Shown: positions 1 through 64,000 of the stretch, in pieces
Position numbering within the stretch: the stretch's first letter is position 1
How the letters are laid out: each line of letters starts with the position of its first letter
Source: Acidobacteriota bacterium
GTDB taxonomy: Bacteria > Acidobacteriota > Terriglobia > Acidiferrales > UBA7541
Direction: 5' to 3'
NCBI GenBank assembly: GCA_021324935.1
Contig: JAJPIE010000012.1
Coordinates: 248,001-312,000, forward strand
Length of the DNA: 64,000 nt
Translations under genes and position numbers: made by a program
Notes under the pieces: generated by a model
Seen by the model: only the letters and a program-made list of their open reading frames with translations
Told to the model about the DNA's origin: nothing
The model's database searches: none

Positions 1-493
1 GGAGTTTGCGCTCGTTCGGCAAGTCCTTTTCCGCGAGCTCATGCATTTTCTTTTCGATTTTTTCCAGATCTTCCGGCGTGAAAGGCTCATCCCGCAGAAA
101 TTCGTAGAAGAACCCATTTTCGACCGGCGGACCAATGCCCAGCTTTACATTCGGATAAAGATCGGTCACCGCCGCCGCGAGAAGATGCGCAGCGGAATGC
201 CGGAAGACGTAGAGGGCATCCGCATCTTTGTCCGTCAGAATGCGTAGCTTGACGTCCTGCTCCAGGGGCCGGCGCAGGTCGTAGAGCAGCCCGCCGTCAG
301 GTTCCGGGTCAACGGAATTTGCATAGATTCCAGTCTTGGATTGGGATCCGTTGCCGTCCGTGGCATAGACCTTTGCGACCAGCGCCGCATCCGCCAAACG
401 CGGCGAGATGCATTTTGCAATCTCGATGGGCGTAATGCCTTTTGGATACTCTTTGACGTTTCCGTCGGGTAAGGTTACGCGAATCTGGTCCAT
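1..493 (-). CDS. thrS: Threonyl-tRNA synthetase, N-terminal part (cut by window edge)
   Basis: Charges tRNA-Thr with threonine in the cytoplasm. Only about the first 164 residues are present; the gene runs off the left edge. Reading from the ATG at 493, the protein begins MDQIRVTLPDGNVKEYPKG, a typical N-terminal TGS domain, and continues into the editing domain with the signature FRHSAAHLLAAA, whose two His of the HxxxH motif are intact. It is transcribed away from the PIG-L gene across a 190-bp divergent gap in which I see no T-box or other leader structure. Product confidence is high; the catalytic core lies outside the window. Confidence 0.93.
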   Translation of the reverse strand, partial: MDQIRVTLPDGNVKEYPKGITPIEIAKCISPRLADAALVAKVYATDGNGSQSKTGIYANSVDPEPDGGLLYDLRRPLEQDVKLRILTDKDADALYVFRHSAAHLLAAAVTDLYPNVKLGIGPPVENGFFYEFLRDEPFTPEDLEKIEKKMHELAEKDLPNERKL

Positions 494-683
494 GAGAGTC
501 GTCCTGACCTGCAGGCCAAACTGCAGAGGTTATAACCAACTAGAGTATCGGCGGGTGCAGAACGGGTCAAGGACCGCAAAGCCGTGGCCCGCGGAACCGG
601 CAACGGAAGCCTTTCTGGCGCTAAGAACTGTACAATCTTTCTTTATTCGAAGTCCGTGATGGAAGGAGTGTTCCGGGCGCTCA

Positions 684-2087
684 ATGAACAGGACACTGAC
701 ATTCATAGCTGGTTTTGTGGTCATCGCGTTCCCTTACCTTCTGTGTGCGCAAAGCCGAATGACGGTCCGTGGCGCAGATGATCGAATTAAAGCGGACATT
801 CTGGTGGTGGTGGCGCATCCCGATGACGAAGCGGCGGTGACACCATATCTGGTGCGGGCGATGTACGATCTGCACAAGCGGGTGGTGATCGTTTATGGGA
901 CGCATGGCGGAAGCGGGGGAAACAGCTACGGGAAGGAGCGCGCCGGCGCCCTGGCGGATATCCGCGAAATCGAGGCACGAGAGGCTTGTGCGAGGCTAGG
1001 AGTCAAGAACGTCTGGTTTCTCGACGGGAAGGACACTGCGTCACAAAACGTCCTGAATTCCCTGGCGCACTGGGGCCACGGGGAAAACCTTGAGCGACTC
1101 GTGCAATTGATTCGGCTGACGCGACCGGAGATCGTAATCGCTTCCATGCCCGGATTTTTTATCGGCGAGAATCATGGTGACCATCAGACCACTGGCGTGC
1201 TGGCTACCGAAGCGTTTGACCTCGCGGGAAATCCGGCGGCGTTTCCCGAGCAGCTTGCGGGTGCTTCGCCGCAGCGCGAGGTGTACCTGGAAAATCTGGG
1301 CGCGTGGCAGCCGAGCAAGCTTTATTTCTATCCGGATGCAAATGACGACAAGCAATTCGCTGGAACTGGCCCGGCTTATTCGGTGCTGGAAGTCTCGCCC
1401 TCACAGAAGAAGCCTTACTGGCGGCTGGCCCTGGATGCGGCAATGACGCACCTAACTCAATATCCGGAAGACATCGACCGAATCTTGAAATTGAGCGACC
1501 CCGAGATCGAAAAAATGATGCAAGACCCGGATCAGGGCTGGTGGACCGAACCGGAAACCCTCATCTTCGGTAAATCCGTCGTCGGCGGGAAGTCCACCGA
1601 CGACGTGTTTGCGAACGTCACCGCGCAGAATCCGCTGGGAGCAAAGCTTGGAGGGCAGGAGTCCCGCTGGGAGCCAGAACAAGCGCGGTTCGTGCTGGGC
1701 GGGCCGTGGGGCTTTTATGAGGAATTTCTGCGGGTGCACGGACTGACGAATCTTCCGGAAGCCAAGGTGCCGGAAATTGGCATCAAGGCGGGTACCCAAC
1801 TCTATATACCTCTGGTAATTCGGCACGAAGCGGGCGAGGCCATGCGAATCAAAACACAGGTGGAGGTGCCTGCAGGCTGGAAAGTGGCCAGCGGGCAAGG
1901 GGAGTTTGCGCTTCCGGCGGAAGTTTCGACGGATCTCCGCGTGGAGATCGATACCCCTGCAATATCAGCCGATGAATTGAAGAAGGCGGAACCGCAATTC
2001 ATCACCGTGCGTGCGGAATCGGGAGGAAAATTCCTAGGGGAAGTAAAACTCCAGGTGATGCTAAGGCACACCGCACTTCCTCAATAG
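684..2087 (+). CDS. Secreted PIG-L/LmbE-family deacetylase
   Basis: Likely zinc-dependent N-deacetylase acting on an N-acetylglucosamine-type or related amide outside the cytoplasm. A signal peptide (about residues 1-23, ending near CAQS) precedes the PIG-L domain. The family metal site AHPDDE is at residues 44-49 and HGDH at about 164-167. The C-terminal 130 residues look like a beta-sandwich module of the type often appended to secreted carbohydrate-active enzymes. At 467 aa it is longer than a bare PIG-L domain. The substrate cannot be told from sequence. The gene ends one base before the stop of the convergent SDR gene, so no separate terminator fits between them. Confidence 0.85.
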   Translation: MNRTLTFIAGFVVIAFPYLLCAQSRMTVRGADDRIKADILVVVAHPDDEAAVTPYLVRAMYDLHKRVVIVYGTHGGSGGNSYGKERAGALADIREIEAREACARLGVKNVWFLDGKDTASQNVLNSLAHWGHGENLERLVQLIRLTRPEIVIASMPGFFIGENHGDHQTTGVLATEAFDLAGNPAAFPEQLAGASPQREVYLENLGAWQPSKLYFYPDANDDKQFAGTGPAYSVLEVSPSQKKPYWRLALDAAMTHLTQYPEDIDRILKLSDPEIEKMMQDPDQGWWTEPETLIFGKSVVGGKSTDDVFANVTAQNPLGAKLGGQESRWEPEQARFVLGGPWGFYEEFLRVHGLTNLPEAKVPEIGIKAGTQLYIPLVIRHEAGEAMRIKTQVEVPAGWKVASGQGEFALPAEVSTDLRVEIDTPAISADELKKAEPQFITVRAESGGKFLGEVKLQVMLRHTALPQ

Positions 2088-2939
2088 CTACTTCTTCGGG
2101 CGCACTGCCTCGAGCTGTTCCCACACCGCATCCGGCAATAGCCCCAGATCATTGAATTCTCCGGCTCCACGCAGCCACTGGCTGCCGTCAATCACCACGC
2201 ATTCGCCATTGATGTATTCGGCCATGTCGCTCAAGAGAAATGCCGCGAGATTGGTAAGCTCTTCGTGTTTCCCGAAACGTTTCATGGGGATTTTACTGAT
2301 GGCGTGCTCTTCAAACTGTTTCGAAGGGATCAAGCGGGACCATGCTCCCTCGGTGGGGAATGGGCCCGGCGCGATCGCATTCACGCGAATATGGTATTTG
2401 GCCCATTCAACGGCCAGCGAGGTCGTCATCGCCAGCACACCCGCTTTTGCGCAGGCGGAAGGAACCACGTAGCCGCTGCCACAGTTTGCCGCCGCATAGG
2501 TCGTGGTGATGTTCAGAATATTTCCACCCAGTTTCTTTTCGATGCGGCGCTTGGCGAACGCCTGGGTGCAATGAAACGTGCCATTCAGCACGATGCCGAC
2601 CACGGCATTGAAGGCGTTGGAGGAAAGTTTCTCGGTTCGCGCCATGAAGTTTCCCGCCGCATTGTTGACCAGCGTGTCGATCTCGCCAAATTGCAATTCC
2701 GCCGCGGCAAATGCGGTTTCCACCGCTGCGTAGTCTCGGACATCGCAAGTCGCGAATGCTGCGGCTCCTCCATCGCGGTGGATTTCGTCACAGGTAGCCT
2801 TAAGAGGCTCTTCGCGACGCCCCACGACAAACAGCCGCGCGCCGAGTTTCGCGAAATGGATGGCCATGGAGCGGCCGAGGCCGGAGCCGCCTCCAGTCAG
2901 AAAAATAGCGCGATCTTTCAAAAGATCGGGTTGAAACAT
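2088..2939 (-). CDS. SDR oxidoreductase of the 2,4-dienoyl-CoA reductase type
   Basis: NADPH-dependent reductase probably acting on 2,4-dienoyl-CoA esters in beta-oxidation of unsaturated fatty acids. The cofactor motif TGGGSGLG and NNAAGN are present. Instead of the usual YxxxK dyad the active site reads VVPSACAKAGV, the SxxxK arrangement known from mitochondrial DECR1, and the C-terminal half (GEFNDL near the end) also fits that subfamily. The ATG at 2939 is chosen over an upstream in-frame start because GGAAAGGTGG precedes it and it directly precedes the Rossmann fold. A generic SDR role is the fallback interpretation. Confidence 0.85.
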   Translation of the reverse strand: MFQPDLLKDRAIFLTGGGSGLGRSMAIHFAKLGARLFVVGRREEPLKATCDEIHRDGGAAAFATCDVRDYAAVETAFAAAELQFGEIDTLVNNAAGNFMARTEKLSSNAFNAVVGIVLNGTFHCTQAFAKRRIEKKLGGNILNITTTYAAANCGSGYVVPSACAKAGVLAMTTSLAVEWAKYHIRVNAIAPGPFPTEGAWSRLIPSKQFEEHAISKIPMKRFGKHEELTNLAAFLLSDMAEYINGECVVIDGSQWLRGAGEFNDLGLLPDAVWEQLEAVRPKK

Positions 2940-3062
2940 GGCTGACCACCTTTCCCGCTGACGCAGCATTGTATCAACGACAATGTGGGAAACCATTCAG
3001 AAAAGGAGAGAGGCGGGAAGACAATCTGATTTCTTCCCGCCCGTGTTTCAAAGGAAAAGGTG

Positions 3063-3206
3063 CTAACCGCAAACCGGGCGTTTTCTTCCTGCCTTCTTAC
3101 CCGCTTCTTCTCTCGCGGCCAAGGCCACGCGGCCCGCCGCCAATTGCCTGCTGATCTTTTCCATCTTTGTGTGATGACCCAAGCCGGCTTTCCCGGTTTT
3201 TTTCAT
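3063..3206 (-). CDS. Small basic protein, 47 aa, unknown
   Basis: A 47-residue ORF rich in Lys, Arg and Ala, starting MKKTGKAGLGHHTKMEKISR. It has a near-ideal ribosome-binding site (GGAGGAAG, two bases before the ATG at 3206) and lies 43 bp downstream of the coiled-coil gene on the same strand, so the two are probably cotranscribed. No domain is recognised. The charge suggests nucleic-acid binding, but that is a guess. The good SD and placement are the only support for expression. Confidence 0.5.
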   Translation of the reverse strand: MKKTGKAGLGHHTKMEKISRQLAAGRVALAAREEAGKKAGRKRPVCG

Positions 3207-3249
3207 AACTTCCTCCCCGTCGAGCGACGAGGAACACCCACAGGCCGTC

Positions 3250-3537
3250 TCAATGAAGCGCTGCCATCAAGGCATCTACGGCTTGCATCAAGTCTTTCCA
3301 GGCCAAGTCCACTTCTTCCTGGAGTGTTGCGAGTTCGAGATCGTCCGCATCCTCGAGTTCCTGAACCCGCCGCTTGAATTCCGCGAATCGGCTGCGGACG
3401 TGGTCGAGTTCCCAGTAGTGGTCCAGCTTGACGCTGACTTTCTGCTTGGCGAACCGTCCTTTTAATTGGGCAACACGCGAGGCCACTTCCTCGACTTCCG
3501 TGGTTACTCGGTCCAAATACGCTTCCCTGGCTTGCAT
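3250..3537 (-). CDS. Small coiled-coil protein, 95 aa, unknown
   Basis: A predominantly helical, highly charged protein (many E/K/R/A/L with heptad-like spacing, for example VEEVASRVAQLKGRF and LEDADDLELATLQEEV), so probably a soluble coiled coil. The ATG at 3537 is preferred over a TTG 24 bases upstream because GAGGGA lies five bases before it while the TTG has no ribosome site. Similar short coiled-coil proteins with acidic ends are common and mostly uncharacterised. Probably transcribed with the small basic protein downstream. Confidence 0.6.
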   Translation of the reverse strand: MQAREAYLDRVTTEVEEVASRVAQLKGRFAKQKVSVKLDHYWELDHVRSRFAEFKRRVQELEDADDLELATLQEEVDLAWKDLMQAVDALMAALH

Positions 3538-3724
3538 GGCGTCCCTCAGTGCTGAATCCAATGGCTATGGGGCGGGAGCGGAACTCCCACGCAGGGGAAA
3601 GTGCAGGTGCTTCGCCAAAATGGAGCCTTGCTATGTTTATGAAGACAAATGTCTTAGTAAGCCGCTTTCCTGACAATTAAGACGGAATGCGTGGGAAGAC
3701 GCATCCGGAAGGCCTAGAAAGAAG

Positions 3725-3766
3725 AAAAAACCCACGGGAACGCGACGCTTGCGGCTGACAGTTCCC
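3725..3766 (-). terminator. Probable rho-independent terminator of the 3851-4747 gene
   Basis: Read on the minus strand, GGGAAC (3766-3761) can pair with GTTCCC (3741-3736), followed by a T6 run (3730-3725). An alternative 8-bp hairpin (748-755 with 773-780 of the 3 kb block) overlaps the same stretch. The rest of 3538-3850 holds no ORF I can support, only another short hairpin at 3687-3704. Confidence 0.5.
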
Positions 3767-3850
3767 CGGAGCGCCGCAAGATTCAGCAGCAGGCCGCGCT
3801 AGGGGAAGGTCTCGATGGCTGTCCCGTGTGAGTCCCGCGCTGTTCACCGA

Positions 3851-4747
3851 CTATTGCGCCGGCCGCATGGTCGCAGGGATCGGCCGCCCGAGCGCCTTTG
3901 CGTACTCGGTCTGATAGACCGTATTATCTGGGAACTCCTCGACCAGCTCCTTCAGGTTCTTGATCGCTAAGGCATCCTTTTTCTCTCGCCGGGCCGAAAG
4001 CGCCAGCAGAATCCTCGCGAACGGCTTCAGGTAATTTCCGTTATCCGCCGTTTTCTCCACCTCTCTCATGCCAAGGTCCTTGTCTCCGTGTATGCCCCCA
4101 AACCAGAGAATGAAGCGAGCAGACCCCGACAGCGAGCCGATCACGTAGTAGGCGACCCCGGGAGCGACATAGACATCGTACGCGTCCGGATGATCGGCTA
4201 ATAAAATCGCGGCGTTGTTATTCGCTTCCTTGAGATGCTTCAGGGCGTCATAGTGCTTTTTGAGCAGCATGCTGTCCGCATCGGACTCCATGCCTGCAGA
4301 AAGTGTGAGCGCAAACAGCCCTTCGGGATCGCGCTTATTCCGCTTCAGGCGCTGCTCGGCAAGTTGCCGCGCCTTCACAATCGCGTCATCAAAACCTTTC
4401 ATGCGGCCGGGATCGGGCGTGCCGGTAATGCCGCCGAGAAATCGCTTGTCATTCAAGAAATAGTCGCTCGTCAGCACTTGTTGCCGGTAAAATTCCTCGA
4501 AGAGATAGCTCGCGCCAATGGCCACCTGTCCGAATGGTTGCTCCGGATTTTTCGCCGCCCAGTCTTCAAACGTCGTTCTTGCTTCGGGAAATTTCTGCTC
4601 GTAGAGCAGATCGAACCCTTCCTTCAATTCAGGCACCGGACTGAAAGAGGGGGAATTCAGCACACTCGTCGATTGGCCGCTCGCTGGGGGCGATGACAGG
4701 AAGACGCTAATCGCGAGAATAAGTAGCAGAGCTTGCATCGAGCGCAT
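3851..4747 (-). CDS. Exported TPR-like protein of unknown function
   Basis: A 298-residue protein with an N-terminal signal peptide (cleavage near ASGQS, residues 22-26). Helical repeats read like TPRs: FDLLYEQKFPEARTTFEDWA early and AIKNLKELVEEFPDNTVYQ late. There are no catalytic motifs. It probably acts in the periplasm as a scaffold or binding protein. It is encoded 12 bp downstream of the ICMT-type methyltransferase on the same strand, so it may be the third gene of the polyketide synthase operon, though its role there is unclear. Confidence 0.65.
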   Translation of the reverse strand: MRSMQALLLILAISVFLSSPPASGQSTSVLNSPSFSPVPELKEGFDLLYEQKFPEARTTFEDWAAKNPEQPFGQVAIGASYLFEEFYRQQVLTSDYFLNDKRFLGGITGTPDPGRMKGFDDAIVKARQLAEQRLKRNKRDPEGLFALTLSAGMESDADSMLLKKHYDALKHLKEANNNAAILLADHPDAYDVYVAPGVAYYVIGSLSGSARFILWFGGIHGDKDLGMREVEKTADNGNYLKPFARILLALSARREKKDALAIKNLKELVEEFPDNTVYQTEYAKALGRPIPATMRPAQ

Positions 4748-4759
4748 GAGTCGTCAGCC

Positions 4760-5332
4760 TCAAAACAGACCCGGCAGAAACCGCGGTCTGCCCGACATGG
4801 CGTCGCGGTAATGCGAATCTGAAAAGAGGATTTTTTCCTCCATGGCGAGGCGTTGGGAAAGCACCAGGACATGGGCGGCGGAGCCAATCACAGCGGTGAT
4901 CCATGCGGTGTGAATCAGGGGCAAGACCAGCATTTCCGTGAACACGGCGGCATAGTTGGGGTGACGCACATAGCGAAATGGGCCGGTGGTCACGACACCA
5001 AGCCCGGTGGAGTTCATCACTTGTACGTTCCAATGTTCCCCAAGAGTGCGAATCACCCACCAGCGAACTGCATTGGCGGCGAGGAAAATCATAAAACACC
5101 CCGTAGCCAGCACGGGAATGAAGGGGCGATGCAGCAAGAGAACTTCACATCCCGCGCCTATGAGCATGCCAGTGTGGAGAAGCACCATCCATCGGAATTG
5201 GGGCTCTTCGATTTTAGACGCGCCGCGCGCCACCATATCCCGCTGATGGCTTTTCGAGATGCGCAACTCGTAAAGCCGCAGAACTGCGACCAGACCCAGC
5301 AGGATCAAAAAGGCGATAACGTTCAGTTCCAT
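4760..5332 (-). CDS. ICMT-family (isoprenylcysteine carboxyl methyltransferase-like) membrane methyltransferase
   Basis: A 190-residue, mostly hydrophobic protein with several membrane segments and the C-terminal SAM-binding signature TGPFRYVRHPNYAAVFTEM (RHPxY). Bacterial members often lie beside type III polyketide synthases and methylate phenolic lipids, as SrsB does for alkylresorcinols in Streptomyces griseus. Here the ATG at 5332 overlaps the end of the polyketide synthase gene by 10 bp, implying translational coupling. The likely job is O-methylation of the resorcinol or pyrone product. This is inferred from context; the family assignment itself is firm. Confidence 0.82.
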   Translation of the reverse strand: MELNVIAFLILLGLVAVLRLYELRISKSHQRDMVARGASKIEEPQFRWMVLLHTGMLIGAGCEVLLLHRPFIPVLATGCFMIFLAANAVRWWVIRTLGEHWNVQVMNSTGLGVVTTGPFRYVRHPNYAAVFTEMLVLPLIHTAWITAVIGSAAHVLVLSQRLAMEEKILFSDSHYRDAMSGRPRFLPGLF

Positions 5333-6414
5333 TGCAGTAGCAGGAATTCCGCGCTGAAGCCGGGTCCGAACGCGGCGGCGAGGGCGTGCTCTCCCGTCTT
5401 AAGGGGGCGTTTTTCCAGCCACTCCTGAAGAATAAAGAGGATGGTGGCACTGGAAAGGTTGCCGACGCAGCCGAGAACGTCCCAGGACGGCTGCGTGTCG
5501 CACTTGCAGAGGCCGAGTTCCTCTTCCACCGTCCCCAGCAGGCGCGCGCCGCCCGGATGCAGGATCCAGCCTTTGATTTCTGCCCGTGATTTTCCCTGCC
5601 GGTCGAGAAATCCGTGAACCAGTTCCTTGATTCGCCCGCCGATCATTTCCGGCACGTCTTTGCGCAGAATGATGTGAAAGCCGGAGTCGCGCAGATCGAA
5701 TCCCATGGCTCCAAGTGAATCCGGAAAGGTATAGGTTTCCGTCCCCAGAATCTGCGGCCCGGATTTCTTCTGGCCGCTCACAATCACGGCGGCAGCGCCA
5801 TCGCCGAAAAGAATCGACGAAATCAGGTTCGCCTGCGTGATGTCTTTTCGTTGGAAGGTAAGCGAAGGCAGCTCCACCGCAAGCACTAGCACGTTGGTTC
5901 CAGGATTCGCGGCAATGAAGTCCGCGGCCCGGGAAAGCCCCATGGCGCCCGCGGCACACCCCAATTCGGTAAACGGCATCCGCCGCACGTTGGACCGAAA
6001 ACCCATGAGCTGAATCAAATGAGCGTCCAGCGATGGAATCATGAAGCCCGTGCAGGAAACGGTGATAATCAGGTCGATATTCCGAGGCTCCATGCCGGCG
6101 CGTTTCAGGCACTTTTCGGTGGCTTCCTTGCCGAGTCTTATCGAATGCTCGATGTATTCATTATTTGTCTGGCAAAGCGGCCGGGGTTCAATCGTGTAGT
6201 CGATGGGGAAAATGGAATGCCGGTTATGGACCTGTGCGTTGTCCACAATGGCCATCATGGCCTCCACGCGGCGTTCCGGCACTTCGAACACGCGACCGAA
6301 GTAATACTTCACGTCATCGCGGGTAATCCGGTGGGGTGGGAGCGCAGTTGCCGTGGCGACGATGGTAGGATGCGGCCCGTGGCCGTTTGAAGAACTGCGT
6401 TCCAAGATGTTCAC
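5323..6414 (-). CDS. Type III polyketide synthase (chalcone/alkylresorcinol synthase-like)
   Basis: Condenses acyl-CoA starters with malonyl-CoA to give alkylpyrones or alkylresorcinols. The thiolase-fold catalytic triad is visible: Cys in FTELGCAAGAMGLS, His in ILHPGGARLL and Asn in CVGNLSSATIL, followed by the C-terminal GFGPGFSAE-type loop (here AFGPGFSAEFLLLQW). With the GTG at 6414 the protein is 363 aa, normal for the family. AGGA lies eight bases upstream of that GTG. An ATG at 6528 would add 38 unusual residues and leave only about 30 bp to the divergent gene, too little for two promoters. First gene of a PKS-methyltransferase operon. Confidence 0.9.
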   Translation of the reverse strand: MNILERSSSNGHGPHPTIVATATALPPHRITRDDVKYYFGRVFEVPERRVEAMMAIVDNAQVHNRHSIFPIDYTIEPRPLCQTNNEYIEHSIRLGKEATEKCLKRAGMEPRNIDLIITVSCTGFMIPSLDAHLIQLMGFRSNVRRMPFTELGCAAGAMGLSRAADFIAANPGTNVLVLAVELPSLTFQRKDITQANLISSILFGDGAAAVIVSGQKKSGPQILGTETYTFPDSLGAMGFDLRDSGFHIILRKDVPEMIGGRIKELVHGFLDRQGKSRAEIKGWILHPGGARLLGTVEEELGLCKCDTQPSWDVLGCVGNLSSATILFILQEWLEKRPLKTGEHALAAAFGPGFSAEFLLLQWN

Positions 6415-6558
6415 AAGCACCGTCCTGGCAAACGAGAGAGTTGACCACAGCGCCTGGCATTTACCGGCGCGCAACGAAGTCCGTGCAATGCTCGGGGCGC
6501 ACCCTACGTGGCGCATACTGTACATCAAATTGACTCATAGGGGAAACACGAGGTGACC

Positions 6559-7926
6559 ATGCTGAAACGAAAGCAGATACAAGCGCTTGTCGCAGCCTTC
6601 CTCGGAGCGGTCTGCCTCCTATTCTCCTGCCAAAGGGGCGAGGCCCAGGAGCAGGCGGCTCCGCTGCTGGTGGTGATCTCCATCGATGGCTTGCGCCCGG
6701 ACTATATTACTCACGCCGATGAGCACGGCGCCAAGGTACCCGAATTGCGAAGCTTCCTGAAACAAGGCAGTTATGCCGACGGCGTGGTTGGTGTGCTCCC
6801 CACCGTGACCTATCCCAGCCACACAACGCTGATCACCGGCGTCTGGCCGGCAAAACATGGCATCTGGGCGAACACGATATTCGACCCGCTTGGGAAAAAC
6901 TACCAAGCCTGGTACTGGTATGCGGAAGACATTCGCGTGCCGACACTTTGGGATGCGGCCGCCGCCGCTGGGCGCACGACCGCCAGCATCCAGTGGCCCG
7001 TCTCCGTCGGCGCCAAAATCACCTGGAACATTCCAGAATTCTGGCGCGCGGGAACACCCGAAGATGCCAAACTGCTTCGCGTCGTAGCCACGCCTGGATT
7101 GTTGGCGGAAGGAAAGGCCGCCGTGGGCGAGTATCGCGGTGGAATCGACACCAGCGTCGAGGCGGATGAAGTCCGCGGAAAATACGCCGTCTGGATTTTG
7201 GAGACCAAGCGGCCGGGCCTCCTGACCTTGCATCTGACGGCGCTCGATCACATGGAACATGAAGCGCAGCCCTTCAGCCCGGAAGCGATTGGAGTTCTGG
7301 AACGATTGGACGCTGTCATTCGGCGAGTGCGCGAAGCAGCGGAGCGCATTGCGCCCGGACGCGCGTTTGTGGCTGTCGTATCCGACCATGGCTTTGCCCG
7401 CTACGACCAGCAATTGAATCTGTTTCCCGCGTTTCGCGAAGCCAAACTGATTACCGCCGACGAAAAAGAAAAAGTCACCGACTGGCGGGCCATGCCGTGG
7501 CTCACCGGAGGTTCGGCGGCCATTGTCTTGAAAGACCCGAAAGACGAAACGACTGTGGCAGAGGTGCGCGCGCTGCTGGCAAAGCTTGCCGACGACCAGG
7601 CGAATGGAATCGATCGCGTGCTTGAGGCGGCAGAGCTTCACCAGCGAGGCGGCTATCCAAACGCATCGTTTTTCGTGAGCCTCAAACCGGGATGGAGAAC
7701 AGGTTCCTCCATAACGGGCCCGCTCGTCGCCAAAGTAAAACCAGGCGGCACACATGGTGAGATTCCGGACTTGCCGGACCTCCGCGCTTCCTTTTTCTTG
7801 GTTGGACCGGGGGTGCCGGCTGGCAAGGATCTCGGCGTCATCGATATGCGTGACGTTGCGCCAACACTTGCCAAAGAAGCCGGATTCTCGATGCCCAGCG
7901 CCGATGGGAAAGCGCTGCTGCCATAG
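6559..7926 (+). CDS. Secreted nucleotide pyrophosphatase/phosphodiesterase-like enzyme (alkaline phosphatase superfamily)
   Basis: Predicted periplasmic two-metal phosphodiesterase of the ENPP type. After a signal peptide (about residues 1-30) comes the first metal Asp in VVISIDGLRPDY, the Thr nucleophile in GVLPTVTYPSHTTLITG, further metal ligands in LDHMEHEAQ and VVSDHGFA, and a late His in GGTHGEIPD. About 455 aa is usual for the family. The ATG at 6559 is chosen because GAGG ends five bases before it; a GTG lies two codons upstream. Divergent from the polyketide synthase, with no obvious functional link. Confidence 0.87.
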   Translation: MLKRKQIQALVAAFLGAVCLLFSCQRGEAQEQAAPLLVVISIDGLRPDYITHADEHGAKVPELRSFLKQGSYADGVVGVLPTVTYPSHTTLITGVWPAKHGIWANTIFDPLGKNYQAWYWYAEDIRVPTLWDAAAAAGRTTASIQWPVSVGAKITWNIPEFWRAGTPEDAKLLRVVATPGLLAEGKAAVGEYRGGIDTSVEADEVRGKYAVWILETKRPGLLTLHLTALDHMEHEAQPFSPEAIGVLERLDAVIRRVREAAERIAPGRAFVAVVSDHGFARYDQQLNLFPAFREAKLITADEKEKVTDWRAMPWLTGGSAAIVLKDPKDETTVAEVRALLAKLADDQANGIDRVLEAAELHQRGGYPNASFFVSLKPGWRTGSSITGPLVAKVKPGGTHGEIPDLPDLRASFFLVGPGVPAGKDLGVIDMRDVAPTLAKEAGFSMPSADGKALLP

Positions 7927-7956
7927 ACCCACTTCAGAGATCGGGCGTTTGCGTGC

Positions 7957-9792
7957 CTACCCGGCGGCTTCCTGGCTGGCGCGAATCTCTTGCCAGCGCC
8001 GCGGGCGCTTGTTCGCCTGCAGCACTTTTTTCCGCAGGCGGATCGATTTTGGCGTCACTTCCACGAACTCGTCGTCGGCGATAAATTCAATCGCTTGCTC
8101 CAGGCTGAGCTGGCGATGCGGCACCAGGCGAATCGCCTCGTCGGCCGTGGAGGAACGCATGTTCGTGAGCTTCTTTTCCTTCGTGACGTTCACGTCCATG
8201 TCTTGCTCGCGCGAGTTTTCGCCCACGATCATGCCCTCGTAAACTTCCACGGTTGGGCCGATAAAAAGCTCGCCGCGCTCCTGAATTCCCCAAAGCGCGT
8301 ACGCCGTGGATATGCCGGCGCGATCCGCCACCAGCGCGCCCGTGGGGCGCAGTGCCATGTCCCCGCCATATTCCACCCAGCCTTCAAAAATGGAATGAAT
8401 CAGAGCTGTGCCGCGCGTGTCGGTCAGCAACTGGCTACGCAGTCCTATCAACCCGCGCGAAGGAATCTTGAAGTCCAGGCGCACGCGGCCGGAGCCGTGA
8501 TTGCTCATCTTGAGCATTTCGCCGCGCCGGCTGCCGAGGGTCTCCATGATGATGCCGATATAATTTTCGGGAACGTCGATCACCAGGCGTTCCACCGGCT
8601 CAAGTTTCTTGCCCTTTTCCGTGCGCACCACGATTTCCGGCTTGCCCACCATCAACTCAAAACCTTCGCGACGCATGGTTTCAATCAGAATGGCAAGTTG
8701 CAGCTCACCCCGGCCGAGCACGCGGAATGATTCCGGAGTGTCCGTGTCTTCCACGCGAATCGAGACATTGGTCAGAAGCTCCTTGGCCAGGCGGTCGCGA
8801 AGGTCGCGCGACGTCAGATAGTTTCCCTCACGGCCCGAGAGCGGGCCGGAGTTCACGGAAAAGATCATCGCCAGCGTGGGTTCGTCGATCGTGAGCGGCT
8901 CGAGTGGCTGGGGATTTTCCAGCGATGTAATGCTCTCGCCGATCTGAATGCCTTCGACGCCCGCAATCGCCACGATATCTCCAGCGGCGACCTTATCGGC
9001 TTCATCCCGCTCCAGCCCGCGAAACGTGAAAAGCTTGGTGATTTTCGTGGACTGCAATTTGCCGTCGAGCTTGCTGATGCCGACTTCCTCGCCACGCTTC
9101 AGTGTTCCGTTGAACACGCGGCAGATCGCCAGGCGGCCGAGAAATTCGGAGTAGTCGAGATTGGTCACCTGGAGTTGCAGGACGCCGTCGGCATCGCCGC
9201 TCGGCGCGGGAATCTTGTTGACGATGGCCTCAAAGAGGGGAAGCAAATCTTGGGAACCGTCGCCTACCTTCCAGTGCGCCACGCCTTCGCGTGCATTGGT
9301 GTACACAATCGGAAACTCCAGCTGCTCTTCGGTGGCATCGAGGTCGATGAAAAGGTCGTAAATTTCGTTCAGTACCTCTTCAGGCCGCGCGTCAGGGCGG
9401 TCGATCTTGTTCAGGACGACGACCGGAGGCAGCTTCGCCGCCAGAGCCTTCTGCAAGACATAGCGCGTCTTCGGCAGCGGGCCTTCGCTGGCGTCCACCA
9501 GCATCACTACGCCGTCCACCATTCGCAGCGCGCGTTCCACCTCGCCGCCGAAATCGCTGTGGCCAGGCGTGTCCACGATGTTGATCTTCGTGTCGTGGAA
9601 AAATAGAGCAGTATTCTTGGCCAGAATGGTGATCCCGCGCTCGCGTTCCAGATCGTTGGAGTCCATCACGCGCTCGACCACTTCCTGGTTGGCGCGGAAA
9701 ATTCCGCTTTGGCGGAGCATCGAATCGACAAGTGTCGTCTTGCCGTGGTCCACGTGGGCAATAATCGCGATATTACGAATGTCTTTGTTCAT
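7957..9792 (-). CDS. typA: Translational GTPase TypA/BipA
   Basis: Ribosome-associated GTPase of the EF-G family, involved in 50S assembly and stress or cold adaptation. The P-loop [12 protein letters not shown] lies near the N-terminus, followed by switch [20 protein letters not shown] and the [12 protein letters not shown] guanine-specificity motif. The EF-G-like domains III and V and the BipA-specific C-terminal domain follow. At 611 aa it is full length. A well-formed promoter and a terminator hairpin lie in the leader just upstream and are listed separately. Confidence 0.96.
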
Positions 9793-9814
9793 TTCCGTTC
9801 AAACGTCTTAAGAC

Positions 9815-9840
9815 AAAAATAGCCCCGACCCGGTCGGGGC
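9815..9840 (-). terminator. Intrinsic terminator-like hairpin inside the typA leader
   Basis: On the minus strand, GCCCCGACC pairs perfectly with GGTCGGGGC around one unpaired base (positions 9840-9822), immediately followed by TATTTTTG. It sits only 23 bp upstream of the typA ATG and downstream of a good promoter, with no gene in between to terminate. Either a short leader RNA ends here or typA expression depends on read-through. Confidence 0.7.
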
Positions 9841-9889
9841 CCAGACGAATCCTTTCCTCTTCAAAGCCGGTGAAGTTCTACAAACCATT

Positions 9890-9918
9890 ATTTTAGCAGA
9901 GGAACGTGAGCGCACCAA
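9890..9918 (-). promoter_or_regulatory. Predicted sigma-70 promoter of typA
   Basis: On the minus strand TTGGTG (9918-9913), a 17-base spacer and TAAAAT (9895-9890) give a good housekeeping-type promoter. The transcript would start near 9883, giving a leader of about 90 nt that contains the hairpin at 9815-9840. Confidence 0.55.
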
Positions 9919-9982
9919 CGGCTGGTCCGCAGTGTGATATGCTCGCGTCGATTTTTTGCATAACTAAGGGGTTTTCCGATCT

Positions 9983-11863
9983 ATGAAGACATTCCAGCGG
10001 ATTCTGATCGCAGCTTCGCTTTTGTGGGCTGTTCGTCCCACCCTCCAAGGGCAGGAGACGGGCCGCCCCGACTTGCCATCGCTGTTCGACAAGCGCGAAG
10101 TGATGATTCCGATGCGGGATGGCGTGAAGCTACACACAGAAATTTACACACCGAAGGACGCGAAACAAACCCTGCCGGTCTTCCTGGAGCGCACGCCCTA
10201 CGGAATTTCCGCCGAAGACAAAGGCTACAGCCACAAACTCTACAATTACGCGCACATGTTCGCCGACGGCTATGTCTTCGTGTTCCAGGATATTCGCGGC
10301 CGCTACGGTTCCGAAGGCCAATTTGTGATGAACCGCCCGGTTCACGATCCCAGCGATTCCAAGGGCATCGATGAAAGCACCGACACTTACGACACTATCG
10401 ACTGGCTGGTGAAAAACGTGCCAAACAACAACGGCCGCGTGGGCATTGCGGGAATTTCCTATGGCGGATTCCTCGCCGCCATGGCGCTGATCAATCCGCA
10501 TCCCGCGCTAAAAGCGGTTTCCGAGCAGGCTTGCATGGGCGATACCTGGATGGGCGACGATTTCTTTCACAACGGCGCTTTTCGGCTGAGCTATGGCTAT
10601 GAATACGCCACGGAAATGGAGACGAACAAGGAGCACTTCCAACTGAAGTTCGACCGCGAGGATTTATACGATTGGTATCTTCACGCAGGGCCGCTCTCCA
10701 ATTTCAACAAGGAATATCTGCACGGAAAAATTCCGTCATGGAACAGTTTTGTCGAGCACCCGGCCTACGACGATTTCTGGAGACGCAAGGCCATTGCTTA
10801 CGCGCTGCATCAGGCAACCGTGCCGAACCTCAATGTAGCCGGTTGGTGGGACCAGGAAGACTTTTACGGTCCCCTGGCCACCTACGCCAATCTTGAAAAG
10901 AACGATGCGGCGCACCTGGACTTTCTGGTGGTTGGCCCCTGGAATCATGGCGGATGGGCACACGGCCCCGGAAATTTCCTCGGGTCCATTCCATTCGGCA
11001 GCAACACCGCGGAGTATTTCCGCAATCAGGTGGAAGCGCCCTGGTTTGCCTTCTATTTGCACGATAAAGGCGCCTTGCCCCTGAAAGAAGCGCTGCTTTT
11101 TCAGACCGGCAGCGATGTCTGGACAAGGTTCGATTCCTGGCCACCAAAGGATGCCCCGATAAAAAGCCTCTATTTCGGAGCCAAGGGAAAACTGAGCTTC
11201 GAGTCGCCAAAAGGCGATTCGGCCGACGCTTTCGATTCCTATATCAGTGATCCCGCGAATCCCGTTCCCTATCGAAACCGTCCAGTCGACGAAACTTATC
11301 CTTCCGACCATCCTGGCCGTTGGTATACATGGTTAGTGCAGGACCAGCGCTTTGTGGAGAACCGGCCTGATGTCCTCACTTGGCAAACCGACGAACTCAC
11401 CGAGGATGTAACCGTCACCGGCGAAGTGACTGCTAGGCTGTTTGCCTCGACTACGGGTTCCGATGCCGACTGGGTGGTCAAACTGATTGATGTTTATCCG
11501 GAAAAGCCCGATTCTGACTTGAATCTCGCGGGCTACGAGCTGATGATCTCCGACGAAATCTTTCGCGGCCGCTATCGCAACTCTTACGAAAAACCGGAGC
11601 CGCTCGTTCCGGGGGAAATCACGCCGTTCACGATCGATCTGCACACCGCGAACCACGTCTTCAAGAAAGGGCACCGCATCATGGTGCAGGTGCAAAGCAC
11701 CTGGTTCCCGCTTTACGATCGGAATCCGCAGAAATTTGTGCCTAATATTTTCGAAGCCAAGGCATCCGATTTTCAGAAGGCCACGGAAAAAATCTATCGC
11801 AACACCAGGTTCCCTTCGCACGTTGAGATTCAGGTTCCGGCCGCTCCGTCCGCAGCCAATTGA
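9983..11863 (+). CDS. Exported CocE/NonD-family (S15) acyl hydrolase
   Basis: Serine hydrolase related to cocaine esterase, alpha-amino-acid ester hydrolase and glutaryl-7-ACA acylase. A signal peptide (about 1-24) is followed by the alpha/beta-hydrolase core with RTPYG, FQDIRGRYGSEG, the nucleophile elbow GISYGG and the late VVGPWNHGGW His region. The C-terminal 200 residues are the jelly-roll domain of the family (EVTARLFASTTGSDADWVVKL). At 626 aa it is full length. It probably cleaves esters or amides of short peptides in the periplasm; substrate unknown. Confidence 0.88.
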   Translation: MKTFQRILIAASLLWAVRPTLQGQETGRPDLPSLFDKREVMIPMRDGVKLHTEIYTPKDAKQTLPVFLERTPYGISAEDKGYSHKLYNYAHMFADGYVFVFQDIRGRYGSEGQFVMNRPVHDPSDSKGIDESTDTYDTIDWLVKNVPNNNGRVGIAGISYGGFLAAMALINPHPALKAVSEQACMGDTWMGDDFFHNGAFRLSYGYEYATEMETNKEHFQLKFDREDLYDWYLHAGPLSNFNKEYLHGKIPSWNSFVEHPAYDDFWRRKAIAYALHQATVPNLNVAGWWDQEDFYGPLATYANLEKNDAAHLDFLVVGPWNHGGWAHGPGNFLGSIPFGSNTAEYFRNQVEAPWFAFYLHDKGALPLKEALLFQTGSDVWTRFDSWPPKDAPIKSLYFGAKGKLSFESPKGDSADAFDSYISDPANPVPYRNRPVDETYPSDHPGRWYTWLVQDQRFVENRPDVLTWQTDELTEDVTVTGEVTARLFASTTGSDADWVVKLIDVYPEKPDSDLNLAGYELMISDEIFRGRYRNSYEKPEPLVPGEITPFTIDLHTANHVFKKGHRIMVQVQSTWFPLYDRNPQKFVPNIFEAKASDFQKATEKIYRNTRFPSHVEIQVPAAPSAAN

Positions 11864-11866
11864 GAT

Positions 11867-12934
11867 TTAACGCTTCGCGGCCATGCTCGCCGGACCCTTG
11901 GAATCACTGGGAATCAGATTCAACACCACCTGAAACCACCAGTTCGGCTGATATCGGATTTGCACCGGGACGCCGCGCAGATCGCCTCGTGTTCCCACCA
12001 GGATGGAAAAGTAGACTTTCTTGCCGGTCAGCTTGTGCGCCGACACAAAATCTAGCTGTGACAGATTCTGATACGCCGTGTCGAGCAGCAGTGTATTGTT
12101 CGGCCCGTGGAGTTGCACGGGTAATTGATCCACTCGCGAGGCATGTTCCAAGGTGAGCGTGTTCTCTTGCGCGTCGTAAACATAACAGCGCGCAATCGGA
12201 GCCTTCTGCCCCTCCAGGGAAACATCAATCAACTCGGCTACCGTCTCCAGAAACTCTTCGGCGCGCGGGCACCGCGAAGTCTCATCCAGTGACCGCACTG
12301 CTTGCGTCGAGCCGTTCAGGCGCTCGATCATGACGGGCTCCGCCTGATCGTAATCATGCAAATTATAATCGGCATCCGACTCCAGATTGGTTACCAGCGA
12401 CACCGCGCGAGCGGGTTCCACGCGGCTCAAGATGCCTGTGAACGAGTGCTGGCTGTGTTCCTGCTCGTGTCTCAACTCCTCCTGCATTTCCCCTGCCGAT
12501 TTCCCCCGCGAGGATTTCATAAACCCAAAGAAAGCGCTGGATGTTACATCTTCCGGGGACGCCGTTTCGAGTAACGGCTTCACATGCCAGGAGATTTCTG
12601 TCCCCGCACCCCAACGGTTGATGGCTCGAGGAGCTTTTGCCGGATCGCTGCCAAACAGCACCTGGATAATTTCCTTGCGCGCGTCCTCGCTTGCTACTCC
12701 ACGGCGGATATAGCCGCCGCCGACATCATCCTTCCCCGCCCAGAAAAAAAGCAGCCGCACTCGGGCGGTCATCTCGTAGTTGTACTGGACAATTCTCTTG
12801 GGCGAGGAGCGGACCCACTCGAGGGCCTCCGCGATAGGTTGGCGATCCGACTTAGGAGAGGAAGCGGCCGGAAGGAGAAAGAGAACAAAAAACAGGCTCA
12901 AACTGGGGAGTCTTGCATTAATTGCGGCCCTCAC
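11867..12934 (-). CDS. Exported protein of unknown function
   Basis: A 355-residue protein starting at a GTG, with a signal peptide (hydrophobic SLSLFFVLFLLPAASS, about residues 11-26). No catalytic motif is recognised. The middle contains an acidic, His-rich stretch (LRHEQEHSQHSF) and the C-terminal part reads as beta-rich (VQIRYQPNWWFQVVLNLIP), like an outer-membrane-lipid or polymer-binding protein. The stop lies three bases from the end of the convergent S15 hydrolase gene, and it is divergent from the PHP/GT4 pair. The start codon is uncertain. Confidence 0.55.
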   Translation of the reverse strand: MRAAINARLPSLSLFFVLFLLPAASSPKSDRQPIAEALEWVRSSPKRIVQYNYEMTARVRLLFFWAGKDDVGGGYIRRGVASEDARKEIIQVLFGSDPAKAPRAINRWGAGTEISWHVKPLLETASPEDVTSSAFFGFMKSSRGKSAGEMQEELRHEQEHSQHSFTGILSRVEPARAVSLVTNLESDADYNLHDYDQAEPVMIERLNGSTQAVRSLDETSRCPRAEEFLETVAELIDVSLEGQKAPIARCYVYDAQENTLTLEHASRVDQLPVQLHGPNNTLLLDTAYQNLSQLDFVSAHKLTGKKVYFSILVGTRGDLRGVPVQIRYQPNWWFQVVLNLIPSDSKGPASMAAKR

Positions 12935-13190
12935 GCGTGGGGGCTTCCCTTCGATTCTTGGGGGATTCGGGTGTGAATCACGGCCGAAAATTAGCGTGAA
13001 GTTGTTACGTGGATTTTACGCGGGCTTGAATCGTCGGGAACTTGTTCCAAGCTCCGCTCTTTTTGTCGAAACCATCGCTGGATTGTGAATGTTGAAACTC
13101 CAGTTACACGTGTGTAATGCGGCCGCCTTAGCCTGGCCCGAGAAAGTACGCTGCGGTTCTGTTGATTCCCATCACGAACGGAGCGTCCTG

Positions 13191-14327
13191 ATGCAGAGCC
13201 CCGTCACGCGGGTCGAACGGTTCCAGGCAGGTTCCAGTCACTATTTCAGGTATCGAAGCGGCGTTTCCCTGCACAGTCATACTATGCACTCGAAGGAAAG
13301 CCTCCGCCGGCTGCCAACCTATATTGAGAAGTTTCCCATCGGCGGCTATATCCTGGAGCGGGAGATGGGCCGCCTGCACCTCTACCAAGGGTGGAATTTC
13401 AACTTCGAAAAATATTATTGGACACCGCCACTCTCGCCCCGGGAAGCCTACGAACTCGAAAGCAATACCATTCAGGAAATACTTGGACTTCAGCCCCTGG
13501 TTTCCCTCACGGACCACGACAATATCGAGGCGGGTCTCCATCTGCGGATGCTCGGACCCACGGAGAATGCGCCGATTTCGGTGGAGTGGACCGCGCCGTT
13601 CGCGGGCAGCGTATTTCACATCGGTGTGCACAATCTTCCGGTCATGCGTGCTACCGAATGGATAAACATGCTGCAGGAATTCACCCTCAATCCGGCAGTG
13701 GAAAAACTCACGGGACTGTTAGCCGGCTTGAATGCGTGCCCCTCTGTGCTCGTCGTGTTGAATCACCCGTATTGGACCGCGGAAAATATCGATCCGCATG
13801 TGCACCTGCGCGCGCTTGTTCTATTCCTGGAAAGGTACAAGCCGCGGATCCACGCTCTTGAACTCAACGGAATGAGGTCCCGCCGGGAAAACCGCGAAGT
13901 CCTTGCGCTCGGAGAGGCGACGAGCATGCCCGTGATTTCCGGCGGTGATCGCCACGGTTGCGAGCCGAACGCCAGCCTGAACCTGACTCGCGCGACAACG
14001 TTTGAGGCCTTCGTCTGGGAAATTCGAGAGGAGCGCCGCAGCGAGATTCTATTGATGCCGCAGTATTTCGATCCGCTGCCGTTGCGCCTCCTGGAGAATA
14101 CGTGGCACGCCCTGGCGGATGCTCCGGGCGAATTCGGCAGAAGCCACTGGATGTCAAGGGTTTTCTTCGAGGAAAACGGCGCGGCCAAGCCGCTCTCCCA
14201 ATTCACCGGGACGCGATTTCACCGCATCGTGGACAAATTTCGATGGTTGCTGGCCCTGGCCGCGAGCCCGACTCTCCGCCCGGCGTTGCGTCTGACGTTT
14301 TTGGGGAACGAAGAAGGAGGGTTATGA
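13191..14327 (+). CDS. PHP-superfamily metal-dependent phosphoesterase
   Basis: Predicted metal-dependent phosphohydrolase. PHP metal-ligand motifs appear in order: LHSHTMHSKE, SLTDHDNIEAG, VLNHPYW and ISGGDRHGCEP. The ATG at 13191 has GGAG seven bases upstream, whereas an earlier ATG at 13089 has none and would add 34 non-conserved residues. The stop overlaps the start of the following glycosyltransferase (ATGA at 14324-14327), so the two are translated together. PHP-like proteins fused or paired with GT4 enzymes suggest removal of phosphate from a sugar or lipid intermediate of the same pathway, which is inference. Confidence 0.8.
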   Translation: MQSPVTRVERFQAGSSHYFRYRSGVSLHSHTMHSKESLRRLPTYIEKFPIGGYILEREMGRLHLYQGWNFNFEKYYWTPPLSPREAYELESNTIQEILGLQPLVSLTDHDNIEAGLHLRMLGPTENAPISVEWTAPFAGSVFHIGVHNLPVMRATEWINMLQEFTLNPAVEKLTGLLAGLNACPSVLVVLNHPYWTAENIDPHVHLRALVLFLERYKPRIHALELNGMRSRRENREVLALGEATSMPVISGGDRHGCEPNASLNLTRATTFEAFVWEIREERRSEILLMPQYFDPLPLRLLENTWHALADAPGEFGRSHWMSRVFFEENGAAKPLSQFTGTRFHRIVDKFRWLLALAASPTLRPALRLTFLGNEEGGL

Positions 14328-15550
14328 CCTCTCCTCCGCGAGTGGCGCTCTTCTGTGAGACGTTCCACGAAATCAATGGGGTGGCGCTCACCGCACGCCA
14401 ACTGGTGAGCTACGCGCAGCGGCACGATTACCCGTTTCTGGCAATCCACGGCGGCCTGACTCCCGGGGCCTGGGACGATGGCAGCGTTCGCCGGATAGAA
14501 CTCAAGCGCGCTTGGCTCAGCATCGGCATCGAGCGCGACCTGCAGTACGACCTTTTTTTCTGGCGATATCTCAACCGGATACGCAAGGAAGTCCTCCTCT
14601 TCCGGCCGGACATGATTCACATTACAAGTCCCGGCGAGCTGGGCCAGTTGGGCGCCTATCTGTGCCACACGATGAACATTCCTTTGGTGGCATCTTGGCA
14701 CACGAATTTCCACCAATTCGCCGCGCGGCGTCTGCAAAAGGCGCTGGGATTTCTGCCAGGAAAGGTGAGCCGCGGCGCCAGTAGTTGGGTGCAGCTTCAG
14801 GGGCTGCGCGTGCAACTCTGGTTTTACGGGTTGGCAAAAGTGACCCTGGCGCCCACGCTGCCGCAAGTGGAATGGCTGGAAAAGATACTCCATCGCCCGT
14901 GTTTTCTGATGTCGCGGGGAGTGGACTGCGAGCAGTTCAATCCTGTTCGCAGGACACAGCATGATGCGGTTCTGCGCATCGGCTTTGTCGGCCGGGTGAC
15001 ACCAGAAAAGGGAGTGAGGCTCCTCGCCAAAATCGAGCCAGCTCTCGAATCCGCGGGAATCCAGAACTTCCGAATTGTCATTGTCGGGGCCGGCAGCGAA
15101 GTCCACTGGCTAAAGAAGCGGCTACGCCACGGCGAGTTTACTGGCGTGCTTCGCGGCGGCGATCTGTCGCGCGCTTACGCGAACATGGATCTGTTCGCGT
15201 TCCCCTCTCGCACGGACACCTTTGGAAACGTCGTCCAGGAAGCCGCCGCCTCGGGCGTGCCTGCCGTCGTAACGAACGAAGGCGGACCAAAGCATCTGGT
15301 TGTACAGGGAGAGACAGGTTTAATCGCCGAGACCGACGAGGAGTTTGTAGCCGGCGTTGTCGATCTCGCACGCGACTCGGAACGCCTGAAGAAAATGGGT
15401 GCTGCCGCGCGACACCGGGTTCTGTGTGCATCCTGGGACAAGGTCTTCGACCAAGTTCATCTCGCCTACCAGTACTGTCTCCAGGGTGCGAACGCCGCTG
15501 CGCCCTTACACGAAGCGCTGGTCACTAAACAAGAAGCACAAGCCCGTTGA
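14324..15550 (+). CDS. GT4-family glycosyltransferase
   Basis: Retaining glycosyltransferase with the GT-B fold, similar in layout to PimB/MgtA-type mannosyltransferases. The N-terminal domain has ALFCETFHEINGVA and WHTNFHQFAARR. The donor-binding half has GRVTPEKGVRLL and the E-x7-E region FPSRTDTFGNVVQEAAASG. The ATG at 14324 has GAAGGAGG just upstream and overlaps the PHP stop; a longer in-frame reading from 14102 lies entirely inside the PHP gene and is rejected. It probably transfers a sugar to a lipid or glycan acceptor. Confidence 0.88.
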   Translation: MTSPPRVALFCETFHEINGVALTARQLVSYAQRHDYPFLAIHGGLTPGAWDDGSVRRIELKRAWLSIGIERDLQYDLFFWRYLNRIRKEVLLFRPDMIHITSPGELGQLGAYLCHTMNIPLVASWHTNFHQFAARRLQKALGFLPGKVSRGASSWVQLQGLRVQLWFYGLAKVTLAPTLPQVEWLEKILHRPCFLMSRGVDCEQFNPVRRTQHDAVLRIGFVGRVTPEKGVRLLAKIEPALESAGIQNFRIVIVGAGSEVHWLKKRLRHGEFTGVLRGGDLSRAYANMDLFAFPSRTDTFGNVVQEAAASGVPAVVTNEGGPKHLVVQGETGLIAETDEEFVAGVVDLARDSERLKKMGAAARHRVLCASWDKVFDQVHLAYQYCLQGANAAAPLHEALVTKQEAQAR

Positions 15551-15562
15551 ATCCGGGTTCTT

Positions 15563-17074
15563 CTATTGTTCCCGAACCGGGATCTCGCCGGCATGAAATT
15601 CCGTCCACGGCCCTGCAACCATATCGCGCAGGTACTCTTCCTGCCAGGCGTAATCGGAATGCGCTGCCAGGAACGGCTTGGCGTGAAAGTCTTCCCCGCA
15701 AGGATGGCCCATGCGCGCAACCAGGCGAAGTTGCTGCGCCATCGTGGAATCCGTAGCCTTGCCCTGCACGGCGCCGCCGGGATAGTTCGGTCCCCATGTC
15801 CAGATCGCTACGCCGCGGGGAGAAGCATCCACGTGGCCGCAGAGCGTCCGTTCGTTCGCTTCTTCCTTTTTCTGATACGAATCGAAGTGATCCCCGAGCA
15901 GCTTTTCGGCAAGCTCCACGTCCAATTTCCCTCTGTTTTCGTTCAGCAATTCTTCCCAGCGCACACGGCGCGCGTTCGGAGAAGTCTCCATGTCATTGGG
16001 GTTGAACTGCGGCGTGTCTTCCTTGATCACCTTTGGATCGCGGGCCCAGTTGGAGCCGGCAAAAACGCCATCTTTCGTGCGCCACAGCTTGTAGGCCTTC
16101 AGGCCCAGTTCCAATTGCGCGATTTCATTCGTCTTGCGGTCACCCAGCAGCCAATCGTTGGCGTAGCCTCCGTTATTCCCATCCAGCATAATTTTTGTGT
16201 ATTCGTCGATGGAACCGGCATATTGCAGCGCCTTTCGTGCGCGGACGAACTCTGCTTTGCCGTTGGGGTCCCAGCCTTCAAACTGGGAAATCGTCGTTTC
16301 GGTGACCATGAGCCCGTCGCTGTTGATGCCGAAATCGTCGTCACTGGCGATGACACCCGGAAAACCATCCATAAGCATCCGGTAGCCGCTCTTTGGCACG
16401 ATGTCGAAAATAATCCTCCAGCGCTCGCCGTTCATATAGCTGGTCCAGTTATTGTGGGCGATCACGATCTTCCCGTCTTTCGTCCAGCTCCCCGTGGCCA
16501 CGAACGCGCTGCAATTTCCGGGGCTCTTCAGATTTGGCGCGTTGGGCGTTTTTTGCTGCTTGTCGAGCCACGGCACGTAGTAGTCCGGCAGTTCCTCGAA
16601 TGCATTGAATGCCACGAGGTCGTAAACGTCGAGCTTCGAGCCAGTGCGCGCGTTCAAACCCTCGGCGATACCTTGCAATTCCTGTTTGTACTCCTCGTCT
16701 ATCTTCGGCCACAGCATTTCCCGCGCGGCCTGGCGAAAAAATGACCAATCGCGCTTCGTGGAGTGCATCATGCCGGCGCTGACTGCCGGGAAGGCATCCT
16801 CTATCTCAGGCGCCAGCAGAAACCCGTGTTGAAATCCGATCGCTTCAGGGGAGCCTTCCAGATGGAGGTATACCCAGCCGCCCTGTTCATAGCGGTACGC
16901 GCCCTTCAGGCGCGGATCATTCGAAGCGGCGCGCTCGCGGGCGTACGCAAGCGTGGCTTCCCGGTCGTTCTTGGCATTTTCGGCATCATTCGTCGAGCGG
17001 CCAACGGCCCACAAAAGTCCCGTGCCCAGCAGCAGCACACTGAGAGCGACAATCCGACGCAGTCCATCCGACAT
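15563..17074 (-). CDS. Exported C45-type / phospholipase B-like Ntn hydrolase
   Basis: A 503-residue protein with an N-terminal signal anchor (RIVALSVLLLGTGLLWAVG). It has the features of autoprocessed N-terminal-nucleophile hydrolases: GFQHGFLLAPEI near residue 80, and the conserved GNCSAFVATGSWTKDGKIV, where the Cys after GN would become the new N-terminal nucleophile after self-cleavage. HNNW and MLMDGFPGVIASDDDFGINSDG follow as in the family. It likely hydrolyses an amide or lipid ester in the periplasm. ATG preceded by GGAG supports the start. Convergent with the GT4 gene, 12 bp apart. Confidence 0.78.
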   Translation of the reverse strand: MSDGLRRIVALSVLLLGTGLLWAVGRSTNDAENAKNDREATLAYARERAASNDPRLKGAYRYEQGGWVYLHLEGSPEAIGFQHGFLLAPEIEDAFPAVSAGMMHSTKRDWSFFRQAAREMLWPKIDEEYKQELQGIAEGLNARTGSKLDVYDLVAFNAFEELPDYYVPWLDKQQKTPNAPNLKSPGNCSAFVATGSWTKDGKIVIAHNNWTSYMNGERWRIIFDIVPKSGYRMLMDGFPGVIASDDDFGINSDGLMVTETTISQFEGWDPNGKAEFVRARKALQYAGSIDEYTKIMLDGNNGGYANDWLLGDRKTNEIAQLELGLKAYKLWRTKDGVFAGSNWARDPKVIKEDTPQFNPNDMETSPNARRVRWEELLNENRGKLDVELAEKLLGDHFDSYQKKEEANERTLCGHVDASPRGVAIWTWGPNYPGGAVQGKATDSTMAQQLRLVARMGHPCGEDFHAKPFLAAHSDYAWQEEYLRDMVAGPWTEFHAGEIPVREQ

Positions 17075-17221
17075 GAAGACTTTCTCCTTAACTGCTTATA
17101 CCCGGCAGGTGTAGTGCATTCACCCCTAAGAATATATAAGTTCCCGCATGGAAGGTGAATATGTCCTCGCCGCGCCCAAGTCCGGGTGGCCACCGCACGG
17201 CGACTTTGGTAAATTCGGAAA

Positions 17222-17992
17222 ATGCTGACGGCCATCACACGTGCGGTAAGTTCTTGCCTGGCGAATTGCGAACTCAGCTTCATCGAACGAAAACCCATTG
17301 ATCTTGAGAAAGCCCGGGCGCAACATCACGCCTACGAAAGAGCGCTGGAGAAACTCGGGGCGAAGGTTATTTCCTTGCCGGAGGAGCCTGATCTGCCGGA
17401 CTCCATGTTCGTTGAGGACCCAGCCCTCGTTCTGGACGAAATCGCGATCATTTGCACGCTGGGCACGGAAACACGCCGTAGGGAAGCGCCTTCGCTTGCC
17501 GCCGAACTCCAGCGCCATCGCAAACTTGCCTACATCAAACTTCCCGGGACACTCGAGGGTGGAGATGTCCTTCGCATCGGGCGCAAGATATTCGTGGGCC
17601 TGACCGCGCGGACGAATGCCGAGGGCATTCGCCAGCTGGCTGTGATCGTCGAGCACTTTGGCTACGACGTGACCGCGGTTCCGGTAACGGGCTGCCTTCA
17701 TCTGAAATCGGCGGTCACCTATCTAGGAAAAAATGTTTTGCTTGGAAATCGCGCTTGGTTCAATTGGAAGCGCTTTGCAGGGTTTGACTGGGTTGATGTG
17801 GACCCATCCGAGCCGCACGCGGGGAATGTTCTGCTGATCGGCGAAACACTCCTTTTTCCCGCTTCCTTCCCGAAGACCCGCGCGCGCATCGAAGCCCGCG
17901 GATTTCACGTGGAATCGCTCGACATTTCCGAACTGCAAAAAGCCGAATCGGCTCTGACTTGCTCCAGTCTTTTATTTGATTCTTCCTGCTGA
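17222..17992 (+). CDS. Dimethylarginine dimethylaminohydrolase-like amidinotransferase-fold hydrolase
   Basis: Member of the guanidino-group modifying enzymes (pentein fold), most like DDAH, which converts N-omega-methylated arginine to citrulline. Motifs: DSMFVEDPAL, LEGGDVLRIG, the catalytic His in GCLHLKSAVTYL and the catalytic Cys near the C-terminus in ALTCSSLLF. The length of 256 aa is typical. It stands alone, with no arginine pathway gene beside it. A strong hairpin terminator follows the stop. Confidence 0.88.
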   Translation: MLTAITRAVSSCLANCELSFIERKPIDLEKARAQHHAYERALEKLGAKVISLPEEPDLPDSMFVEDPALVLDEIAIICTLGTETRRREAPSLAAELQRHRKLAYIKLPGTLEGGDVLRIGRKIFVGLTARTNAEGIRQLAVIVEHFGYDVTAVPVTGCLHLKSAVTYLGKNVLLGNRAWFNWKRFAGFDWVDVDPSEPHAGNVLLIGETLLFPASFPKTRARIEARGFHVESLDISELQKAESALTCSSLLFDSSC

Positions 17993-18035
17993 AAAATTGC
18001 GGCCGCTTCTCGGGGAAGCGGCCGCCTTGGTTTTT
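17992..18035. terminator. Bidirectional rho-independent terminator
   Basis: Perfect 11-bp stem GCGGCCGCTTC / GAAGCGGCCGC (17999-18009 with 18015-18025), 5-base loop. On the plus strand it is followed by CTTGGTTTTT; on the minus strand the flank gives TTTTT as well. It therefore serves both the DDAH-like gene and the convergent lipoprotein gene. Confidence 0.88.
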
Positions 18036-18054
18036 ATCGGCTGGTTTCGGAGGG

Positions 18055-19470
18055 TCAGTTGGGCAGTTCTTCCACGCTGAATGCCAGGAAGATCGGCGAA
18101 CCGGTGTTGGTCTTGAGGATCAAGCCCACCACGCGCAGATTCAACGGCGTATTCCCCGTCAAATCCTGAATGCTGTTCAATCCACCGAGGAATCTTGTGA
18201 ACGGCGTTACCTGCACCGTCACCGGCCCTTCAAACAGAACGCCCGCGAGCCCGTTGGAATTGAACTGGAAGGTTTCGGCGGAAGTGTTGGTCTGTCCGAC
18301 CACGAGCGTGCCCGTGTGTCCGGAATGGCGCAGCACCACGCGCTTCACCGTAACCTGCCCATTGTTGAAGGGCCCGGCGATGCTCACATGCTGCCCGGGA
18401 ACCAGCCCCGTCGAGTTAAAGAGGAAGCTTCCCCAGTTGTTATGCCACCAGTGAATAAAATACTTTTCGTTCCCGGTGAGATTGATTGTGGAAATCTGGC
18501 CGGAATTGAAGCCCGTGCCAGAGGGCAAGACGCTTCGAACATACATGTCGAAGTCGTTGGCGGTTCCAACCGGAGGATCCACGTAAGTCACCAGGCCCCC
18601 GGCCCAGAATTTATCCTGCGACTCGATCGCCACCGTGTCGGCAAGAATTGCAGCCGAAGTGCGGTCCAGCGTGCCCGAGATTTCCACGATCGAGGAACTC
18701 GTCAGATCGTTGATCGATTCGTTGCCTTCCCACTCCGTCTGCTGGTTCACATTAACCGTGAATTGGTGGCCGTGCGGGCCCTGAATCACAAATGAATTTC
18801 CGCCAGCGTTCACGCTGACAACCCCGGCGTCGAATTCATCGATGTAGGCGTCCGCATCCGAAGGCGTAATAACCTTCAGATCCAGTGTTGGCGTGATGGC
18901 ACCCGTGATCTGGCCATTGGCGTCCACGGCAACGGACTTGCGGATGTCGAATTCAAAGCGCAGGCCATCGATATCTCCAGCGGAAACGACGAGCGGATTC
19001 GCCAGGTTAACCGTCACCGTGGAAGTTGTGAGACTGAGTTGCGGGTTCGAACTCGGACTGCTGTCGAGCGTGCTGATGGTCGGATGCGTCGGAGGATTGG
19101 TTTGCGGATTCGTTACGTTCAGGTAGTCGATGGCGGGATTTGCCAGGGTCACCGTCGCTTGCGTGTATGTCCCCGTAGGGATCGTGTTGATGTCGAGTAA
19201 CGTGCGCAGGCCATTCAACCGGGCGAAGTCCACCGTCTGAGTTCCGTTCAAGACGGAAACTGGCGTGCCAGACCCGTCGGAAAGCGTCAAGCCGGTGATG
19301 TCCACCCGGAAACCAACGACGCTGGGCAAGGGCGCATCGGTCCCCGTGACGAACACGGAATTCGATTGTGGCGTGGTCGTGCTGCTACCGCTGGAACTGT
19401 TGCCGCAACCGGCGAGCAGGGCAACCAGGGCGAGGGCTGAAAAGACGCTAAACCACTTCTTGCGATACAT
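18055..19470 (-). CDS. Lipoprotein with DUF4382- and DUF5666-like domains
   Basis: A 471-residue secreted lipoprotein: signal sequence with lipobox LLAGC (Cys about 22) and a Ser/Thr-rich linker. A DUF4382-like domain follows (VFVTGTDAPLPSVVGFRVDITGL to about residue 210), then repeated beta-rich segments of the DUF5666 kind (GNSFVIQGPHGHQFTVNVN). Function unknown; probably outer-membrane or cell-surface attached. GGGAG eight bases before the ATG supports the start. Divergent from the asd leader region, with about 260 bp between them. Confidence 0.78.
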   Translation of the reverse strand: MYRKKWFSVFSALALVALLAGCGNSSSGSSTTTPQSNSVFVTGTDAPLPSVVGFRVDITGLTLSDGSGTPVSVLNGTQTVDFARLNGLRTLLDINTIPTGTYTQATVTLANPAIDYLNVTNPQTNPPTHPTISTLDSSPSSNPQLSLTTSTVTVNLANPLVVSAGDIDGLRFEFDIRKSVAVDANGQITGAITPTLDLKVITPSDADAYIDEFDAGVVSVNAGGNSFVIQGPHGHQFTVNVNQQTEWEGNESINDLTSSSIVEISGTLDRTSAAILADTVAIESQDKFWAGGLVTYVDPPVGTANDFDMYVRSVLPSGTGFNSGQISTINLTGNEKYFIHWWHNNWGSFLFNSTGLVPGQHVSIAGPFNNGQVTVKRVVLRHSGHTGTLVVGQTNTSAETFQFNSNGLAGVLFEGPVTVQVTPFTRFLGGLNSIQDLTGNTPLNLRVVGLILKTNTGSPIFLAFSVEELPN

Positions 19471-19715
19471 AAATCTATCTCCCTTTTGGCTTTTGAAAAT
19501 CCCCGGAGGCTGCGAAAGCCTCCCCGTCCCTTGGGGTCAATAAACCCGTTGCAATGGCGAAAGTTGCAAGACTTAACTCTTTTATTTCTATCTTGTTATG
19601 GAGACAGTTGTAGTACCATTCTGAAACTAGGATGAATTCGGGCACTTCTCCAATTTGACTTTCGGCACACCCCTCATCGAATTCAATAAAGTGCTCTCTG
19701 AATCCCCAGACCTCG

Positions 19716-19724
19716 TGTTATCTT
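19716..19724 (+). promoter_or_regulatory. Possible extended -10 promoter of the asd leader
   Basis: TGT followed by TATCTT (19716-19724) resembles an extended -10 element. Transcription would begin near 19731, the A of the leader ATG. That would make the leader mRNA leaderless and would explain why no Shine-Dalgarno precedes the leader peptide. The -35 region is poor, so this is tentative. Confidence 0.35.
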
Positions 19725-19730
19725 GAAAAA

Positions 19731-19844
19731 ATGCTGGCCAACGGATCGAAGCGAACTGCTAGTGTGACGAAGCAGTCCACCACGACGACTACCACTCACA
19801 CGATTTACACTACGCGCGCTTCGGGCGACGGGAGAAACAGCTAG
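19731..19844 (+). CDS. Threonine-rich attenuator leader peptide, 37 aa
   Basis: An ORF of 37 codons with 11 Thr codons; nine of the twelve residues 17-28 (TTTTTTHTIYTT) are Thr. It lies upstream of asd and is followed by RNA segments that can form mutually exclusive hairpins and an intrinsic terminator. This is the arrangement known from the thr leader peptide of enteric bacteria, where ribosome stalling at Thr codons prevents termination. The composition and position make chance unlikely. No Shine-Dalgarno is seen. The peptide itself probably has no function beyond being translated. Confidence 0.82.
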   Translation: MLANGSKRTASVTKQSTTTTTTHTIYTTRASGDGRNS

Positions 19845-19896
19845 CCAGCCAGGGAAAGTTCCCAACCCACCCCCGAAGCGAACCGGGCGGTGGGTT
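19747..19896 (+). promoter_or_regulatory. Threonine attenuator of asd: mutually exclusive RNA segments 1-4
   Basis: Segment 1 (19747-19753, CGAAGCG) is complementary to segment 2 (19817-19823, CGCTTCG). Segment 2 (19817-19825, CGCTTCGGG) is also complementary over nine bases to segment 3 (19872-19880, CCCGAAGCG). Segment 3 pairs with segment 4 in the terminator. Segments 1 and 3 share the exact 10-mer CGAAGCGAAC. A ribosome stalled in the Thr run (19779-19802) leaves segment 2 free to form the 2:3 antiterminator. One that reaches the stop at 19842 covers segment 2 and lets the terminator form. Confidence 0.8.
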
Positions 19897-19900
19897 TTTT
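19864..19900 (+). terminator. Attenuator terminator upstream of asd
   Basis: AACCCACC (19864-19871) pairs with GGTGGGTT (19889-19896). An inner stem CCCG/CGGG (19872-19875 with 19884-19887) encloses an 8-base loop, with one bulged C. The T6 run at 19895-19900 follows. It begins 19 bases after the leader stop codon. Confidence 0.88.
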
Positions 19901-19953
19901 CGTTTCACACCCCTCCCGAGAGACTCCGGCGGATAAAACGAGGAGCCGAAAAA

Positions 19954-20025
19954 ATGAGTCTGGAAATGCCGCAACAAGTCACGACGCACGAGCTTCCACT
20001 TTCTCTTTGTGGAGGTGGGCTATGA
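19954..20025 (+). CDS. Small ORF, 23 aa, coupled to asd
   Basis: Between the attenuator terminator and asd, GAGGAG is followed after eight bases by ATG and a 23-codon ORF (begins MSLEMPQQVTTHELPL). Its TGA overlaps the asd start as ATGA, so ribosomes finishing it could restart on asd. The Shine-Dalgarno and exact overlap argue for translation; the peptide has no recognised motif. It may be a translational-coupling device rather than a functional peptide. Confidence 0.5.
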   Translation: MSLEMPQQVTTHELPLSLCGGGL

Positions 20026-21134
20026 GCCGCAGGGATGGCAAGAAATGGCGCGCTGGCGTTCTGGGTGCGACCGGTATGGTCGGCCAGCGCCTGGTTAAGC
20101 TGCTTGCCGATCATCCTTGGTTTGAACTGACCGGCGTGGCAGCATCAGAGCGCTCAACGGGCAAAACGTACGCTGATGCTGTGCGCTGGCATCTGGAAGG
20201 CCCAATTCCTGAAGAAGCGCGCAAACTCGTCGTAAAGGATCTGGAGCCGACTCTCGATTGCGATTTTGTTTTTTCGGCGCTCGATTCTTCTGTTGCTGGA
20301 AAGACCGAGGAAGACTTTGCCCGCGCGGGGTACCCGGTGCTGAGCAATTCCAAGAATCACCGCATGGATCCCGATGTCCCGCTGCTGATTCCGGAAGTGA
20401 ATGCCTCCCACGCGGAGGCGATTCGCGTGCAACGCAAGAATCGTGGCTACGACACGGGCTTCATTGTCACTAATCCGAACTGTTCAACGGCCGGGCTCGT
20501 CCTGGTGCTAAAACCGCTTGCAGACGTTTTCGGGCTGGAAAAAATCTTCGTCGTCACCTTACAGGCCCTGTCTGGTGCCGGCTATCCGGGAGTTCCTTCC
20601 CTGGACATTCTCGGGAATGTGGTTCCGTTCATCAGCGGCGAAGAAGAAAAGATGGAAGCGGAGCCGCAAAAGCTGCTTGGCAAGTGGGACGGCTCGCGGT
20701 TCATTGATGCCGGCCTTGGCATCAGCGCCCACTGCAATCGTGTACCCGTCGTGGACGGCCATTTGGAATGTGCGTCCGTCCGCCTCAAGAAAACTGCAAC
20801 GCTCGACGAAGTTCGCGAAGCGCTCCGCTCTTTCGAAGTTTCGCCGGAGCTTGCATCTTTGCCCACCGGCCTGAAGCATCCGATTGTCGTACAGAATGAA
20901 GACGACCGGCCACAGCCGCGCAAGGATGCCAATACCGGCCACGGGATGGCCGCGGTTGTCGGTCGCGTGCGCGAATGCCCCCTGTTGGATGTGAAGCTGA
21001 CGCTGCTCTCGCACAACCTGGTACGCGGCGCGGCCGGCGCGGCTCTCCTGAATGCCGAACTTCTTGCCGCGCGTGGTTACTTGAAGGCTCGCATCTCTAA
21101 TAACGCGCGCAACGCCGAGCCGGTAACTCGCTAA
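20022..21134 (+). CDS. asd: Aspartate-semialdehyde dehydrogenase
   Basis: Reduces aspartyl phosphate to aspartate semialdehyde with NADPH, the branch-point precursor of threonine, methionine, lysine and diaminopimelate. GVLGATGMVGQRL is the nucleotide-binding loop, the catalytic Cys is in VTNPNCSTAG, and the base region is HCNRVPVVDGH. The 370-aa sequence resembles the archaeal/fungal-type enzyme more than the E. coli type. The ATG at 20022 is chosen because GGAGGTG lies a few bases upstream; an in-frame extension into the leader is rejected. Expression appears controlled by the threonine attenuator upstream. Confidence 0.93.
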   Translation: MSRRDGKKWRAGVLGATGMVGQRLVKLLADHPWFELTGVAASERSTGKTYADAVRWHLEGPIPEEARKLVVKDLEPTLDCDFVFSALDSSVAGKTEEDFARAGYPVLSNSKNHRMDPDVPLLIPEVNASHAEAIRVQRKNRGYDTGFIVTNPNCSTAGLVLVLKPLADVFGLEKIFVVTLQALSGAGYPGVPSLDILGNVVPFISGEEEKMEAEPQKLLGKWDGSRFIDAGLGISAHCNRVPVVDGHLECASVRLKKTATLDEVREALRSFEVSPELASLPTGLKHPIVVQNEDDRPQPRKDANTGHGMAAVVGRVRECPLLDVKLTLLSHNLVRGAAGAALLNAELLAARGYLKARISNNARNAEPVTR

Positions 21135-21143
21135 ATCGGCAGG

Positions 21144-22097
21144 CTAAGGCACGAAATAATACCGCACCAGGTGGAAGAAAATCGGCGCGGCGAAACACAG
21201 GGAATCGATGCGATCGAGAATGCCGCCATGCCCCTCGATCACCACGCCAAAATCCTTGATGCCGATGTCGCGCTTGATCGCGCTCATCACTAGTCCGCCA
21301 GCAAACCCCAGAATGCAGATCGTGAACGACATGGCGGCGGATTGTACTGGCGTAAATGGCGTCACCCACCACAAAGCGGTGCCGAGTGCCGTTGCCGTGG
21401 CCACGCCGCCGAGGAAACCTTCCCAGGTTTTGTTGGGGCTGACTCGCCAGGCGATCTTGTGCTTGCCAATCAACTTGCCCCAGACGTACTGCAGCACGTC
21501 GCTCATCTGATCCACGATCACCAGGTAGAGCAACAGCCGCGCATCGTGGCCCGCGAAACCTGGAATCTTCAGTAACAGAAGTGCCGGTGCGTGACTCAGG
21601 CAATATACGCAAACCATCAGCCCAAATTGAATTTTAGCGGCGCGCTCGAGAAAATGCTCCGTATCGCCGTAAATTGCGATACTCGATGGAATGAAAATAA
21701 ACGCCAGCACCGGAATCATGATGGCAAAAAAGCCATACCATTGGATGCTGACCAGGTAATACTGCAGCGGCATTATAACGAAAAAACTCCAGAACAGCGT
21801 GCGATGATCACCGCGGCGCGTAGGCACCAGTGTCATGTACTCGCGCATCGCCATAAACGATATCAGGCCAAACAGGCTCAACGTTCCATCAGGGCCAACC
21901 AGCAAAGAAACCGCGAAAACCGCGCACATCTTCCACCAGGCCCGGATTCTCGCCGTCAGGTTGTTGATCGTTGGGCGGCTGGCATCGTTCCGATGGCGCT
22001 CTTTCAGAATGTCGCCAATGAAACTCGCTATGACCAGCAGAAAAAGCACTCCGCCAAAGAGCCACATGAGTTTCGGATCGTGAATGGCATGCAGCAT
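21144..22097 (-). CDS. CdsA-family phosphatidate cytidylyltransferase
   Basis: Integral membrane enzyme making CDP-diacylglycerol from phosphatidate and CTP. The protein has about eight hydrophobic segments and the family signature in the C-terminal half: SPNKTWEGFLGG, then SAIKRDIGIKDFG and GHGGILDRIDSL, with the metal-binding Asp residues intact. The ATG at 22097 overlaps the stop of the acyltransferase gene (TGATG), so it is the third cistron of an overlapping operon. A longer reading from 22139 lies inside the upstream gene. The set resembles the E. coli ynbA-ynbB arrangement rather than housekeeping cdsA (inference). Confidence 0.88.
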   Translation of the reverse strand: MLHAIHDPKLMWLFGGVLFLLVIASFIGDILKERHRNDASRPTINNLTARIRAWWKMCAVFAVSLLVGPDGTLSLFGLISFMAMREYMTLVPTRRGDHRTLFWSFFVIMPLQYYLVSIQWYGFFAIMIPVLAFIFIPSSIAIYGDTEHFLERAAKIQFGLMVCVYCLSHAPALLLLKIPGFAGHDARLLLYLVIVDQMSDVLQYVWGKLIGKHKIAWRVSPNKTWEGFLGGVATATALGTALWWVTPFTPVQSAAMSFTICILGFAGGLVMSAIKRDIGIKDFGVVIEGHGGILDRIDSLCFAAPIFFHLVRYYFVP

Positions 22098-22756
22098 CAG
22101 GCCGGCCCAATCCGCCGCAGAGTACTGACAGCTTCCCACGCGCGCTCCAGAAAAACATTCTTCTCTTCCCGGGGTTCTACCTGGATGGGCTTTCCGAACG
22201 TCAGCAGGCTGAGCATTGGGACGGGAAGAATTTCCCCTTTGGGCAGGATGCGGTTCATATTTTCCAGATAAGCGGGAACCAGCTCCACGTCCGGCCGCCG
22301 AAGCGCCAGATGGTACAGCCCCGACCGGAATTCTCCTACCTTTTCCCCGGTTCCACGCGTCCCCTCCGGAAACAGAATCAGCGAATTCGTCTTGCCGAGT
22401 GCCGCAGCCATTTCTTCAATCAGTGAACGACTCACGAATTTCGCCTCTTCCGGAGATTGCGCTTTTGAGATGGCCCCACGTTCCACCAACACCGCTTTGA
22501 AGACATTTTCTGCCAGATACCTGCGCAACCAGGATTCTTCCCAATAATCCTTAGCAGCAATTGGCCGCGTACGGGCGCGAATGTAAGAGGGCAGCGCCGA
22601 CCACAACACCACGAAATCCAAGTGGCTGGTGTGATTCGCAAAATAGATCCGCTGACGCTCGCTGGGCTCGCAGCCCGCCCATTGCACCTGCACGCCGCTG
22701 ATTCCGCGCGCGACAGCCGCCAGAAGGCTGGCGATGGGATGGATGCCTTCGCTCAT
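22097..22756 (-). CDS. PlsC-like 1-acylglycerol-3-phosphate acyltransferase
   Basis: Acylates a lysophospholipid-type acceptor at the membrane. The acyltransferase block I FANHTSHLDF (H-x4-D) and block III LFPEGTRGTGE are both present, and the late block VPAYLENM is recognisable. At 219 aa it is short but complete. It overlaps the upstream CDP-alcohol phosphatidyltransferase gene by ATGA (22753-22756) and the downstream CdsA-like gene, so the three are almost certainly one transcript with coupled translation. Confidence 0.87.
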   Translation of the reverse strand: MSEGIHPIASLLAAVARGISGVQVQWAGCEPSERQRIYFANHTSHLDFVVLWSALPSYIRARTRPIAAKDYWEESWLRRYLAENVFKAVLVERGAISKAQSPEEAKFVSRSLIEEMAAALGKTNSLILFPEGTRGTGEKVGEFRSGLYHLALRRPDVELVPAYLENMNRILPKGEILPVPMLSLLTFGKPIQVEPREEKNVFLERAWEAVSTLRRIGPA

Positions 22757-23370
22757 GAATGATTTTTGCCCTGAAGTTCGCGGAGAGCGCCGCTCGCCCG
22801 ATTAAAAACTGTGATACCCAGCAGGAGCACGACAATCCACAGCGCGGGACGGAGTACCGCAAAGATTGGCAAATTGCAGCCAAGAAGCAGTCCCAAAAGT
22901 CCGAAAACAAAGGCGCGGTCGCTTTTTCCCATCGGCCCGTCATAGCGGCGAGACGCTCCAATTTGCACGCCAAGCACTCCGGTCATTTCGCTGATGGTCG
23001 CCAGCAGGACGATTGCCACGATGGCCACTCGATCAAACGGAAGAAGAAAGGCCAGCGGCAAGTACAAGCCCGCGTCCGAAAGCACATCTCCCAATTCGTT
23101 CAGAATCGCACCTAAGGGAGTCTTTTGGTTGTGCTCACGCGCGAGCATCCCGTCGATGGCATTCAGCCCCATTCGGACCACTAGCACCAGAGGAAGCAAT
23201 AGCAGAACTCGCCGATCCCGAACGAAGTAAAGCATCCCACCCGTGGCGAAGGACAGCCCCAGAGCAGCCAGCGTCACATGATTGGCCGTAACGCCCGCAC
23301 GGGCCAGGCCGTTCGTGATGGGTCGCAGTAAATTCTGAAATTTCGGCTTCAGGTCGTAGACGCTGGGCAT
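22753..23370 (-). CDS. CDP-alcohol phosphatidyltransferase
   Basis: Membrane enzyme transferring a phosphatidyl group from CDP-diacylglycerol to a small alcohol. The defining motif D-G-x2-A-R-x8-G-x3-D-x3-D is complete, beginning DGMLAREHNQ and ending ELGDVLSD (about residues 73-99). About six hydrophobic segments are present in 205 aa. The head-group acceptor cannot be told. It is the first gene of the three-gene phospholipid operon; the ATG is at 23370. Confidence 0.87.
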   Translation of the reverse strand: MPSVYDLKPKFQNLLRPITNGLARAGVTANHVTLAALGLSFATGGMLYFVRDRRVLLLLPLVLVVRMGLNAIDGMLAREHNQKTPLGAILNELGDVLSDAGLYLPLAFLLPFDRVAIVAIVLLATISEMTGVLGVQIGASRRYDGPMGKSDRAFVFGLLGLLLGCNLPIFAVLRPALWIVVLLLGITVFNRASGALRELQGKNHS

Positions 23371-23428
23371 GGAGTTGCAGACATCGTAACCGCAATTTAC
23401 CTATCAGGGGAATCGCGAAAAACAACCG

Positions 23429-24088
23429 CTAGGTGATGCTTTCGGCGTGCAGATCGCGGCCTTCGGCATATTTTTCCAGCAGGCTGGACGTGCGGCGGCA
23501 CCAGGCGTCGAGCGGCTGCGGTCCGCCAAAGGAGATCAGGATCGCTGCCACTTGCTCCGTGGCGGGAGTTACCATCGTTCGCTCGGAATCGCTGGTGGGA
23601 CTTCCATGCGGGCCCGCAGCGTCTGAAAAGACAGGCAAGTCTTCCAGGTTCAGATCGTACTTTCCAATCCCCTTATACGTTTCTCCTTTTTTTCCCGCGC
23701 GAAACACGATATCGCCTTGCACGTGCCCCAAGTCATAAAGCCCGATCGGCAAGCGGCTCTCCACGGAAACCAGATTGATGATGTCCACAACGCAATTCAC
23801 ATTCGGAAAATGCTTGCCGCTCACCAGCCGGCGTAGCAGCGCTTCGGCCGAACCGCGATATCGCGCCGGATCTTTGCCCAGCGCGCGGTACCCGGCGCGC
23901 GTTGCGGAAATAGCCGGAGCATCCAGCAGTGCCCGCGGATCGACACTCTTCAGGATTGTCGCCTCACAGTTGTACATTTCGCCCAACAACTCCAGCGGCG
24001 AGTCCGTCGTCCGCACATGTGCGGTTACCACCCCAAGCGCGACGGAAGGACATTTCTTCTTCAATGCCGGGTCGATGGAGACCTTCAT
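23429..24088 (-). CDS. B3/B4 domain protein (PheRS beta editing-domain-like)
   Basis: A 219-residue free-standing protein resembling the B3/B4 editing module of phenylalanyl-tRNA synthetase beta. Features include the central VNCVVDIINLVSVESRLPIGLYDL and the following GDIVFRAGKKGETYKGIGK, as in other stand-alone members. Such proteins may hydrolyse mischarged aminoacyl-tRNA or bind a small aromatic ligand. The ATG at 24088 overlaps the stop of the tryptophanase gene (ATGA, 24085-24088), a tight coupling that suggests a shared substrate, possibly an aromatic amino acid. That link is inference. Confidence 0.8.
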   Translation of the reverse strand: MKVSIDPALKKKCPSVALGVVTAHVRTTDSPLELLGEMYNCEATILKSVDPRALLDAPAISATRAGYRALGKDPARYRGSAEALLRRLVSGKHFPNVNCVVDIINLVSVESRLPIGLYDLGHVQGDIVFRAGKKGETYKGIGKYDLNLEDLPVFSDAAGPHGSPTSDSERTMVTPATEQVAAILISFGGPQPLDAWCRRTSSLLEKYAEGRDLHAESIT

Positions 24089-25449
24089 GCCCGGATGCCC
24101 CGAGGCTTCAGGCGCGCCGTGAAGTGTCGCAGGAACGCCGCTTGATGGACCAGATCGTAGCCGGGAATCGTGTCACGGCGCCGCCAAACGTCCAGAATCA
24201 CCTCGACGACATATTCAATGTGGCTTTGCGTGTAAACCCGGCGCGGAATCGCCAGGCGAACCAGGTCCATCTGCGCATGCTCGCCGAACATCAAGCTGCC
24301 GATTTCCACGGAGCGAATTCCACCTTCCAAAAACAATTCATTCGCCAGCGCCACGCCTGGAAATTGCGACGTGGGAATGTGCGGAAGAAACGCTCGTGCA
24401 TCAAGATAGATAGCATGCCCGCCGGGCGGCTGGACAATCGGCACACCCTCGGCCGAAATGTGATTCCCCAGGAATGCCGTCGATGCGATGCGGTATTGCA
24501 GGTAGTCTTCCTCCAGCGCCTCGTTGAGGCCGACGGCGATCGCTTCCAGATCGCGGCCCGCCAATCCCCCATACGTCGGGAATCCTTCCGTCAAAATCAG
24601 CAGGTCCTTTTCCTGCTGTGCGATCGAATCATCGTTGGTGCAAAGGAAGCCCCCGATGTTCGCCAGGCCATCTTTCTTGGCGGACATGGTGCATCCGTCC
24701 CCGTAAGAAAAGAGCTCCTGTGCAATCTCCCGGGGAGTCTTCCTTGCATAGCCCGGCTCGCGCAACTTGATAAAGTACGCATTTTCCGCAAACCGGCATG
24801 CGTCAATATACAAGGGAATGCCGTGCTTCTTGCAAATTCCTTTCACTGCGCGGATATTCGCCATGGAAACCGGCTGGCCACCGCCGGAATTATTGGTCAC
24901 CGTGAGCATCACCAAAGGTACCCTTTTCGCCCCTTCGCGCTCGATGAGTTCTGCAAGGCGCGCCGTATCCATGTTTCCCTTGAAGGGATGATTCAGCGAA
25001 GGTTGTTTTGCTTCGGGCACCGGCAAATCGACAGCCTGCGCACCCACAAATTCACAATTGGCCCGGGTTGTGTCGAAGTGCGTATTGTTCGGGACAATGT
25101 CGCCTCTCTTGCACATCACGCTGAACAGAATGCGCTCCGCTGCGCGTCCCTGATGCGTGGGAATCACATGCTTGAATCCAAAGATACTTTGCACCGAGTT
25201 CCGGAACCTCGCAAAACTCGGTGACCCGGCGTAGGACTCATCTCCTCTCATCATCGCCGCCCACTGTTCCGTGGACATCGCTGAGGTTCCCGAATCCGTC
25301 AAGAGGTCTATCAATATGGCGTCGGAGGGAACCAGGAACAGGTTGTATCCCGCGGTTTCAATCAGCTTCTGGCGTTCTTCCCGAGTCGACGCGCGGATCG
25401 GCTCGACACTCTTGATGCGAAACGGCTCAATAATCGGACGTTTGGACAT
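24085..25449 (-). CDS. tnaA: Tryptophanase (tryptophan indole-lyase)
   Basis: PLP-dependent beta-eliminating lyase converting tryptophan to indole, pyruvate and ammonia. The PLP-lysine region is YGDGCTMSAKKDGLANIGG. The substrate-binding NNSGGGQPVS and the PLP-anchoring YIDACRFAENAYFI are intact. The C-terminus AAFLRHFTARLKPR has His where tryptophanases have it (His463 in E. coli), rather than the Phe of tyrosine phenol-lyases, favouring tryptophanase. Full length at 454 aa. I looked for a TnaC-like leader in the 150 bp upstream and found none convincing. Translationally coupled to the B3/B4 gene downstream. Confidence 0.92.
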   Translation of the reverse strand: MSKRPIIEPFRIKSVEPIRASTREERQKLIETAGYNLFLVPSDAILIDLLTDSGTSAMSTEQWAAMMRGDESYAGSPSFARFRNSVQSIFGFKHVIPTHQGRAAERILFSVMCKRGDIVPNNTHFDTTRANCEFVGAQAVDLPVPEAKQPSLNHPFKGNMDTARLAELIEREGAKRVPLVMLTVTNNSGGGQPVSMANIRAVKGICKKHGIPLYIDACRFAENAYFIKLREPGYARKTPREIAQELFSYGDGCTMSAKKDGLANIGGFLCTNDDSIAQQEKDLLILTEGFPTYGGLAGRDLEAIAVGLNEALEEDYLQYRIASTAFLGNHISAEGVPIVQPPGGHAIYLDARAFLPHIPTSQFPGVALANELFLEGGIRSVEIGSLMFGEHAQMDLVRLAIPRRVYTQSHIEYVVEVILDVWRRRDTIPGYDLVHQAAFLRHFTARLKPRGIRA

Positions 25450-25556
25450 TCGGCAGGAAATCTCTCCTTGCAGACACTACCACAACTTGAAGAAACCATA
25501 GCGTGCCTGAACGGGAAGATCTGGCGGCGATTGGCATGGCGGGAACGTCAGATTTG

Positions 25557-25589
25557 AAAAAAAGAAAGGGACGCTGTCATCTGCGTCCC
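25557..25589 (-). terminator. Rho-independent terminator after the multiheme cytochrome gene
   Basis: On the minus strand GGGACGC (25589-25583) pairs with GCGTCCC (25574-25568) around an 8-base loop, followed by TTTCTTTTTTT. It begins 19 bp after the cytochrome stop and separates the cytochrome transcript from tnaA. Confidence 0.85.
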
Positions 25590-25607
25590 TCCGCATTGGA
25601 CTTCGAA

Positions 25608-27767
25608 TCAATCGTCGCCGTGGGCTGGCTCCGGAGCATGGCCCTCAGCGCCGGATTCCTCCGGTGTTTCCACCAAGCCCGCCTTCACCAGTTGCCGGTA
25701 ATAGGCAGGGCGTGTGTGCCGATAGTGGTCGGCGGAAATCTTGCCGTCCAGCCAGGCGGTATCCATTGGGTAGACCATTGGATCGAAGATCACCAGGTAA
25801 AAGTGCCAAATCAGGATGGCAAAGGTGGCGAGGATGGCCTCGTACCAGTGCACTGCCGTAGCCGCGTCCGCCACCCACTTCGGGAAATGACGCAGCGTGA
25901 AATTGTTGAACCACAGCAGGAAGCCGGAAGCGGCCATGACTAGGGTCCCCCACATGAAGGCCAGATATTCCATTTTCTCCGCGTAGTTGAACTTCGAGAA
26001 TTTCGGCTCTTTTTCCGAGAGACCGAGGTTGTAGAGCAATACATCCACGATGTCTGTGGCATCCTTCATGGTCGGAATCATCGACCAGATAAACGACCGG
26101 TCGCGTTTCCTGATAAGCAGATGCAACGCGTGGTAGAGGGTCGCCGCAATCATCACCACCGCCGCAACGCGATGCAGGCCGCCACGCACGCCTGCGTTGG
26201 CTTCCCATGCGAACAACGGTCTTGCCCACCAACTCTCCGGGTATCTCAGCGCGAAGCCGGTTACCACCAGCGTTGGGAAGCTGGCCATGATTCCCCAGTG
26301 CGCCACGCGGAACCACAAATTCATGCGCATCACAATTTCGCCCGATTCATGCCTCGGCCGGCGCCGGATCAGCTTGCTAAGCAGATCCAGCAGATTGTGC
26401 AGTAGCATGAAGCCCAGCGTTGCGGGGATCAGGACCCAATACGTCCAGCGGATCCACTTCACCACCGGATGATTTGGGCCCGTGCTCGTTTGCACGTGGA
26501 TCGGTCCGATGGCATAGTCCGCCTTGTCCGCGCCCCTATGGCATTGACCGCAGGTCTTTGCCAGATTCGCTGCATTCACCATCGAGCGTGGGTCCGCGGA
26601 TTTGAAGATGTTGTGGACCCCATGACACGACGCACAATTCGCCGCCGTCAACTTGCCGCCCTTCAGCGCCAGCCCGTGATAGCTGTCCGCGTACGAAGGC
26701 ACGCGGTCGCTCGGCAAGTCGTACAACCTCGCCATGCGGGCGCTTCCGTGGCAGCGGCCGCAGGTTTCCGATGAGACGTTCGCCGCGTTCACCGGAGAGT
26801 TGGGATTCTTCGGTTCCAGGATCAGGTGTTCGCCATGGCAGTCCACGCAAACCGGCGCATCTTTAACGCCGGCACGAACCGCTTCGCCGTGAACGCTCTG
26901 CTGGTAAGTGTTTGCAATCTCTTTATGGCAGGTGCCGCAGGTGTTCGCAACTTTCCAATGGTTTACATGGGATCGCGAATCCATTGCCGGATATATGTCG
27001 TGATTGCCGTGACAGTCGTTGCACTTCGCCGCTTTCGTATCGCCGGCCGCCACCGCTTGTCCGTGGACGCTTTGCTTGTAGGAATCCACTGGATGCGCAA
27101 TGGGAATCTCGTGCCGCGACAAAAAGCCCGCGTCACTGTGGCATTTCGCGCACGTGTCTGGAAGGCGCTTCGCGGAAACCGCGGAGTCAGCATCATCCGC
27201 CGGTTTCACCCCGTGAATGGAGCCGTGGCACGACTCGCAAGTCGGCGCGTCCGGATCGCCTCTCTTTGCCGCTTGGCCGTGGATGCTGTCGGCAAACTGC
27301 TTTACTTCATCGGCATGGCATTCTTCGCATTTCGCCGGCGCTAGCTTCTCCGTGCTGGTCAATTCGTGGACGTTCCCGTGACACGAGGCGCAAGCCGTTT
27401 CGCCGAGCATCGCATGCACGCTCGTGCCAAATGCCTTCTCCTCGTCGCTATGGCACGTGGCACATTCCACTTTTGCAATCTTGGCCGGGTGCGGAAATTC
27501 CTTGATGGAAGTGTGGCAATCCGTGCATCCCAAAACGCCATGAGCGCTGGCGGCGTGCTTTGCGGGATTCACCGAAATGTCCCGGCCTTTTTCGGACTTC
27601 ATTCCTGCGGTGCGATGGCATGCCAGGCACGCTTCCTCTTTTTTCGGTGCTGAAGCGGCTTTCTCTTTGGTGGCAGCATGGGTGGGAGCGAGCACCCATA
27701 CCAGCGCGATTAGCAAGCCGGGCAAATTCCATGTCCGGCCTTGCCGCTCCGCTCGTTTGGAGCTCAT
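25608..27767 (-). CDS. Thirteen-heme cytochrome c fused to a membrane cytochrome b domain
   Basis: Predicted quinone-linked redox protein. After a signal peptide (about 1-31), residues 45 to 430 carry 13 CxxCH motifs, starting ACLACH and ending TCGQCH, many with CHGxxH contexts typical of stacked bis-His hemes. The last 260 residues contain five membrane segments with paired His (for example FRVAHWG, LHRVAAVV, LYHALHLL, AVHWYEA, LIWHFYL), like the cytochrome b of formate dehydrogenase or thiosulfate reductase. It could pass electrons between the quinone pool and periplasmic acceptors; the direction is not shown. Followed 40 bp upstream by the NapC-like gene in the same orientation. Confidence 0.85.
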   Translation of the reverse strand: MSSKRAERQGRTWNLPGLLIALVWVLAPTHAATKEKAASAPKKEEACLACHRTAGMKSEKGRDISVNPAKHAASAHGVLGCTDCHTSIKEFPHPAKIAKVECATCHSDEEKAFGTSVHAMLGETACASCHGNVHELTSTEKLAPAKCEECHADEVKQFADSIHGQAAKRGDPDAPTCESCHGSIHGVKPADDADSAVSAKRLPDTCAKCHSDAGFLSRHEIPIAHPVDSYKQSVHGQAVAAGDTKAAKCNDCHGNHDIYPAMDSRSHVNHWKVANTCGTCHKEIANTYQQSVHGEAVRAGVKDAPVCVDCHGEHLILEPKNPNSPVNAANVSSETCGRCHGSARMARLYDLPSDRVPSYADSYHGLALKGGKLTAANCASCHGVHNIFKSADPRSMVNAANLAKTCGQCHRGADKADYAIGPIHVQTSTGPNHPVVKWIRWTYWVLIPATLGFMLLHNLLDLLSKLIRRRPRHESGEIVMRMNLWFRVAHWGIMASFPTLVVTGFALRYPESWWARPLFAWEANAGVRGGLHRVAAVVMIAATLYHALHLLIRKRDRSFIWSMIPTMKDATDIVDVLLYNLGLSEKEPKFSKFNYAEKMEYLAFMWGTLVMAASGFLLWFNNFTLRHFPKWVADAATAVHWYEAILATFAILIWHFYLVIFDPMVYPMDTAWLDGKISADHYRHTRPAYYRQLVKAGLVETPEESGAEGHAPEPAHGDD

Positions 27768-27806
27768 AAAATGCTACCTCCGGGCCGTGAAGGCCCACCT
27801 GTTTTA

Positions 27807-29255
27807 CTATTGCAATCCGAGGTCCTTAAGAATTTTCGGATTTTCCTCCTGTACCGCCAGCAAGTTATGGCAGGCGGAGCAATCGTTGGAAATCGTTTGG
27901 CCGTCCGCACTGGTGTGTGATCCGTCGTGGCACCGGAAACACCCCGGAAAATCGTTATGCCCAAGGTTGTTGGGGTGCACGCCCCAAGTCACTTTCATGT
28001 CTGGAAAGATATTTCGCAGATAGATCTGCGCTGTCGTGTCGGCCGCCTGCTCCACTAAGGCACGCTTGCTGTTGTAAACGTCCGGATAATTTGTGCGGTA
28101 GAAGGTTTCGATTCCTTCCACGATCTGCTTGTGCGCCGTATCACGGTCCGGATAATTCACCTTCAACACTTCGACTGCCTTTTTGCGGATGTATGGGAGT
28201 TCCGCGCTGATCAGGCCACGCGACATCCTCAGGTCCACGGCGTTCTCCGGCAACTCAAACGCATGCGTGGGACGGTTATGGCAATCGATGCAATCCATCG
28301 TGCGCTCTTCACCCTTCGCGAGTTCTTCTTTGGTGACCTTGATGTCCGTTGAAACAAACTCAATCGTTTTTCCCTGGTCATCGGTGTAGTAGACCACGGG
28401 GATGACCTGCCTCTGAGCATCTGTCGAGATATAGTGAATGCGAGATCCCGAATCCAGATGTCGCCCGTGAATGCCTACGGATCCGTTCGCTTGCCGGCCG
28501 CCGATCTTGACGATCAGTGCCGTCGTCAACGGTGTGTTCTTCTCGTCGTCCTTGTAATTCATTTTCATGATGAACTTGTCGCCGGAAAACCGCTGAGGCC
28601 AATGGCACTGCTCACAAGTCTCCCGCGCCGGCCGCAGGTATTTCACAGGCGAAGGAATCGGGCGCGAATAGGTGTGGAACGTCACCGCAAACACTTGGCG
28701 TAATCCAGACAGTTTCGAGCGCACGAACCATCCCGCGCCGGGGCCGATGTGGCATTCCACGCATTCCACGCGCGAGTGTGGCGAATTCTGGTAAGCGGAA
28801 TACTCCGGCGCCATCACTGTATGGCATGTCTTGCCGCAGAACGTAGTGGTATCCATGTAGGACACCCCTTTGTATGAGGCAAAGGAAAAGATCAGGACGT
28901 TCAGCACGGTCGCTGCGCCAATGAACAGGAAGCTGTGCTGCACCATCGGTATCTTCAGGTCAATTTCGGGGTAAATGTGCGGGAGTTGTCCCGCATTGCG
29001 CAATTCCCGTCGGCGCAACAGGATTCCGAGTGGAATCAGGGCCAATCCGAGCGCGAATACTCCGGGCAAAATCAGAAAAATCAGGATACCGACATACGGG
29101 TGCGGTGGCCCGGGGAGAATGAAGTCGTAAATCCAGAACGCGACCAGGGTAACGGCAGTGCTCGTGGTGAGCACAACGCCGATAAAACTGAAGGTGTTCT
29201 GGCTGAAATAGTAGAGTAGACGCGCCCAATCCCTGGCCGTGACCTTTAAACTCAT
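27807..29255 (-). CDS. NapC/NirT-like membrane multiheme cytochrome c
   Basis: Predicted quinol-oxidising or electron-relay cytochrome. Three N-terminal hydrophobic segments anchor it. The heme sites are FCGKTCHTVM (spaced Cx3CH), then five CxxCH sites: CVECH, CEQCH, CIDCH, CFRCH and CSACH. The first segment CGKTCHTVMAPEYSAY and the following HSRVECVECHIGPGAGW match NapC/NirT-type proteins. The ATG at 29255 is preferred over a GTG nine codons upstream because GGGGAG precedes it at eight bases. It is encoded between the small cytochromes and the 13-heme protein, probably one electron-transfer operon. Confidence 0.85.
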   Translation of the reverse strand: MSLKVTARDWARLLYYFSQNTFSFIGVVLTTSTAVTLVAFWIYDFILPGPPHPYVGILIFLILPGVFALGLALIPLGILLRRRELRNAGQLPHIYPEIDLKIPMVQHSFLFIGAATVLNVLIFSFASYKGVSYMDTTTFCGKTCHTVMAPEYSAYQNSPHSRVECVECHIGPGAGWFVRSKLSGLRQVFAVTFHTYSRPIPSPVKYLRPARETCEQCHWPQRFSGDKFIMKMNYKDDEKNTPLTTALIVKIGGRQANGSVGIHGRHLDSGSRIHYISTDAQRQVIPVVYYTDDQGKTIEFVSTDIKVTKEELAKGEERTMDCIDCHNRPTHAFELPENAVDLRMSRGLISAELPYIRKKAVEVLKVNYPDRDTAHKQIVEGIETFYRTNYPDVYNSKRALVEQAADTTAQIYLRNIFPDMKVTWGVHPNNLGHNDFPGCFRCHDGSHTSADGQTISNDCSACHNLLAVQEENPKILKDLGLQ

Positions 29256-29373
29256 ACGGGTATCTCCCCAGCCTACTTTCACTCGATTTTTCTTGGCCCC
29301 GGCGAAGGATACGCCAGGGCCTCTGGACTAGCCCATACTCGGTGAGCCTGGAGAGACAGGCCCTGCGGTGAAC

Positions 29374-29673
29374 TTATTTGACCAGTCTGTGGATATAAGC
29401 GACAACGTCTTTGACTCCCACGTCGCTCAGTTGCCTATCGTAGCCGGGCATCTTGTTTTCGCCCTTCACGATGCTTCCCGTCCACTCTGCGTCAGATTCC
29501 ATCTTGACTTCATCCAGACTGAACTCACGGGCCTTCATTGTTTTTCCCGCGGTCGTTTGACCCCTGCCGTCCGGGCCGTGGCAGCTCGCGCAATCCGCGT
29601 TGTACGCCTTTTGGCCCTTCGCCGTGTCTTGCGTCCTCCCTATGGGACTTGTCACGCACGCGGCGCCTGACAA
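29374..29673 (-). CDS. Small monoheme cytochrome c
   Basis: Class I-like c-type cytochrome with one heme site, DCASCHGPDGRG, and a later Met ligand in NKMPGYDRQLS. The start is unresolved: the only in-frame start codon nearby is a TTG at 29673, giving a truncated leader. The upstream in-frame sequence (KRAFAAAALSGAAC) reads like a signal peptide or lipobox with no ATG or GTG before it. Either a rare start codon is used or a base is wrong. Same orientation as its cytochrome neighbours. Confidence 0.7.
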   Translation of the reverse strand: MSGAACVTSPIGRTQDTAKGQKAYNADCASCHGPDGRGQTTAGKTMKAREFSLDEVKMESDAEWTGSIVKGENKMPGYDRQLSDVGVKDVVAYIHRLVK

Positions 29674-29793
29674 TGCGGCTGCAGCGAAAGCCCGCTTTAT
29701 TTCCTTTCCCGCGCTTGCCTCTTCAACAGGACGCGGAGCACCCAGGAGCGGGAGTGATCCGCGTCTGCACTTTTCTAGAACCGTTCTAAAATG

Positions 29794-30123
29794 CTACTTC
29801 TTCAACGAGCGAAGGTAGCTAACAAGGTCCTTCACCTGATCCGCTGACAGCGTCTTGTACGCGGGCATCTTCCCCTTGCCCCCCGTGATGATTGCGGTCA
29901 GTTCCGCGTCGCTTTGCTTCTGCACATCGGCCGAAGACATATCTCGTGTCTTCATTGCCTCTTTGCCCTTGGCGTCTGCGCCATGGCATCCGGCGCACTT
30001 GGCCTTGAACATCGCTTCCCCAGCCGCCGTATCCGCTTTTGCCGGCGCGCTGAGCAGGCAGGTGCCCGCAAAGAGTGCCGCAACCAGCGTCAGCGTCCCA
30101 AGTTGCTTTCTTTTCATCTCCAT
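29794..30123 (-). CDS. Periplasmic monoheme cytochrome c (c6/c553-like)
   Basis: A 109-residue electron carrier. The signal peptide (about 1-31, cleavage after AKA) is followed by the heme site KCAGCHGADAKG and the axial Met in KGKMPAYKTLS; the C-terminal helix DLVSYLRSLKK is typical. AGGGAG lies upstream of the ATG at 30123. First gene of the cytochrome cluster in transcription order, it could shuttle electrons between the NapC-like or 13-heme protein and a terminal enzyme. Confidence 0.86.
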   Translation of the reverse strand: MEMKRKQLGTLTLVAALFAGTCLLSAPAKADTAAGEAMFKAKCAGCHGADAKGKEAMKTRDMSSADVQKQSDAELTAIITGGKGKMPAYKTLSADQVKDLVSYLRSLKK

Positions 30124-30597
30124 GTGTTGCTTCTCCCTGACAAGATTTCAACCGGGCGGCAATCGCTTGCCGCCTTGTTGCCGTACTAGAACGCATGCCC
30201 TAATAAAAGTCTGACGGGGTTCCCCGGGAAATTCCGTGACGCATGAACATCCCGGTATGACCTCGTCACCCTTTGGGACCTTCCCACCTTTCCTCAAACA
30301 ACCGGCCTATGAGCGCCTAACCTGAAGTTGATGTTTCAGAACTGAACTTGTGCCTGTCCGGTATTCATGGGCCAGTACATGAGTCCGCAGGAAGAGGTGG
30401 GAACCTCACTAACCCCAAATCGGTCAAGGAAGGCCGAAAGGAGGCTCCTCAATCTACGACTTTGTCGGGGTTTTTCAAGCAGAAATTAACAGGCAAATCC
30501 TGCGAAACCAAATACAAGACTGCCCCGGTCCGATTAGGCTCCGCCAAATGGATATCACTTCCGATAGAGCTTACGAGTCTGCAAGTCCACGCGCCCC
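30124..30597. other. Intergenic region, 474 bp
   Basis: Lies upstream of the cytochrome cluster and downstream of the M28 peptidase gene, both on the minus strand, so it should hold the cytochrome promoter and the peptidase 3' end. I see an 11-base palindrome TTCCCCGGGAA at 30220-30230 and a weak plus-strand hairpin with CGAC/GTCG plus GGGTTTTT at 30457-30475. No credible ORF or RNA gene is visible. Confidence 0.4.
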
Positions 30598-32010
30598 TCA
30601 TTTCTTGATAACGGACGGTGTGGTTCTTTGCGCTGGTTCCGTGGGGACCGCGATCGAGCGTGCTCCATTTTTTCCTACGGAGCGAACGCCATAGAAATGA
30701 TTGTCGGTGGAAACGCCCTTCAGGATCGTTTCGCCGCTGCTTGGCACGAAATCGTAAACTTGCCAACGGGCTTCCGTGGTCTCTCGCCACAGGATTTCGA
30801 AACCCGCGCGTTCCGGATCCTCCTCCGCTGACCAGGATATCTTGGCGTCGGGGCTCACCGCGCCTCGCAGATGCACATTGGCCGGCGGAGCGGGGGCCAT
30901 CGCAAGTTGCCGCAACGCCTCCGCGTTATCGCGCGCAACGTTGCCCATGAACGCGAAGCTCAAATATTTTTCCAAGTCGCCGTATTCCACGCCATTTTCT
31001 GTCCGCGGCGTCTGGTGCTGGTGCGTGTAATCTTCCAACGGCTCCGTGAAGCGCACTGCCGGGAGCCCCGCCTTGTAAAAGTAATAATGGTCGCCGCCGC
31101 GCCCATATCGGTCCACGCGGAAGACCATGCGGATAGCTTCGCGCCCGTCAATCTCTTCGATGGCTCGCGCTAGTTCCCGCGAAGACGAATCGCAATCGTC
31201 AATCTCCCCATTTCCCGAAAACACCCTCACGCGGTGCGGCCCGCCGGGTGCCAAGTCCGCTCCAACAATGTCGTTATCGAGCATTCCGCCAACCGTATAG
31301 CCCTGCTCCTTGGTCCAATCCAGCAGGTGCCTGCTGCCCAGCAGCCCTTGCTCCTCGCCAGAAACCGCGGCAAACAAAATCGTCGCCCGGAAGGGACTCT
31401 TACCTCCGGCTGCGATTTTGCTTAGCAGGCGCGCGGACTCCACGCTGACCGCGGTTCCCGACGCGTCGTCATCCGCGCCAGGAGCGTCAGGGACAGGATC
31501 GGTCCATCGCGACGAAAGTGAATCCATGTGCCCCGAAACGATAAATAGAGTCTTTTCCAGTTTCGGGTCGCTGCCCGGTAAAATCGCGTAGACATTCTCC
31601 ATCGCGGCCGGGCCATTTGTCCGCTCCGATTCCGCTTCGTACTTGTCCACGATCACCCGCAATTTGTCGCCAGACTCCTTGGCGATCTCGTTGAATCGAG
31701 CCACCACGTGATCGCGCGCGCAGCCTATTCCGCGTTTCGGATCCGTCCAGGAGGAAATCGAAAGCCGCGTTCCGCAGCCCACCAGCTCATGAACCAACGC
31801 GGCCATGGCCTTCTCGTCGACGTCTTGGCGCGCAACTGCGCCCGCCGGGCGCGGCAGAGTCGTCGGTTGCGCCTTCCCTTGCAACGGTTCCGCCGGATCG
31901 CGCCCTTCCTGCTGAGCCCGCACGGGACTCAAGGCAACTCCCAGCAGTAAAATGGTTACCGCATAGTACTTCCAATTGAATTTGTGCAGGAGCGATTGCA
32001 CGATTCGCAT
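30598..32010 (-). CDS. Exported M28-family zinc peptidase
   Basis: Predicted periplasmic aminopeptidase or carboxypeptidase. A signal peptide (about 12-32) precedes the catalytic domain. Two-zinc site motifs appear in order: VSGHMDSLSS, PGADDDASGTA, the catalytic SGEEQGLLGSRHL, MLDNDIVG and the late His in YTHQHQTPR. The last 90 residues look like a fibronectin III-type module (ISWSAEEDPERAGFEILWRE). AAGGGAG before the ATG supports the start. 470 aa, apparently intact. Confidence 0.9.
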   Translation of the reverse strand: MRIVQSLLHKFNWKYYAVTILLLGVALSPVRAQQEGRDPAEPLQGKAQPTTLPRPAGAVARQDVDEKAMAALVHELVGCGTRLSISSWTDPKRGIGCARDHVVARFNEIAKESGDKLRVIVDKYEAESERTNGPAAMENVYAILPGSDPKLEKTLFIVSGHMDSLSSRWTDPVPDAPGADDDASGTAVSVESARLLSKIAAGGKSPFRATILFAAVSGEEQGLLGSRHLLDWTKEQGYTVGGMLDNDIVGADLAPGGPHRVRVFSGNGEIDDCDSSSRELARAIEEIDGREAIRMVFRVDRYGRGGDHYYFYKAGLPAVRFTEPLEDYTHQHQTPRTENGVEYGDLEKYLSFAFMGNVARDNAEALRQLAMAPAPPANVHLRGAVSPDAKISWSAEEDPERAGFEILWRETTEARWQVYDFVPSSGETILKGVSTDNHFYGVRSVGKNGARSIAVPTEPAQRTTPSVIKK

Positions 32011-32210
32011 AACTGTTCTCCCTTGAGTTGGTCACGAACCCAACGAGTCTTAATGTCGCGTTCGCTTGATTCGTGCGTACCTTCTTGAACCTCTTACACG
32101 CGGCTTATTCGGCGGCTTGAACAGGAAAGGAATAGAGAATGCGAAGTGAGTTCCGCGCTCGTCGAACCTCGAGACGAAGCAATGCTCGAGGAATCCTCTC
32201 ATTACATCCG

Positions 32211-33455
32211 TTATTCCCGCAACTGTGTTTGTAGCCAGCTCATCGCCAATTTTCCGGCTTCAGGTGTTCCACCCATGTGGCCGTCTTCGGGAAACACGCG
32301 TGCCGCCTTCGGCTCGCCATTCTCCAGCAACAAATATAAATCTTGAATCGTGATCCAGACATCCTTGGCGCCGTTCATCACCAGCAGTGGAGCCGACGGC
32401 TTGTTCAACCATCCTGAAGTCCTCAGAGAAAGAGTCGGCGCGTTCTCCCGCAGCGCTTCCACGTCTTTTACGTGATGCGCGTAGACCATCGAATCGAGAA
32501 ACGGCCACAAGTACGTCTTGTCTTCCTGCAAATGTTGCAGCCAAGGTTCCTGGAACGTGTAATGCACCGGCCCGCCCCACGCCACGGCTGCGCGAATGCG
32601 CTTCGGCTCGGCGTACGCCATCTTCGCGCCCCAATATCCGCCGTAGCTCCGGCCGATGATTCCCAGACGCTTCGCGTCCACATCATCTCGTTTTTCGAGG
32701 TAGTCGATCACCGCGGAATAGAACCGTTCGGAACCCGGTGCGTACCACACCGGGCATTCGCCGTTCCCCGGCATGTCCGTGGAAAAGGCCGCCATACCGG
32801 CATCCAGCAAATCTGTAGTGTCGCGCTCCTCCTTATAGACGTCGATGCCGCCGGTGGCAATCACCACCGCGGGACGTTTTGTCCCCTTCGGAATCCGCAG
32901 ATAGCCGACGATCTCCTTGCCCTCGAACGGAATTGTCACGCGCTCGAGCGGCGGATCAAAGTGTGTCGCCGCTTTCAAATAGGTCTCGATACATTTCTTG
33001 TATGCGGCTTGCTTCGCGGGGTGGTTAATCACCGGAAATTTCGCAATCCCGTAATACATCGATGCTTTTTCGAAGAACTCTTTGGCCTTCTCGTCCTCTC
33101 CTTGCGCGGCATGCTCTGCACCCTGTGTTTCGCATGGCTCCGCAAGCTTCGTCCATTCCGCCACCCATTTTTCCGCGTCCAAGTCCGTTAAGCGCCGGAA
33201 GATTGTTTCCCCTTCTTTCGCGTCCGCGCCTCGCCGGATGAATTGCGCCAGGCGCAACTTGGCGCCAACCTCGTACTTGGGATTCGTCAGCAGATTCAGC
33301 TCCGCGTCGGGAGCGTTATCCCGCGTGCCGCCGGATCGCGGCTCGCCATTCATGCTCTTGTCGACCCGTGAAAAATGGATTCCGCCGCTGAGTGCCAGGC
33401 CCGCTCCGGCTGCCATCTGCCGGCAAAACGTACGTCGATCCGGTCTGACCGTCAT
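32211..33455 (-). CDS. Tat-exported alpha/beta hydrolase (FrsA/DUF1100-like)
   Basis: A twin-arginine signal (PDRRTFCRQMAAGAGLALSGG) indicates folded export to the periplasm. The hydrolase core contains KRPAVVIATGGIDVYKE (oxyanion side), the nucleophile elbow IGRSYGGYWG, the acid in VMNGAKDVWIT and the His in PEDGHMGGTPEA. The N-terminal 150 residues are helical, as in FrsA-like esterases. Likely an esterase of unknown substrate. 414 aa, ATG start. Confidence 0.82.
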   Translation of the reverse strand: MTVRPDRRTFCRQMAAGAGLALSGGIHFSRVDKSMNGEPRSGGTRDNAPDAELNLLTNPKYEVGAKLRLAQFIRRGADAKEGETIFRRLTDLDAEKWVAEWTKLAEPCETQGAEHAAQGEDEKAKEFFEKASMYYGIAKFPVINHPAKQAAYKKCIETYLKAATHFDPPLERVTIPFEGKEIVGYLRIPKGTKRPAVVIATGGIDVYKEERDTTDLLDAGMAAFSTDMPGNGECPVWYAPGSERFYSAVIDYLEKRDDVDAKRLGIIGRSYGGYWGAKMAYAEPKRIRAAVAWGGPVHYTFQEPWLQHLQEDKTYLWPFLDSMVYAHHVKDVEALRENAPTLSLRTSGWLNKPSAPLLVMNGAKDVWITIQDLYLLLENGEPKAARVFPEDGHMGGTPEAGKLAMSWLQTQLRE

Positions 33456-33506
33456 ATGGATTTCAATGCCTCCTGATGCGCAAGGAACTGTTCCATCCTT
33501 CCTCGT

Positions 33507-35537
33507 TCACTTCGTCGCGTTGTCCCACTCCTGCTCTCCGCGATGGAGCACCGCCGCGCGATCCTCCGGAAGAATCCAGTGCTGTTTCACGAGGTCGTCC
33601 AGCGCCATCGTGAATTGCGCCAGGTAAGCGTCTCGGCTCGCGTAACGTTCCGCGACCGACTTTCGCGGGTCGCCGATTTTTTCACGATCCGCGGCCGTTT
33701 TCGGGAAAGGCAGATAGGAGGCTTCGAACGACACGCGCTGATCGGGCGCTCCGATCGAAGGATCGCGCAAATTCCAACTCGCGTAGGTCGCCAACGGAGC
33801 GCTCAATTCCGGCAGGCGCACGCCGTCTGTCTCGTTCCCATCCGCATCCACCTGCGGCACCAGCACCGGAAACAACTGGCCGACGCGAGGTGGCTGCACG
33901 CTCAGAATTCCCGCCTGCCAGCCGGGCCCAAAATCCAATCGAGTGCCCGCATTCGCTTCGTGCGGCTTGTGAACCCCTGGTATTGCCGGAAACGAATAGC
34001 TTGCCAGCGGCGCCAGCGTGCCATCCGAAATCTTCGGATAGCTGCTCGGCGGCGGTGGAACCCCGTCGCGCACCCAAGCGTCCATGTTCGCAATCATGGC
34101 GCGCCAGAAATATTTAATTGGCAAAGGGGACTGCGCCTCCTGTCCCAGTAAATCGTCTTTTCCTTTTTCTGGTGGAAATGGGCCCGAAAAATGCTGCAGT
34201 CCGGTGAAATGATAAATCCGCACATTGGGCGAGATTTCCGCGTCCCGCTTGCCGTCGGCGCTGGTATGAATCAGCGCACAAGCGCGCCCCCAATATTCAT
34301 ATGAAGTATTCGAAAAGAAAATTTTCGGCGCCACATGTTCGGCTGCCGTCCGGTCCAGCAATCCCCCTTTTTCGCCAGTGATTGGATCTTCTTCCGGCAG
34401 GTCGGTAAACGGAAATATGTCCGTCGGAAAAAAGACCGATGACGTGGGCTGCGCGTCCCGCGAAGGCTGCGCGAAGCGGTAGTTGAAACTCCCTCGGCCC
34501 GCTCCCGCTACATGGGCTAACACTCCATCCAGCGCCATCCTGCCATCCTCATCGGCGTTGAAGCCCTGGTATAGAAAGTCGCGCAGGAAGCGCCCGTTTT
34601 GCGAAATTCCCTCCGCATACACTCGCGAGGCGGGTGCAATCGCACTCGAGTCGTGTTTGGCGTACGATGCAAAATCCCGAATCGCGGCGAAACCAGTCCC
34701 CGCCACAACCGGATCGGCCACCACGTACACGTATTCGTAGATCTTTCCTGGCTGGAAACCACCATTCAGGTGAATGTGGCGGTCGCTCGGAACCAGCTTT
34801 CCATCCACGGTTTGAGCAAACTGCCATTCCTCGCGAGGAACCACCTTGCGCATGCCATCTCGCGTGTCGCGAACGGTCAAAACATTGCGGGGGTCGTCCG
34901 GCGCCGCCACCGGATATTCGGAGCCACCGATGGTTCCGATGATCAGATGGCCGAGCGGAATTTCCGGCATCGCTTTCGACGGCATCAGGTCGCCACGCAG
35001 CAGCCCGGTGATCGTTTTGCCATGATCCTTTGCAATCGGCGCGGTAAGGCGCAGGGCATCTTCTCCCACCGCATCCCATTGCCAGGCCAGCGTCACGATG
35101 GTGAAGCCGTTGCGCAACAGCCAGGCGTCGCCCGCATCGTTCGCCAAAGTCCAGTCGCCACCGTCCACCAGCCCGATGATCCGGCCACGGCCACGATTTG
35201 GAACCTCCAGAAGCAGCGAGCCATTTCCTTTTTTCGTGTCCTTCGGCCGCAGTGCAATAAAATCTGCCGAAAACTCCACTTCTCCGTCTTTCAGATTTAT
35301 CGCTTTGTCCAGGTCCACGATGCGCTGGTTATGGGGGTTGGCAACCCGCAGGGAAAAGTACACCCGCCCGGTGATGCGCTCGTATGCGCCAACGTCTCCG
35401 AACGCTTTGCCGTTCAGTACATCCGTTCGCGAAGTGACCTCTACGCGCTTAACGCGGGCGTGCAGAGGGGGCGCCATCCATGGGAGTAGTAAGCATGCGG
35501 CAGTGAAAATGCGTCTCAGAAACATGCGCGGCAGCAT
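33507..35537 (-). CDS. Exported alpha/beta-hydrolase-domain protein
   Basis: A 676-residue secreted protein of the large 'alpha/beta hydrolase domain' family. Signal peptide MLPRMFLRRIFTAACLLLPW; early motif YERITGRVYFSLRVANPHN; middle EGISQNGRFLRDFLYQGFNAD, where a Ser-Gln-Gly elbow replaces the usual GxSxG; and a late FPAIPGVHKPHEANAGT. The ATG at 35537 is preferred; a longer reading from 35642 would bury the signal peptide. The enzymatic activity of the family is not well established. It lies between the Tat hydrolase and the tartrate dehydrogenase-like gene, same strand. Confidence 0.75.
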   Translation of the reverse strand: MLPRMFLRRIFTAACLLLPWMAPPLHARVKRVEVTSRTDVLNGKAFGDVGAYERITGRVYFSLRVANPHNQRIVDLDKAINLKDGEVEFSADFIALRPKDTKKGNGSLLLEVPNRGRGRIIGLVDGGDWTLANDAGDAWLLRNGFTIVTLAWQWDAVGEDALRLTAPIAKDHGKTITGLLRGDLMPSKAMPEIPLGHLIIGTIGGSEYPVAAPDDPRNVLTVRDTRDGMRKVVPREEWQFAQTVDGKLVPSDRHIHLNGGFQPGKIYEYVYVVADPVVAGTGFAAIRDFASYAKHDSSAIAPASRVYAEGISQNGRFLRDFLYQGFNADEDGRMALDGVLAHVAGAGRGSFNYRFAQPSRDAQPTSSVFFPTDIFPFTDLPEEDPITGEKGGLLDRTAAEHVAPKIFFSNTSYEYWGRACALIHTSADGKRDAEISPNVRIYHFTGLQHFSGPFPPEKGKDDLLGQEAQSPLPIKYFWRAMIANMDAWVRDGVPPPPSSYPKISDGTLAPLASYSFPAIPGVHKPHEANAGTRLDFGPGWQAGILSVQPPRVGQLFPVLVPQVDADGNETDGVRLPELSAPLATYASWNLRDPSIGAPDQRVSFEASYLPFPKTAADREKIGDPRKSVAERYASRDAYLAQFTMALDDLVKQHWILPEDRAAVLHRGEQEWDNATK

Positions 35538-35654
35538 ACCACTTTGTTCCCTCTGGGGAAGAGGAATGAACGGAAAGCTTTTGGTAATTCCTGGGAACGA
35601 TGCCTTTCTTCGCTTAGAAAAACGTCCGCAAGAAAGTGCCAAGCGAAACGTAGA

Positions 35655-36716
35655 TTATTGGCTTAGCGCATTGAGGATCTCCGAGCCCAGCGCGGAGGTC
35701 GTCGCCGTGCCTCCCAAATCCGGCGTCAAAACTTTTCTGGATTCAAGCACGGCTGCAAATGCGTCCTCGATCGCCTTTGCCGCTGCGGGCTGGCCAAGAT
35801 GTTGCAGCATCATGGCTGCGGACCAAATTTGTCCAATCGGGTTCGCGATGCCCTTGCCTGCAATGTCTGGCGCGGACCCATGCACCGGTTCGAACATCGA
35901 AGGAAACGCCCGCCCTGGGTTCAGGTTTCCCGATGGGGCGATCCCGATTGATCCTACGACCGCCGGCCCAAGGTCCGACAAAATATCCCCAAACAAGTTG
36001 GAACCCACCACCACGTCGAACCAATCCGGATGCCTCACAAAGTGAGCCGTCAGAATGTCGATGTGATATTGGTCGGTTCGCACCTTCGGATATTCGCTGG
36101 CGACCTGGCGAAAGCACTCGTCCCAGAAAGGCATCGTGAAGATGATGCCATTCGATTTTGTGGCCGATGTGACGTGCCCCTTGCGCGTTGAGGCCAACTC
36201 AAAAGCGTACCGCAGGATCCGCGTAACTCCCTGGCGCGTGAACACCGTCTGTTGTAGCGCCATCTCCTCGTCCGTGCCCTGATAGAGGCGGCCGCCCACA
36301 TCCGAATATTCCCCTTCGTTGTGTTCGCGAACCACGCAAAAGTCGATTTCCCCCGGCGGGAAATCACGCAACGGAGAAGTCACGCCCTTCAAAAGCCGCA
36401 CCGGCCGCAAGTTCACGTACTGCCGGAAGGCGCGCCGGATCGGAATCAGCAAGCCCCAAAGTGAAATGTGGTCGGGAACGTCCGGATGGCCCACCGCTCC
36501 CAGCAAAATCGCATCGAATTTTTCAAGCTGCTGCAATCCGTCTGCCGGCATCATTCGGCCGGTTTTGCGGTACGTCTCGCAGCTCCAGTCAAAATGCCTC
36601 CATCGAACCTCGAAGGAAAATTTTCGTGCCGCGGCTTCCACAACGCGAATGGCCTCCGGCACAACTTCCTTCCCGATTCCATCTCCGGGGATGACGGCGA
36701 TTGAGTAAGTTGGCAT
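35655..36716 (-). CDS. Tartrate dehydrogenase / D-malate dehydrogenase-type decarboxylating enzyme
   Basis: NAD-dependent oxidative decarboxylase of the isocitrate/isopropylmalate dehydrogenase family. IPGDGIGKEVVPEA starts the fold. The segment HISLWGLLIPIRRAFRQYVNLRPVR and VVREHNEGEYSDVGGR match the tartrate/D-malate branch rather than leuB; the metal site is in GSNLFGDILSDLG and the NAD loop in EPVHGSAPDIAGKG. The gene starts seven bases after the MmgE/PrpD stop, so the two are cotranscribed. It probably oxidises a 2-hydroxy dicarboxylic acid made or taken up by this region. Confidence 0.85.
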   Translation of the reverse strand: MPTYSIAVIPGDGIGKEVVPEAIRVVEAAARKFSFEVRWRHFDWSCETYRKTGRMMPADGLQQLEKFDAILLGAVGHPDVPDHISLWGLLIPIRRAFRQYVNLRPVRLLKGVTSPLRDFPPGEIDFCVVREHNEGEYSDVGGRLYQGTDEEMALQQTVFTRQGVTRILRYAFELASTRKGHVTSATKSNGIIFTMPFWDECFRQVASEYPKVRTDQYHIDILTAHFVRHPDWFDVVVGSNLFGDILSDLGPAVVGSIGIAPSGNLNPGRAFPSMFEPVHGSAPDIAGKGIANPIGQIWSAAMMLQHLGQPAAAKAIEDAFAAVLESRKVLTPDLGGTATTSALGSEILNALSQ

Positions 36717-36723
36717 GGCGAAA

Positions 36724-38250
36724 TCAGGCGCCCTCGTGCGTCAAGGCGGCCGTCAGCCTGGAAAAATCCGCCTGCTTTTCCATCGTGGCGACGAACTCCA
36801 CCACTGCGTCCGCTTTTTCTTTAGGCCAATTTGCGTATGCGGCGCACCCGTGGAATTTCTCGGTCACTTCCTCGAAAGTCATCGGATTTGCGGGGCTTCC
36901 CTTGGCGAAATCCGCCTGGTCCTTTACGACTCTGCCGTCTTTGAGATGGAAAGTGACCAGCGAGGTCATCTTGTCAAAGCCCGCCTTCTCCGCCACGGGA
37001 TCCACGTAAAAATTCACTCGCTTGATCATTTCCTGAACCTCCGGCCGTTGCACGTAGGCATCGGTAAACTGGCCCAGAGTCGCTTTCCGCGTCAGCGCAA
37101 GGACCGCGATGCAGAACTCCATGCTGAATTTTCCCTGCAAGCCCGTTTGCGGATGATGGTGAATCAGGGCGTTGGGCATGTTGTGATTCGTGCCCACGTC
37201 TACCTTTTCGATTTGATCCGGCTTGATGTCGTATTTCTGGATCAGGCGCAACGCCGCCGTCATGGCGGGATGCGTCAGCGATCCGGAAGGGTACGGTTTG
37301 ATGGACACCCCGGGATTTGCAAACGTCCACGGGTTGCCGAGCCGGTTCAGAATCGCGGCGGGATCATACGTTCCGCCGTACGCATGAAAAAATCCCCGGC
37401 CCGCTTCCAGGATCTGCGGCGCTGCGGTCCACCCCAGCTTTGCCAAATCCGTCGCGGCAATGCCATTTTCGGCCGCGTGTCCCGCCTGAAATGGCTTCGT
37501 CATGGTGCCGAAATTCTCGCGCAGTCCCGCGGCTTCTGCGCCGACTATTCCGAAGGAAAACAGTGTCTGTTCCATGGTTAGACCACGCAGCCGTGCGCAG
37601 CCAGAGGTCGAGGCAAAGGAACCGCAGGTTCCCGTGGAATGGAACCCGTCGCCGTAGTGCCGCGGCGAAATGGCTTCCGCAATCTTCGTTTCCACTTCCA
37701 CTCCAACCTGGTAGGCCGCAAGAAATTGCTTGCCGCTCACCGGTATGATTTCCGCGGTCGCAAAAATAGCGGGCAAAATCGGAGAAGTGGGGTGCGTCAA
37801 AAGTCCATAGACGCGATCCGGCGCCACCGCGAGCTGCGTGTCGTCGAAATCATCGGCATGCATGGAAACGCCATTCACAAAGGCCGCGAAGCGCGGCGCG
37901 GACTTCATCGAACTCCCAATCAACGTCGCTTTTCCCTCGCAGATTCCCAGTGACTTCACATATTCGCGGCTCAGGGGCCCAGTAGCCGCAACTGATCCGG
38001 CAAGCGCCAACCCAAATCCGTCAAGAATGGACTTTTTCCCAATCGCCAGTACCTCCTGTGGAATGTCCTCGAACTTCGTCTTTTGCGTGAATTCGGCGAC
38101 GTATTGGGTCAGTCCATGCACCTCCGGAAAGGAGCCAGCCATCTGATTGCGCGGAGCGCCTATCGTCTTTACTCCAGTCGCGGACAAAGCTGCGCCTGCC
38201 AGTGTCGATTTCAGAATGGATCGCCTGGACATCTTATCGCCACTCTTCAT
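36724..38250 (-). CDS. MmgE/PrpD-family protein with a Tat signal
   Basis: The family contains 2-methylcitrate dehydratase and cis-aconitate decarboxylase, normally cytoplasmic. Here the N-terminus reads MSRRSILKSTLAGAALSATG, a good twin-arginine signal, predicting a periplasmic enzyme. Family features include SMHADDFDDTQLAVAP, HPTSPILPAIFATAE and GFHSTGTCGSFAS. At 508 aa it is full length. AAGGAAAGGA precedes the ATG. Paired with the tartrate dehydrogenase-like gene downstream. The exact substrate is unknown. Confidence 0.83.
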   Translation of the reverse strand: MKSGDKMSRRSILKSTLAGAALSATGVKTIGAPRNQMAGSFPEVHGLTQYVAEFTQKTKFEDIPQEVLAIGKKSILDGFGLALAGSVAATGPLSREYVKSLGICEGKATLIGSSMKSAPRFAAFVNGVSMHADDFDDTQLAVAPDRVYGLLTHPTSPILPAIFATAEIIPVSGKQFLAAYQVGVEVETKIAEAISPRHYGDGFHSTGTCGSFASTSGCARLRGLTMEQTLFSFGIVGAEAAGLRENFGTMTKPFQAGHAAENGIAATDLAKLGWTAAPQILEAGRGFFHAYGGTYDPAAILNRLGNPWTFANPGVSIKPYPSGSLTHPAMTAALRLIQKYDIKPDQIEKVDVGTNHNMPNALIHHHPQTGLQGKFSMEFCIAVLALTRKATLGQFTDAYVQRPEVQEMIKRVNFYVDPVAEKAGFDKMTSLVTFHLKDGRVVKDQADFAKGSPANPMTFEEVTEKFHGCAAYANWPKEKADAVVEFVATMEKQADFSRLTAALTHEGA

Positions 38251-38458
38251 GGTTTTCCTTTCCTTCGATGGCCGGGTTGGAGGGGAGTGGGCATGTCATG
38301 AAAGCACTCCTCTTTATCAGAAAAGTCATCACAAAACTAGCTGGAGGGTGCACGGCCATTCCGGCCAGACCACACACCCTAGTCTCTCAAAGTTAAATGC
38401 AGCATTAATTTGCGGGCGAATTTCCCAAAAAGCGGGGAATGCATTCAAGAAGTAGCAG

Positions 38459-40438
38459 TTATTCGGAGAAGTTCAACTTGCGCTGAAGTTCCACAAATCG
38501 TGGCGAAGTGCGAAGGGCGTCCAATTGGGGTTCCACTTTCAGGAAAACCATGCCGTTCGAATGATCGTCGTAGGCTTTCTCCAGGCAATCCATCGCCTCA
38601 CGATTCCGCCCAAGTCCCTCGTAAACGATAGCCAGGTAATAAGGAGAGACGTATTGCTTCCGCGACCGGGCCTGCAGCTCTCCCAAAAGCTTTTCGGCGG
38701 CCGCCCTGTTTCCCGCGCTCGCGTATGCGTGCGCCAGCGGAGCGGTCATCGATGGGCTGTAGTGCGACATCTCGGCGCCCTTGCGCAGCGCTGCAATCGC
38801 TTGCGCATAATCTCCTTTTTGTTCGTAAGCCTGGCCTAGGATGATGTATGGCACGTCATAACTCGGATCCATCTCCAGCGTCGTTTGAAGTTGCTCGATC
38901 GCGCGGTCGTACTGGCGGGCCATGTAATACCTCCAGCCCACGCTGAAATTGATGCTGATCGACAAGGGATCCAGATCGCGCGCCTTATTGATCTGCTCCA
39001 GGCTTTCTTGCGGGCGGCCCATGGCGCTCAGATAAAGAGAATAGCGCTGGTACGCCGTGGCGTAATTCGGATTCAAGCTGATCGCGCGTTTGAATCCGTC
39101 CTCCGCCGCAGTCCAGTCCCATTCGTAGTTAAACTCGGTCGTGGCCAGGGAGGTTTCCGCTTCCGCCAGCGAGGGATCCAGTTGCAGCGCTCGCTGCGCC
39201 GCGGCCTTGGCTTTTGGTGATGCTTCGCGCGCGGGCAGTTCTCCGAAAATCGTCGCCCCGATGATCCCGTAACAATCCGCCAGCCCCGCAAAGGCCAGCG
39301 CATAATTCGGGTCCTTGCGAGTGGCCAGCTCGTAGTAATTGATGGCCCGGAGCAGGCTGTCGTCGCTCCGCTTGTTCCAGTAATACCTGCCCTTTAGGTA
39401 GTTCTCGTAAACATCGGGGCTCACCGCCGCCGTCTCCGTCAGCTTCTCCTTCTCCTCCGGCGTGAGCTTGATGCGAATCTCATTGGCGATCGCGGAGGAA
39501 ACCTGGTTCTGCAAGCTGAGGACGTCCCCGATTTGCCCTTCGTAAGTTTCCGCCCAGATTGGCCGATCCGTGGCCACCTGCACGAGTTCCGCCGTGATTC
39601 GGACGCGATTGTCGGCCCTCAAAACTGTCCCCTCGATCACTGCATCCACATTCAGCTCCACGGCAATTTGCGGCAGCGGTTTGTGCGTCCCTTTGTAAGC
39701 CATCGCCGTGGACCGCGGTATGACCCGCAGTGCACGGATTTTCGCCAGATTGGCGATCAGATCGTCCGTCATTCCATCGGCAAAATATTCCTGGTTTTGA
39801 TCGCCGGAAAGATTTTCCAGCGGCAAGACCACCACGGATTTGATCTGCCGATCGTTGTAGCGGCTGGCATTTACCTTGTCGTAGCGCCTCTCGAGGATTA
39901 GAAACACAATCGCCGCACTTGTCAGGAACAGCGCCGCGTACAGAACCCCTTGCCGGATGGAGCTCCAGCGCCGAGCGAGCGCTCGCCCCATGCCAGCTTT
40001 TTCTGGGCTGTCTCCAACAGGAATGCCGTCCTGGGGCCTGTCCCCGGTGAACGTCCCCGTGGCCGTGTGCCCCTCAACCCCTGCTTCTTTCCGTGAGGGA
40101 GGCGCTTCCACGCCGGCAATGAACCGGTACCCGCGTTTCGGCACGGTTTCGATGTATCGCGGATTGTCGGAGGAATCGCCCAGCGCCTCTCGCAATCGCA
40201 TCACCGCCGCGTTGAGGCTGTGATCGAAGTCGACGAACGTCTCGTTGTTCCAAAGTTGCTTCCGAAGTTCCTCTCGAGTCACCAGGTCACCAGGCCGCTC
40301 CAGGAGCAGCGTGAGAATCCGGAATGGCTGCTCTTGCAGCCGGATTCGGTGGCCTCGCCGCAGCAGTTGTCCGGCGCAAACGTCCAGCTCGTAAGGCCCG
40401 AATCGAATAATCTTGGCGGACTGATTTGAATTTTGCAT
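38459..40438 (-). CDS. CadC-like winged-helix regulator with TPR sensor domain
   Basis: A membrane-spanning transcription factor. Residues about 10-105 form an OmpR/CadC-type DNA-binding domain (FGPYELDVCAGQLLR to YIETVPKRGYRFIAG). A membrane segment (GVLYAALFLTSAAIVFLIL) lies near residue 170. A TolB-like domain follows (VVLPLENLSGDQNQEYFADGMTDDLI), then TPRs to the C-terminus. This architecture is frequent in Acidobacteriota. It is divergent from the first TonB receptor and upstream of MmgE/PrpD, so it may control the surrounding catabolic genes; this is suggested by position only. Confidence 0.85.
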   Translation of the reverse strand: MQNSNQSAKIIRFGPYELDVCAGQLLRRGHRIRLQEQPFRILTLLLERPGDLVTREELRKQLWNNETFVDFDHSLNAAVMRLREALGDSSDNPRYIETVPKRGYRFIAGVEAPPSRKEAGVEGHTATGTFTGDRPQDGIPVGDSPEKAGMGRALARRWSSIRQGVLYAALFLTSAAIVFLILERRYDKVNASRYNDRQIKSVVVLPLENLSGDQNQEYFADGMTDDLIANLAKIRALRVIPRSTAMAYKGTHKPLPQIAVELNVDAVIEGTVLRADNRVRITAELVQVATDRPIWAETYEGQIGDVLSLQNQVSSAIANEIRIKLTPEEKEKLTETAAVSPDVYENYLKGRYYWNKRSDDSLLRAINYYELATRKDPNYALAFAGLADCYGIIGATIFGELPAREASPKAKAAAQRALQLDPSLAEAETSLATTEFNYEWDWTAAEDGFKRAISLNPNYATAYQRYSLYLSAMGRPQESLEQINKARDLDPLSISINFSVGWRYYMARQYDRAIEQLQTTLEMDPSYDVPYIILGQAYEQKGDYAQAIAALRKGAEMSHYSPSMTAPLAHAYASAGNRAAAEKLLGELQARSRKQYVSPYYLAIVYEGLGRNREAMDCLEKAYDDHSNGMVFLKVEPQLDALRTSPRFVELQRKLNFSE

Positions 40439-40767
40439 TGGAGCGACGAGTGCGCGGAGTATAGCTCCGGGGCCCCCTTCCGGTCAAAAGGTTCGTGATT
40501 ACTGCTAATAACATCTCTATTTTCAATGACTTGATTTGTGATGTGCAAATGTTTTCGATTTGATTTATAGAGTATTGCAATTCATCGTTAACGCGACGAA
40601 ACTCGCCAAAATTCAGGGGAAGTACCCAATTTTAACGGTGCAAGCTTCACAGTGATTTCGACTCTGGTGCGAGCTTCGAAATCCATGGGGGCGTTTTTGT
40701 TCTCCAATTCACCCCGGGATTCGGTGCACGGAAACTTAATGCGGGAAGACTGATGAGGAGGGTGGGA
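40439..40767. other. Divergent regulatory region, 329 bp
   Basis: AT-rich compared with its surroundings. It separates the CadC-like regulator from the TonB receptor and should hold both promoters. TTGATTT occurs twice about 30 bases apart around 40530-40565, next to TTATAGAGTATTGCAAT. I see no clean operator palindrome and no supportable ORF. Confidence 0.4.
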
Positions 40768-43700
40768 ATGCATTTCTCAGAAAGAAGCACGCGCAGTTTT
40801 TGGTTCGTCTTACCTATCCTGGGCGCACTTATTTTGACGCTTTTCTTTACGGAATCTGCGGCCAACGCGCAATTGGCTGGCGCCAACTTGTCCGGCGTCG
40901 TATCCGACGAGTCCGGAGCGCCCATTCCGGGCGCAAAGGTCTCGATCAAAAATCCCGCCACCGGTGTCGTTCGAGATCTGGAAACAAATGCCGATGGCCT
41001 TTACGTCGCGCCCAACTTGCCGCCAGGCGCTTACGAAATCACCGTGACCGCGAAGGGCTTCGCGACGCTGCTCCGCAAAGGATTGACCCTTACCGTCGGT
41101 CAAGAGCAGGCCTTGAATTTTTCGATGAAGGTCGGTCAACTCACGCAAACCGTTGAAGTCAACGAAGCTCCTCCCGATGTTGACACAACTTCGTCAACAC
41201 TAAGCGCCACCGTCGAAGAGAAGACGGTTGTCAATCTTCCGCTGAACGGCCGTGACTGGACGCAGCTCGCCACCCTGCAGCCCGGCGTCATCAGCGTCCG
41301 CGCGCAGGCTTCCACCACCTCCACGGCCAACCGCGGCAACCGTGGGTTCGGCGACCAGTTGGCGGACAGCGGCCATCGTCCCAATGAAAACACCTACCGC
41401 ATCGACGGCCTGAACATCAACGATTATTCCAACGGCTCGCCGGGCAGCGTGCTTGGCGCCAACCTGGGTGTGGACGCCATTCAGGAATTCAATGTTGTCA
41501 CCACCAACTACACCGCAGAATATGGGCGCACCTCCGGAGCCGTCGTCAACGCGATCACGCGTTCCGGAACCAACGATTTTCATGGGTCCGCCTACATCTT
41601 TGACCGCGACAAAATCTTCGATGCACGCAACTTCTTCGATCCTGCTGGCGGGGTGCCGCCTTTTCATCGCACACAGTTTGGCGCCTCAGCCGGCGGCCCC
41701 ATCATCAAGGACAATACCTGGATCTTCGGGGATTACGAGGGCGTTCGTCAGGCTCGCAGCTTGAGTTTCAGTAACCAGATTCCTTCCGCGGCGGCCTTGG
41801 CGGGAAATCTCTGTTCTCAGCCTGCGGCTGGTGCAACCTGTGCTCCTCATAGCGTCACCATTAACCCTCAAGTCGTCCCGTATCTTGGCTTGTGGCCCAA
41901 TCCCGCCAATGTCAATCCGGCAAAACTCGGCGCCATTGGGAACAACGGCGACACCGTTGCCTATAACACCAGCGGTCTGCAGTCCCTCAATGAAAACTAC
42001 TTCACCGTCAAGGTGGATCACAAGTTCTCCGACACGGACACCCTCAGCGGCAGCTATTTCTACGATCGCACCCCGCAATCCACGCCCGATAGCTTGGTCA
42101 ACACGATCAGCGACGTCTTTACTCAGCGGCATTTCGTGGGCATTTCCGAAAGCCACACATTTAGCTCTGAATTATCAAATATTGCCCGTTTCGGGTTCAA
42201 TCGCGTGGTCGGCCTGGTCAACACTCCGATCAGCGCTCCGAACTCCGTCGCCGGTAACACCAGCCTGGGCATCAGCCCGGGTCTCGCGCCGCCGCTGATC
42301 GAAGTTGGTGGCGAAATCACTTCAGCGGGTGGCTTGGGCTATCTGTCCTTCTTTGGCCACCACTACAATTCTTTCCAGGCCAACGACGACCTGATCATGA
42401 CCCGGGGAAAGCACACCCTAAAGTACGGTTTCGCTTTCGAGCGCATGCAGTACGATGTGCTCTCCAAAGTGCGCCAGAACGGCGACTTTCGCTTCAACCC
42501 GACATTCACAAATGGAGCCATCACCACCACAGCCCTGGAGAACTTCCTCACCAACCAACCTTCCCAAGTGCTGACGCTATCTCCGGCTATTCGCGGGGAA
42601 GTGGGATCTCGCGACAGTCTCTGGGGTGGCTATGTGCAAGACGATTGGCGCCTGCGGCCGACGCTCACCGTAAACCTCGGGTTGCGCTATGAAATGCTTA
42701 CCAACCCGACGGAAGCACACAATGGATTTGGTCTTTTGAATTCATTCTATTCCCAGCCAGGACTTGGGCCGTGCCCGAACACTTACCCCAACGCCTTTAC
42801 CTACACCAACATTCCGGGTTGCACAGTGCCTGTCCACAATATGTTCGCTACCAACCCAACCAAGCACAATTTCGAACCCCGCATCGGCTTCTCTTGGGAC
42901 CCCACCGGGCAAGGCAAAACTGCGATTCGCGGCGGCTTCGGTATCTTTGACGTCCTGCCGTTGCCCTACATCTATACGATTGGCGACTCCCTCACCTATC
43001 CGTTCTCGCTTTCGTTCAGCCAGAACAATTTGCCGGCGGGTTCCTTCCCGAACGTCTTGCCATACCTCAACACCACAACTCCGGCCACGCGGTGGGTGGA
43101 ACCCAATCCCAAGCGCAGCTACGCAATGAACTGGAACCTGAATATCCAGCACCAGTTGAGCAATGCGGTCTCCATCCAGGTGGGTTATATTGGTTCGCAT
43201 ACCGTGCATAACGCGTTTACCACCGACGACAGCAACCAGGTCATCCCGAACTTGATCAACGGCGTCTATTATTGGCCGCTGCCCCAGGGGAGTGGGACCA
43301 TCCTGAACACCAACTCCAGCTTCATCCGGCCAATCTTCTTCGACGATTCGTCTCACTACAACGGCCTCCAGTCACAACTCCTTCTTCGCAACACCCATGG
43401 CTTGTCCGGACAACTTTCCTATACGTACAGCAAGTGTTTGGACCAAGGCTCGGGCGCTCAACTCGGCGACCCTTTCCAGAACTCGCTGACCTCGCTCCAG
43501 TTCTTCAACAAGGTCGGGAGCCGAAATGGCCCGTGCGACTTCGACATTCGCCAGAACCTCTCCGGCAACTATCTCTACAGTTTGCCTCTCCCGAAACCCC
43601 AGTCGGCGCTCAAGTACGTCGTCGAAGGTTGGCAAGTCGGCGGTATTGTCACCGCCAGCACTGGCGTTCCCTTCAGCATCGTGACCGGCGGCGACCCGCT

Positions 43701-44106
43701 CGGCCAAAACAGCACCGACCAGATTGACTATCCAAATCGGCTACCTGGCTGCAATCCTTACGTAACAAACTTTAAGAGCCAGGCCTCTCCTATTTATCTA
43801 AACTCCAACTGCTTTGCCGTCGCCCCAACCACGCCTTTGGGCATTGTGATGGGCAACAATGGCAGAAACCAACTGGTGGGCCCGGGATTGGTGGATTTCG
43901 ACTTCTCCGTGATCAAGAACACCCCGATTTCCAAGCTCTCGGAGACGGCCAATCTCGAACTCCGCTTCGAGTTCTTCAACATCTTCAACCACACCAACTT
44001 CCAGGCTCCCGTGGACAACAATACCCTCGGATCAAACCTGGGTTTGCTCGACTCCACCACCACCACTTCCCGCCAGATCCAATTGGCGGCAAAGTTCACC
44101 TGGTAG
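40768..44106 (+). CDS. Oar-like TonB-dependent receptor with carboxypeptidase-regulatory-like domain
   Basis: Large outer-membrane protein for substrate uptake or adhesion. A signal peptide ending SAANAQ is followed by an Ig-like carboxypeptidase-regulatory domain (GVVSDESGAPIPGAKVSIKN). The plug region has VVNLPLNGRDWTQLATLQPGV and NAITRSGTNDFHG, then a long beta-barrel ending in an aromatic residue (KFTW). The ATG at 40768 has GGAGGG six bases upstream and is preferred over an ATG five codons earlier. It heads a plus-strand series of transporter and catabolic genes, and a strong hairpin follows its stop. Confidence 0.88.
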   Translation: MHFSERSTRSFWFVLPILGALILTLFFTESAANAQLAGANLSGVVSDESGAPIPGAKVSIKNPATGVVRDLETNADGLYVAPNLPPGAYEITVTAKGFATLLRKGLTLTVGQEQALNFSMKVGQLTQTVEVNEAPPDVDTTSSTLSATVEEKTVVNLPLNGRDWTQLATLQPGVISVRAQASTTSTANRGNRGFGDQLADSGHRPNENTYRIDGLNINDYSNGSPGSVLGANLGVDAIQEFNVVTTNYTAEYGRTSGAVVNAITRSGTNDFHGSAYIFDRDKIFDARNFFDPAGGVPPFHRTQFGASAGGPIIKDNTWIFGDYEGVRQARSLSFSNQIPSAAALAGNLCSQPAAGATCAPHSVTINPQVVPYLGLWPNPANVNPAKLGAIGNNGDTVAYNTSGLQSLNENYFTVKVDHKFSDTDTLSGSYFYDRTPQSTPDSLVNTISDVFTQRHFVGISESHTFSSELSNIARFGFNRVVGLVNTPISAPNSVAGNTSLGISPGLAPPLIEVGGEITSAGGLGYLSFFGHHYNSFQANDDLIMTRGKHTLKYGFAFERMQYDVLSKVRQNGDFRFNPTFTNGAITTTALENFLTNQPSQVLTLSPAIRGEVGSRDSLWGGYVQDDWRLRPTLTVNLGLRYEMLTNPTEAHNGFGLLNSFYSQPGLGPCPNTYPNAFTYTNIPGCTVPVHNMFATNPTKHNFEPRIGFSWDPTGQGKTAIRGGFGIFDVLPLPYIYTIGDSLTYPFSLSFSQNNLPAGSFPNVLPYLNTTTPATRWVEPNPKRSYAMNWNLNIQHQLSNAVSIQVGYIGSHTVHNAFTTDDSNQVIPNLINGVYYWPLPQGSGTILNTNSSFIRPIFFDDSSHYNGLQSQLLLRNTHGLSGQLSYTYSKCLDQGSGAQLGDPFQNSLTSLQFFNKVGSRNGPCDFDIRQNLSGNYLYSLPLPKPQSALKYVVEGWQVGGIVTASTGVPFSIVTGGDPLGQNSTDQIDYPNRLPGCNPYVTNFKSQASPIYLNSNCFAVAPTTPLGIVMGNNGRNQLVGPGLVDFDFSVIKNTPISKLSETANLELRFEFFNIFNHTNFQAPVDNNTLGSNLGLLDSTTTTSRQIQLAAKFTW

Positions 44107-44115
44107 AGAACCAAC

Positions 44116-44163
44116 TTGTATCTGCGCACGACGGGCTTACCAACCCGTCCTGCGCAGATACAA
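44116..44163. repeat. Long near-perfect hairpin after the receptor gene
   Basis: TTGTATCTGCGCA (44116-44128) pairs perfectly with TGCGCAGATACAA (44151-44163). After a single C:C mismatch, GACGGG pairs with CCCGTC, leaving an 8-base loop, so 19 of 20 stem positions pair. There is no T-run after it. It lies nine bases after the receptor stop and before the MFS gene, so it may stabilise the receptor mRNA end or lower downstream expression. Confidence 0.85.
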
Positions 44164-44282
44164 TCCTCTTCCGCCATTGGCAATTCCAGCGGGCGTTTTT
44201 CGCCTGCTCTCGGCCACGGTTTTGCCCGAAGCAATCACGCAGCAGGTACAGCGAATTGGAAAATGAATAGAAAGCCAGCGCT

Positions 44283-45695
44283 ATGCCCGACCAGAATGCT
44301 CCGCAAGACCGTCCTTTAGAGATTGCTTCTTCTGCAGTAGCGCCGTCCTCTTCGTCAGCTACCCTGGATGCAAGCAAACCAACCGGCATCCGCTGGCGAA
44401 TCGTAGCCATCGTCATGTTCATCATGGCGGTCACCGCGCTCAACCGCTTGAATCTCAGCATCGCCGGAAAAAAGATCGAAGAGGAATTTCTCTTCGACAC
44501 GATCCGTATGGGCAAGGTGTTCAGCTCTTTCCTCTGGGGCTACGCCATCTTCCAGATCCCCTGGGGCTACGTCTGCGACCGCATCGGCCCCATGCGCACC
44601 CTCACCGCTTCCATCTTCTGCTTTGGTCTCGGCGCCGGTTTAATGGGAATCGCTCCAAACCTCGCAGCAAGTACAGGAATTTCCGTTTTGCTGGCCTTTC
44701 AAGTCATCCGTTTCATAACCGGTGTTGGCGAAGCCGCTGTTTCTTCCAACGGCGTTCGCGTAATCGCCTCTTGGACCAGCATCCGCGAACGTGGTTTTGC
44801 CAGCGGACTGCAAAGTGGCGGCTTGGGTCTCGGCGGCACGCTCACCCCCATTTTCATCGCCTGGTCCACGATCCGGTTTGGCTGGCGCGCCTCGTTTTAT
44901 TTGTGCGCGGTCTTTGCCTTCATCGCATTGATTCTCTGGCGCTGGTATGCCACGGATTGGCCGGAGCAACATCCCGCCGTGAACGAGGCCGAGCTGCTTC
45001 ACGTCCACCCCCATGCCGTCGCCCGTTCCGGTCAACGCCAGGCGATGGCGAACGCCAAGCGCGTCCCGTGGCTCAAGATGCTCTCCAGTGTTTCCGTCTG
45101 GGGACTCATCCTGGCCTATGGCTGCCAAGGCTACGCTTTTTATGTCTATTACAACTGGTTCTACTTTTACGCCGTCAAGGTCAGGGGCCTGGGTCTTATG
45201 GAGGCGGCGTTGTGGACTTCGCTTCCATTCCTCGCCATGGGAGTCTTCTCTCCGCTGGGAGGCTGGTTTTCAGACCGCATCTCCCGGTTCTTGGGCCGCC
45301 GCAAAGGTCGGCTCTACGCGATCCTGTTGGGCATGACCGTCTCCGCCGTCCTGCTCTATTCCGGAAGCCACATGAAGGTGACAACGATCGCGCTTCCGCT
45401 GATTGCCCTTGCCGCGGGCTTCAATTACTTCGCCACTTCCAACTTCTGGGCCTCCTGCATCGACCTCGCTCCCGATTTTTCCGCTTCGCTTTCGGCTTTG
45501 ATGAATACCGTCGGCAGCATCGGGGGCGCTATCTCTTCCACGGTCACCGCATCCGTCGCCGTTCATCAGGGTTGGAGCCGTGCGCTGGATCTGGCCGCCG
45601 TGATCACGCTTTTGTCCGGCCTCTTGTTCCTTTTCGTGAATGCCGGCCGAACCATTGAACAGCCGAAAGGCGCACCGGATCTTGCCGGGGCTTAG
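44283..45695 (+). CDS. MFS transporter, ACS (anion:cation symporter) type
   Basis: Inner-membrane transporter of about 12 segments. The N-terminal cytoplasmic tail is followed by VTALNRLNLSIAGKKIEEEF and the MFS motif YAIFQIPWGYVCDRIGPMRTL, which resemble hexuronate, glucarate and other organic-anion carriers. The C-terminal half has SDRISRFLGRRKGRLYAIL. It probably imports a carboxylate that entered through the adjacent receptor. 470 aa, weak ribosome site. Confidence 0.86.
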   Translation: MPDQNAPQDRPLEIASSAVAPSSSSATLDASKPTGIRWRIVAIVMFIMAVTALNRLNLSIAGKKIEEEFLFDTIRMGKVFSSFLWGYAIFQIPWGYVCDRIGPMRTLTASIFCFGLGAGLMGIAPNLAASTGISVLLAFQVIRFITGVGEAAVSSNGVRVIASWTSIRERGFASGLQSGGLGLGGTLTPIFIAWSTIRFGWRASFYLCAVFAFIALILWRWYATDWPEQHPAVNEAELLHVHPHAVARSGQRQAMANAKRVPWLKMLSSVSVWGLILAYGCQGYAFYVYYNWFYFYAVKVRGLGLMEAALWTSLPFLAMGVFSPLGGWFSDRISRFLGRRKGRLYAILLGMTVSAVLLYSGSHMKVTTIALPLIALAAGFNYFATSNFWASCIDLAPDFSASLSALMNTVGSIGGAISSTVTASVAVHQGWSRALDLAAVITLLSGLLFLFVNAGRTIEQPKGAPDLAGA

Positions 45696-45784
45696 TTCCG
45701 AGCTCTGCACGGGCCGCCGTGTTTGTTTAGGTTCCGTTTAACTTGGACGCTGCAAAATGAAAGGTCTCCAGCATCAGGGGAATC

Positions 45785-46717
45785 ATGAGCCAGCACGTCA
45801 CCATCGAAGATGTTACGCCGCGCGATGGCCTTCAGAATGAGCCCACTCCGGTTCCCCTTGCGCAAAAGCTGTTGCTGATTCAAAAGCTCGCCGCTGCCGG
45901 AATCACCCATATCCAGGCAACGAGTTTTGTCCATCCGAAGTGGGTTCCCCAGCTTGCGGACGCCGATCAATTGGCGAAAGATCTCCCTCCGCTGCCCGGC
46001 GTCCAGTATTCCGCCTTGATTCCCAATCTTCGCGGCTACGAGCGCGCCGTCGCCGCCGGTATTCGCCATTTGGAATTCGTCCTTTCTGCCAGCGAATCCT
46101 TCAATCATCGCAACCTCAATCGAAGCCTCCAGGAGTCCTTGGCCCTGCTGGAACAAGTCACGCAGCGGGCATTGTCCGATGGCGTTACGTTGCGCGTCGG
46201 CTTTTCCGTCAGCTTCCACTGCCCGTTTGAAGGGCGCATTTCCACCCAGGCGGTGGTCAAACTGGCGCGCGAATGCCGTGCCATTCATCCGTGGCGCCTC
46301 GCTTTGTGCGATTCGGACGGCATGGGGTTTCCGAACCAGGTGCGTGACGCGGTCCGCGCACTGCGCGACGATTTGCGCATGCAAAACGCGGAAATCGCGC
46401 TTCACTTCCACGACACTTACGGCCGCGGCTTGTCCAATTCGCTGGTTGGCCTCGAAGAAGGCATCCGCGAATTCGACGCGACTACCGCTGGACTTGGCGG
46501 TTGCCCGTATTGTCCCGGCGCCAGCGGAAACCTGGCCACCGAGGATCTCGTCGACCTCCTTCACGGCCTTGGCTACCAGACAGGGATCGATCTGGAAAAA
46601 TTGCTCGACGCCGCTGAATTCGCATTGCAATTCAGCTCTCGTCCTTACCAGGGTCATCTTTTGCGGGCGATGCGCCCAGGCACCTGCCAGAAGAATGAGT
46701 TGCGTCCCGTTCCGTAA
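45785..46717 (+). CDS. Hydroxymethylglutaryl-CoA lyase-like enzyme
   Basis: Divalent-metal TIM-barrel lyase cleaving 3-hydroxy-3-methylglutaryl-CoA or a related citramalyl-type CoA ester. The substrate-binding VTPRDGLQNE, the metal His pair in ALHFHDTYGRG and the active-site loop GLGGCPYCPGASGN with its Cys are all intact. At 310 aa it is normal for the family. AGGGGA precedes the ATG. The next gene encodes a class III CoA-transferase, so the pair would activate a dicarboxylic acid and cleave it; the natural substrate is not proven. Confidence 0.88.
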   Translation: MSQHVTIEDVTPRDGLQNEPTPVPLAQKLLLIQKLAAAGITHIQATSFVHPKWVPQLADADQLAKDLPPLPGVQYSALIPNLRGYERAVAAGIRHLEFVLSASESFNHRNLNRSLQESLALLEQVTQRALSDGVTLRVGFSVSFHCPFEGRISTQAVVKLARECRAIHPWRLALCDSDGMGFPNQVRDAVRALRDDLRMQNAEIALHFHDTYGRGLSNSLVGLEEGIREFDATTAGLGGCPYCPGASGNLATEDLVDLLHGLGYQTGIDLEKLLDAAEFALQFSSRPYQGHLLRAMRPGTCQKNELRPVP

Positions 46718-46818
46718 CGCCTTTTGGCTTTTTGTATGCAACTGGAACCCGATGCGTATTGGTCGGAAGGCAACCTTCAGGATGTCCAGGCGAGGCTCCT
46801 GAATTAGGGGAATAACGC

Positions 46819-48009
46819 ATGCTTCCGCTTCGTGGTGTGCGCGTCTTGGACGTGACTAACGTGCTGGCTGGCCCGTTTTGCAGCTACCAACTCGTCCTTC
46901 TTGGCGCCGAGGTTATCAAGATCGAGCAACCAGGCACCGGTGATCTGGCCCGGCGCCTCGGCGCGGATGTCAGCGCCTCCGCGAACCTCATGGGAAATTC
47001 CTTCGTCGCCGTCAATGCCGGCAAACACTCCGTCACCCTCAATCTGAAAAGCGAATCGGGCAAGGAGATATTTCACCGCTTCGTCGAAATTTCCGACGTC
47101 GTGCTGGAGAATTTCCGGCCCGGCGTGATGAAGCGTCTTGGTCTCGACTACGAGCACCTGTCCACGAAAAATCCAAAGATCATCTACTGCGCCATTTCCG
47201 GCTTTGGCCAGACAGGACCGCTCGCCATGCGGCCCGCCTATGACCAGATCATTCAAGGCATGGCCGGCGTCATGAGTGTGACCGGAGACGAAGCAAGCGC
47301 CCCGCTGCGCGTCGGCTACCCCGTTTGCGACACCGTTGGCGGTCTCACCGCCGCCCTCGCCGTCTGCGCCGCGCTCGTGGAATCCCGCTCCACCGGCCGC
47401 GGCCGCATGATCGATGTTTCCATGTTGGAAGCCACCGTTGGGTCCATGGGCTGGGTGGTCTCCAACTTCCTTAACGCAGGGCATGTGCCCCTTCCCATGG
47501 GCAACGAAAATTTTACCGCCGCTCCTTCCGGCACCTTTCAAACGCGCGACGGCTTGCTCAATATCGCCGCCAACGAAGACTATCAGTTCGAAAAACTCTG
47601 CGACCTGATTGGCCGGCCCGATCTCAAGACCGATCCCCGTTTTTCCGATCGCCACATTCGAAAGCAGAATCGTTCCTTGATCAATCGGGAGGTCACCCGG
47701 GCATTGATGGATAAAAGCGCGCTCGAATGGGAAACCGCCATGATTGAGCTGGGCATTCCCGCCGGCCGCGTCCTCACCGTGCCCGAAATTTTGTCCCACC
47801 CGCACATGGCCCAGCGAAATTTCTCGGCGTCTATTTCCGCGCCTCTGGGAACGCAGCACGTCACGCGCGGCGGTTTTTATTTTCCCGGGGAATCGACAAT
47901 TCCTGCGGACCCGGCTCCGCAAATTTCCGAGAACACCTCCCTTTGGCTTCAAAAACTCGGCTACACCGAGGAATCGATCCGGCAACTTCGAGAGCAGGGA
48001 GTCATCTGA
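46819..48009 (+). CDS. CaiB/BaiF-family (class III) CoA-transferase
   Basis: Transfers CoA between carboxylic acids through an aspartyl-CoA anhydride. Family start GVRVLDVTNVLAGPFCSYQLVLLGAEVIKIE; the probable catalytic Asp is residue 171 in YPVCDTVGGLTAA; RGRMIDVSMLEA follows. 396 aa. TAGGGGA precedes the ATG. It lies 100 bp after the HMG-CoA-lyase-like gene and before a second transporter, which suggests activation of an imported dicarboxylate with succinyl-CoA or acetyl-CoA as donor (inference). Confidence 0.88.
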   Translation: MLPLRGVRVLDVTNVLAGPFCSYQLVLLGAEVIKIEQPGTGDLARRLGADVSASANLMGNSFVAVNAGKHSVTLNLKSESGKEIFHRFVEISDVVLENFRPGVMKRLGLDYEHLSTKNPKIIYCAISGFGQTGPLAMRPAYDQIIQGMAGVMSVTGDEASAPLRVGYPVCDTVGGLTAALAVCAALVESRSTGRGRMIDVSMLEATVGSMGWVVSNFLNAGHVPLPMGNENFTAAPSGTFQTRDGLLNIAANEDYQFEKLCDLIGRPDLKTDPRFSDRHIRKQNRSLINREVTRALMDKSALEWETAMIELGIPAGRVLTVPEILSHPHMAQRNFSASISAPLGTQHVTRGGFYFPGESTIPADPAPQISENTSLWLQKLGYTEESIRQLREQGVI

Positions 48010-48069
48010 GCCGGTCAAGTTTTTTTCAATGCAAGGCCGTGCGGCACATCAGCGCCAAGGGGGCAATGG

Positions 48070-49293
48070 ATGGATCGGGAAGCGCCACACCAGCACAAGG
48101 GTACGAAACACGCCGTCCTGGCCGGTTTTCTCGGTTGGACTCTGGACGCCTTCGATTTTTTTGTCGTTGTTTTTCTGATTGGGGCGCTCTCTCACCAGTT
48201 CGGCGTCGGAAAAAAGGAGATCGTATTAACGCTCGCGATTACCTTGTTCACCCGCCCGATCGGCGCCGTCATCTTCGGATTGCTGGCGGACCGGTACGGC
48301 CGTCGCACTCCGCTGATGATCAATGTCATCTATTTCTCCGTCATCGATCTTTTCTGCGGCTTTGCTCCAAACTTTACCGTCTTTCTTATCCTGCGGGCGC
48401 TGTTCGGCATCGGCATGGGAGGCGAGTGGGGTGTTGGCGCTTCTCTGGCCATGGAAGCCGCCCCGAAGCGCTGGCGTGGCATCCTCAGCGGAGTCTTGCA
48501 ATGCGGCTATTCCGTTGGCTATCTCCTCGCCGCGCTGGCTGCCAGGTACGTCCTGCCGGTTTGGGGATGGCGCCCGATGTTCTGGATCGGCGCTTTGCCC
48601 GCCCTTTTGGCGTTCTATATCCAAGCCAAGGTTCCGGAATCCGAAGTCTGGAAAGAGAACCGCGCCGCCAGCATGAAGCAGGTCGTCTACGTCGTGGCAC
48701 AAAATTGGCGCCGCTTTGCCTACATGGTCGCCCTTATGACGTTTATGATGTTTCTTTCTCATGGAACCCAGGATCTCTACCCGGATTTCCTTCAGGACGT
48801 CCACAAATTGTCTGCCGCTGCCAGCGCCAATATCGCTGTGCTCTATAACCTCGGTGCGATCGTCGGCGCCATCATCTTCGGACATTTTTCCCAAGCCGCT
48901 GGCCGGCGTCGCAGCATGATGGCCTCTCTTGGTATGTGCCTATTGGTCATTCCCTTTTGGGCTTTTGGCTCCACGGCATTTGTAGTCGCCGCTGGCGCCT
49001 TCTTCATGCAGCTCGGCGTGCAAGGTGCCTGGGGTGTGATTCCTGTCCACTTGAATGAGCTCTCCGTAGATTCCGCTCGCGGCCTCATGCCCGGTTTCGC
49101 TTACCAGTTGGGCATTTTGCTCGCCGCTCCAACCAACTCCGTGCAGTATCTCCTCCGTGATCGTGTCGGCTATCAATGGGCACTGGCGGGCTTCGAGTTG
49201 GTCACCATCTTCGGCCTTATTCTGCTCCTCTGGCGTGGTGCGGAAGATCATAGCCGCAGTTTTCACCGTGCGCCGCAGGTGACGGAGAGCTAG
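48070..49293 (+). CDS. MFS transporter, SHS (carboxylate/sialate:H+ symporter) type
   Basis: Inner-membrane proton symporter of about 12 segments, similar in layout to lactate/pyruvate (JEN1-like) carriers. GFLGWTLDAFDFFVVVFL in helix 1, the loop motif GLLADRYGRRTPL and FGIGMGGEWGVGASLAME are characteristic. 407 aa. AAGGGGGC lies just upstream. It is the second MFS of the cluster and implies a different carboxylate, or the product of the lyase, is also moved. Confidence 0.88.
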   Translation: MDREAPHQHKGTKHAVLAGFLGWTLDAFDFFVVVFLIGALSHQFGVGKKEIVLTLAITLFTRPIGAVIFGLLADRYGRRTPLMINVIYFSVIDLFCGFAPNFTVFLILRALFGIGMGGEWGVGASLAMEAAPKRWRGILSGVLQCGYSVGYLLAALAARYVLPVWGWRPMFWIGALPALLAFYIQAKVPESEVWKENRAASMKQVVYVVAQNWRRFAYMVALMTFMMFLSHGTQDLYPDFLQDVHKLSAAASANIAVLYNLGAIVGAIIFGHFSQAAGRRRSMMASLGMCLLVIPFWAFGSTAFVVAAGAFFMQLGVQGAWGVIPVHLNELSVDSARGLMPGFAYQLGILLAAPTNSVQYLLRDRVGYQWALAGFELVTIFGLILLLWRGAEDHSRSFHRAPQVTES

Positions 49294-49341
49294 GGACCCG
49301 TGCGCAGTGCGATTGGAAACTATGACGGAGAGAGGACATCG

Positions 49342-52300
49342 ATGTTCTTAGGCTGGAACCGTCGCTCTCGGTTCCTGCTCCTTCTTCTTTTTTTCCTCGT
49401 ACACCTGTCTTTTGCGCAAGGGCAGGCAAGGCCTGGGACCTCTCCGCAGCAAGCCGGTTCTGGAGTCCTTGAGATCATTGTTCTCACTCCGGCAAATTCC
49501 CCATTTTTGGGTGCCTCGGTTCTCTTGACCGACCAGCGCTCCGGCGAACAAAAAAAGACGCAGACCGATGCCAAGGGGGCATGCCGTTTTGATGCCTTGC
49601 CCGCCGGCGATTATTCGTTGCTTGTCTCCGCAAACGGCTTCGCGGATTTCACCCTCCCTGTCCAGGTGAAACCACAGAAAGCTTCCGTCTTGACCGTCAA
49701 TCTTCGGCCTTCATCCGCGTTATCAGGCCCGCCGGGCAAATCCGATTCCAGCACCGTTGGAGGCGTCATCAATTCCACCAGCGTTCGGGAATTGCCGCTG
49801 AATGGTCGTTCCGCGACGGACCTGGCTGCGCTCGAGCCCGGCGTCACCACCGCTCGCACGCAAGCTGCAGGGCAAGGCCAGTATGGCTTCGGCGCGCAGA
49901 TGACCATATCCGGCAGCCGCCCTCGCCAAAATGATTCGCGGCTGGACGGTATCAGCGAGAACGATTATTCGAATGGTCCGCCAGGAAGCGCCTTGGGTGT
50001 GAACCTCGGCGCCGACGCCGTCGAGCAATTTTCCGTTCTCACCAGTAATTATCCGGCTCAGGTTGGGCGCTCATCCGGCGGTGTGATCGCTGCCACCACG
50101 CGGGCGGGCACCAATGATTTCCACGGTGCCGTATTTGAATTTCTGCGGAACAGCGCCTTCGATGCCAAGAACTTCTTCGACACCGTGAAGCCTCCCTTTC
50201 GCCGGAACCAGTTCGGCGCTTCCGTCGGCGGCCCTGTTATTAAGGATAAGACTTTCTTTTTTGTCGCCTACGAGGGCCTCCGCCAGTCCCTTGGTTTAAC
50301 CCAAGTGGATACTGTCCCTTCCCTTCAAGCCCGCAGCGGCAATCTTTCCACCGGCGCCGTGACCGTCGATCCGGGTATGCTCCGCTTTATCAACGCTTTT
50401 TTCCCGCTGCCCAACGGGCCGCTGCTTGGCGCGGGCGACACCGGCATCTACACCTTTTCAGGCCAGGAGATCACTCCGGAAAACTTCGTCGATTCCCGGC
50501 TGGATCACAAGTTCTCGGAAAACGATTCTCTCGCCCTCACCTATCTTTACGACAGCGGCAGCGTGCAACAGCCGGACGAACTGAACAACAAGCTGACCGG
50601 ATACGACACCCAGCGCCAGCTCGGAACTATCCGCGAGACCCACACCTTTACCCCGGATTTCCTAAACACGTTTCATGCCGGAGCAAACCGGATTGTCGCC
50701 AGGATCGGCCTCACTTTTCCGGGAGAAAATTCTCTTGCGGCAGACCCCACCTACGGTGCCGTCCCGGGGCAGAACGCTCCGGCCGCGATCGTTCCGGGCC
50801 TCACCTCGTTTACCGGTGGCCTCAACGGCCTGAGTACCTTCGACTTCTATTGGACCTCCCTGCAGTTCCTGGACGATTTTTCCTGGACGATAGGCCGCCA
50901 CAATCTGAAATTCGGCGCCTCGTTTGAGCGGCTTCGCGATAACATTCTTGGCGTCACCGTTCCTTCCGGCCAATTTACTTTCAATTCCCTGGCCGGCTTT
51001 CTCACCAACGCTCCCTTCACGTTTTCCACCGGCTTGCCCCAGTCGGTTTCCGAACGTGGATTCCGCCAGTCCATTTTTGGCGCCTACCTCCAGGACGACT
51101 TCCGTGTCCGTTCCAACTTCACTGCCAACCTGGGCCTGCGCTATGAAATGTCCACCGTCCCCACCGAAGTCAACAACAAATTGACCGTGCTTCGCAACAT
51201 CACCGACGCCACTCCGCACTTGGGAAGCCCCTTGTTCGATAATTCCACGCTGCTCAATTTCGAGCCCCGCATCGGCTTGTCCTACAGCCCGTTTCCCAGC
51301 GGTAAAACGATGCTGAGTTCCGGCTTTGGATTTTTCGACGTTCTCCCGTTGCCCTATGAAATTCAGATGAACGAGCTGTTTTCCGCTCCCTATTTTCAAT
51401 TCGGCAACGTCGCCAACCTGCCTGCGGGTTCCTTTCCCACAGGTGCCTTCAATATTGTGGCAAATTCGCCGGAGACCTTCCGGCAGGGTTATTTCGAGCC
51501 GCATCCGCAGCGCAACTACATCATGCAGTGGAATCTCACCCTACAGCAGGATCTCGGAAAGGGGTTGCAGCTCCGCGTCGGCTATGTTGGCGCCCGCGGC
51601 CTTCACCAGCCTTTTCGCGTGGAAGACGTCGACATCGTGATGCCCGCGCTCACCTCCGCTGGATTTCTGTGGCCCAATCCCATTGGCAGCGGCACGCGCC
51701 TCAATCTCAATTCAGGACGCATCACCGCCGGCTATTGGAGCGGTGACTCCTATTACAACGCGCTTCAGGCGCAGGTAAAGGCCAGGCTGGGACGCAGCGG
51801 TCAACTCGGCGGCTCCTACACATGGGGCAAGTCCATCGACACTTCTTCCGGCAGCCTGGTCGGAGACGAATACGCCAACTCCATTTCCAGTCCGCTGTAC
51901 TTTAACCCGCGCCTCAACCGCGGCCTCTCCGATTTCAACGTCGCCCAAAATCTCGAAGTCAACTACAGTTGGGAATTTCCCGCTGTCAATCTTCAGTCCC
52001 GCCTTGCCTCCTGGGCGCTGAATACGTGGCAGGTGGGCGGCGTGCTGGCGGCCAGCACGGGCGTTCCTTTCACTCCGGGATTTGCGGGCGACGCTCTGGG
52101 CGTCAACAGCACCGATCCAAACATCGATCTTCCCGACCTCGTCCGCGGGCCCAATTGCCATTCGCTGGTGAACGCCGGAAATCCCAATCACTATATCAAT
52201 ACAAATTGTTTCGCCGTTCCTGCCTCCACACCGGCCATTGCCGCGCAGTGCGTCAACGTAATCAACGTCGATCCCCACACCGGGCTTCCCGTGCCGGATC

Positions 52301-52599
52301 CTTCCACCTGCTTGAATCTCCGCGGCAATCTCGGCCGCAACACTCTGATCGGTCCCGGTCTGCTCAATTTTGACTTTTCTCTCTTCAAAAACAACTACGT
52401 CAAACGCATTTCCGATACCTTCAATATCCAGTTTCGTGCCGAGTTTTTTAACGTGCTGAACCGCGCCAATTTTGCCCCGCCCTTGGCCAACAAAAACATC
52501 TTCGACTCCGCCGGTCATCCCATCGCCAACGCCGGTCTCATCACTTCCACCCAAACTCCCTCCCGGCAGATTCAGTTCGCCATTAAAATCCTCTGGTGA
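49342..52599 (+). CDS. Second Oar-like TonB-dependent receptor
   Basis: Outer-membrane receptor paralogous to the one at 40768. The signal peptide contains RSRFLLLLLFFLVHLSFAQG. The carboxypeptidase-regulatory-like domain is VLTPANSPFLGASVLLTD, the plug has VRELPLNGRSATDLAALEPGV and AATTRAGTNDFHG, and the barrel ends in IKILW. The ATG at 49342 is preferred, with GAGAGG upstream; a GTG 14 codons earlier would push the signal peptide inward. 1085 aa. Last gene of the plus-strand uptake and catabolism series. Confidence 0.87.
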   Translation: MFLGWNRRSRFLLLLLFFLVHLSFAQGQARPGTSPQQAGSGVLEIIVLTPANSPFLGASVLLTDQRSGEQKKTQTDAKGACRFDALPAGDYSLLVSANGFADFTLPVQVKPQKASVLTVNLRPSSALSGPPGKSDSSTVGGVINSTSVRELPLNGRSATDLAALEPGVTTARTQAAGQGQYGFGAQMTISGSRPRQNDSRLDGISENDYSNGPPGSALGVNLGADAVEQFSVLTSNYPAQVGRSSGGVIAATTRAGTNDFHGAVFEFLRNSAFDAKNFFDTVKPPFRRNQFGASVGGPVIKDKTFFFVAYEGLRQSLGLTQVDTVPSLQARSGNLSTGAVTVDPGMLRFINAFFPLPNGPLLGAGDTGIYTFSGQEITPENFVDSRLDHKFSENDSLALTYLYDSGSVQQPDELNNKLTGYDTQRQLGTIRETHTFTPDFLNTFHAGANRIVARIGLTFPGENSLAADPTYGAVPGQNAPAAIVPGLTSFTGGLNGLSTFDFYWTSLQFLDDFSWTIGRHNLKFGASFERLRDNILGVTVPSGQFTFNSLAGFLTNAPFTFSTGLPQSVSERGFRQSIFGAYLQDDFRVRSNFTANLGLRYEMSTVPTEVNNKLTVLRNITDATPHLGSPLFDNSTLLNFEPRIGLSYSPFPSGKTMLSSGFGFFDVLPLPYEIQMNELFSAPYFQFGNVANLPAGSFPTGAFNIVANSPETFRQGYFEPHPQRNYIMQWNLTLQQDLGKGLQLRVGYVGARGLHQPFRVEDVDIVMPALTSAGFLWPNPIGSGTRLNLNSGRITAGYWSGDSYYNALQAQVKARLGRSGQLGGSYTWGKSIDTSSGSLVGDEYANSISSPLYFNPRLNRGLSDFNVAQNLEVNYSWEFPAVNLQSRLASWALNTWQVGGVLAASTGVPFTPGFAGDALGVNSTDPNIDLPDLVRGPNCHSLVNAGNPNHYINTNCFAVPASTPAIAAQCVNVINVDPHTGLPVPDPSTCLNLRGNLGRNTLIGPGLLNFDFSLFKNNYVKRISDTFNIQFRAEFFNVLNRANFAPPLANKNIFDSAGHPIANAGLITSTQTPSRQIQFAIKILW

Positions 52600-52627
52600 G
52601 CCCTCGGCCGCGACCAAACCGGATGTC

Positions 52628-52656
52628 TTGACAAAATTTCATATTAGATATATTCC
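52628..52656 (+). promoter_or_regulatory. Predicted promoter of the Fur-family gene
   Basis: TTGACA at 52628-52633 followed after 15-17 bases by an AT-rich TATATT/TATTCC stretch (52649-52656), the only strikingly AT-rich segment here. The leader to the ATG at 52663 is very short. A Fur/PerR box could overlap it, but I cannot define a clean palindrome. Confidence 0.5.
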
Positions 52657-52662
52657 AGTTTT

Positions 52663-53091
52663 ATGCTGGATGCCGGGGCTATCAAGCGATCCTTGAAGGG
52701 CGGCGGGCTGCGGTGTACGCCGCAGCGTTACGCCGTGATGGCGTTTTTGATGGAATACCATGGGCACCCCACGGCTGCGGAAATCTATAAGGCCGTGAAT
52801 CTCGTGGACCCGCGCTCGTCCAGAGCCACGACGTATAACAACCTTCGAGACTTGGTGCGGGCGGGTCTGGTGCGCGAAGTCGCAGTCGAGGGTCGCGCCG
52901 CTCGGTTCGACGCCAAAGGTATCCGCCATCACCATTTTATCTGCGACCGCTGCGGTAACGTGGAGGACCTGGCTTGGTTCGATGTGCCCAGGCCTGCTTC
53001 TCGCACACTCGGCAAACGCGTTCTTCGCGAATGCGAGCTCATTTTCCGTGGACTCTGCACGAAATGCGCTCCGCGGCGCGCTTCTCGCTAG
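52663..53091 (+). CDS. Fur-family regulator, PerR-like
   Basis: A 142-residue metal-dependent repressor. The N-terminal winged helix has RCTPQRYAVMAFLMEYHGHPTA and SRATTYNNLRDLVRAGLV. The metal/structural site is RHHHFICDRCGNVED with CxxC, and a second CxxC pair occurs at GLCTKC. Its position 76 bp upstream of katG on the same strand suggests it senses peroxide (PerR/FurA type) and controls itself and katG. Distinguishing Fur from PerR needs the metal-site Asp or binding data. Confidence 0.88.
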   Translation: MLDAGAIKRSLKGGGLRCTPQRYAVMAFLMEYHGHPTAAEIYKAVNLVDPRSSRATTYNNLRDLVRAGLVREVAVEGRAARFDAKGIRHHHFICDRCGNVEDLAWFDVPRPASRTLGKRVLRECELIFRGLCTKCAPRRASR

Positions 53092-53143
53092 CTGCAGGGA
53101 AGGATCTTCGAAGTTCGTTATGCGGTTTTCGCCCAGTTTTTGA

Positions 53144-55360
<2,217 letters not shown>

Positions 55361-55444
55361 GGCCTTTTCCAGTCGTCACGATTACGAAATCTTAGGCGGG
55401 AAACTGCAAATGAACTGTCTCACGCGGTGGAGGAAAGGGAAGCC

Positions 55445-55473
55445 AGGCCCGTGGGGACTCGAACCCCAGACCT
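55445..55473. repeat. 29-bp direct repeat, copy 1 (copy 2 at 55761-55789)
   Basis: Identical 29-bp copies, 316 bp apart, corresponding to the T-arm and 3' acceptor strand of tRNA-Val. They bracket the GIY-YIG ORF, like the attachment-site duplications left by elements that insert at tRNA 3' ends. Confidence 0.85.
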
Positions 55474-55517
55474 GGCCGACTCGGTCGGCCCGCTCTAACC
55501 AGCTGAGCTTCCGATGA
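55445..55517 (-). pseudogene. Chimeric tRNA remnant
   Basis: Read on the minus strand it has a normal tRNA D-arm (AGCTCAGCTGGTTAGAGC), T-arm and 3' acceptor strand identical to the neighbouring tRNA-Val. The 5' acceptor strand (TCATCGG) does not pair with CGGGCCT, no CCA follows, and the anticodon arm is replaced by a 7-bp hairpin with a CGA triloop (55474-55490). A working tRNA is therefore unlikely. The stop codon of the GIY-YIG ORF lies inside its D-arm. Confidence 0.7.
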
Positions 55518-55746
55518 GTGCGTGGATCAGTTTGGCGGACTTCCATTTCTTTATTTCCAATTCTCGGCGTCGCGCTTCGAGCAACGAAGCGAAGTCCCCT
55601 TTGTAGACGAGCTTCCATGGGCCTCTACCTCGCGTCGATGGCGTGTGCCCCCGGTGATGTTCGCTCAGGCGGCGGTCCAGATCGTCCGTCGACCCGACAT
55701 AGAACTGGCCGGATGTTTCGCTCTGAAGAATGTAAAGGGTGCCCAT
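55495..55746 (-). CDS. Small GIY-YIG endonuclease-domain protein
   Basis: An 83-residue single-domain GIY-YIG protein: LYILQS (GIY), FYVGSTDDLDRRLSEH (YIG with the catalytic Arg) and the conserved Glu helix RRRELEIKKWKSAKLI. Single-domain members resemble UvrC/YhbQ-type nucleases, and some are mobile. The start lies 10 bases after the CCA end of tRNA-Val with no Shine-Dalgarno. The last residues IGSSAG are encoded by the D-arm of the tRNA remnant. Its tight framing between tRNA sequences suggests a tRNA-associated mobile cassette (inference). Confidence 0.8.
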   Translation of the reverse strand: MGTLYILQSETSGQFYVGSTDDLDRRLSEHHRGHTPSTRGRGPWKLVYKGDFASLLEARRRELEIKKWKSAKLIHALIGSSAG

Positions 55747-55756
55747 CAGGAAGGAA

Positions 55757-55833
55757 TGGTAGGCCCGTGGGGACTCGAACCCCAGACCTCTACCGTGTCA
55801 AGGTAGCGCTCTAACCAACTGAGCTACGGGCCT
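55757..55833 (-). tRNA. tRNA-Val (GAC)
   Basis: A full cloverleaf on the minus strand: acceptor AGGCCCG/CGGGCCT, T8-A9, D-arm GCTCAG...GAGC, anticodon stem CTACC/GGTAG with loop TTGACAC giving anticodon GAC, T-arm TGGGGTTCGAGTCCCCA, discriminator A and encoded CCA. 77 nt including CCA. Confidence 0.96.
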
Positions 55834-55851
55834 GCAACCTTTTTAAGAATA

Positions 55852-56175
55852 TCACGCCTCGCTCCGCCTGAGAATTTCGTCCACTGCTTCTAATTCGTGC
55901 TCCGATTGCGGTTGCCAGGCTGCGCCCAGAACCCCAAGTGTCCGTTGCATCTCATGCAGCGGCCGTCCCGCGAGGGCTTGCCGCAAGGCATGCCACTCAT
56001 CCCTTATATTTCGAATCTGATCTCCGCTCGCATCAGCCACCAACGCCGCAATCGCCTTCTCCGCGGATCCGTACTCCTCCCCAAAATCTTGATGGAGATA
56101 AGCCGGCAAAAACTCCAGGAGGGCCGGATAATCTCCCGGATCGAAAGCCGCCTTTCTATTCTGCTCGTGCGTCAT
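55852..56175 (-). CDS. CdiI-like immunity protein
   Basis: A 107-residue cytoplasmic protein resembling contact-dependent-inhibition immunity proteins: YPALLEFLPAYLHQDFGEEY near the N-terminus and a helical remainder (IAALVADASGDQIRNIRDEW). The ATG at 56175 has GGAGGCGAGGGA directly upstream and overlaps the stop of the upstream toxin gene by ATGA, the expected toxin-then-immunity order. Its presumed role is to bind and neutralise the RNase A-like toxin. The longer reading from 56256 lies within the toxin gene and is rejected. Confidence 0.75.
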   Translation of the reverse strand: MTHEQNRKAAFDPGDYPALLEFLPAYLHQDFGEEYGSAEKAIAALVADASGDQIRNIRDEWHALRQALAGRPLHEMQRTLGVLGAAWQPQSEHELEAVDEILRRSEA

Positions 56176-56708
56176 TCCCTCGCCTCCGGATACGTCGTCA
56201 AAACGTAAAAACCCTCCGCTCCATCCGCCCGCAAGACCATTACCGCGCTTGTGCAATCCACGGTTCGGTCCTCCCCCCGGCGCAAACTCCGGCCGATCAC
56301 CCGGCCCGCATCATAATGCAGCGCCAGGTTTGCTCGTGGATAGCTCCGCCTTGTCCAGTTTTCCACGCGGTTCCGCTCCGCTTTCAGCGCCTCCGCCAAA
56401 ACTGTTTCCGCCGTCTCCCGATCCGTCCAAGTCGATGCCGCGGAAATGTTCGGCTCGCGAGCCAGCCGTTCTCGCAACTCGTCGTCCGTGCGCCCCACGT
56501 GCCGTCGCAGGGTATGGCCTCCACGCTCTTCGTCGCGCGCGAGATCATAATGTTCAGGTGCATCGCGAACTTCACCTCGGTTACCCGGCCGGTCAGCATG
56601 TGTCGGGCTCTTCACTTGCGGCGCAACTCCGCAACTCCCCAGCGCCAAAATACCTGTCCACTGCCCGGCCGCCAGCATCCAACTCGCAATCTTCCAGCTC
56701 TTTCTCAC
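56172..56708 (-). CDS. Free-standing RNase A-like toxin with lipoprotein signal
   Basis: A 178-residue protein. Residues 1-26 form a lipoprotein signal (lipobox LGSC, Cys26). From about residue 63 it matches the bacterial RNase A-like toxin domain found at the C-terminus of some CdiA proteins: GGHTLRRHVGRTDDELRERL with His65 and His70, then NISAASTWTDRETAE, NLALHYDAGRVIGRSLRRG and the terminal GFYVLTTYPEA. It starts at a GTG with GGGGAA upstream. No CdiA/CdiB is nearby, and the immunity gene overlaps its stop. RNase activity is inferred from the family. Confidence 0.77.
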   Translation of the reverse strand: MRKSWKIASWMLAAGQWTGILALGSCGVAPQVKSPTHADRPGNRGEVRDAPEHYDLARDEERGGHTLRRHVGRTDDELRERLAREPNISAASTWTDRETAETVLAEALKAERNRVENWTRRSYPRANLALHYDAGRVIGRSLRRGEDRTVDCTSAVMVLRADGAEGFYVLTTYPEARE

Positions 56709-56829
56709 GGCTTATTCCCCAAATTTTCGCCTAAATCAATCCCACCAGCTCCACAAGCGCCCGAAACCGCTTGCCTGCCCCACCCGCTCAAGTTGAGCCC
56801 CCGCCAAAGCCGATGCTATTCTCCCATTT

Positions 56830-58995
56830 ATGGCGAAGCCTCCAGTATCTTCCCCGGAAATCGCTCCTTCTTCGCCCAGCGCACAGGCCGGAAGGGAGTT
56901 TGAGGCCCTCCTCAATCTCAGCGAGATGATCGCCCAGCAGCGCGATCTGAAGGCGCTGTTTCACGAGCTCTCCAATCGCCTCCACGCCGTTCTCCAATTC
57001 GATTTTCTCGGCATGATTCTTCACGACCCTGCCCGCGGCATGATGCGCTTGCACATTCTGGTCACGCAACAACCCATCAAGCACGAAAGCCCGGAGGAAT
57101 TGCCGGCCGCAAACTCCCCATCCGGATGGGTCTTCGAAAACCAACAGCCATTCGTTATTCAGGACGCATCCAAGGACCCCCGCTATCCCGAATTCATGCA
57201 GAAGATGCAAGCCGCTGGCGTGCATTCCAGCGCGATTCTCCCTCTTACCACTGCCCATCATCGGCTCGGCACCCTGGTCTTTGGACGCTTCGTGCCGCAG
57301 GGCATCAGCGAATTGGAAATCCAGTTCATGAAGCGCGTCGCCTCCCAGGTTGCCGTCGCGGTCGACAACGCCCTTAATTTCGAAGCTGCCGAAGCCTATC
57401 AGAAGCAATTGGCCCGTGAACGTGATCGCTTGCAGGTTCTCCTCGATATCAACAATCTCCTCGTCAGCACTCGTGATCCCGCCGCGGTCTTCAAGGGCAT
57501 CGTCTCTTCCCTCAAGCCCGTGCTCCAGCACGACTACACCAGCCTGGCCCTGCTCGATTCCTCCTCCGGCCTGCTGAAAATTCACGCCCTGGATCTGCCG
57601 GGAAACTTCCCCGTGCAGAAAGCCGAACTCACCGTTCCGCTTGAAGGCTCTCCTTCCGGCCAATGCTTCGCCGGCAGCAAGGTTCTGATCACCCGCGGCA
57701 AGGAGATCGATCGCTACCAGTTGGATGTGATGCGTTTCTTCCGCGAACAAGGCGTTCAGGCGATCTGCTGCGTTCCCTTGATCACGCATGGCCGCACCTT
57801 TGGCACCATCAATCTTGCCAGCCGCAATCCCAACGCCTTTCCCTCCGAGGACGTGGAGCTCATTCAGCAGGTCGCCGCGCAAGTCGCCATCGCCCTCGAA
57901 AACGCTCTGGCCTTCAAGGAAATCGACGCGCTCAAAGACAAACTCGCCGTCGAAAAGCTCTACCTCGAAGAGGAGATTCGCTCCGAATTCAACTTCGAGG
58001 AAATCATCGGCGAAAGCCCCGTCCTCCGCCGCACTCTCGCCCAGGTCGAATTGGCTGCGCCGGCGGGGACCACGGTCCTGATTCAAGGCGAAACCGGCAC
58101 CGGTAAGGAAATCATCGCCCGCGCCATTCACAACCTCAGTCCTCGCCGCGAACGCACCTTCGTCAAGGTCAATTGTGCCGCGATTCCTGCCGGGCTCCTC
58201 GAATCCGAGCTTTTCGGCCACGAACGTGGCGCCTTCACCGGCGCCCTTGCCCAGAAAATCGGCCGCTTCGAATTCGCGGACCGCGGCACCTTGTTTCTCG
58301 ACGAGATCGGCGACCTTCCTCTCGAACTCCAACCGAAGCTGCTGCGCGTCCTGCAGGAACAGGAGTTCGAGCGCCTTGGCGGTAATCGCACCCAGCGCGT
58401 CGATGTGCGCGTCGTCGCGGCCACCAATGCCGACCTCGCTCAACTCGTCGCTGACCGCAAATTCCGCAGCGATCTCTATTACCGTCTTAACGTTTTTCCG
58501 ATCCTGGTTCCCCCTCTCCGTGAACGCCGCGAAGACGTTCCGCTCCTGGTGCGCTATTTCGTGCAGACCTTCAGTCGCCGCCAAAACAAAACGGTTGAAT
58601 ACGTGCCCGCCGACGTTATGGATGCGCTCGTGAACTACCCCTGGCCGGGCAACATCCGAGAGCTTGAAAATCTCATCGAACGCGCCGTCCTGCTCTCCAC
58701 CGGCAAGGAACTTCGCGTTCCGCTTTCCGAACTCAAGCCCGCTGCCATATCGCTCGCGTCCAACCTGAGCACCGACTCTCCTCTCAGCTCGCTGCTGCCG
58801 GCGTCCCGCTCTTCCGCCGATCCTTCCGCTTCCATCTCCACCCTCCAAGACGCCGAGCGCCAGCACATCCTCCGCGCGCTTCGCCAGGCGCAGTGGCGCG
58901 TCTCCGGTCCTCGCGGCGCTGCCACTCTGCTTGGTATGAAGCGCACCACTCTGCAAGCCCGCATGCGCAAACTCGGCATCAAACGTCCTGTGTAA
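56830..58995 (+). CDS. Sigma-54-dependent activator with two GAF domains (FhlA-like)
   Basis: A 721-residue transcription activator. Two GAF sensor domains (about 25-190 and 200-370) precede the AAA+ domain, which contains the Walker A GETGTGKE, the sigma-54 contact loop ERGAFTGALAQ, the Walker B LFLDEIGDLP and the R-finger region LYYRLNVFPI. A Fis-type helix-turn-helix closes the protein (LLGMKRTTLQARMRKLGI). The signal sensed is unknown. I found no clear -24/-12 promoter nearby, so its targets may be elsewhere. Confidence 0.93.
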   Translation: MAKPPVSSPEIAPSSPSAQAGREFEALLNLSEMIAQQRDLKALFHELSNRLHAVLQFDFLGMILHDPARGMMRLHILVTQQPIKHESPEELPAANSPSGWVFENQQPFVIQDASKDPRYPEFMQKMQAAGVHSSAILPLTTAHHRLGTLVFGRFVPQGISELEIQFMKRVASQVAVAVDNALNFEAAEAYQKQLARERDRLQVLLDINNLLVSTRDPAAVFKGIVSSLKPVLQHDYTSLALLDSSSGLLKIHALDLPGNFPVQKAELTVPLEGSPSGQCFAGSKVLITRGKEIDRYQLDVMRFFREQGVQAICCVPLITHGRTFGTINLASRNPNAFPSEDVELIQQVAAQVAIALENALAFKEIDALKDKLAVEKLYLEEEIRSEFNFEEIIGESPVLRRTLAQVELAAPAGTTVLIQGETGTGKEIIARAIHNLSPRRERTFVKVNCAAIPAGLLESELFGHERGAFTGALAQKIGRFEFADRGTLFLDEIGDLPLELQPKLLRVLQEQEFERLGGNRTQRVDVRVVAATNADLAQLVADRKFRSDLYYRLNVFPILVPPLRERREDVPLLVRYFVQTFSRRQNKTVEYVPADVMDALVNYPWPGNIRELENLIERAVLLSTGKELRVPLSELKPAAISLASNLSTDSPLSSLLPASRSSADPSASISTLQDAERQHILRALRQAQWRVSGPRGAATLLGMKRTTLQARMRKLGIKRPV

Positions 58996-59068
58996 CCTGC
59001 ACGCTATCGCATCCGCCACGCTCGCTTGGATTGCCCCAAGGACTGTGGTCTCCTAATAAGGTAGAACC

Positions 59069-59950
59069 ATGAAACTCACCTCGGCCTCTATCAATCTCCC
59101 CGCCCTGACTGGGCTGTTCGTGATTGCCGCTTTTGCCTTGCTTCCGCTCGCTGCCTCTTGTGTCGCGCAGTCGCCCGTCATTCGGTTCGTTCGTGATCCC
59201 GATCCCGCGCCCGCCTTTCAACTGAAAGATCTCCAGGGCCGCGATCTCAGCTTGCAGAGTTATAAAGGCAAGGTTGTCCTGCTGAACTTCTGGGCCACCT
59301 GGTGCGGCCCCTGTCGCGAAGAGATTCCCGGTCTAATCGCTCTCCAGGACCGTTACAAGGACGGCTTGCAGATTATCGGCCTGGATGTGGATGACGACGA
59401 TGAAAAGGAAGTCCAGAAAGTCGTCGATTCCGAGGAAATCAATTACCCCGTGGCTCTGGCGGACAACGCGACGCGATTTGAATACGGAGGGATCTCCGCT
59501 CTGCCAACCGTCTTCATCATCAATACCGAAGGGCGGGTCGTCCAGAAACACGTCGGACTTTATAACCCTGCGCTGTACGAAACCGAAGTTCGCGCGCTTC
59601 TCGGCCTTCCCGTCACCGCTCGAATCGAAACCTTTCAGGACCAGGGCGACATTTTCCTGAAGCACGCGGACCGCGCCAAAGCTCTCCCCGGCGTCGACAT
59701 GACCGCTCTCTCCCCCGAACAGCGCGACGCCGCGCTCCACAAATTCAACGCTGAATCCTGCGACTGCGGCTGCAAATTCACACTGGCCCAGTGCCGTATC
59801 TACGATCCAGCCTGTCAGATCAGCCAGAAACGTACCGCCCAAATCGTCAAGAAACTCGCCTTCCCCTCCGCCATTCCGGCCAAGGATCAGGTCAAGCCGC
59901 CCCCTCTGCTCGCTGCTCCCAGCGCCACCGACCCTCCATCGAAGCCCTGA
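59069..59950 (+). CDS. TlpA-like thioredoxin-fold protein with Cys-rich C-terminus
   Basis: Exported thiol-disulfide oxidoreductase. After a signal peptide (about 1-34), a TlpA/ResA domain carries the active site FWATWCGPCREEIPG and the cis-Pro in ISALPTVFIIN. The C-terminal 100 residues add a small Cys-rich module with CDCGC and further Cys in LAQCRIYDPACQIS, then a Pro-rich tail. The extra Cys may bind metal or form disulfides. AAGGTAG lies before the ATG. Same strand as the sigma-54 activator, 73 bp apart. Confidence 0.85.
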   Translation: MKLTSASINLPALTGLFVIAAFALLPLAASCVAQSPVIRFVRDPDPAPAFQLKDLQGRDLSLQSYKGKVVLLNFWATWCGPCREEIPGLIALQDRYKDGLQIIGLDVDDDDEKEVQKVVDSEEINYPVALADNATRFEYGGISALPTVFIINTEGRVVQKHVGLYNPALYETEVRALLGLPVTARIETFQDQGDIFLKHADRAKALPGVDMTALSPEQRDAALHKFNAESCDCGCKFTLAQCRIYDPACQISQKRTAQIVKKLAFPSAIPAKDQVKPPPLLAAPSATDPPSKP

Positions 59951-59975
59951 TTGGATTCGCTGCTTGGGCGCTTCC

Positions 59976-61319
59976 TTATTTATGCAGCAGGTCAGTCGCC
60001 ACCGTCGTCATTGCCTTCACGCCCGTCCGAATCGCGGGCTCTGGTAGTGGCGCAAACTCGCTCGAATGCGGCCCCGGCAATCGCGTGCCTTTCTCTTGCG
60101 CTTCTTTCCATTTCGCCGGATCCGTGGCTCCCAGCCAGAACATGCAAATCGGCGGCTTCGGATCCTCCAGCGCAAACAAACTGAAATCTTCGCTCGCCAT
60201 GATCGGCTGACCCGGCCACACATTTTCCTTTCCCACCCCTTTTTCCAGCGATTTTGCCACGCGTTCGCTCAGCGCCGGATCGTTGATGGTCGCTGGCACG
60301 TTTTCCTTCGATACTTCCATGATCGGCGCCCGTTCCGCCGGAATCCCTGCGGCCTCGGCGATCCCGTTTGCCATTTGCTGGATCTCCGCCAGCACCTTTT
60401 CACGCTGGGTGGGAGTCATTGTACGCACCGTCAACTGCAAGTGCGCCTCGTCCGGAATAATGTTGTGTTTCGTCCCCGCGTGGAAAGAACCTACCGTCAC
60501 CACCGTCGGCGTCAGCGGATCCGCTTCCCGGCTCACAATCGTCTGCAGCATAACCACCAGCTCCGCCCCAACCACAATCGGATCCTTCGTGATGTTCGGT
60601 ATCGCCCCGTGCCCGCCATATCCCCGAATCGTAATGTCCACGGAGTCGGCTCCCGCCAGCATCGGTCCCGCATGCCACCCCACCGCTCCTGCCGGCAGCA
60701 CCGACGTATCGTGCAGCGCAACCACGTAGTCCGGCTTCGGAAATTTTGTGTAGAGCCCCGCTCGCAGCATCGCCGCCGCCCCGCCAATCACCTCTTCCGC
60801 CGGTTGCCCGATCATCACCAGTGTCCCGTTCCACTGATCCTTTGACTCCGCCATCATCTTCGCCGTCCCCAAAAACACCGTCATGTGCAGGTCATGACCG
60901 CACGCATGCATCACTCCCACTTCGCCGTTCGCCCGCTTCTCGCGCGCTTTGCTCGCATACGGCAACCCTGTGTTTTCGGTCACCGGCAGCGCATCCATGT
61001 CCGTCCGAATGTAAAGCGTCGGACCTGCGCCGTTGCGCATCACCCCCACCACTCCAAAGGCCGGGCTCCCATCCTCGTATTTCCCGAAGTGGTCGGTCAC
61101 CTCATATCCAATCTTCTTCAATTCCGAGGCAACCAGGGCGGCAGTGTTTTTTTCTTCCGTCGAAAGCTCCGGATGTTCGTGCAGATATTTGTACGTTCCC
61201 ACCCAATCGTTGATGTTGCTGTCGATTTTCTCGTCCAGTTTGCTTTGTGCTGCGGCCGGCTGCAGCGCGCCTGCCAACAACACTCCAGCCACAAGCATTA
61301 AGATCGGTTGCATTCTCAT
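59976..61319 (-). CDS. Exported M20D amidohydrolase
   Basis: Zinc-dependent N-acyl amino-acid or hippurate-type amidohydrolase. A signal peptide (MRMQPILMLVAGVLLAGA...AAAQ) is followed by YLHEHPELSTEE, the metal ligands in HACGHDLHMT and the catalytic GQPAEEVIGGA. The ATG at 61319 has GGGGGA five bases before it; an upstream reading would add 76 residues and bury the signal peptide. 447 aa, intact. Convergent with the TlpA-like gene. Confidence 0.88.
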   Translation of the reverse strand: MRMQPILMLVAGVLLAGALQPAAAQSKLDEKIDSNINDWVGTYKYLHEHPELSTEEKNTAALVASELKKIGYEVTDHFGKYEDGSPAFGVVGVMRNGAGPTLYIRTDMDALPVTENTGLPYASKAREKRANGEVGVMHACGHDLHMTVFLGTAKMMAESKDQWNGTLVMIGQPAEEVIGGAAAMLRAGLYTKFPKPDYVVALHDTSVLPAGAVGWHAGPMLAGADSVDITIRGYGGHGAIPNITKDPIVVGAELVVMLQTIVSREADPLTPTVVTVGSFHAGTKHNIIPDEAHLQLTVRTMTPTQREKVLAEIQQMANGIAEAAGIPAERAPIMEVSKENVPATINDPALSERVAKSLEKGVGKENVWPGQPIMASEDFSLFALEDPKPPICMFWLGATDPAKWKEAQEKGTRLPGPHSSEFAPLPEPAIRTGVKAMTTVATDLLHK

Positions 61320-61469
61320 CGGTATCCCCCAATCGGTGGGCATTCTATCAAAGGTATGCGTCAATCCGTCTTTGCCTGTTCCTCGAATCCTTTTTGCTTG
61401 CTCTCCGTGGTTTCCCGGACTACACTCCCCGCCGCCCGTTCTCCCATCCTCTTTTGCTAGGAGCTCCCC

Positions 61470-61937
61470 ATGAACCGCCGCGTATGGATTCTCGTCGTCG
61501 TCCTGGGCCTTTCTGCCGTATTCTCGGTCCGCGGCGCCTTCTCTCAAGGCGAAATGCAGGCCAAGCGTCGCGCCATCAATCTACCCGGCCCTGCGTCGCA
61601 GCTTCCTTTCAGCAAAGCCATTCTTGCGGGAGACACTCTCTATCTCTCCGGCAGCATCGGCCTCGACCCCAAAACCGGAAAGGCTCCCGACAAGATCGAC
61701 GATGAAATCAAAAACCTCTTTGACGACTACAAAAACACACTCTCCGCGGCAGGCATGTCCATCGACGACCTTGTCTATGTCCAGGTCTTCTGCACAGACT
61801 TGTCCCTCTACGACAAATTCAATGCCGTCTACCGCGCTCAGTTTTCTAAAGATTTCCCGGCCCGTGCCTTCATCGGTGCCGGCTCGCTCTTGCGCGGCGG
61901 CCACTTTGAAATGCAGGCCATTGCCGTCCGCCACTGA
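61470..61937 (+). CDS. RidA (YjgF/UK114) family protein with signal peptide
   Basis: RidA enzymes deaminate reactive enamine/imine intermediates of PLP enzymes. The fold is clear: PFSKAILAGDTLYLSGSIGLDPKTG, VYVQVFCTDLS and PARAFIGAGSLLRGGHFEMQAIA with the conserved Arg. Unusually, residues 1-26 form a signal peptide (RRVWILVVVLGLSAVFSVRGAFSQ), so the protein should be exported. AGGAG lies before the ATG. Divergent from the M20D gene. Confidence 0.87.
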   Translation: MNRRVWILVVVLGLSAVFSVRGAFSQGEMQAKRRAINLPGPASQLPFSKAILAGDTLYLSGSIGLDPKTGKAPDKIDDEIKNLFDDYKNTLSAAGMSIDDLVYVQVFCTDLSLYDKFNAVYRAQFSKDFPARAFIGAGSLLRGGHFEMQAIAVRH

Positions 61938-61965
61938 AGCACTGCCTCGCCCAGGAAATAAAAGT

Positions 61966-61995
61966 TTGACAATAAGACGCTCTTAGATTAACAAT
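61966..61995 (+). promoter_or_regulatory. Predicted promoter of the TetR-family gene
   Basis: TTGACA (61966-61971), an 18-base spacer and AACAAT (61990-61995). The -10 element lies inside the operator-like palindrome at 61988-62002, the arrangement expected for autorepression. Confidence 0.55.
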
Positions 61996-62002
61996 GTTAT
62001 AT
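61988..62002. promoter_or_regulatory. Putative TetR operator, copy 1
   Basis: TTAACAATGTTATAT, containing the palindrome TAAC-aat-GTTA. A second copy matching at 13 of 15 positions lies at 62671-62685, on the other side of the regulator gene. Confidence 0.6.
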
Positions 62003-62021
62003 TAGTGAATGGTATTAAGTC

Positions 62022-62645
62022 ATGGGCGTCAAAGAACGCAAACTCCGCCAGAAAAAGTTTCTCCGCCAGGAGATCCTCGATGCTGCCAGCGAACTCTTCG
62101 TCAAGGATGGCTTCGAGAATGTCTCCATGCGCCGCATCGCGGAGAAAATCGAATACTCACCCACCACCATTTACCTCTATTTCAAGGATAAAGCCGAGCT
62201 TCTTGAGCAGGTCTGCAAGGAGACATTTGCTCGCCTTTCCGCTCACCTGAGCCGTATCTTGGAGCAGCCCGGCGATCCGGTGGAACGCCTCAAAGGCGGC
62301 CTTCTGGCGTATGTTCACTTTGGCCTCGAAAATCCGCACCACTACCGTGCCACTTTCATGATGCCCATCCCCGAAGGGTTTGACAAAGCGAAGCATTCCC
62401 ACCCGGATTCTGCTGGCATGCAGGCCTTCGATTTTCTCCGCCGCTGTGTGTTCGATTGCATCTCCGCGGGACAATTTCAAAACACGGATGCCGAGATCAT
62501 CAGCCAGACGCTCTGGAGCGGCGTCCACGGCATTACCTCGCTCCTGATTATTCACCGGAGCGGCTTCCCGTGGGTCGAGCGAAAACAACTCATTCCCTTT
62601 GTGATCGATACCCTCATCACAGGAGTCGCAAAAACCCATGGCTAA
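62022..62645 (+). CDS. TetR/AcrR-family repressor
   Basis: A 207-residue regulator: helix-turn-helix with ILDAASELFVKDGFENVSM and IAEKIEYSPTTIYLYFKDKAEL, then a ligand-binding domain with a TetR_C-like YRATFMMP region. It precedes a TolC-family gene, so it probably represses an efflux operon and itself through the two operator-like sites bracketing it. No Shine-Dalgarno is evident before the ATG at 62022. Confidence 0.88.
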   Translation: MGVKERKLRQKKFLRQEILDAASELFVKDGFENVSMRRIAEKIEYSPTTIYLYFKDKAELLEQVCKETFARLSAHLSRILEQPGDPVERLKGGLLAYVHFGLENPHHYRATFMMPIPEGFDKAKHSHPDSAGMQAFDFLRRCVFDCISAGQFQNTDAEIISQTLWSGVHGITSLLIIHRSGFPWVERKQLIPFVIDTLITGVAKTHG

Positions 62646-62670
62646 TCCGCATAATTTTTTTCATCTGAAC

Positions 62671-62685
62671 TTAACGTTGTTATAT
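62671..62685. promoter_or_regulatory. Putative TetR operator, copy 2
   Basis: TTAACGTTGTTATAT with palindrome TAAC-gtt-GTTA, 13 of 15 bases as in copy 1. It is placed upstream of the efflux-type gene. Confidence 0.6.
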
Positions 62686-62799
62686 CGCATAGCGTCGTTA
62701 CTTCTCTCGCCTTGTTCCATTTCTCCTTTCACTCTCTATCGGGGATCTAAACTATGCCCCTTCTCTTTCGCCGCAACCACTTGCACAATTTAATGAGAA

Positions 62800-62860
62800 A
62801 TGCCCATATAAGGTCAATATAAATGGCCTAAATGTGGGCAATATGCCATAATATGGGCAT
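62800..62860. repeat. Cluster of inverted repeats with TGCCCA half-sites
   Basis: ATGCCCATAT (62800-62809) and ATATGGGCAT (62851-62860) are perfect inverted copies. Between them TGGGCA (62835-62840) and TGCCAT (62844-62849) form a second, smaller inverted pair. The layout suggests binding of a dimeric regulator at several half-sites, or a cruciform. Confidence 0.7.
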
Positions 62861-62986
62861 TCCAGACAGACTCACAATCCTTGGAAAATCGGTAATGCGC
62901 TATAAATGAAAGACTTAATTATGAATAGTGAGAGACATGCTTTGGCAACCTCTTTGCACTCCTCTGTTGTTTTAGAGCCAAAAACC

Positions 62987-64000
62987 ATGCTGAGAATTAC
63001 GACTGAATCCAAACGTGGAAAGCTCTTCCTGAGTGTCGAAGGATGCCTTTCCGGTCCCCGTGTGGCCACCCTCGAACAGTGCTGGCGCGAACTCTACGCC
63101 ACCAATCCTCGCCCCAAGTTCTGTGTCAACCTTTGCGGCGTCAGCTTTATCGACAACGCCGGCAAAGTTCTCCTCAAGGAAATGCACCGCCTTGGCGCCG
63201 AACTGGTCGCTGAGGGCTGCCTCAACCAGGCCATCGTGAACGAAATTACAGCCGCCAAGAACGGCGCTCCTTCTCGCGACGCAAAAGACGACGATCCGTC
63301 CAAGGGCGCTCCCATCATCTTCTACATCATTCTATTCGGCCTTTTGCTCGCTCCGGGGTTCGCCTCGGCGCAAACGAGCTCTTCTGCTCTGCCCGCGAAC
63401 GCCCCCACCGACGTTCTGAAGCTCACGCTGCAGCAATCCGTCGCCTTGGCCATCAAGCAGAATCCAACCCAGCAGATCGCCGTCCTGAACGCCGCCGAAA
63501 GCATCCAGGACAAAAACATTACGCGCGCTGATCTGCTTCCTCAGGCCAATCTGCGCGTTGCCGATTCCGCCAATCGCGTAAACCTGCATGCTCAATTTGG
63601 CGGCAATCTCCCGCCAGGGTTCCCCTTCCCAGAGCATCTCGGTCCCTACCAGGTCTTTTCTGCCGGACCGGCCTTCGGCACCAATGTCTTCGATTTCTCT
63701 CTCTGGAAGCGCTATCGGGCCGCCCTCAGCAACGTGGACGCCAGCAAAGCCAATAGCCTTTCCGTCCGCGAGCAGGTGATTCTTCTTGTCGTTTCGCAAT
63801 ACATTGGCACGCTTCGTGCCGTCGCCAATGTCGAAGCCTCCCGCTCCCGCGTGGAGCTTGCGCAAGCCCTCTACGATCAAGCGGCCGACTTGCAAAAAGA
63901 AGGGGTAGGCACGGGCATCGACACGCTTCGCGCCAACGTCGAACTTCAGAACGAAAAGCAGCGCCTGATCGAAGCCGAAAACGACCGCGACGCTTCTCTC
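62987..64000 (+). CDS. STAS-like domain fused to a TolC-family outer-membrane efflux protein (cut by window edge)
   Basis: One uninterrupted reading frame of 338 codons runs to the right edge. Residues 1-85 look like a STAS-type fold (LRITTESKRGKLFLSVEG, FCVNLCGVSFIDNAGKVLL). At about residues 107-127 comes an internal signal-peptide-like segment (IIFYIILFGLLLAPGFASAQ). TolC-type helices follow: LTLQQSVALAIKQNPTQQ, then KRYRAALSNVDASKANSLS and EGVGTGIDTLRANVELQNEK. STAS modules are cytoplasmic while TolC is exported, so separate translation from an internal start, or an erased stop, is possible. Probably the first gene of a TetR-controlled efflux operon. Confidence 0.8.
   Translation, partial: MLRITTESKRGKLFLSVEGCLSGPRVATLEQCWRELYATNPRPKFCVNLCGVSFIDNAGKVLLKEMHRLGAELVAEGCLNQAIVNEITAAKNGAPSRDAKDDDPSKGAPIIFYIILFGLLLAPGFASAQTSSSALPANAPTDVLKLTLQQSVALAIKQNPTQQIAVLNAAESIQDKNITRADLLPQANLRVADSANRVNLHAQFGGNLPPGFPFPEHLGPYQVFSAGPAFGTNVFDFSLWKRYRAALSNVDASKANSLSVREQVILLVVSQYIGTLRAVANVEASRSRVELAQALYDQAADLQKEGVGTGIDTLRANVELQNEKQRLIEAENDRDASL

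Follow-up and report, generated by a model that had tools for sequence, protein, structure and literature searches.

An acidobacterial type III polyketide synthase gene overlapping a methyltransferase gene, with a TPR-like gene as candidate partner

Genes at the locus

The window, a stretch of 64,000 nucleotides, comes from the 4.5-Mb draft genome of an Acidobacteriota bacterium (G000). Genes for a type III polyketide synthase (PKS), an ICMT-type methyltransferase and a TPR-like protein follow one another on its minus strand (Table 1). The first-pass annotation had described a complete PKS gene overlapping the ICMT gene by 10 bp, and a TPR gene that starts 12 bp beyond the end of the ICMT gene. 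These coordinates were confirmed, and all three products score above their Pfam cut-offs. We take the overlap as a sign of translational coupling, and the three genes as a probable single operon. The GTG start of the PKS at 6414 has an AGGA 8 nt upstream, and the reading frame is open further 5', to a TTG at 6528.

The SDR gene is the next conserved gene after the TPR gene in 13 of the 15 loci of the genus that have a TPR. It scores 290.5 bits against NF005811, which has a cut-off of 318. In the window a gap of 854 bp separates it from the TPR gene, and its membership of the operon is uncertain.

Table 1. Features of the synthase locus, in coordinates of the window
Feature	Position	Strand	Basis or remark
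Type III PKS, BpsA/SrsA/Pks11-like, 363 aa from GTG	5323..6414	-	Pfam, triad, best PDB relative Pks11
ICMT-type integral-membrane SAM methyltransferase, 190 aa, RHPNY and EE motifs	4760..5332	-	PF04140
Overlap of PKS stop and ICMT start, 10 bp	5323..5332	-	
TPR-like protein, 298 aa, signal-like N-terminus	3851..4747	-	TPR_14, hydropathy
SDR, 2,4-dienoyl-CoA reductase-like	2088..2996	-	NF005811, below cut-off
Small ORF between TPR and SDR, 103 aa	3250..3561	-	One congener has a relative (45 %)

The synthase and its methyltransferase

The PKS matches the Chal_sti_synt_N (PF00195) and Chal_sti_synt_C (PF02797) domains at 88.3 and 72.7 bits (cut-off 27). The catalytic triad Cys153-His286-Asn319 and the GPGF loop (G350-F353) are invariant in two alignments, of 13 and 25 rows. 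The best relative of solved structure is Pks11 (E 5.7e-64, 219.5 bits), followed by CylI (4.4e-54) and 1u0m (3.0e-51), with plant acridone synthase at 1.3e-40 (142.7 bits). Excerpts of PMC8086630 describe pyrones and resorcinols as the products of Pks11 and CylI. Among solved structures the PKS scores closer to the lipid-type than to the chalcone-type enzymes. The earlier likening of the gene pair to the srsA-srsB phenolic-lipid genes is borne out by this order, in which Pks11 and CylI are nearest, and the grouping with non-lipid chalcone-type enzymes that would have spoken against it was not seen. By PKS, the nearest named relatives are metagenome assemblies of Acidobacteria, and the top four include three with the label 'gp2'.

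The PKS might instead make a non-lipid aromatic, tetrahydroxynaphthalene or a small phenol, with the ICMT-type enzyme methylating either that product or a prenylated protein. The structure 1u0m, presumably THN synthase, comes close behind CylI, and the nearest NCBIfam model is that of DpgA (178.1 bits, far under its cut-off of 425). However, Pks11 outscores 1u0m by 42 bits, the alkylpyrone pair of Bacillus likewise has an ICMT-type gene coupled to the PKS gene, and an ACP-KS pair stands beside the PKS at four related PKS-A loci (L281, L284, L287 and L288). We regard a non-lipid product as very unlikely. The locus is best read as making a methylated lipid, either an alkylpyrone or an alkylresorcinol. 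The position of Trp281 of ArsB is described as bearing on the choice between pyrone and resorcinol (PMC9927152, in part).

A tree of 92 PKS rows contains two acidobacterial clades. One of them groups with Bacteroidota rows and the other with Corallococcus; the window PKS is in clade A. L064 and L151, both on long branches, come together in this tree, a placement to be read with caution. One PKS match broken by an in-frame stop (L226) was excluded from the tree.

The methyltransferase matches the ICMT family (PF04140) at 83.4 bits against a cut-off of 24, and its profile matches the solved ICMT 4a2n (E 4e-12). Seven overlapping hydropathy peaks lie in three regions (residues 3-21, 49-97 and 134-163), membrane segments being judged by hydropathy only. 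Residues R123-Y127 and E165 are invariant in a 12-row alignment and E166 nearly so. Its gene position marks the product as SrsB/BpsB-like.

Among 80 loci found with the PKS alignment, an ICMT match lies after or near the PKS in 19. These are nine Acidobacteria close to the window (L077-L085), six Bacillota, two Corallococcus, one Acidobacteriota contig (L147) and one Deltaproteobacterium (L151). No ICMT match was found in the other 61 loci, mostly from Bacteroidota. Since PKS-ICMT pairs are also present in Bacillota and Myxococcota, the window's pair is classed with the known Bps, Srs and Pkq systems. Of 35 acidobacterial PKS-ICMT loci examined, a set that includes duplicate fetches of one genome (for example L007/L078 and L008/L079), 34 have an in-frame ATG at the 10-bp overlap; none of ten other pairs has it. 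The conservation of this ATG comes in part from the PKS, whose last Trp codon (TGG) is itself conserved.

The bpsA-bpsB operon of Bacillus has the same two-gene order of PKS and membrane methyltransferase, and is described as producing alkylpyrones, one of them 4-O-methylated (PMC5686519, in part). Bps-like pairs are found in the six Bacillota loci (L086, L093, L100, L109, L126 and L135), with a PKS identity to the window of about 37-41 %. Unlike the window, these six loci have no TPR match, and the 10-bp ATG overlap is absent from the Bacillota pairs checked.

In Streptomyces and Mycobacterium a PKS, a methyltransferase and an oxidoreductase together yield alkylbenzoquinones, described as electron carriers (PMC9927152, excerpts). 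By gene family, homologues of the PKS, methyltransferase and flavin oxidoreductase of the srsABC operon of Streptomyces griseus and the pkqABC operons of Mycobacterium and Streptomyces, which lead from an alkylresorcinol to a methylated alkylbenzoquinone, are all present in the window's genome. Unlike in those operons, the oxidoreductase, together with a YceI gene, lies at another locus, and the window has the TPR gene in addition. Cyanobacterial hidABC and planctomycetal operons combine a PKS, a methyltransferase and an FAD oxidoreductase; the enzyme set is shared with the window, the gene order differs, and excerpts of the source mention no TPR (PMC10896814). According to the same excerpts, one planctomycete-related PKS operon also encodes a lipoprotein and a protein that binds lipids or isoprenoids, and a YceI-like neighbour of a type III PKS is therefore not new.

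Linkage of the TPR gene to type III synthases

The first-pass annotation had put the TPR gene forward as a new candidate partner, with its conservation beside the PKS as the point to check. Within the genus, 15 of 19 genomes have both PKS and TPR and three have neither, two of the latter being at least 96 % complete. The remaining genome has a PKS without a TPR match, on a contig that stops inside the ICMT gene.

The class was surveyed in 250 genomes, with at least 150 PKS matches and at least 150 TPR matches; the counts given here are of matches listed, and some surveyed loci are one genome fetched twice. A TPR-family match lies at most 3 kb from the PKS in 69 of 150 PKS matches listed, against about 0.2 expected by chance. 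Among the matches listed, 67 of the 69 linked pairs are on the same strand, and the gap is shorter than 200 bp in 41. By group, the linked share of the PKS matches listed is 21/22 in the genus g1, 24/43 in f11, 11/16 in f7, 8/14 in f6 and 1/1 in f4. In other genera of the window's family (f1) the TPR is near only 4 of 31 PKS matches listed, and in f3, f5, f8, f9, f10 and f13 near none of 23. The gene is thus conserved beside the PKS, as proposed, and the association recurs well outside the genus.

The order of the genes differs between the PKS clades, upstream and downstream being set by gene midpoints. Where linked, clade A has the order PKS-ICMT-TPR, and in clade B the TPR is mostly directly upstream of the PKS. 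On the PKS tree the TPR label can be explained by 11 changes, compared with 29.5 on average after shuffling, the loci having been partly picked for the TPR; in the 29 clade-B loci the TPR is present in all by construction, a bias which the label test shares. The TPR tree has two subfamilies, A and B, that mirror the PKS clades, apart from paralogues of about 400 aa. TPRs that are not linked to a PKS occur inside both subfamilies.

The TPR gene could be a mere syntenic neighbour with an unrelated job in the envelope, the PKS and ICMT acting alone as in Bacillus. The flanking PIG-L and TypA genes are conserved in the genus too, and 81 of the 150 PKS matches listed have no listed TPR within 3 kb, although weak TPR matches may be missed in this count. 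Of the 131 genomes with a strong TPR (at least 220 bits, with G009, a split match, added by hand), 34 gave no PKS match at 1e-40. Eight extra TPR loci, seven of them outside the class (from seven of the eight genomes with a TPR match, G284 being left out), gave no PKS, ICMT, KS, ACP, YceI or hydroxylase match nearby. From the unlinked PKS matches and the PKS-free TPR loci it follows that the TPR is not strictly tied to the PKS. Against mere synteny, the linkage is shared by two PKS clades that lie far apart and order their genes differently, which argues for function rather than leftover synteny, the 69 linked pairs listed far exceed the chance figure, and within the genus TPR and PKS are absent together. 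We consider a purely syntenic TPR unlikely. Across the 250 genomes, both genes occur in 97, a strong TPR only in 34, a PKS only in 55 and neither in 64 (Fisher p 9e-6, uncorrected for relatedness).

Its sequence context makes the TPR gene a genuine candidate for a partner of the type III PKS, and one that can be tested. Its presence beside two kinds of type III PKS across the class is a new element. None of the titles and abstracts listed from the open-access literature, which leaves most subscription journals outside, describes a TPR partner of a type III PKS.

Hydroxylase, YceI and ACP-KS neighbours

After the TPR-PKS pair of clade B there is variously a flavin hydroxylase, a YceI lipid-binding protein, an ACP or a KS. 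The 29 clade-B loci, which were chosen for their TPR, include a hydroxylase in 11, an ACP in 13, a KS in 12, a YceI in seven and an ICMT in none. At L063 (G025, 9287-12628) ACP, KS, TPR and PKS lie in this order on one strand, which puts two genes resembling those of type II FAS next to a type III PKS. At L287 (G197, 880-5238) an ICMT-PKS pair is divergent from an ACP-KS-TPR run that the TPR closes. In one TPR-PKS-ACP-KS cluster the KS is followed by a ferric-reductase-like protein, just under the Pfam cut-off (L216:10959-11612), which hints at a redox use of the product there.

No ACP, KS or flavin hydroxylase match stands beside the window's PKS. The window's genome has a flavin hydroxylase followed by a YceI at another place, outside the window (G000:C94:13446-14540; L297:8284-10155), and this hydroxylase is 46 % identical to a clade-B one. 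The pair corresponds to the cassette found after clade-B PKSs in other families. A flavin hydroxylase was found in seven of eight genus genomes searched, one congener having no match, and the hydroxylase-YceI pair in six of seven genus loci fetched. In a tree the genus hydroxylases group with those linked to clade-B PKSs (100/99); L205-L208 are labelled PKS-B in it although they stand at PKS-A loci. PKS, methyltransferase and flavin hydroxylase stand together in two relatives (L082 and L084). One congener (L067, G003) has, in addition to its clade-A operon, another PKS that belongs to clade B and comes with a hydroxylase and a YceI. Another locus has the order PKS-ICMT-hydroxylase-TPR, with one in-frame stop in the PKS match (L226, G210).

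Together with the window genes, the C94 hydroxylase and YceI give the organism homologues for synthesis, methylation, hydroxylation and lipid binding that do not form one operon. The presence of this cassette elsewhere in the genome makes a methylated, quinone-type lipid plausible. The window operon and the C94 cassette may act on one product.

The TPR protein and the proposed pathway

The TPR protein matches TPR_14 at 28.0 bits (cut-off 23.5). Under a hydropathy rule that chooses the best start, 31 of 39 linked TPRs have a signal-like hydrophobic N-terminus, in agreement with the exported TPR-like protein of the first-pass annotation. A lipoprotein reading was dropped, a lipobox-like site being present in three of the 39 by a simple rule.

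A structural model of the TPR protein, built from five input rows, is all-helical and of modest quality (pLDDT 64, pTM 0.67). The TPR profile found nothing useful among solved structures (one chain at E 0.39), and a Foldseek search with the model gave no match at E <=0.001, the best being 2pl2 at 1.6e-3. In VIA-align the model matches 3u64 with Z 11.4 over 203 residues and the TPAT-family protein 8g52, which we take to be BstC, with Z 10.2 over 209. The TatT structures 3u64 and 4di3 rank high (Z 11.4 and 11.2, for a model with pLDDT 64). Like the window TPR, TatT (Tp0956) and BstC are all-helical and TPR-like, and they match it structurally over nearly the whole length. BstC is described as resembling Tp0956 and as having a hydrophobic cavity, in which sterols were placed by docking (PMC10942540, in part). 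The likeness of the window TPR to both is no higher than that to ordinary TPR proteins; PEX5, APC/C and others tie with TatT/TPAT in VIA-align, and the likeness to TatT/TPAT is therefore a lead only. It was set aside as proof of the role of the TPR. The TatT family (PF16811) is not among the 19 Pfam families that match ten TPR members (E <=10, with filters that drop weak matches).

The eukaryotic TPR family Iml2/TTC39 (PF10300, cut-off 22.2) is reached by two acidobacterial paralogues of about 400 aa, at 32.0 and 22.9 bits (L074:8944-10203 and L073:5612-6823). The PKS-linked TPRs scored all stay below this cut-off. A short TPR without a PKS (G106:C82) reaches 22.7 only with its neighbours in frame, and long ordinary TPR proteins reach the cut-off too. 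Iml2 is tied to yeast lipid droplets in excerpts of PMC10301655.

Other TPR genes differ in their surroundings. At L071 a TPR is near a LolA gene. An unlinked TPR at L233 stands beside a periplasmic-binding-type protein with no evident lipid link, and further unlinked TPRs have neighbours of which the same can be said. Downstream of PKS-unlinked TPR-A genes there is a fusion of AMP-ligase, ACP and acyltransferase (L228:4470-7274 and L229:1936-4866). The gene contexts favour a lipid-handling role of the TPR in the periplasm, with a scaffold role also possible. It could also serve several lipids or something else.

We consider it probable that the three genes work as one translationally coupled operon, which yields a long-chain type III polyketide lipid in methylated form, and that the TPR acts on the product side. 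From what is known of the family, the PKS would start from a fatty acyl group and lengthen it with malonyl-CoA, giving an alkylpyrone, an alkylresorcinol or an alkylresorcylic acid. The membrane-embedded ICMT-type enzyme would then methylate an oxygen of this amphiphile, as inferred from BpsB and from SrsB, which reportedly has the methyltransferase chemistry taken as the model here. The exported TPR would help this lipid into the envelope; its simplest role would be that of a periplasmic protein that binds or carries the lipid, and it might also be a scaffold. Finally, the flavin hydroxylase might oxidise the methylated product and the YceI-type protein carry it, both being encoded elsewhere in the genome; in the Srs/Pkq operons an oxidoreductase likewise acts after PKS and methyltransferase. 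With this gene set the soil bacterium most likely equips its cell envelope with an oily phenol or pyrone that carries a methyl group.

In a variant of the third step the TPR would be a protein-protein scaffold or an outer-membrane assembly factor that does not bind lipid. TPR folds usually bind proteins, which counts for this variant, and many of the best structural matches are scaffolds. Several neighbours of the TPR are lipid enzymes or lipid carriers, however, and the predicted export would part the TPR from a cytosolic PKS. We hold the variant to be possible, if on the unlikely side; its probability overlaps with that of the lipid operon as a whole.

A wider reading is that the class has an undescribed envelope lipid system, in which a type III PKS lipid is O-methylated by the coupled ICMT-type enzyme, oxidised to an alkylquinone by a flavin hydroxylase and taken across the periplasm by two dedicated exported proteins, the TPR and a YceI; the lipid, which is not an isoprenoid, would have a redox or barrier function. 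On this reading the TPR family would be a new bacterial lipid carrier distantly akin to Iml2/TTC39. We regard this reading as unlikely.

Phenolic lipids and polyketide quinones have been linked elsewhere to antibiotic resistance and to respiration at low oxygen (PMC9927152 and PMC12224551, in part). A TPR beside the synthase may mark lipids of this type in a class of soil bacteria. We know of no account of how phenolic lipids or polyketide quinones leave the inner membrane, and the recurrent, apparently exported TPR (and YceI) beside the synthase is a testable candidate for this step.

At some distance from the synthase locus, the minus strand of the window holds two CxxCH-rich genes (25608..29282; 719 and 491 aa), which are probably a multihaem electron-transfer unit.

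Follow-up and report, generated by a model that had tools for sequence, protein, structure and literature searches.

Leader-peptide attenuation is a textbook mechanism in Proteobacteria and is known in Actinobacteria and Firmicutes. The thrL leader of the enteric thrABC operon combines a Thr-rich leader peptide with an alternative antiterminator and an intrinsic terminator, and controls an early part of the aspartate pathway. In mycobacteria, polycysteine leaders serve sulfur genes, and some actinobacterial leader peptides are leaderless. The ilvBNC operon of Corynebacterium glutamicum has an actinobacterial attenuator of the leader-peptide type (PMC11857589), and premature terminators were predicted genome-wide in the 5' regions of many phyla by Naville and Gautheret in 2010 (PMC2965389), the attenuators of Acidobacteriota being almost entirely unannotated (PMC2965389). 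For this phylum, among the commonest in soil, searches of the open literature yielded no description of a leader-peptide attenuator; the leader reported here is a well-supported instance of an already known mechanism.

The window (the whole stretch of 64,000 nucleotides analysed here) comes from a metagenome-derived genome of 4.5 Mb, fragmented and 91% complete, whose assignment to the Acidobacteriota, suspected in the original prediction, was confirmed; its nearest named relatives include 'Candidatus Acidiferrum typicum'. Like thrL (Rfam RF00506, Thr_leader), the leader found in this window is Thr-rich, opposes an antiterminator to a terminator and precedes a gene acting early in the aspartate pathway, and like the predictions of Naville and Gautheret it is a 5' region holding a premature terminator. 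The leader peptide ORF (19731-19844, + strand as for all features below unless indicated) has 37 codons and encodes MLANGSKRTASVTKQSTTTTTTHTIYTTRASGDGRNS (peptides are given up to the stop codon); its nine threonines at residues 17-28 were re-derived, and they occupy nine of the 12 codons at 19779-19814. Only one stop-to-stop segment of the window holds at least nine Thr in 12 residues, and 30 random 64-kb sequences matched to its dinucleotide statistics held none. An extended -10 promoter element of the form TGnTAnnnT (TGTTATCTT, 19716-19724) ends 6 nt 5' of the leader ATG, and the same element lies 6-12 nt upstream of the start codon in 27/27 homologous leaders, so that translation probably starts at or near the RNA 5' end; this arrangement predicts a leaderless or near-leaderless leader transcript.

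The proposed switch is made of segments with competing partners. Segment 1, the putative protector CGAAGCGAAC (19747-19756), pairs over 7 bp with segment 2, CGCTTCGGG (19817-19825), which covers the leader codons Arg-Ala-Ser-Gly, and segment 2 can alternatively form a 9-bp antiterminator with segment 3, CCCGAAGCGAAC (19872-19883), which comprises the top of the terminator 5' arm and the loop. The intrinsic terminator (19864-19900) is a 12-bp hairpin (19864-19896) with a T-run at 19895-19900. These pairings had been predicted from the start and proved correct when checked base by base: 19817-19825 and 19872-19880 are exact reverse complements over 9 bp, the first 7 bases of segment 2 pair with 19747-19753, the 10-mer CGAAGCGAAC is present both at 19747-19756 and at 19874-19883, and the 12-bp terminator with T6 is formed by 19864-19875 and 19884-19896 with C19888 bulged, the first two T's of T6 being base-paired in the computed fold. 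Thr codons are found together with 2:3 and 3:4 helices that exclude each other, the logic of the enteric thr leader. Folding of the whole leader was more favourable than that of dinucleotide shuffles (z -2.2), 4/200 of which were equally good.

Switching was modelled by folding the RNA left free 3' of a ribosome placed codon by codon, with a crude footprint. When the ribosome was stalled at codon 24 or earlier, the 2:3 pairing reached a probability of at least 0.9 from a free length of 19880 and mostly persisted to about 19892, by which point the polymerase would be at or past the T-run; at codon 25 the pairing weakened, and from codon 27 onward it was impossible and 3:4 formed. The switch point between codons 24 and 27 is sharp, stalling before it freeing segment 2 and passage blocking it, and of the nine Thr codons in the run, the seven at stall-permissive positions, 17-22 and 24, are therefore usefully placed. 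The proposal that stalling in the Thr run frees segment 2 stands for these seven, whereas a ribosome at codon 27 or 28 blocks it. A ribosome halted at the stop codon, which had been expected to mask segment 2, barely reaches it, and the switch also requires ribosome passage and renewed 1:2 pairing. In the full transcript at equilibrium the terminator 3:4 beats the antiterminator 2:3, so the switch must be kinetic and depend on the order of synthesis, as classical attenuators likewise do. In the absence of a ribosome, the 1:2 pairing has a probability of 0.95 in the full transcript, and 2:3 is favoured over 1:2 before segment 4 is synthesised. Of all parts of the attenuator model the putative 1:2 protector is the weakest, because this pairing is just 5 bp in many relatives and in silico loses to 2:3 until segment 4 has been made.

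The course of events would be as follows. Transcription would begin at the leader ATG or a few bases upstream, with a ribosome following the polymerase. Under scarcity of charged Thr-tRNA, this ribosome would stall within the Thr run at codons 17-24 and leave segment 2 free to pair with the emerging segment 3, which would prevent the terminator from forming until the polymerase had passed the T-run, and asd would be transcribed. With plentiful Thr-tRNA, the ribosome would cross segment 2, 3:4 would pair and transcription would stop near 19900. An ORF rich in codons for an amino acid of the pathway lies upstream of the gene, an intrinsic terminator lies between this ORF and the structural gene, and in silico the stall site is placed to free segment 2; by these features of the attenuator class the locus is very likely a ribosome-mediated transcription attenuator responding to Thr-tRNA supply, which would raise asd when threonine is short. 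The analysis shows the anatomy, the conservation, the repeated loss of lysC, the in-silico switch point and the covariation of the corresponding helix in paralogues; the tRNA response and early termination in the cell are inferred.

A covariance model (R1) was built from lysC/asd leaders, 27 of which form the alignment A1. With this model, a homologous leader was found to precede lysC-asd or asd in 34/36 congeneric genomes, the two genomes without a match being 63% and 77% complete. The near-leaderless promoter, the frame, the Thr enrichment, the segments and the terminator are shared by the congeners, and this conservation of the whole leader is the decisive argument against chance. Frame and Thr enrichment recur in all 27 aligned homologues, with Thr at about one third of leader body codons, so that the expected conservation of the Thr run is seen as an enrichment, mixed with Ser in the relatives. 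Start and stop of the ORF are near-fixed and its indels frame-preserving; codon-position bias, sought in the leader substitutions as proof of translation, was not found, and it is from the conserved frame that we infer leader translation. Frame and composition are kept and no one peptide is, the pattern that a sensor ORF should show.

In the same 27 leaders, segments 2, 3 and 4 are near-invariant, and in segment 1 GCG is invariant (27/27) and AAGCG present in 25/27 homologues. Cells of the 2:3 helix (neighbouring 5-bp helix included) are paired in 94.1% of cases vs 25-50% with slid partners, those of 3:4 in 98.6% vs 30-58%, and those of 1:2 in 79.2% vs 31-48%. The Ala codon within segment 2 is GCT in 28/28, whereas G, C and T all occur as the third base of the following Ser codon, a position left unpaired in most homologues; this difference is a finer sign of RNA-level selection. 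No covariation of 1:2, 2:3 or 3:4 was detected within the lysC/asd leaders, whose pairings hardly vary and are too conserved to be informative; the covariation anticipated in the original prediction was found instead in the 2:3 helix of paralogous leaders with Cys codons.

These paralogues emerged from weak R1 matches, which are further attenuators with other codons. A rhodanese gene is headed by leaders such as MSMFTQKSALLCICCMCCMRVSSGAERLSS, and others with Cys codons precede CysD, a sulfite/nitrite reductase, a sulfonate-type binding protein, cobA and a TauE-type exporter (target gene names taken from reading translations). In the Cys set (alignment A3), 7 cells of the 2:3 helix are changed on both sides, and the covariation score and the number of double-changed cells were reached by 0/500 shuffles, which ignore relatedness, slid controls agreeing; the covarying bases include terminator-loop positions without a terminator partner. 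Model R2, built from Cys leaders alone, detects those of lysC with E values of 1e-5 to 1e-11, which points to a shared core, the segment 2 Ser-Gly motif (CTTCTGGCG-like) facing a CGCCAGAAG-like motif in the terminator; it also matches in other families of the class, single-contig genomes included. Leaders with Phe, Tyr and Trp codons (MIRNAYSYWFRFWVPPK) precede DAHP synthase (NCBIfam PRK08673) in most congeners (L291-L305 are further examples), apparently attenuating the first aromatic step in response to three amino acids. The window genome carries Thr, Cys and aromatic attenuators: its Cys leader MRTSCQICCCCEAVCCCCRQTRSGQRCFRT (G000:C16:48040-48157, - strand, locus L192) lies before a sulfite/nitrite reductase-like gene and has many Cys-type paralogues upstream of sulfur genes across the genus, and its aromatic leader (L318) lies before DAHP synthase. 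The asd leader is a member of a same-genome family in which the sensed amino acid is changed to suit the pathway. At four loci (L202, L163, L165 and L205), Cys-type attenuators stand before TonB-receptor-like or other genes with no obvious sulfur link, and at L146 (G051) a Cys/Met/Thr leader is followed by a sulfite/nitrite reductase-like gene and then asd, an odd sulfur-aspartate pairing. In one of the other families matched by R2, a second aspartokinase is headed by a Thr/Ile leader at L238 (G237; MASFRPTQMAMCMPCTISGIGTRITTTSRTTKGGGGF) and L284 (G150; ending in TSTITTTTITGAHGG), these being the only Thr-rich leaders among 21 other upstream regions; class-wide, none was found upstream of the main ACT-bearing aspartokinase (0/29 loci, with a filter that may miss bulged hairpins).

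The sole gene now placed under the leader is asd (aspartate-semialdehyde dehydrogenase, TIGR00978-type, 20022-21134), the gene 3' of it being cdsA-like and on the opposite strand. The asd start at 19890 given by a mechanical ORF list is unlikely, as it falls inside the terminator, and the start was set at 20022. Immediately upstream lies a lysC remnant of 23 codons (MSLEMPQQVTTHELPLSLCGGGL, 19954-20025), whose stop overlaps the asd start codon; in the relatives L003 and L014 the stop of lysC overlaps the asd start as ATGA. In near relatives the Thr-rich leader is followed by lysC and then directly by asd. On the other side of the leader, a DUF4382/DUF5666 protein gene (18055-19470, - strand) is located between a dimethylargininase-like gene (17222-17992) and the leader, and it is the dimethylargininase-like gene that directly adjoins the leader in L003 and L014. 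Aspartokinase occurs in the genus in two forms, one complete with ACT domains (e.g. L111) and one short, operon-borne and limited to the kinase domain. The short one is missing from the window genome (G000), G015 and G031, which retain the ACT-bearing one, and in these three the leader is directly upstream of asd.

Since the window genome is fragmented and incomplete, lysC might actually be present between leader and asd and the junction be an assembly artefact. The same loss is found, however, in two other genomes with different junctions: 23 codons join the lysC start and end in G000, the lysC C-terminus alone remains in G015, and the lysC start is fused in frame to asd in G031. Well-supported branches of the asd tree force three separate changes, and the ACT-less kinase is absent elsewhere in all three genomes, the ACT-bearing one being present. 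An assembly accident is therefore very unlikely and, as judged from these sequences, the asd-alone arrangement is derived, with at least three independent losses of lysC. Control of asd alone, as first proposed, holds in the window genome but arose later: the original target of the switch was lysC-asd, as in the relatives, and lysC has been deleted here with asd remaining. Retention of leader and asd through three losses of lysC is a natural experiment, and suggests a benefit in keeping asd by itself under control. Elsewhere in the family, in a second genus (G047, G048, G050), attenuators with mixed Thr, Ile, Met and Cys codons lie directly 5' of asd.

Two further readings concern what the leader senses. 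It could be a constitutive or RNA-only terminator-antiterminator, operated by a ligand or protein, in which the Thr codons arise incidentally from an unstructured A/C-rich spacer. Such a spacer does need to be unstructured and the substitutions show no codon-position bias, but the in-frame indels, the near-fixed start and stop, a promoter sited for immediate translation start and codons that differ among paralogues according to the pathway all argue against it. An Rfam scan of window positions 15000-26000 gave no riboswitch or leader family at E up to 1, RF00506 included, and no leader family matched in the relatives checked. The RNA-only reading is therefore held to be unlikely. Threonine as the signal, on the other hand, is true of the window, whereas the stall-permissive codons of relatives are a mixture (Thr 42%, Ser 27%, Ile 9%, Lys 8%, Met 7%). 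More than one amino acid of the aspartate family may therefore be sensed. The leader would then read the charging of Thr, Ile, Lys and Met tRNAs, threonine dominating only in the window species. These four account for 66% of stall-permissive positions in 27 relatives, and the codon mix of the DAHP synthase leaders (Phe, Tyr, Trp) suggests that leaders at the first enzymes of branched pathways name every end product; against this, Ser, with 27% of permissive positions, is outside the aspartate family, AAG, ATT and ATG may serve RNA needs, and Lys and Ile are often too near segment 2 to help. We regard sensing of several amino acids as a real possibility whose chances fall a little below even, and attenuation by Thr-tRNA supply remains the preferred reading for the window. 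More speculatively, attenuation at the head of lysC-asd may in this clade stand in for allosteric feedback on an operon aspartokinase from which the ACT domains have been lost, through a leader reading multiple aspartate-family amino acids and belonging to a lineage-specific family with one antiterminator design whose codons are exchanged by pathway (Thr/Ile/Lys/Met, Cys, Phe/Tyr/Trp); this broader proposal is tentative and somewhat doubtful as a whole. The family offers a practical key to amino-acid regulation in uncultured soil bacteria.

Several features separate this leader from thrL, to which it showed no match in sequence or by covariance model. It precedes asd, and those of relatives lysC-asd, whereas thrL precedes thrABC; its mRNA is probably near-leaderless and its segment 1 repeats segment 3; and its antiterminator uses the terminator loop and the upper 5' arm. 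With the attenuators of Actinobacteria it shares leader peptides with pathway codons and polycysteine leaders at sulfur genes, a likeness of design across different phyla and with no sequence relation known. Compared with those systems, the Thr, Cys and aromatic versions found here have one antiterminator design in common, and a core motif can be detected in both the Thr and the Cys ones.

Follow-up and report, generated by a model that had tools for sequence, protein, structure and literature searches.

A small GIY-YIG nuclease cassette behind a tRNA-Val gene in an Acidobacteriota genome, probably a minimal homing element specialised on one isoacceptor

Why should a single short nuclease gene lie between an intact tRNA gene and a broken copy of the same tRNA, and is such an arrangement mobile? 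The locus that raises this question sits in a 64,000-nucleotide stretch of an Acidobacteriota genome, here called the window. The first-pass annotation, made from the sequence alone, had described a tRNA-Val(GAC) gene followed closely by a GIY-YIG open reading frame (ORF) that ends inside a second tRNA-like sequence, with an exact copy of the tRNA 3' end and a D-arm, and had proposed a minimal mobile cassette that uses the tRNA 3' end and encodes only the endonuclease. All of these structural elements were recovered (Table 1), and between the repeats we found the 83-aa ORF only, with no integrase gene. The perfect 7-bp hairpin that takes the place of the remnant's anticodon arm was not in that annotation.

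Table 1. Features of the cassette, in window coordinates
Feature	Position	Strand	Evidence
Intact tRNA-Val(GAC), 3' end with first repeat copy	55757..55833	-	ARAGORN, Rfam RF00005
First 29-bp repeat copy, within intact tRNA	55761..55789	-	sequence
Spacer from tRNA to start codon, 10 bp	55747..55756	-	sequence
GIY-YIG nuclease ORF, 83 aa, ATG start, stop TAG	55495..55746	-	Pfam PF01541
D-arm remnant AGCTCAGCTGGTTAGAGC, overlapping ORF end	55492..55509	-	sequence
Perfect hairpin GGCCGAC-CGA-GTCGGCC replacing anticodon arm	55474..55490	-	covariation across 13 loci and predicted fold
Second copy of 29-bp tRNA-Val variable-loop/T-arm/acceptor-3' sequence	55445..55473	-	exact repeat of 55761-55789

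The tRNA-Val(GAC) gene is the sole tRNA called by ARAGORN in the window (Rfam RF00005, 71.8 bits), and this intact copy gave the only full-length match in the assembly. The repeat is exactly 29 bp long with an offset of 316 bp. Because the longest repeat in 300 shuffles of the 600-bp region averaged 7.3 bp and never exceeded 17 bp, a 29-bp repeat is beyond chance. The remnant consists of the D-arm, the hairpin and then the 29-bp copy, without a 5' acceptor strand, and the stop codon of the ORF is located in its D-loop. It is not a tRNA, given that ARAGORN made no call and that the best Rfam match was a tRNA-like family below threshold. ARAGORN reads the intact tRNA-Val as contiguous, and cmscan of 55300-56000 returned no intron family up to E = 1; the ORF is therefore not surrounded by intron RNA as in a group I intron. 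The same genome holds the start of a second cassette, in which a tRNA-Ala(GGC) is followed after 13 bp by a GIY-YIG N-terminus at the end of contig C26 (L010). The matching C-terminal part lies at the end of contig C95 (L008), and the assembly probably broke between the two.

The ORF matches the Pfam GIY-YIG domain (PF01541) at 7.4e-14. Y5, Y16, G18, R26, H30 and E62 were invariant among 14 aligned members, which includes the conserved Tyr, Tyr, Gly, Arg and Glu of the superfamily (Y5, Y16, G18, R26, E62). Purifying selection acts on the ORF core, with dN/dS of 0.05-0.15 in pairs that allowed an estimate of dS (several are saturated), and the AlphaFold model is confident (pLDDT 86). By sequence, the closest solved relatives are PDB 1zg2 (4.5e-17), 1ywl (9.5e-14) and 7cq2 (2e-7), which are UPF0213/SLX1-type proteins. 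SLX1 is a DNA structure-specific nuclease, and the UPF0213 proteins are uncharacterised. To our knowledge these are encoded by ordinary genes that are not tied to tRNA genes, unlike the cassette ORF, which adjoins one. The window protein had no match among plasmid records.

We investigated the distribution of the nuclease by a protein search of 399 genomes of the window's class and found relatives in 167 of them. From these genomes and other fetched loci, 120 ORFs were classified. An intact tRNA stood beside 66; in 53 cases the ORF was behind an intact tRNA on the same strand (at most 60 bp upstream of the ORF), with a median spacer of 12 bp, and 13 showed a mirror layout, in which a 5' tRNA remnant and the ORF precede the intact tRNA. 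A further 18 carried direct repeats of at least 18 bp, mostly tRNA fragments. The remaining 36 had no tRNA nearby, several being contig ends or displaced copies and others forming separate clades. A search for the ORF beside other tRNA genes, suggested by the first-pass annotation, was thus productive: within the class the adjoining genes are those for Val(GAC), Ile(GAT), Ala(GGC, CGC), Arg(ACG, TCT) and Ser (four anticodons), together with Met, Asn, Lys, Gly, Pro and Trp.

The cassettes are not confined to this class. Using a 14-member profile to search the class of a Verrucomicrobia metagenome-assembled genome (MAG), we found relatives in 81 of 146 genomes, and part of the loci fetched from there had the same anatomy at Pro, Ala, Ser, Arg, Thr, Asn, Asp and Leu tRNAs. 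Three of these loci (L245, L246, L247) are tandem arrays of several units. In L245 (G481:C2:287000-291500), several near-identical nuclease units with a period of ~378 bp follow a tRNA-Leu(UAA).

Individual loci showed variations on this layout. In the mirror loci L076, L083, L095, L096, L102, L093 and L112, the hairpin-bearing tRNA copy comes first and the intact tRNA last, and in mirror-layout cassettes the repeat can take in the upstream flank of the tRNA. At L068 (G252:C91) the neighbouring tRNA-Ile is inverted and the remnant is not, a layout that suggests a break-induced inversion. Two different cassettes, L078 and L088, carry nearly the same TTGTCCAGCCC[AG]GAGAC about 10 bp after the remnant, probably an insertion sequence end.

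If the cassette is mobile, related genomes should include empty sites. Within the genus, neither cassette nor repeat was present at most tRNA-Val(GAC) loci, and in three genomes decayed ORF starts were observed behind tRNA-Val (L020, L026, L036). We had considered the tRNA-Val locus of G020 as the empty counterpart of the window, but dropped it because synteny holds on the tRNA-upstream flank only, and turned instead to a sister cassette at tRNA-Ala(GGC), the one filled/empty pair for which net insertion and duplication are seen. In this pair, G007 (L171) is filled and G010 (L169) is empty, the flanks are ~87% identical on both sides, and the filled allele has ~302 extra bases. The duplication in G007 runs from the AGGTC after the anticodon arm to the CCA, plus ~12 bp past the CCA with small differences. 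The insertion position is fixed and uninvaded alleles exist in relatives, as expected of a homing gene. The arrangement is thus not ancestral and fixed in all relatives, which would have contradicted the earlier proposal, and mobility at the tRNA 3' end is borne out by the tRNA neighbourhood, the empty sites and this pair, with movement by the nuclease as the likely cause.

The same data make it very improbable that the ORF is a non-mobile housekeeping nuclease of the UPF0213 type that came by chance to stand next to tRNA genes, with repeats produced by local tandem duplication. Kinship with the widespread UPF0213 proteins and the tandem duplications seen at cassette loci would fit that view, but presence is patchy, empty sites are clean, the filled/empty pair contradicts this explanation, and the ORFs stand at many different tRNAs and are sorted by lineage according to isoacceptor.

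This sorting was seen in a tree of 113 nuclease relatives, whose deep forks are unsure since it rests on only 90 columns. Isoacceptor labels changed 32 times along the tree, whereas shuffles gave 79 changes. All 19 Val cassettes, which come from several host families, fall in one clade of 20 rows, and the twentieth row is the second tandem unit of L048. Cassettes at Ile, Arg(ACG), Ala(GGC), Ser, Met and Trp tRNAs also cluster. The enzyme lineage is therefore tied to its target site, another property of homing genes. We also compared each remnant with tRNAs of the same isoacceptor and left out of the means any locus with more than 6 differing bases in its remnant. Remnants had a mean of 0.76 mismatches in 29 nt to the tRNA of their own genome, versus 4.19 to those of other hosts. 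The repeat is thus made from, or homogenised with, the local target tRNA.

Intact tRNA at one border and a duplicated tRNA 3' end at the other are features that the cassette shares with tyrosine-integrase elements, of which such duplications are a hallmark. The cassette might accordingly be a passenger that is mobilised in trans by tyrosine integrases whose attachment sites are the same tRNA 3' ends, in which case the GIY-YIG protein would have another role. Integrase elements do occupy the same tRNA-Val genes (PF00589 Phage_integrase lies beside the intact tRNA-Val of G160), and they displace the 3' half from the anticodon loop onward. They are, however, kilobase-sized and carry an integrase gene, whereas the cassette encodes only the 83-aa nuclease. 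The cassette repeat of Val, Ile and Ala loci starts at position 45, after the anticodon arm, in contrast to the displaced halves, which start at 26-33, at or near the anticodon loop. The nuclease phylogeny, moreover, follows the isoacceptor as expected of a specificity factor. We consider the passenger explanation unlikely.

Several Val cassettes (L053, L060, L067, L077) follow a tRNA 3' half whose first base is at position 26-33 and which lacks the 5' half. Ectopic transposition of these cassettes, in which they would have jumped to sites outside tRNA genes, was considered and dropped, because displacement by tyrosine-integrase elements in the same tRNA fits: in G160, the intact tRNA and an integrase lie 6 kb away. 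At L270 (G160:C82), L028 (G014:C6) and L281 (G164:C38), tyrosine-integrase elements also use tRNA-Val(GAC). Their crossover is close to the anticodon loop, and they separate both the 3' half and the nuclease cassette from the rest of the gene by kilobases.

In the Val, Ile and Ala families the hairpin directly follows GAGCG and directly precedes AGGTC. In the Arg(ACG) family the 5' anticodon strand and the anticodon give way to it, and in the Leu array, judging by the L245 repeats, every pseudo-tRNA carries it within the anticodon loop. Across 13 equal-length cases, 98.9% of cells were paired versus 82% in shuffles, and four of the seven pairs showed two-sided changes; the window hairpin folds as predicted. 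The hairpin is thus kept as a stem. No T-run follows it. We rejected the idea of a dispersed genomic palindrome, since the excess in the window was weak (20 vs 13.7 shuffled) and no repeat family was found. Further GC-rich palindromes (for example CCCTTCGG...CTCAGGG) were observed in the remnant T-loops of L049, L055, L079, L098, L069 and L101, where they adjoin the conserved hairpin.

A hairpin conserved by covariation, a change in the remnant exactly at the anticodon arm or within the anticodon loop, and specificity for isoacceptors would also suit a toxin resembling an anticodon nuclease that acts on tRNA, with the hairpin-bearing pseudo-tRNA as decoy or immunity RNA. We find this quite improbable: the relatives of known structure comprise DNA structure-specific nucleases such as SLX1 alongside the uncharacterised UPF0213 proteins; a mechanism at the DNA level is required in any case to account for empty sites and target duplication; and the window remnant, lacking a 5' acceptor strand, is unlikely to be a stable tRNA mimic.

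Taken together, we favour as probable the reading that the cassette is a minimal free-standing GIY-YIG homing-endonuclease cassette specialised on one tRNA isoacceptor gene, in which the nuclease would move the cassette itself. The most likely first step is a cut by the GIY-YIG enzyme in the matching tRNA gene of a chromosome without the cassette; repair would then insert ~300 bp comprising the ORF, a D-arm-like stretch, the GC-rich hairpin and a second tRNA 3' part. The 5' half of the target tRNA would stay joined to an intact 3' half, so that the essential gene survives the insertion, and the other 3' half would become a dead downstream remnant. The hairpin in this dead copy probably blocks recognition and recombination as a tRNA gene; the simplest proposal is that it shields the surplus copy from recognition, cutting or gene conversion. 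The ORF probably shares a transcript with the tRNA, from which 3' processing of the tRNA would release it 6-20 nt upstream of the start codon. Observations in support of this mechanism are the insertion relative to an empty allele, the tRNA 3' duplication, isoacceptor-bound lineages, selected catalytic residues, the covarying hairpin and tandem arrays.

Several points count against the homing model. In the filled allele the intact tRNA keeps every tRNA base and may thus stay open to cutting by the enzyme, and it is the remnant that is altered at the anticodon arm. Homing across species should leave donor bases in the first copy, and instead both copies match the local host, which would imply conspecific donors, target duplication at insertion, or later gene conversion. 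GIY-YIG enzymes normally make short staggered cuts, and these do not alone explain a duplication of 30-45 bp. The 36 of 120 related ORFs without a nearby tRNA are a further point against the model.

How does the cassette relate to known systems? SegB of T-even phages is its closest functional parallel. SegB is a free-standing GIY-YIG homing endonuclease encoded in a phage tRNA gene cluster that cuts inside tRNA genes and drives tandem amplification, and the 3' end of segB has short homology with the 5' region of a tRNA (PMC13096335, and Brok-Volchanskaya 2008 cited therein). The two thus share the GIY-YIG fold and a gene beside tRNA genes. SegB is phage-borne and is reported to lack a preference for particular tRNA isotypes, whereas the cassette is chromosomal and isoacceptor-bound; a duplicated tRNA 3' end with a hairpin-replaced anticodon arm, as the cassette has, is not reported for SegB in the available part of that paper (PMC13096335). 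No similarity to phage Seg proteins was detectable: when 50,697 phage records were searched by tblastn, the window protein had no match at 1e-5.

The fungal mitochondrial mORFs (Allomyces macrogynus atp6; Glomus atp6, atp9, cox2 and nad3) are endonuclease ORFs in essential genes that bring a replacement 3' end and leave the native 3' end downstream as a remnant (PMC3630166). The cassette likewise replaces the 3' end of a gene and leaves a remnant. The mORFs differ in that they invade protein genes, encode mostly LAGLIDADG enzymes, and insert a diverged, foreign 3' end without a hairpin, whereas the two copies in the cassette both match the local tRNA, as the means of 0.76 mismatches to own and 4.19 to other hosts indicate.

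In the literature searched, coverage of which was incomplete, we found no description of this cassette. The cassette is real and widespread and looks mobile, like a very small selfish element. It is best seen as a variant of the free-standing homing endonuclease elements, although it may deserve to be treated as a separate class of minimal mobile element. In its fullest form, which we put forward tentatively and at somewhat less than even chances, this reading would be of a new class of very small autonomous element consisting of one ORF of ~80-95 codons and a terminal hairpin. Such an element would enter tRNA genes, duplicate 30-45 bp of the target, leave the tRNA functional and tag the surplus copy with an anticodon hairpin, and it would have diversified by isoacceptor in two or more bacterial groups.

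Phages are known to carry free-standing homing nucleases at tRNA genes. The form described here is chromosomal and ~300 bp long, and it is frequent both in Acidobacteriota and in the class to which a Verrucomicrobia MAG belongs, mostly with one enzyme lineage per isoacceptor. Duplication of the 3' end is its solution to the problem that the invaded gene is essential. The cassettes provide a natural set of small nucleases whose specificity for tRNA genes is graded, and they make testable how such enzymes avoid their own host gene. Part of the numerous short GIY-YIG ORFs and tRNA pieces found in draft genomes may also be explained by them.
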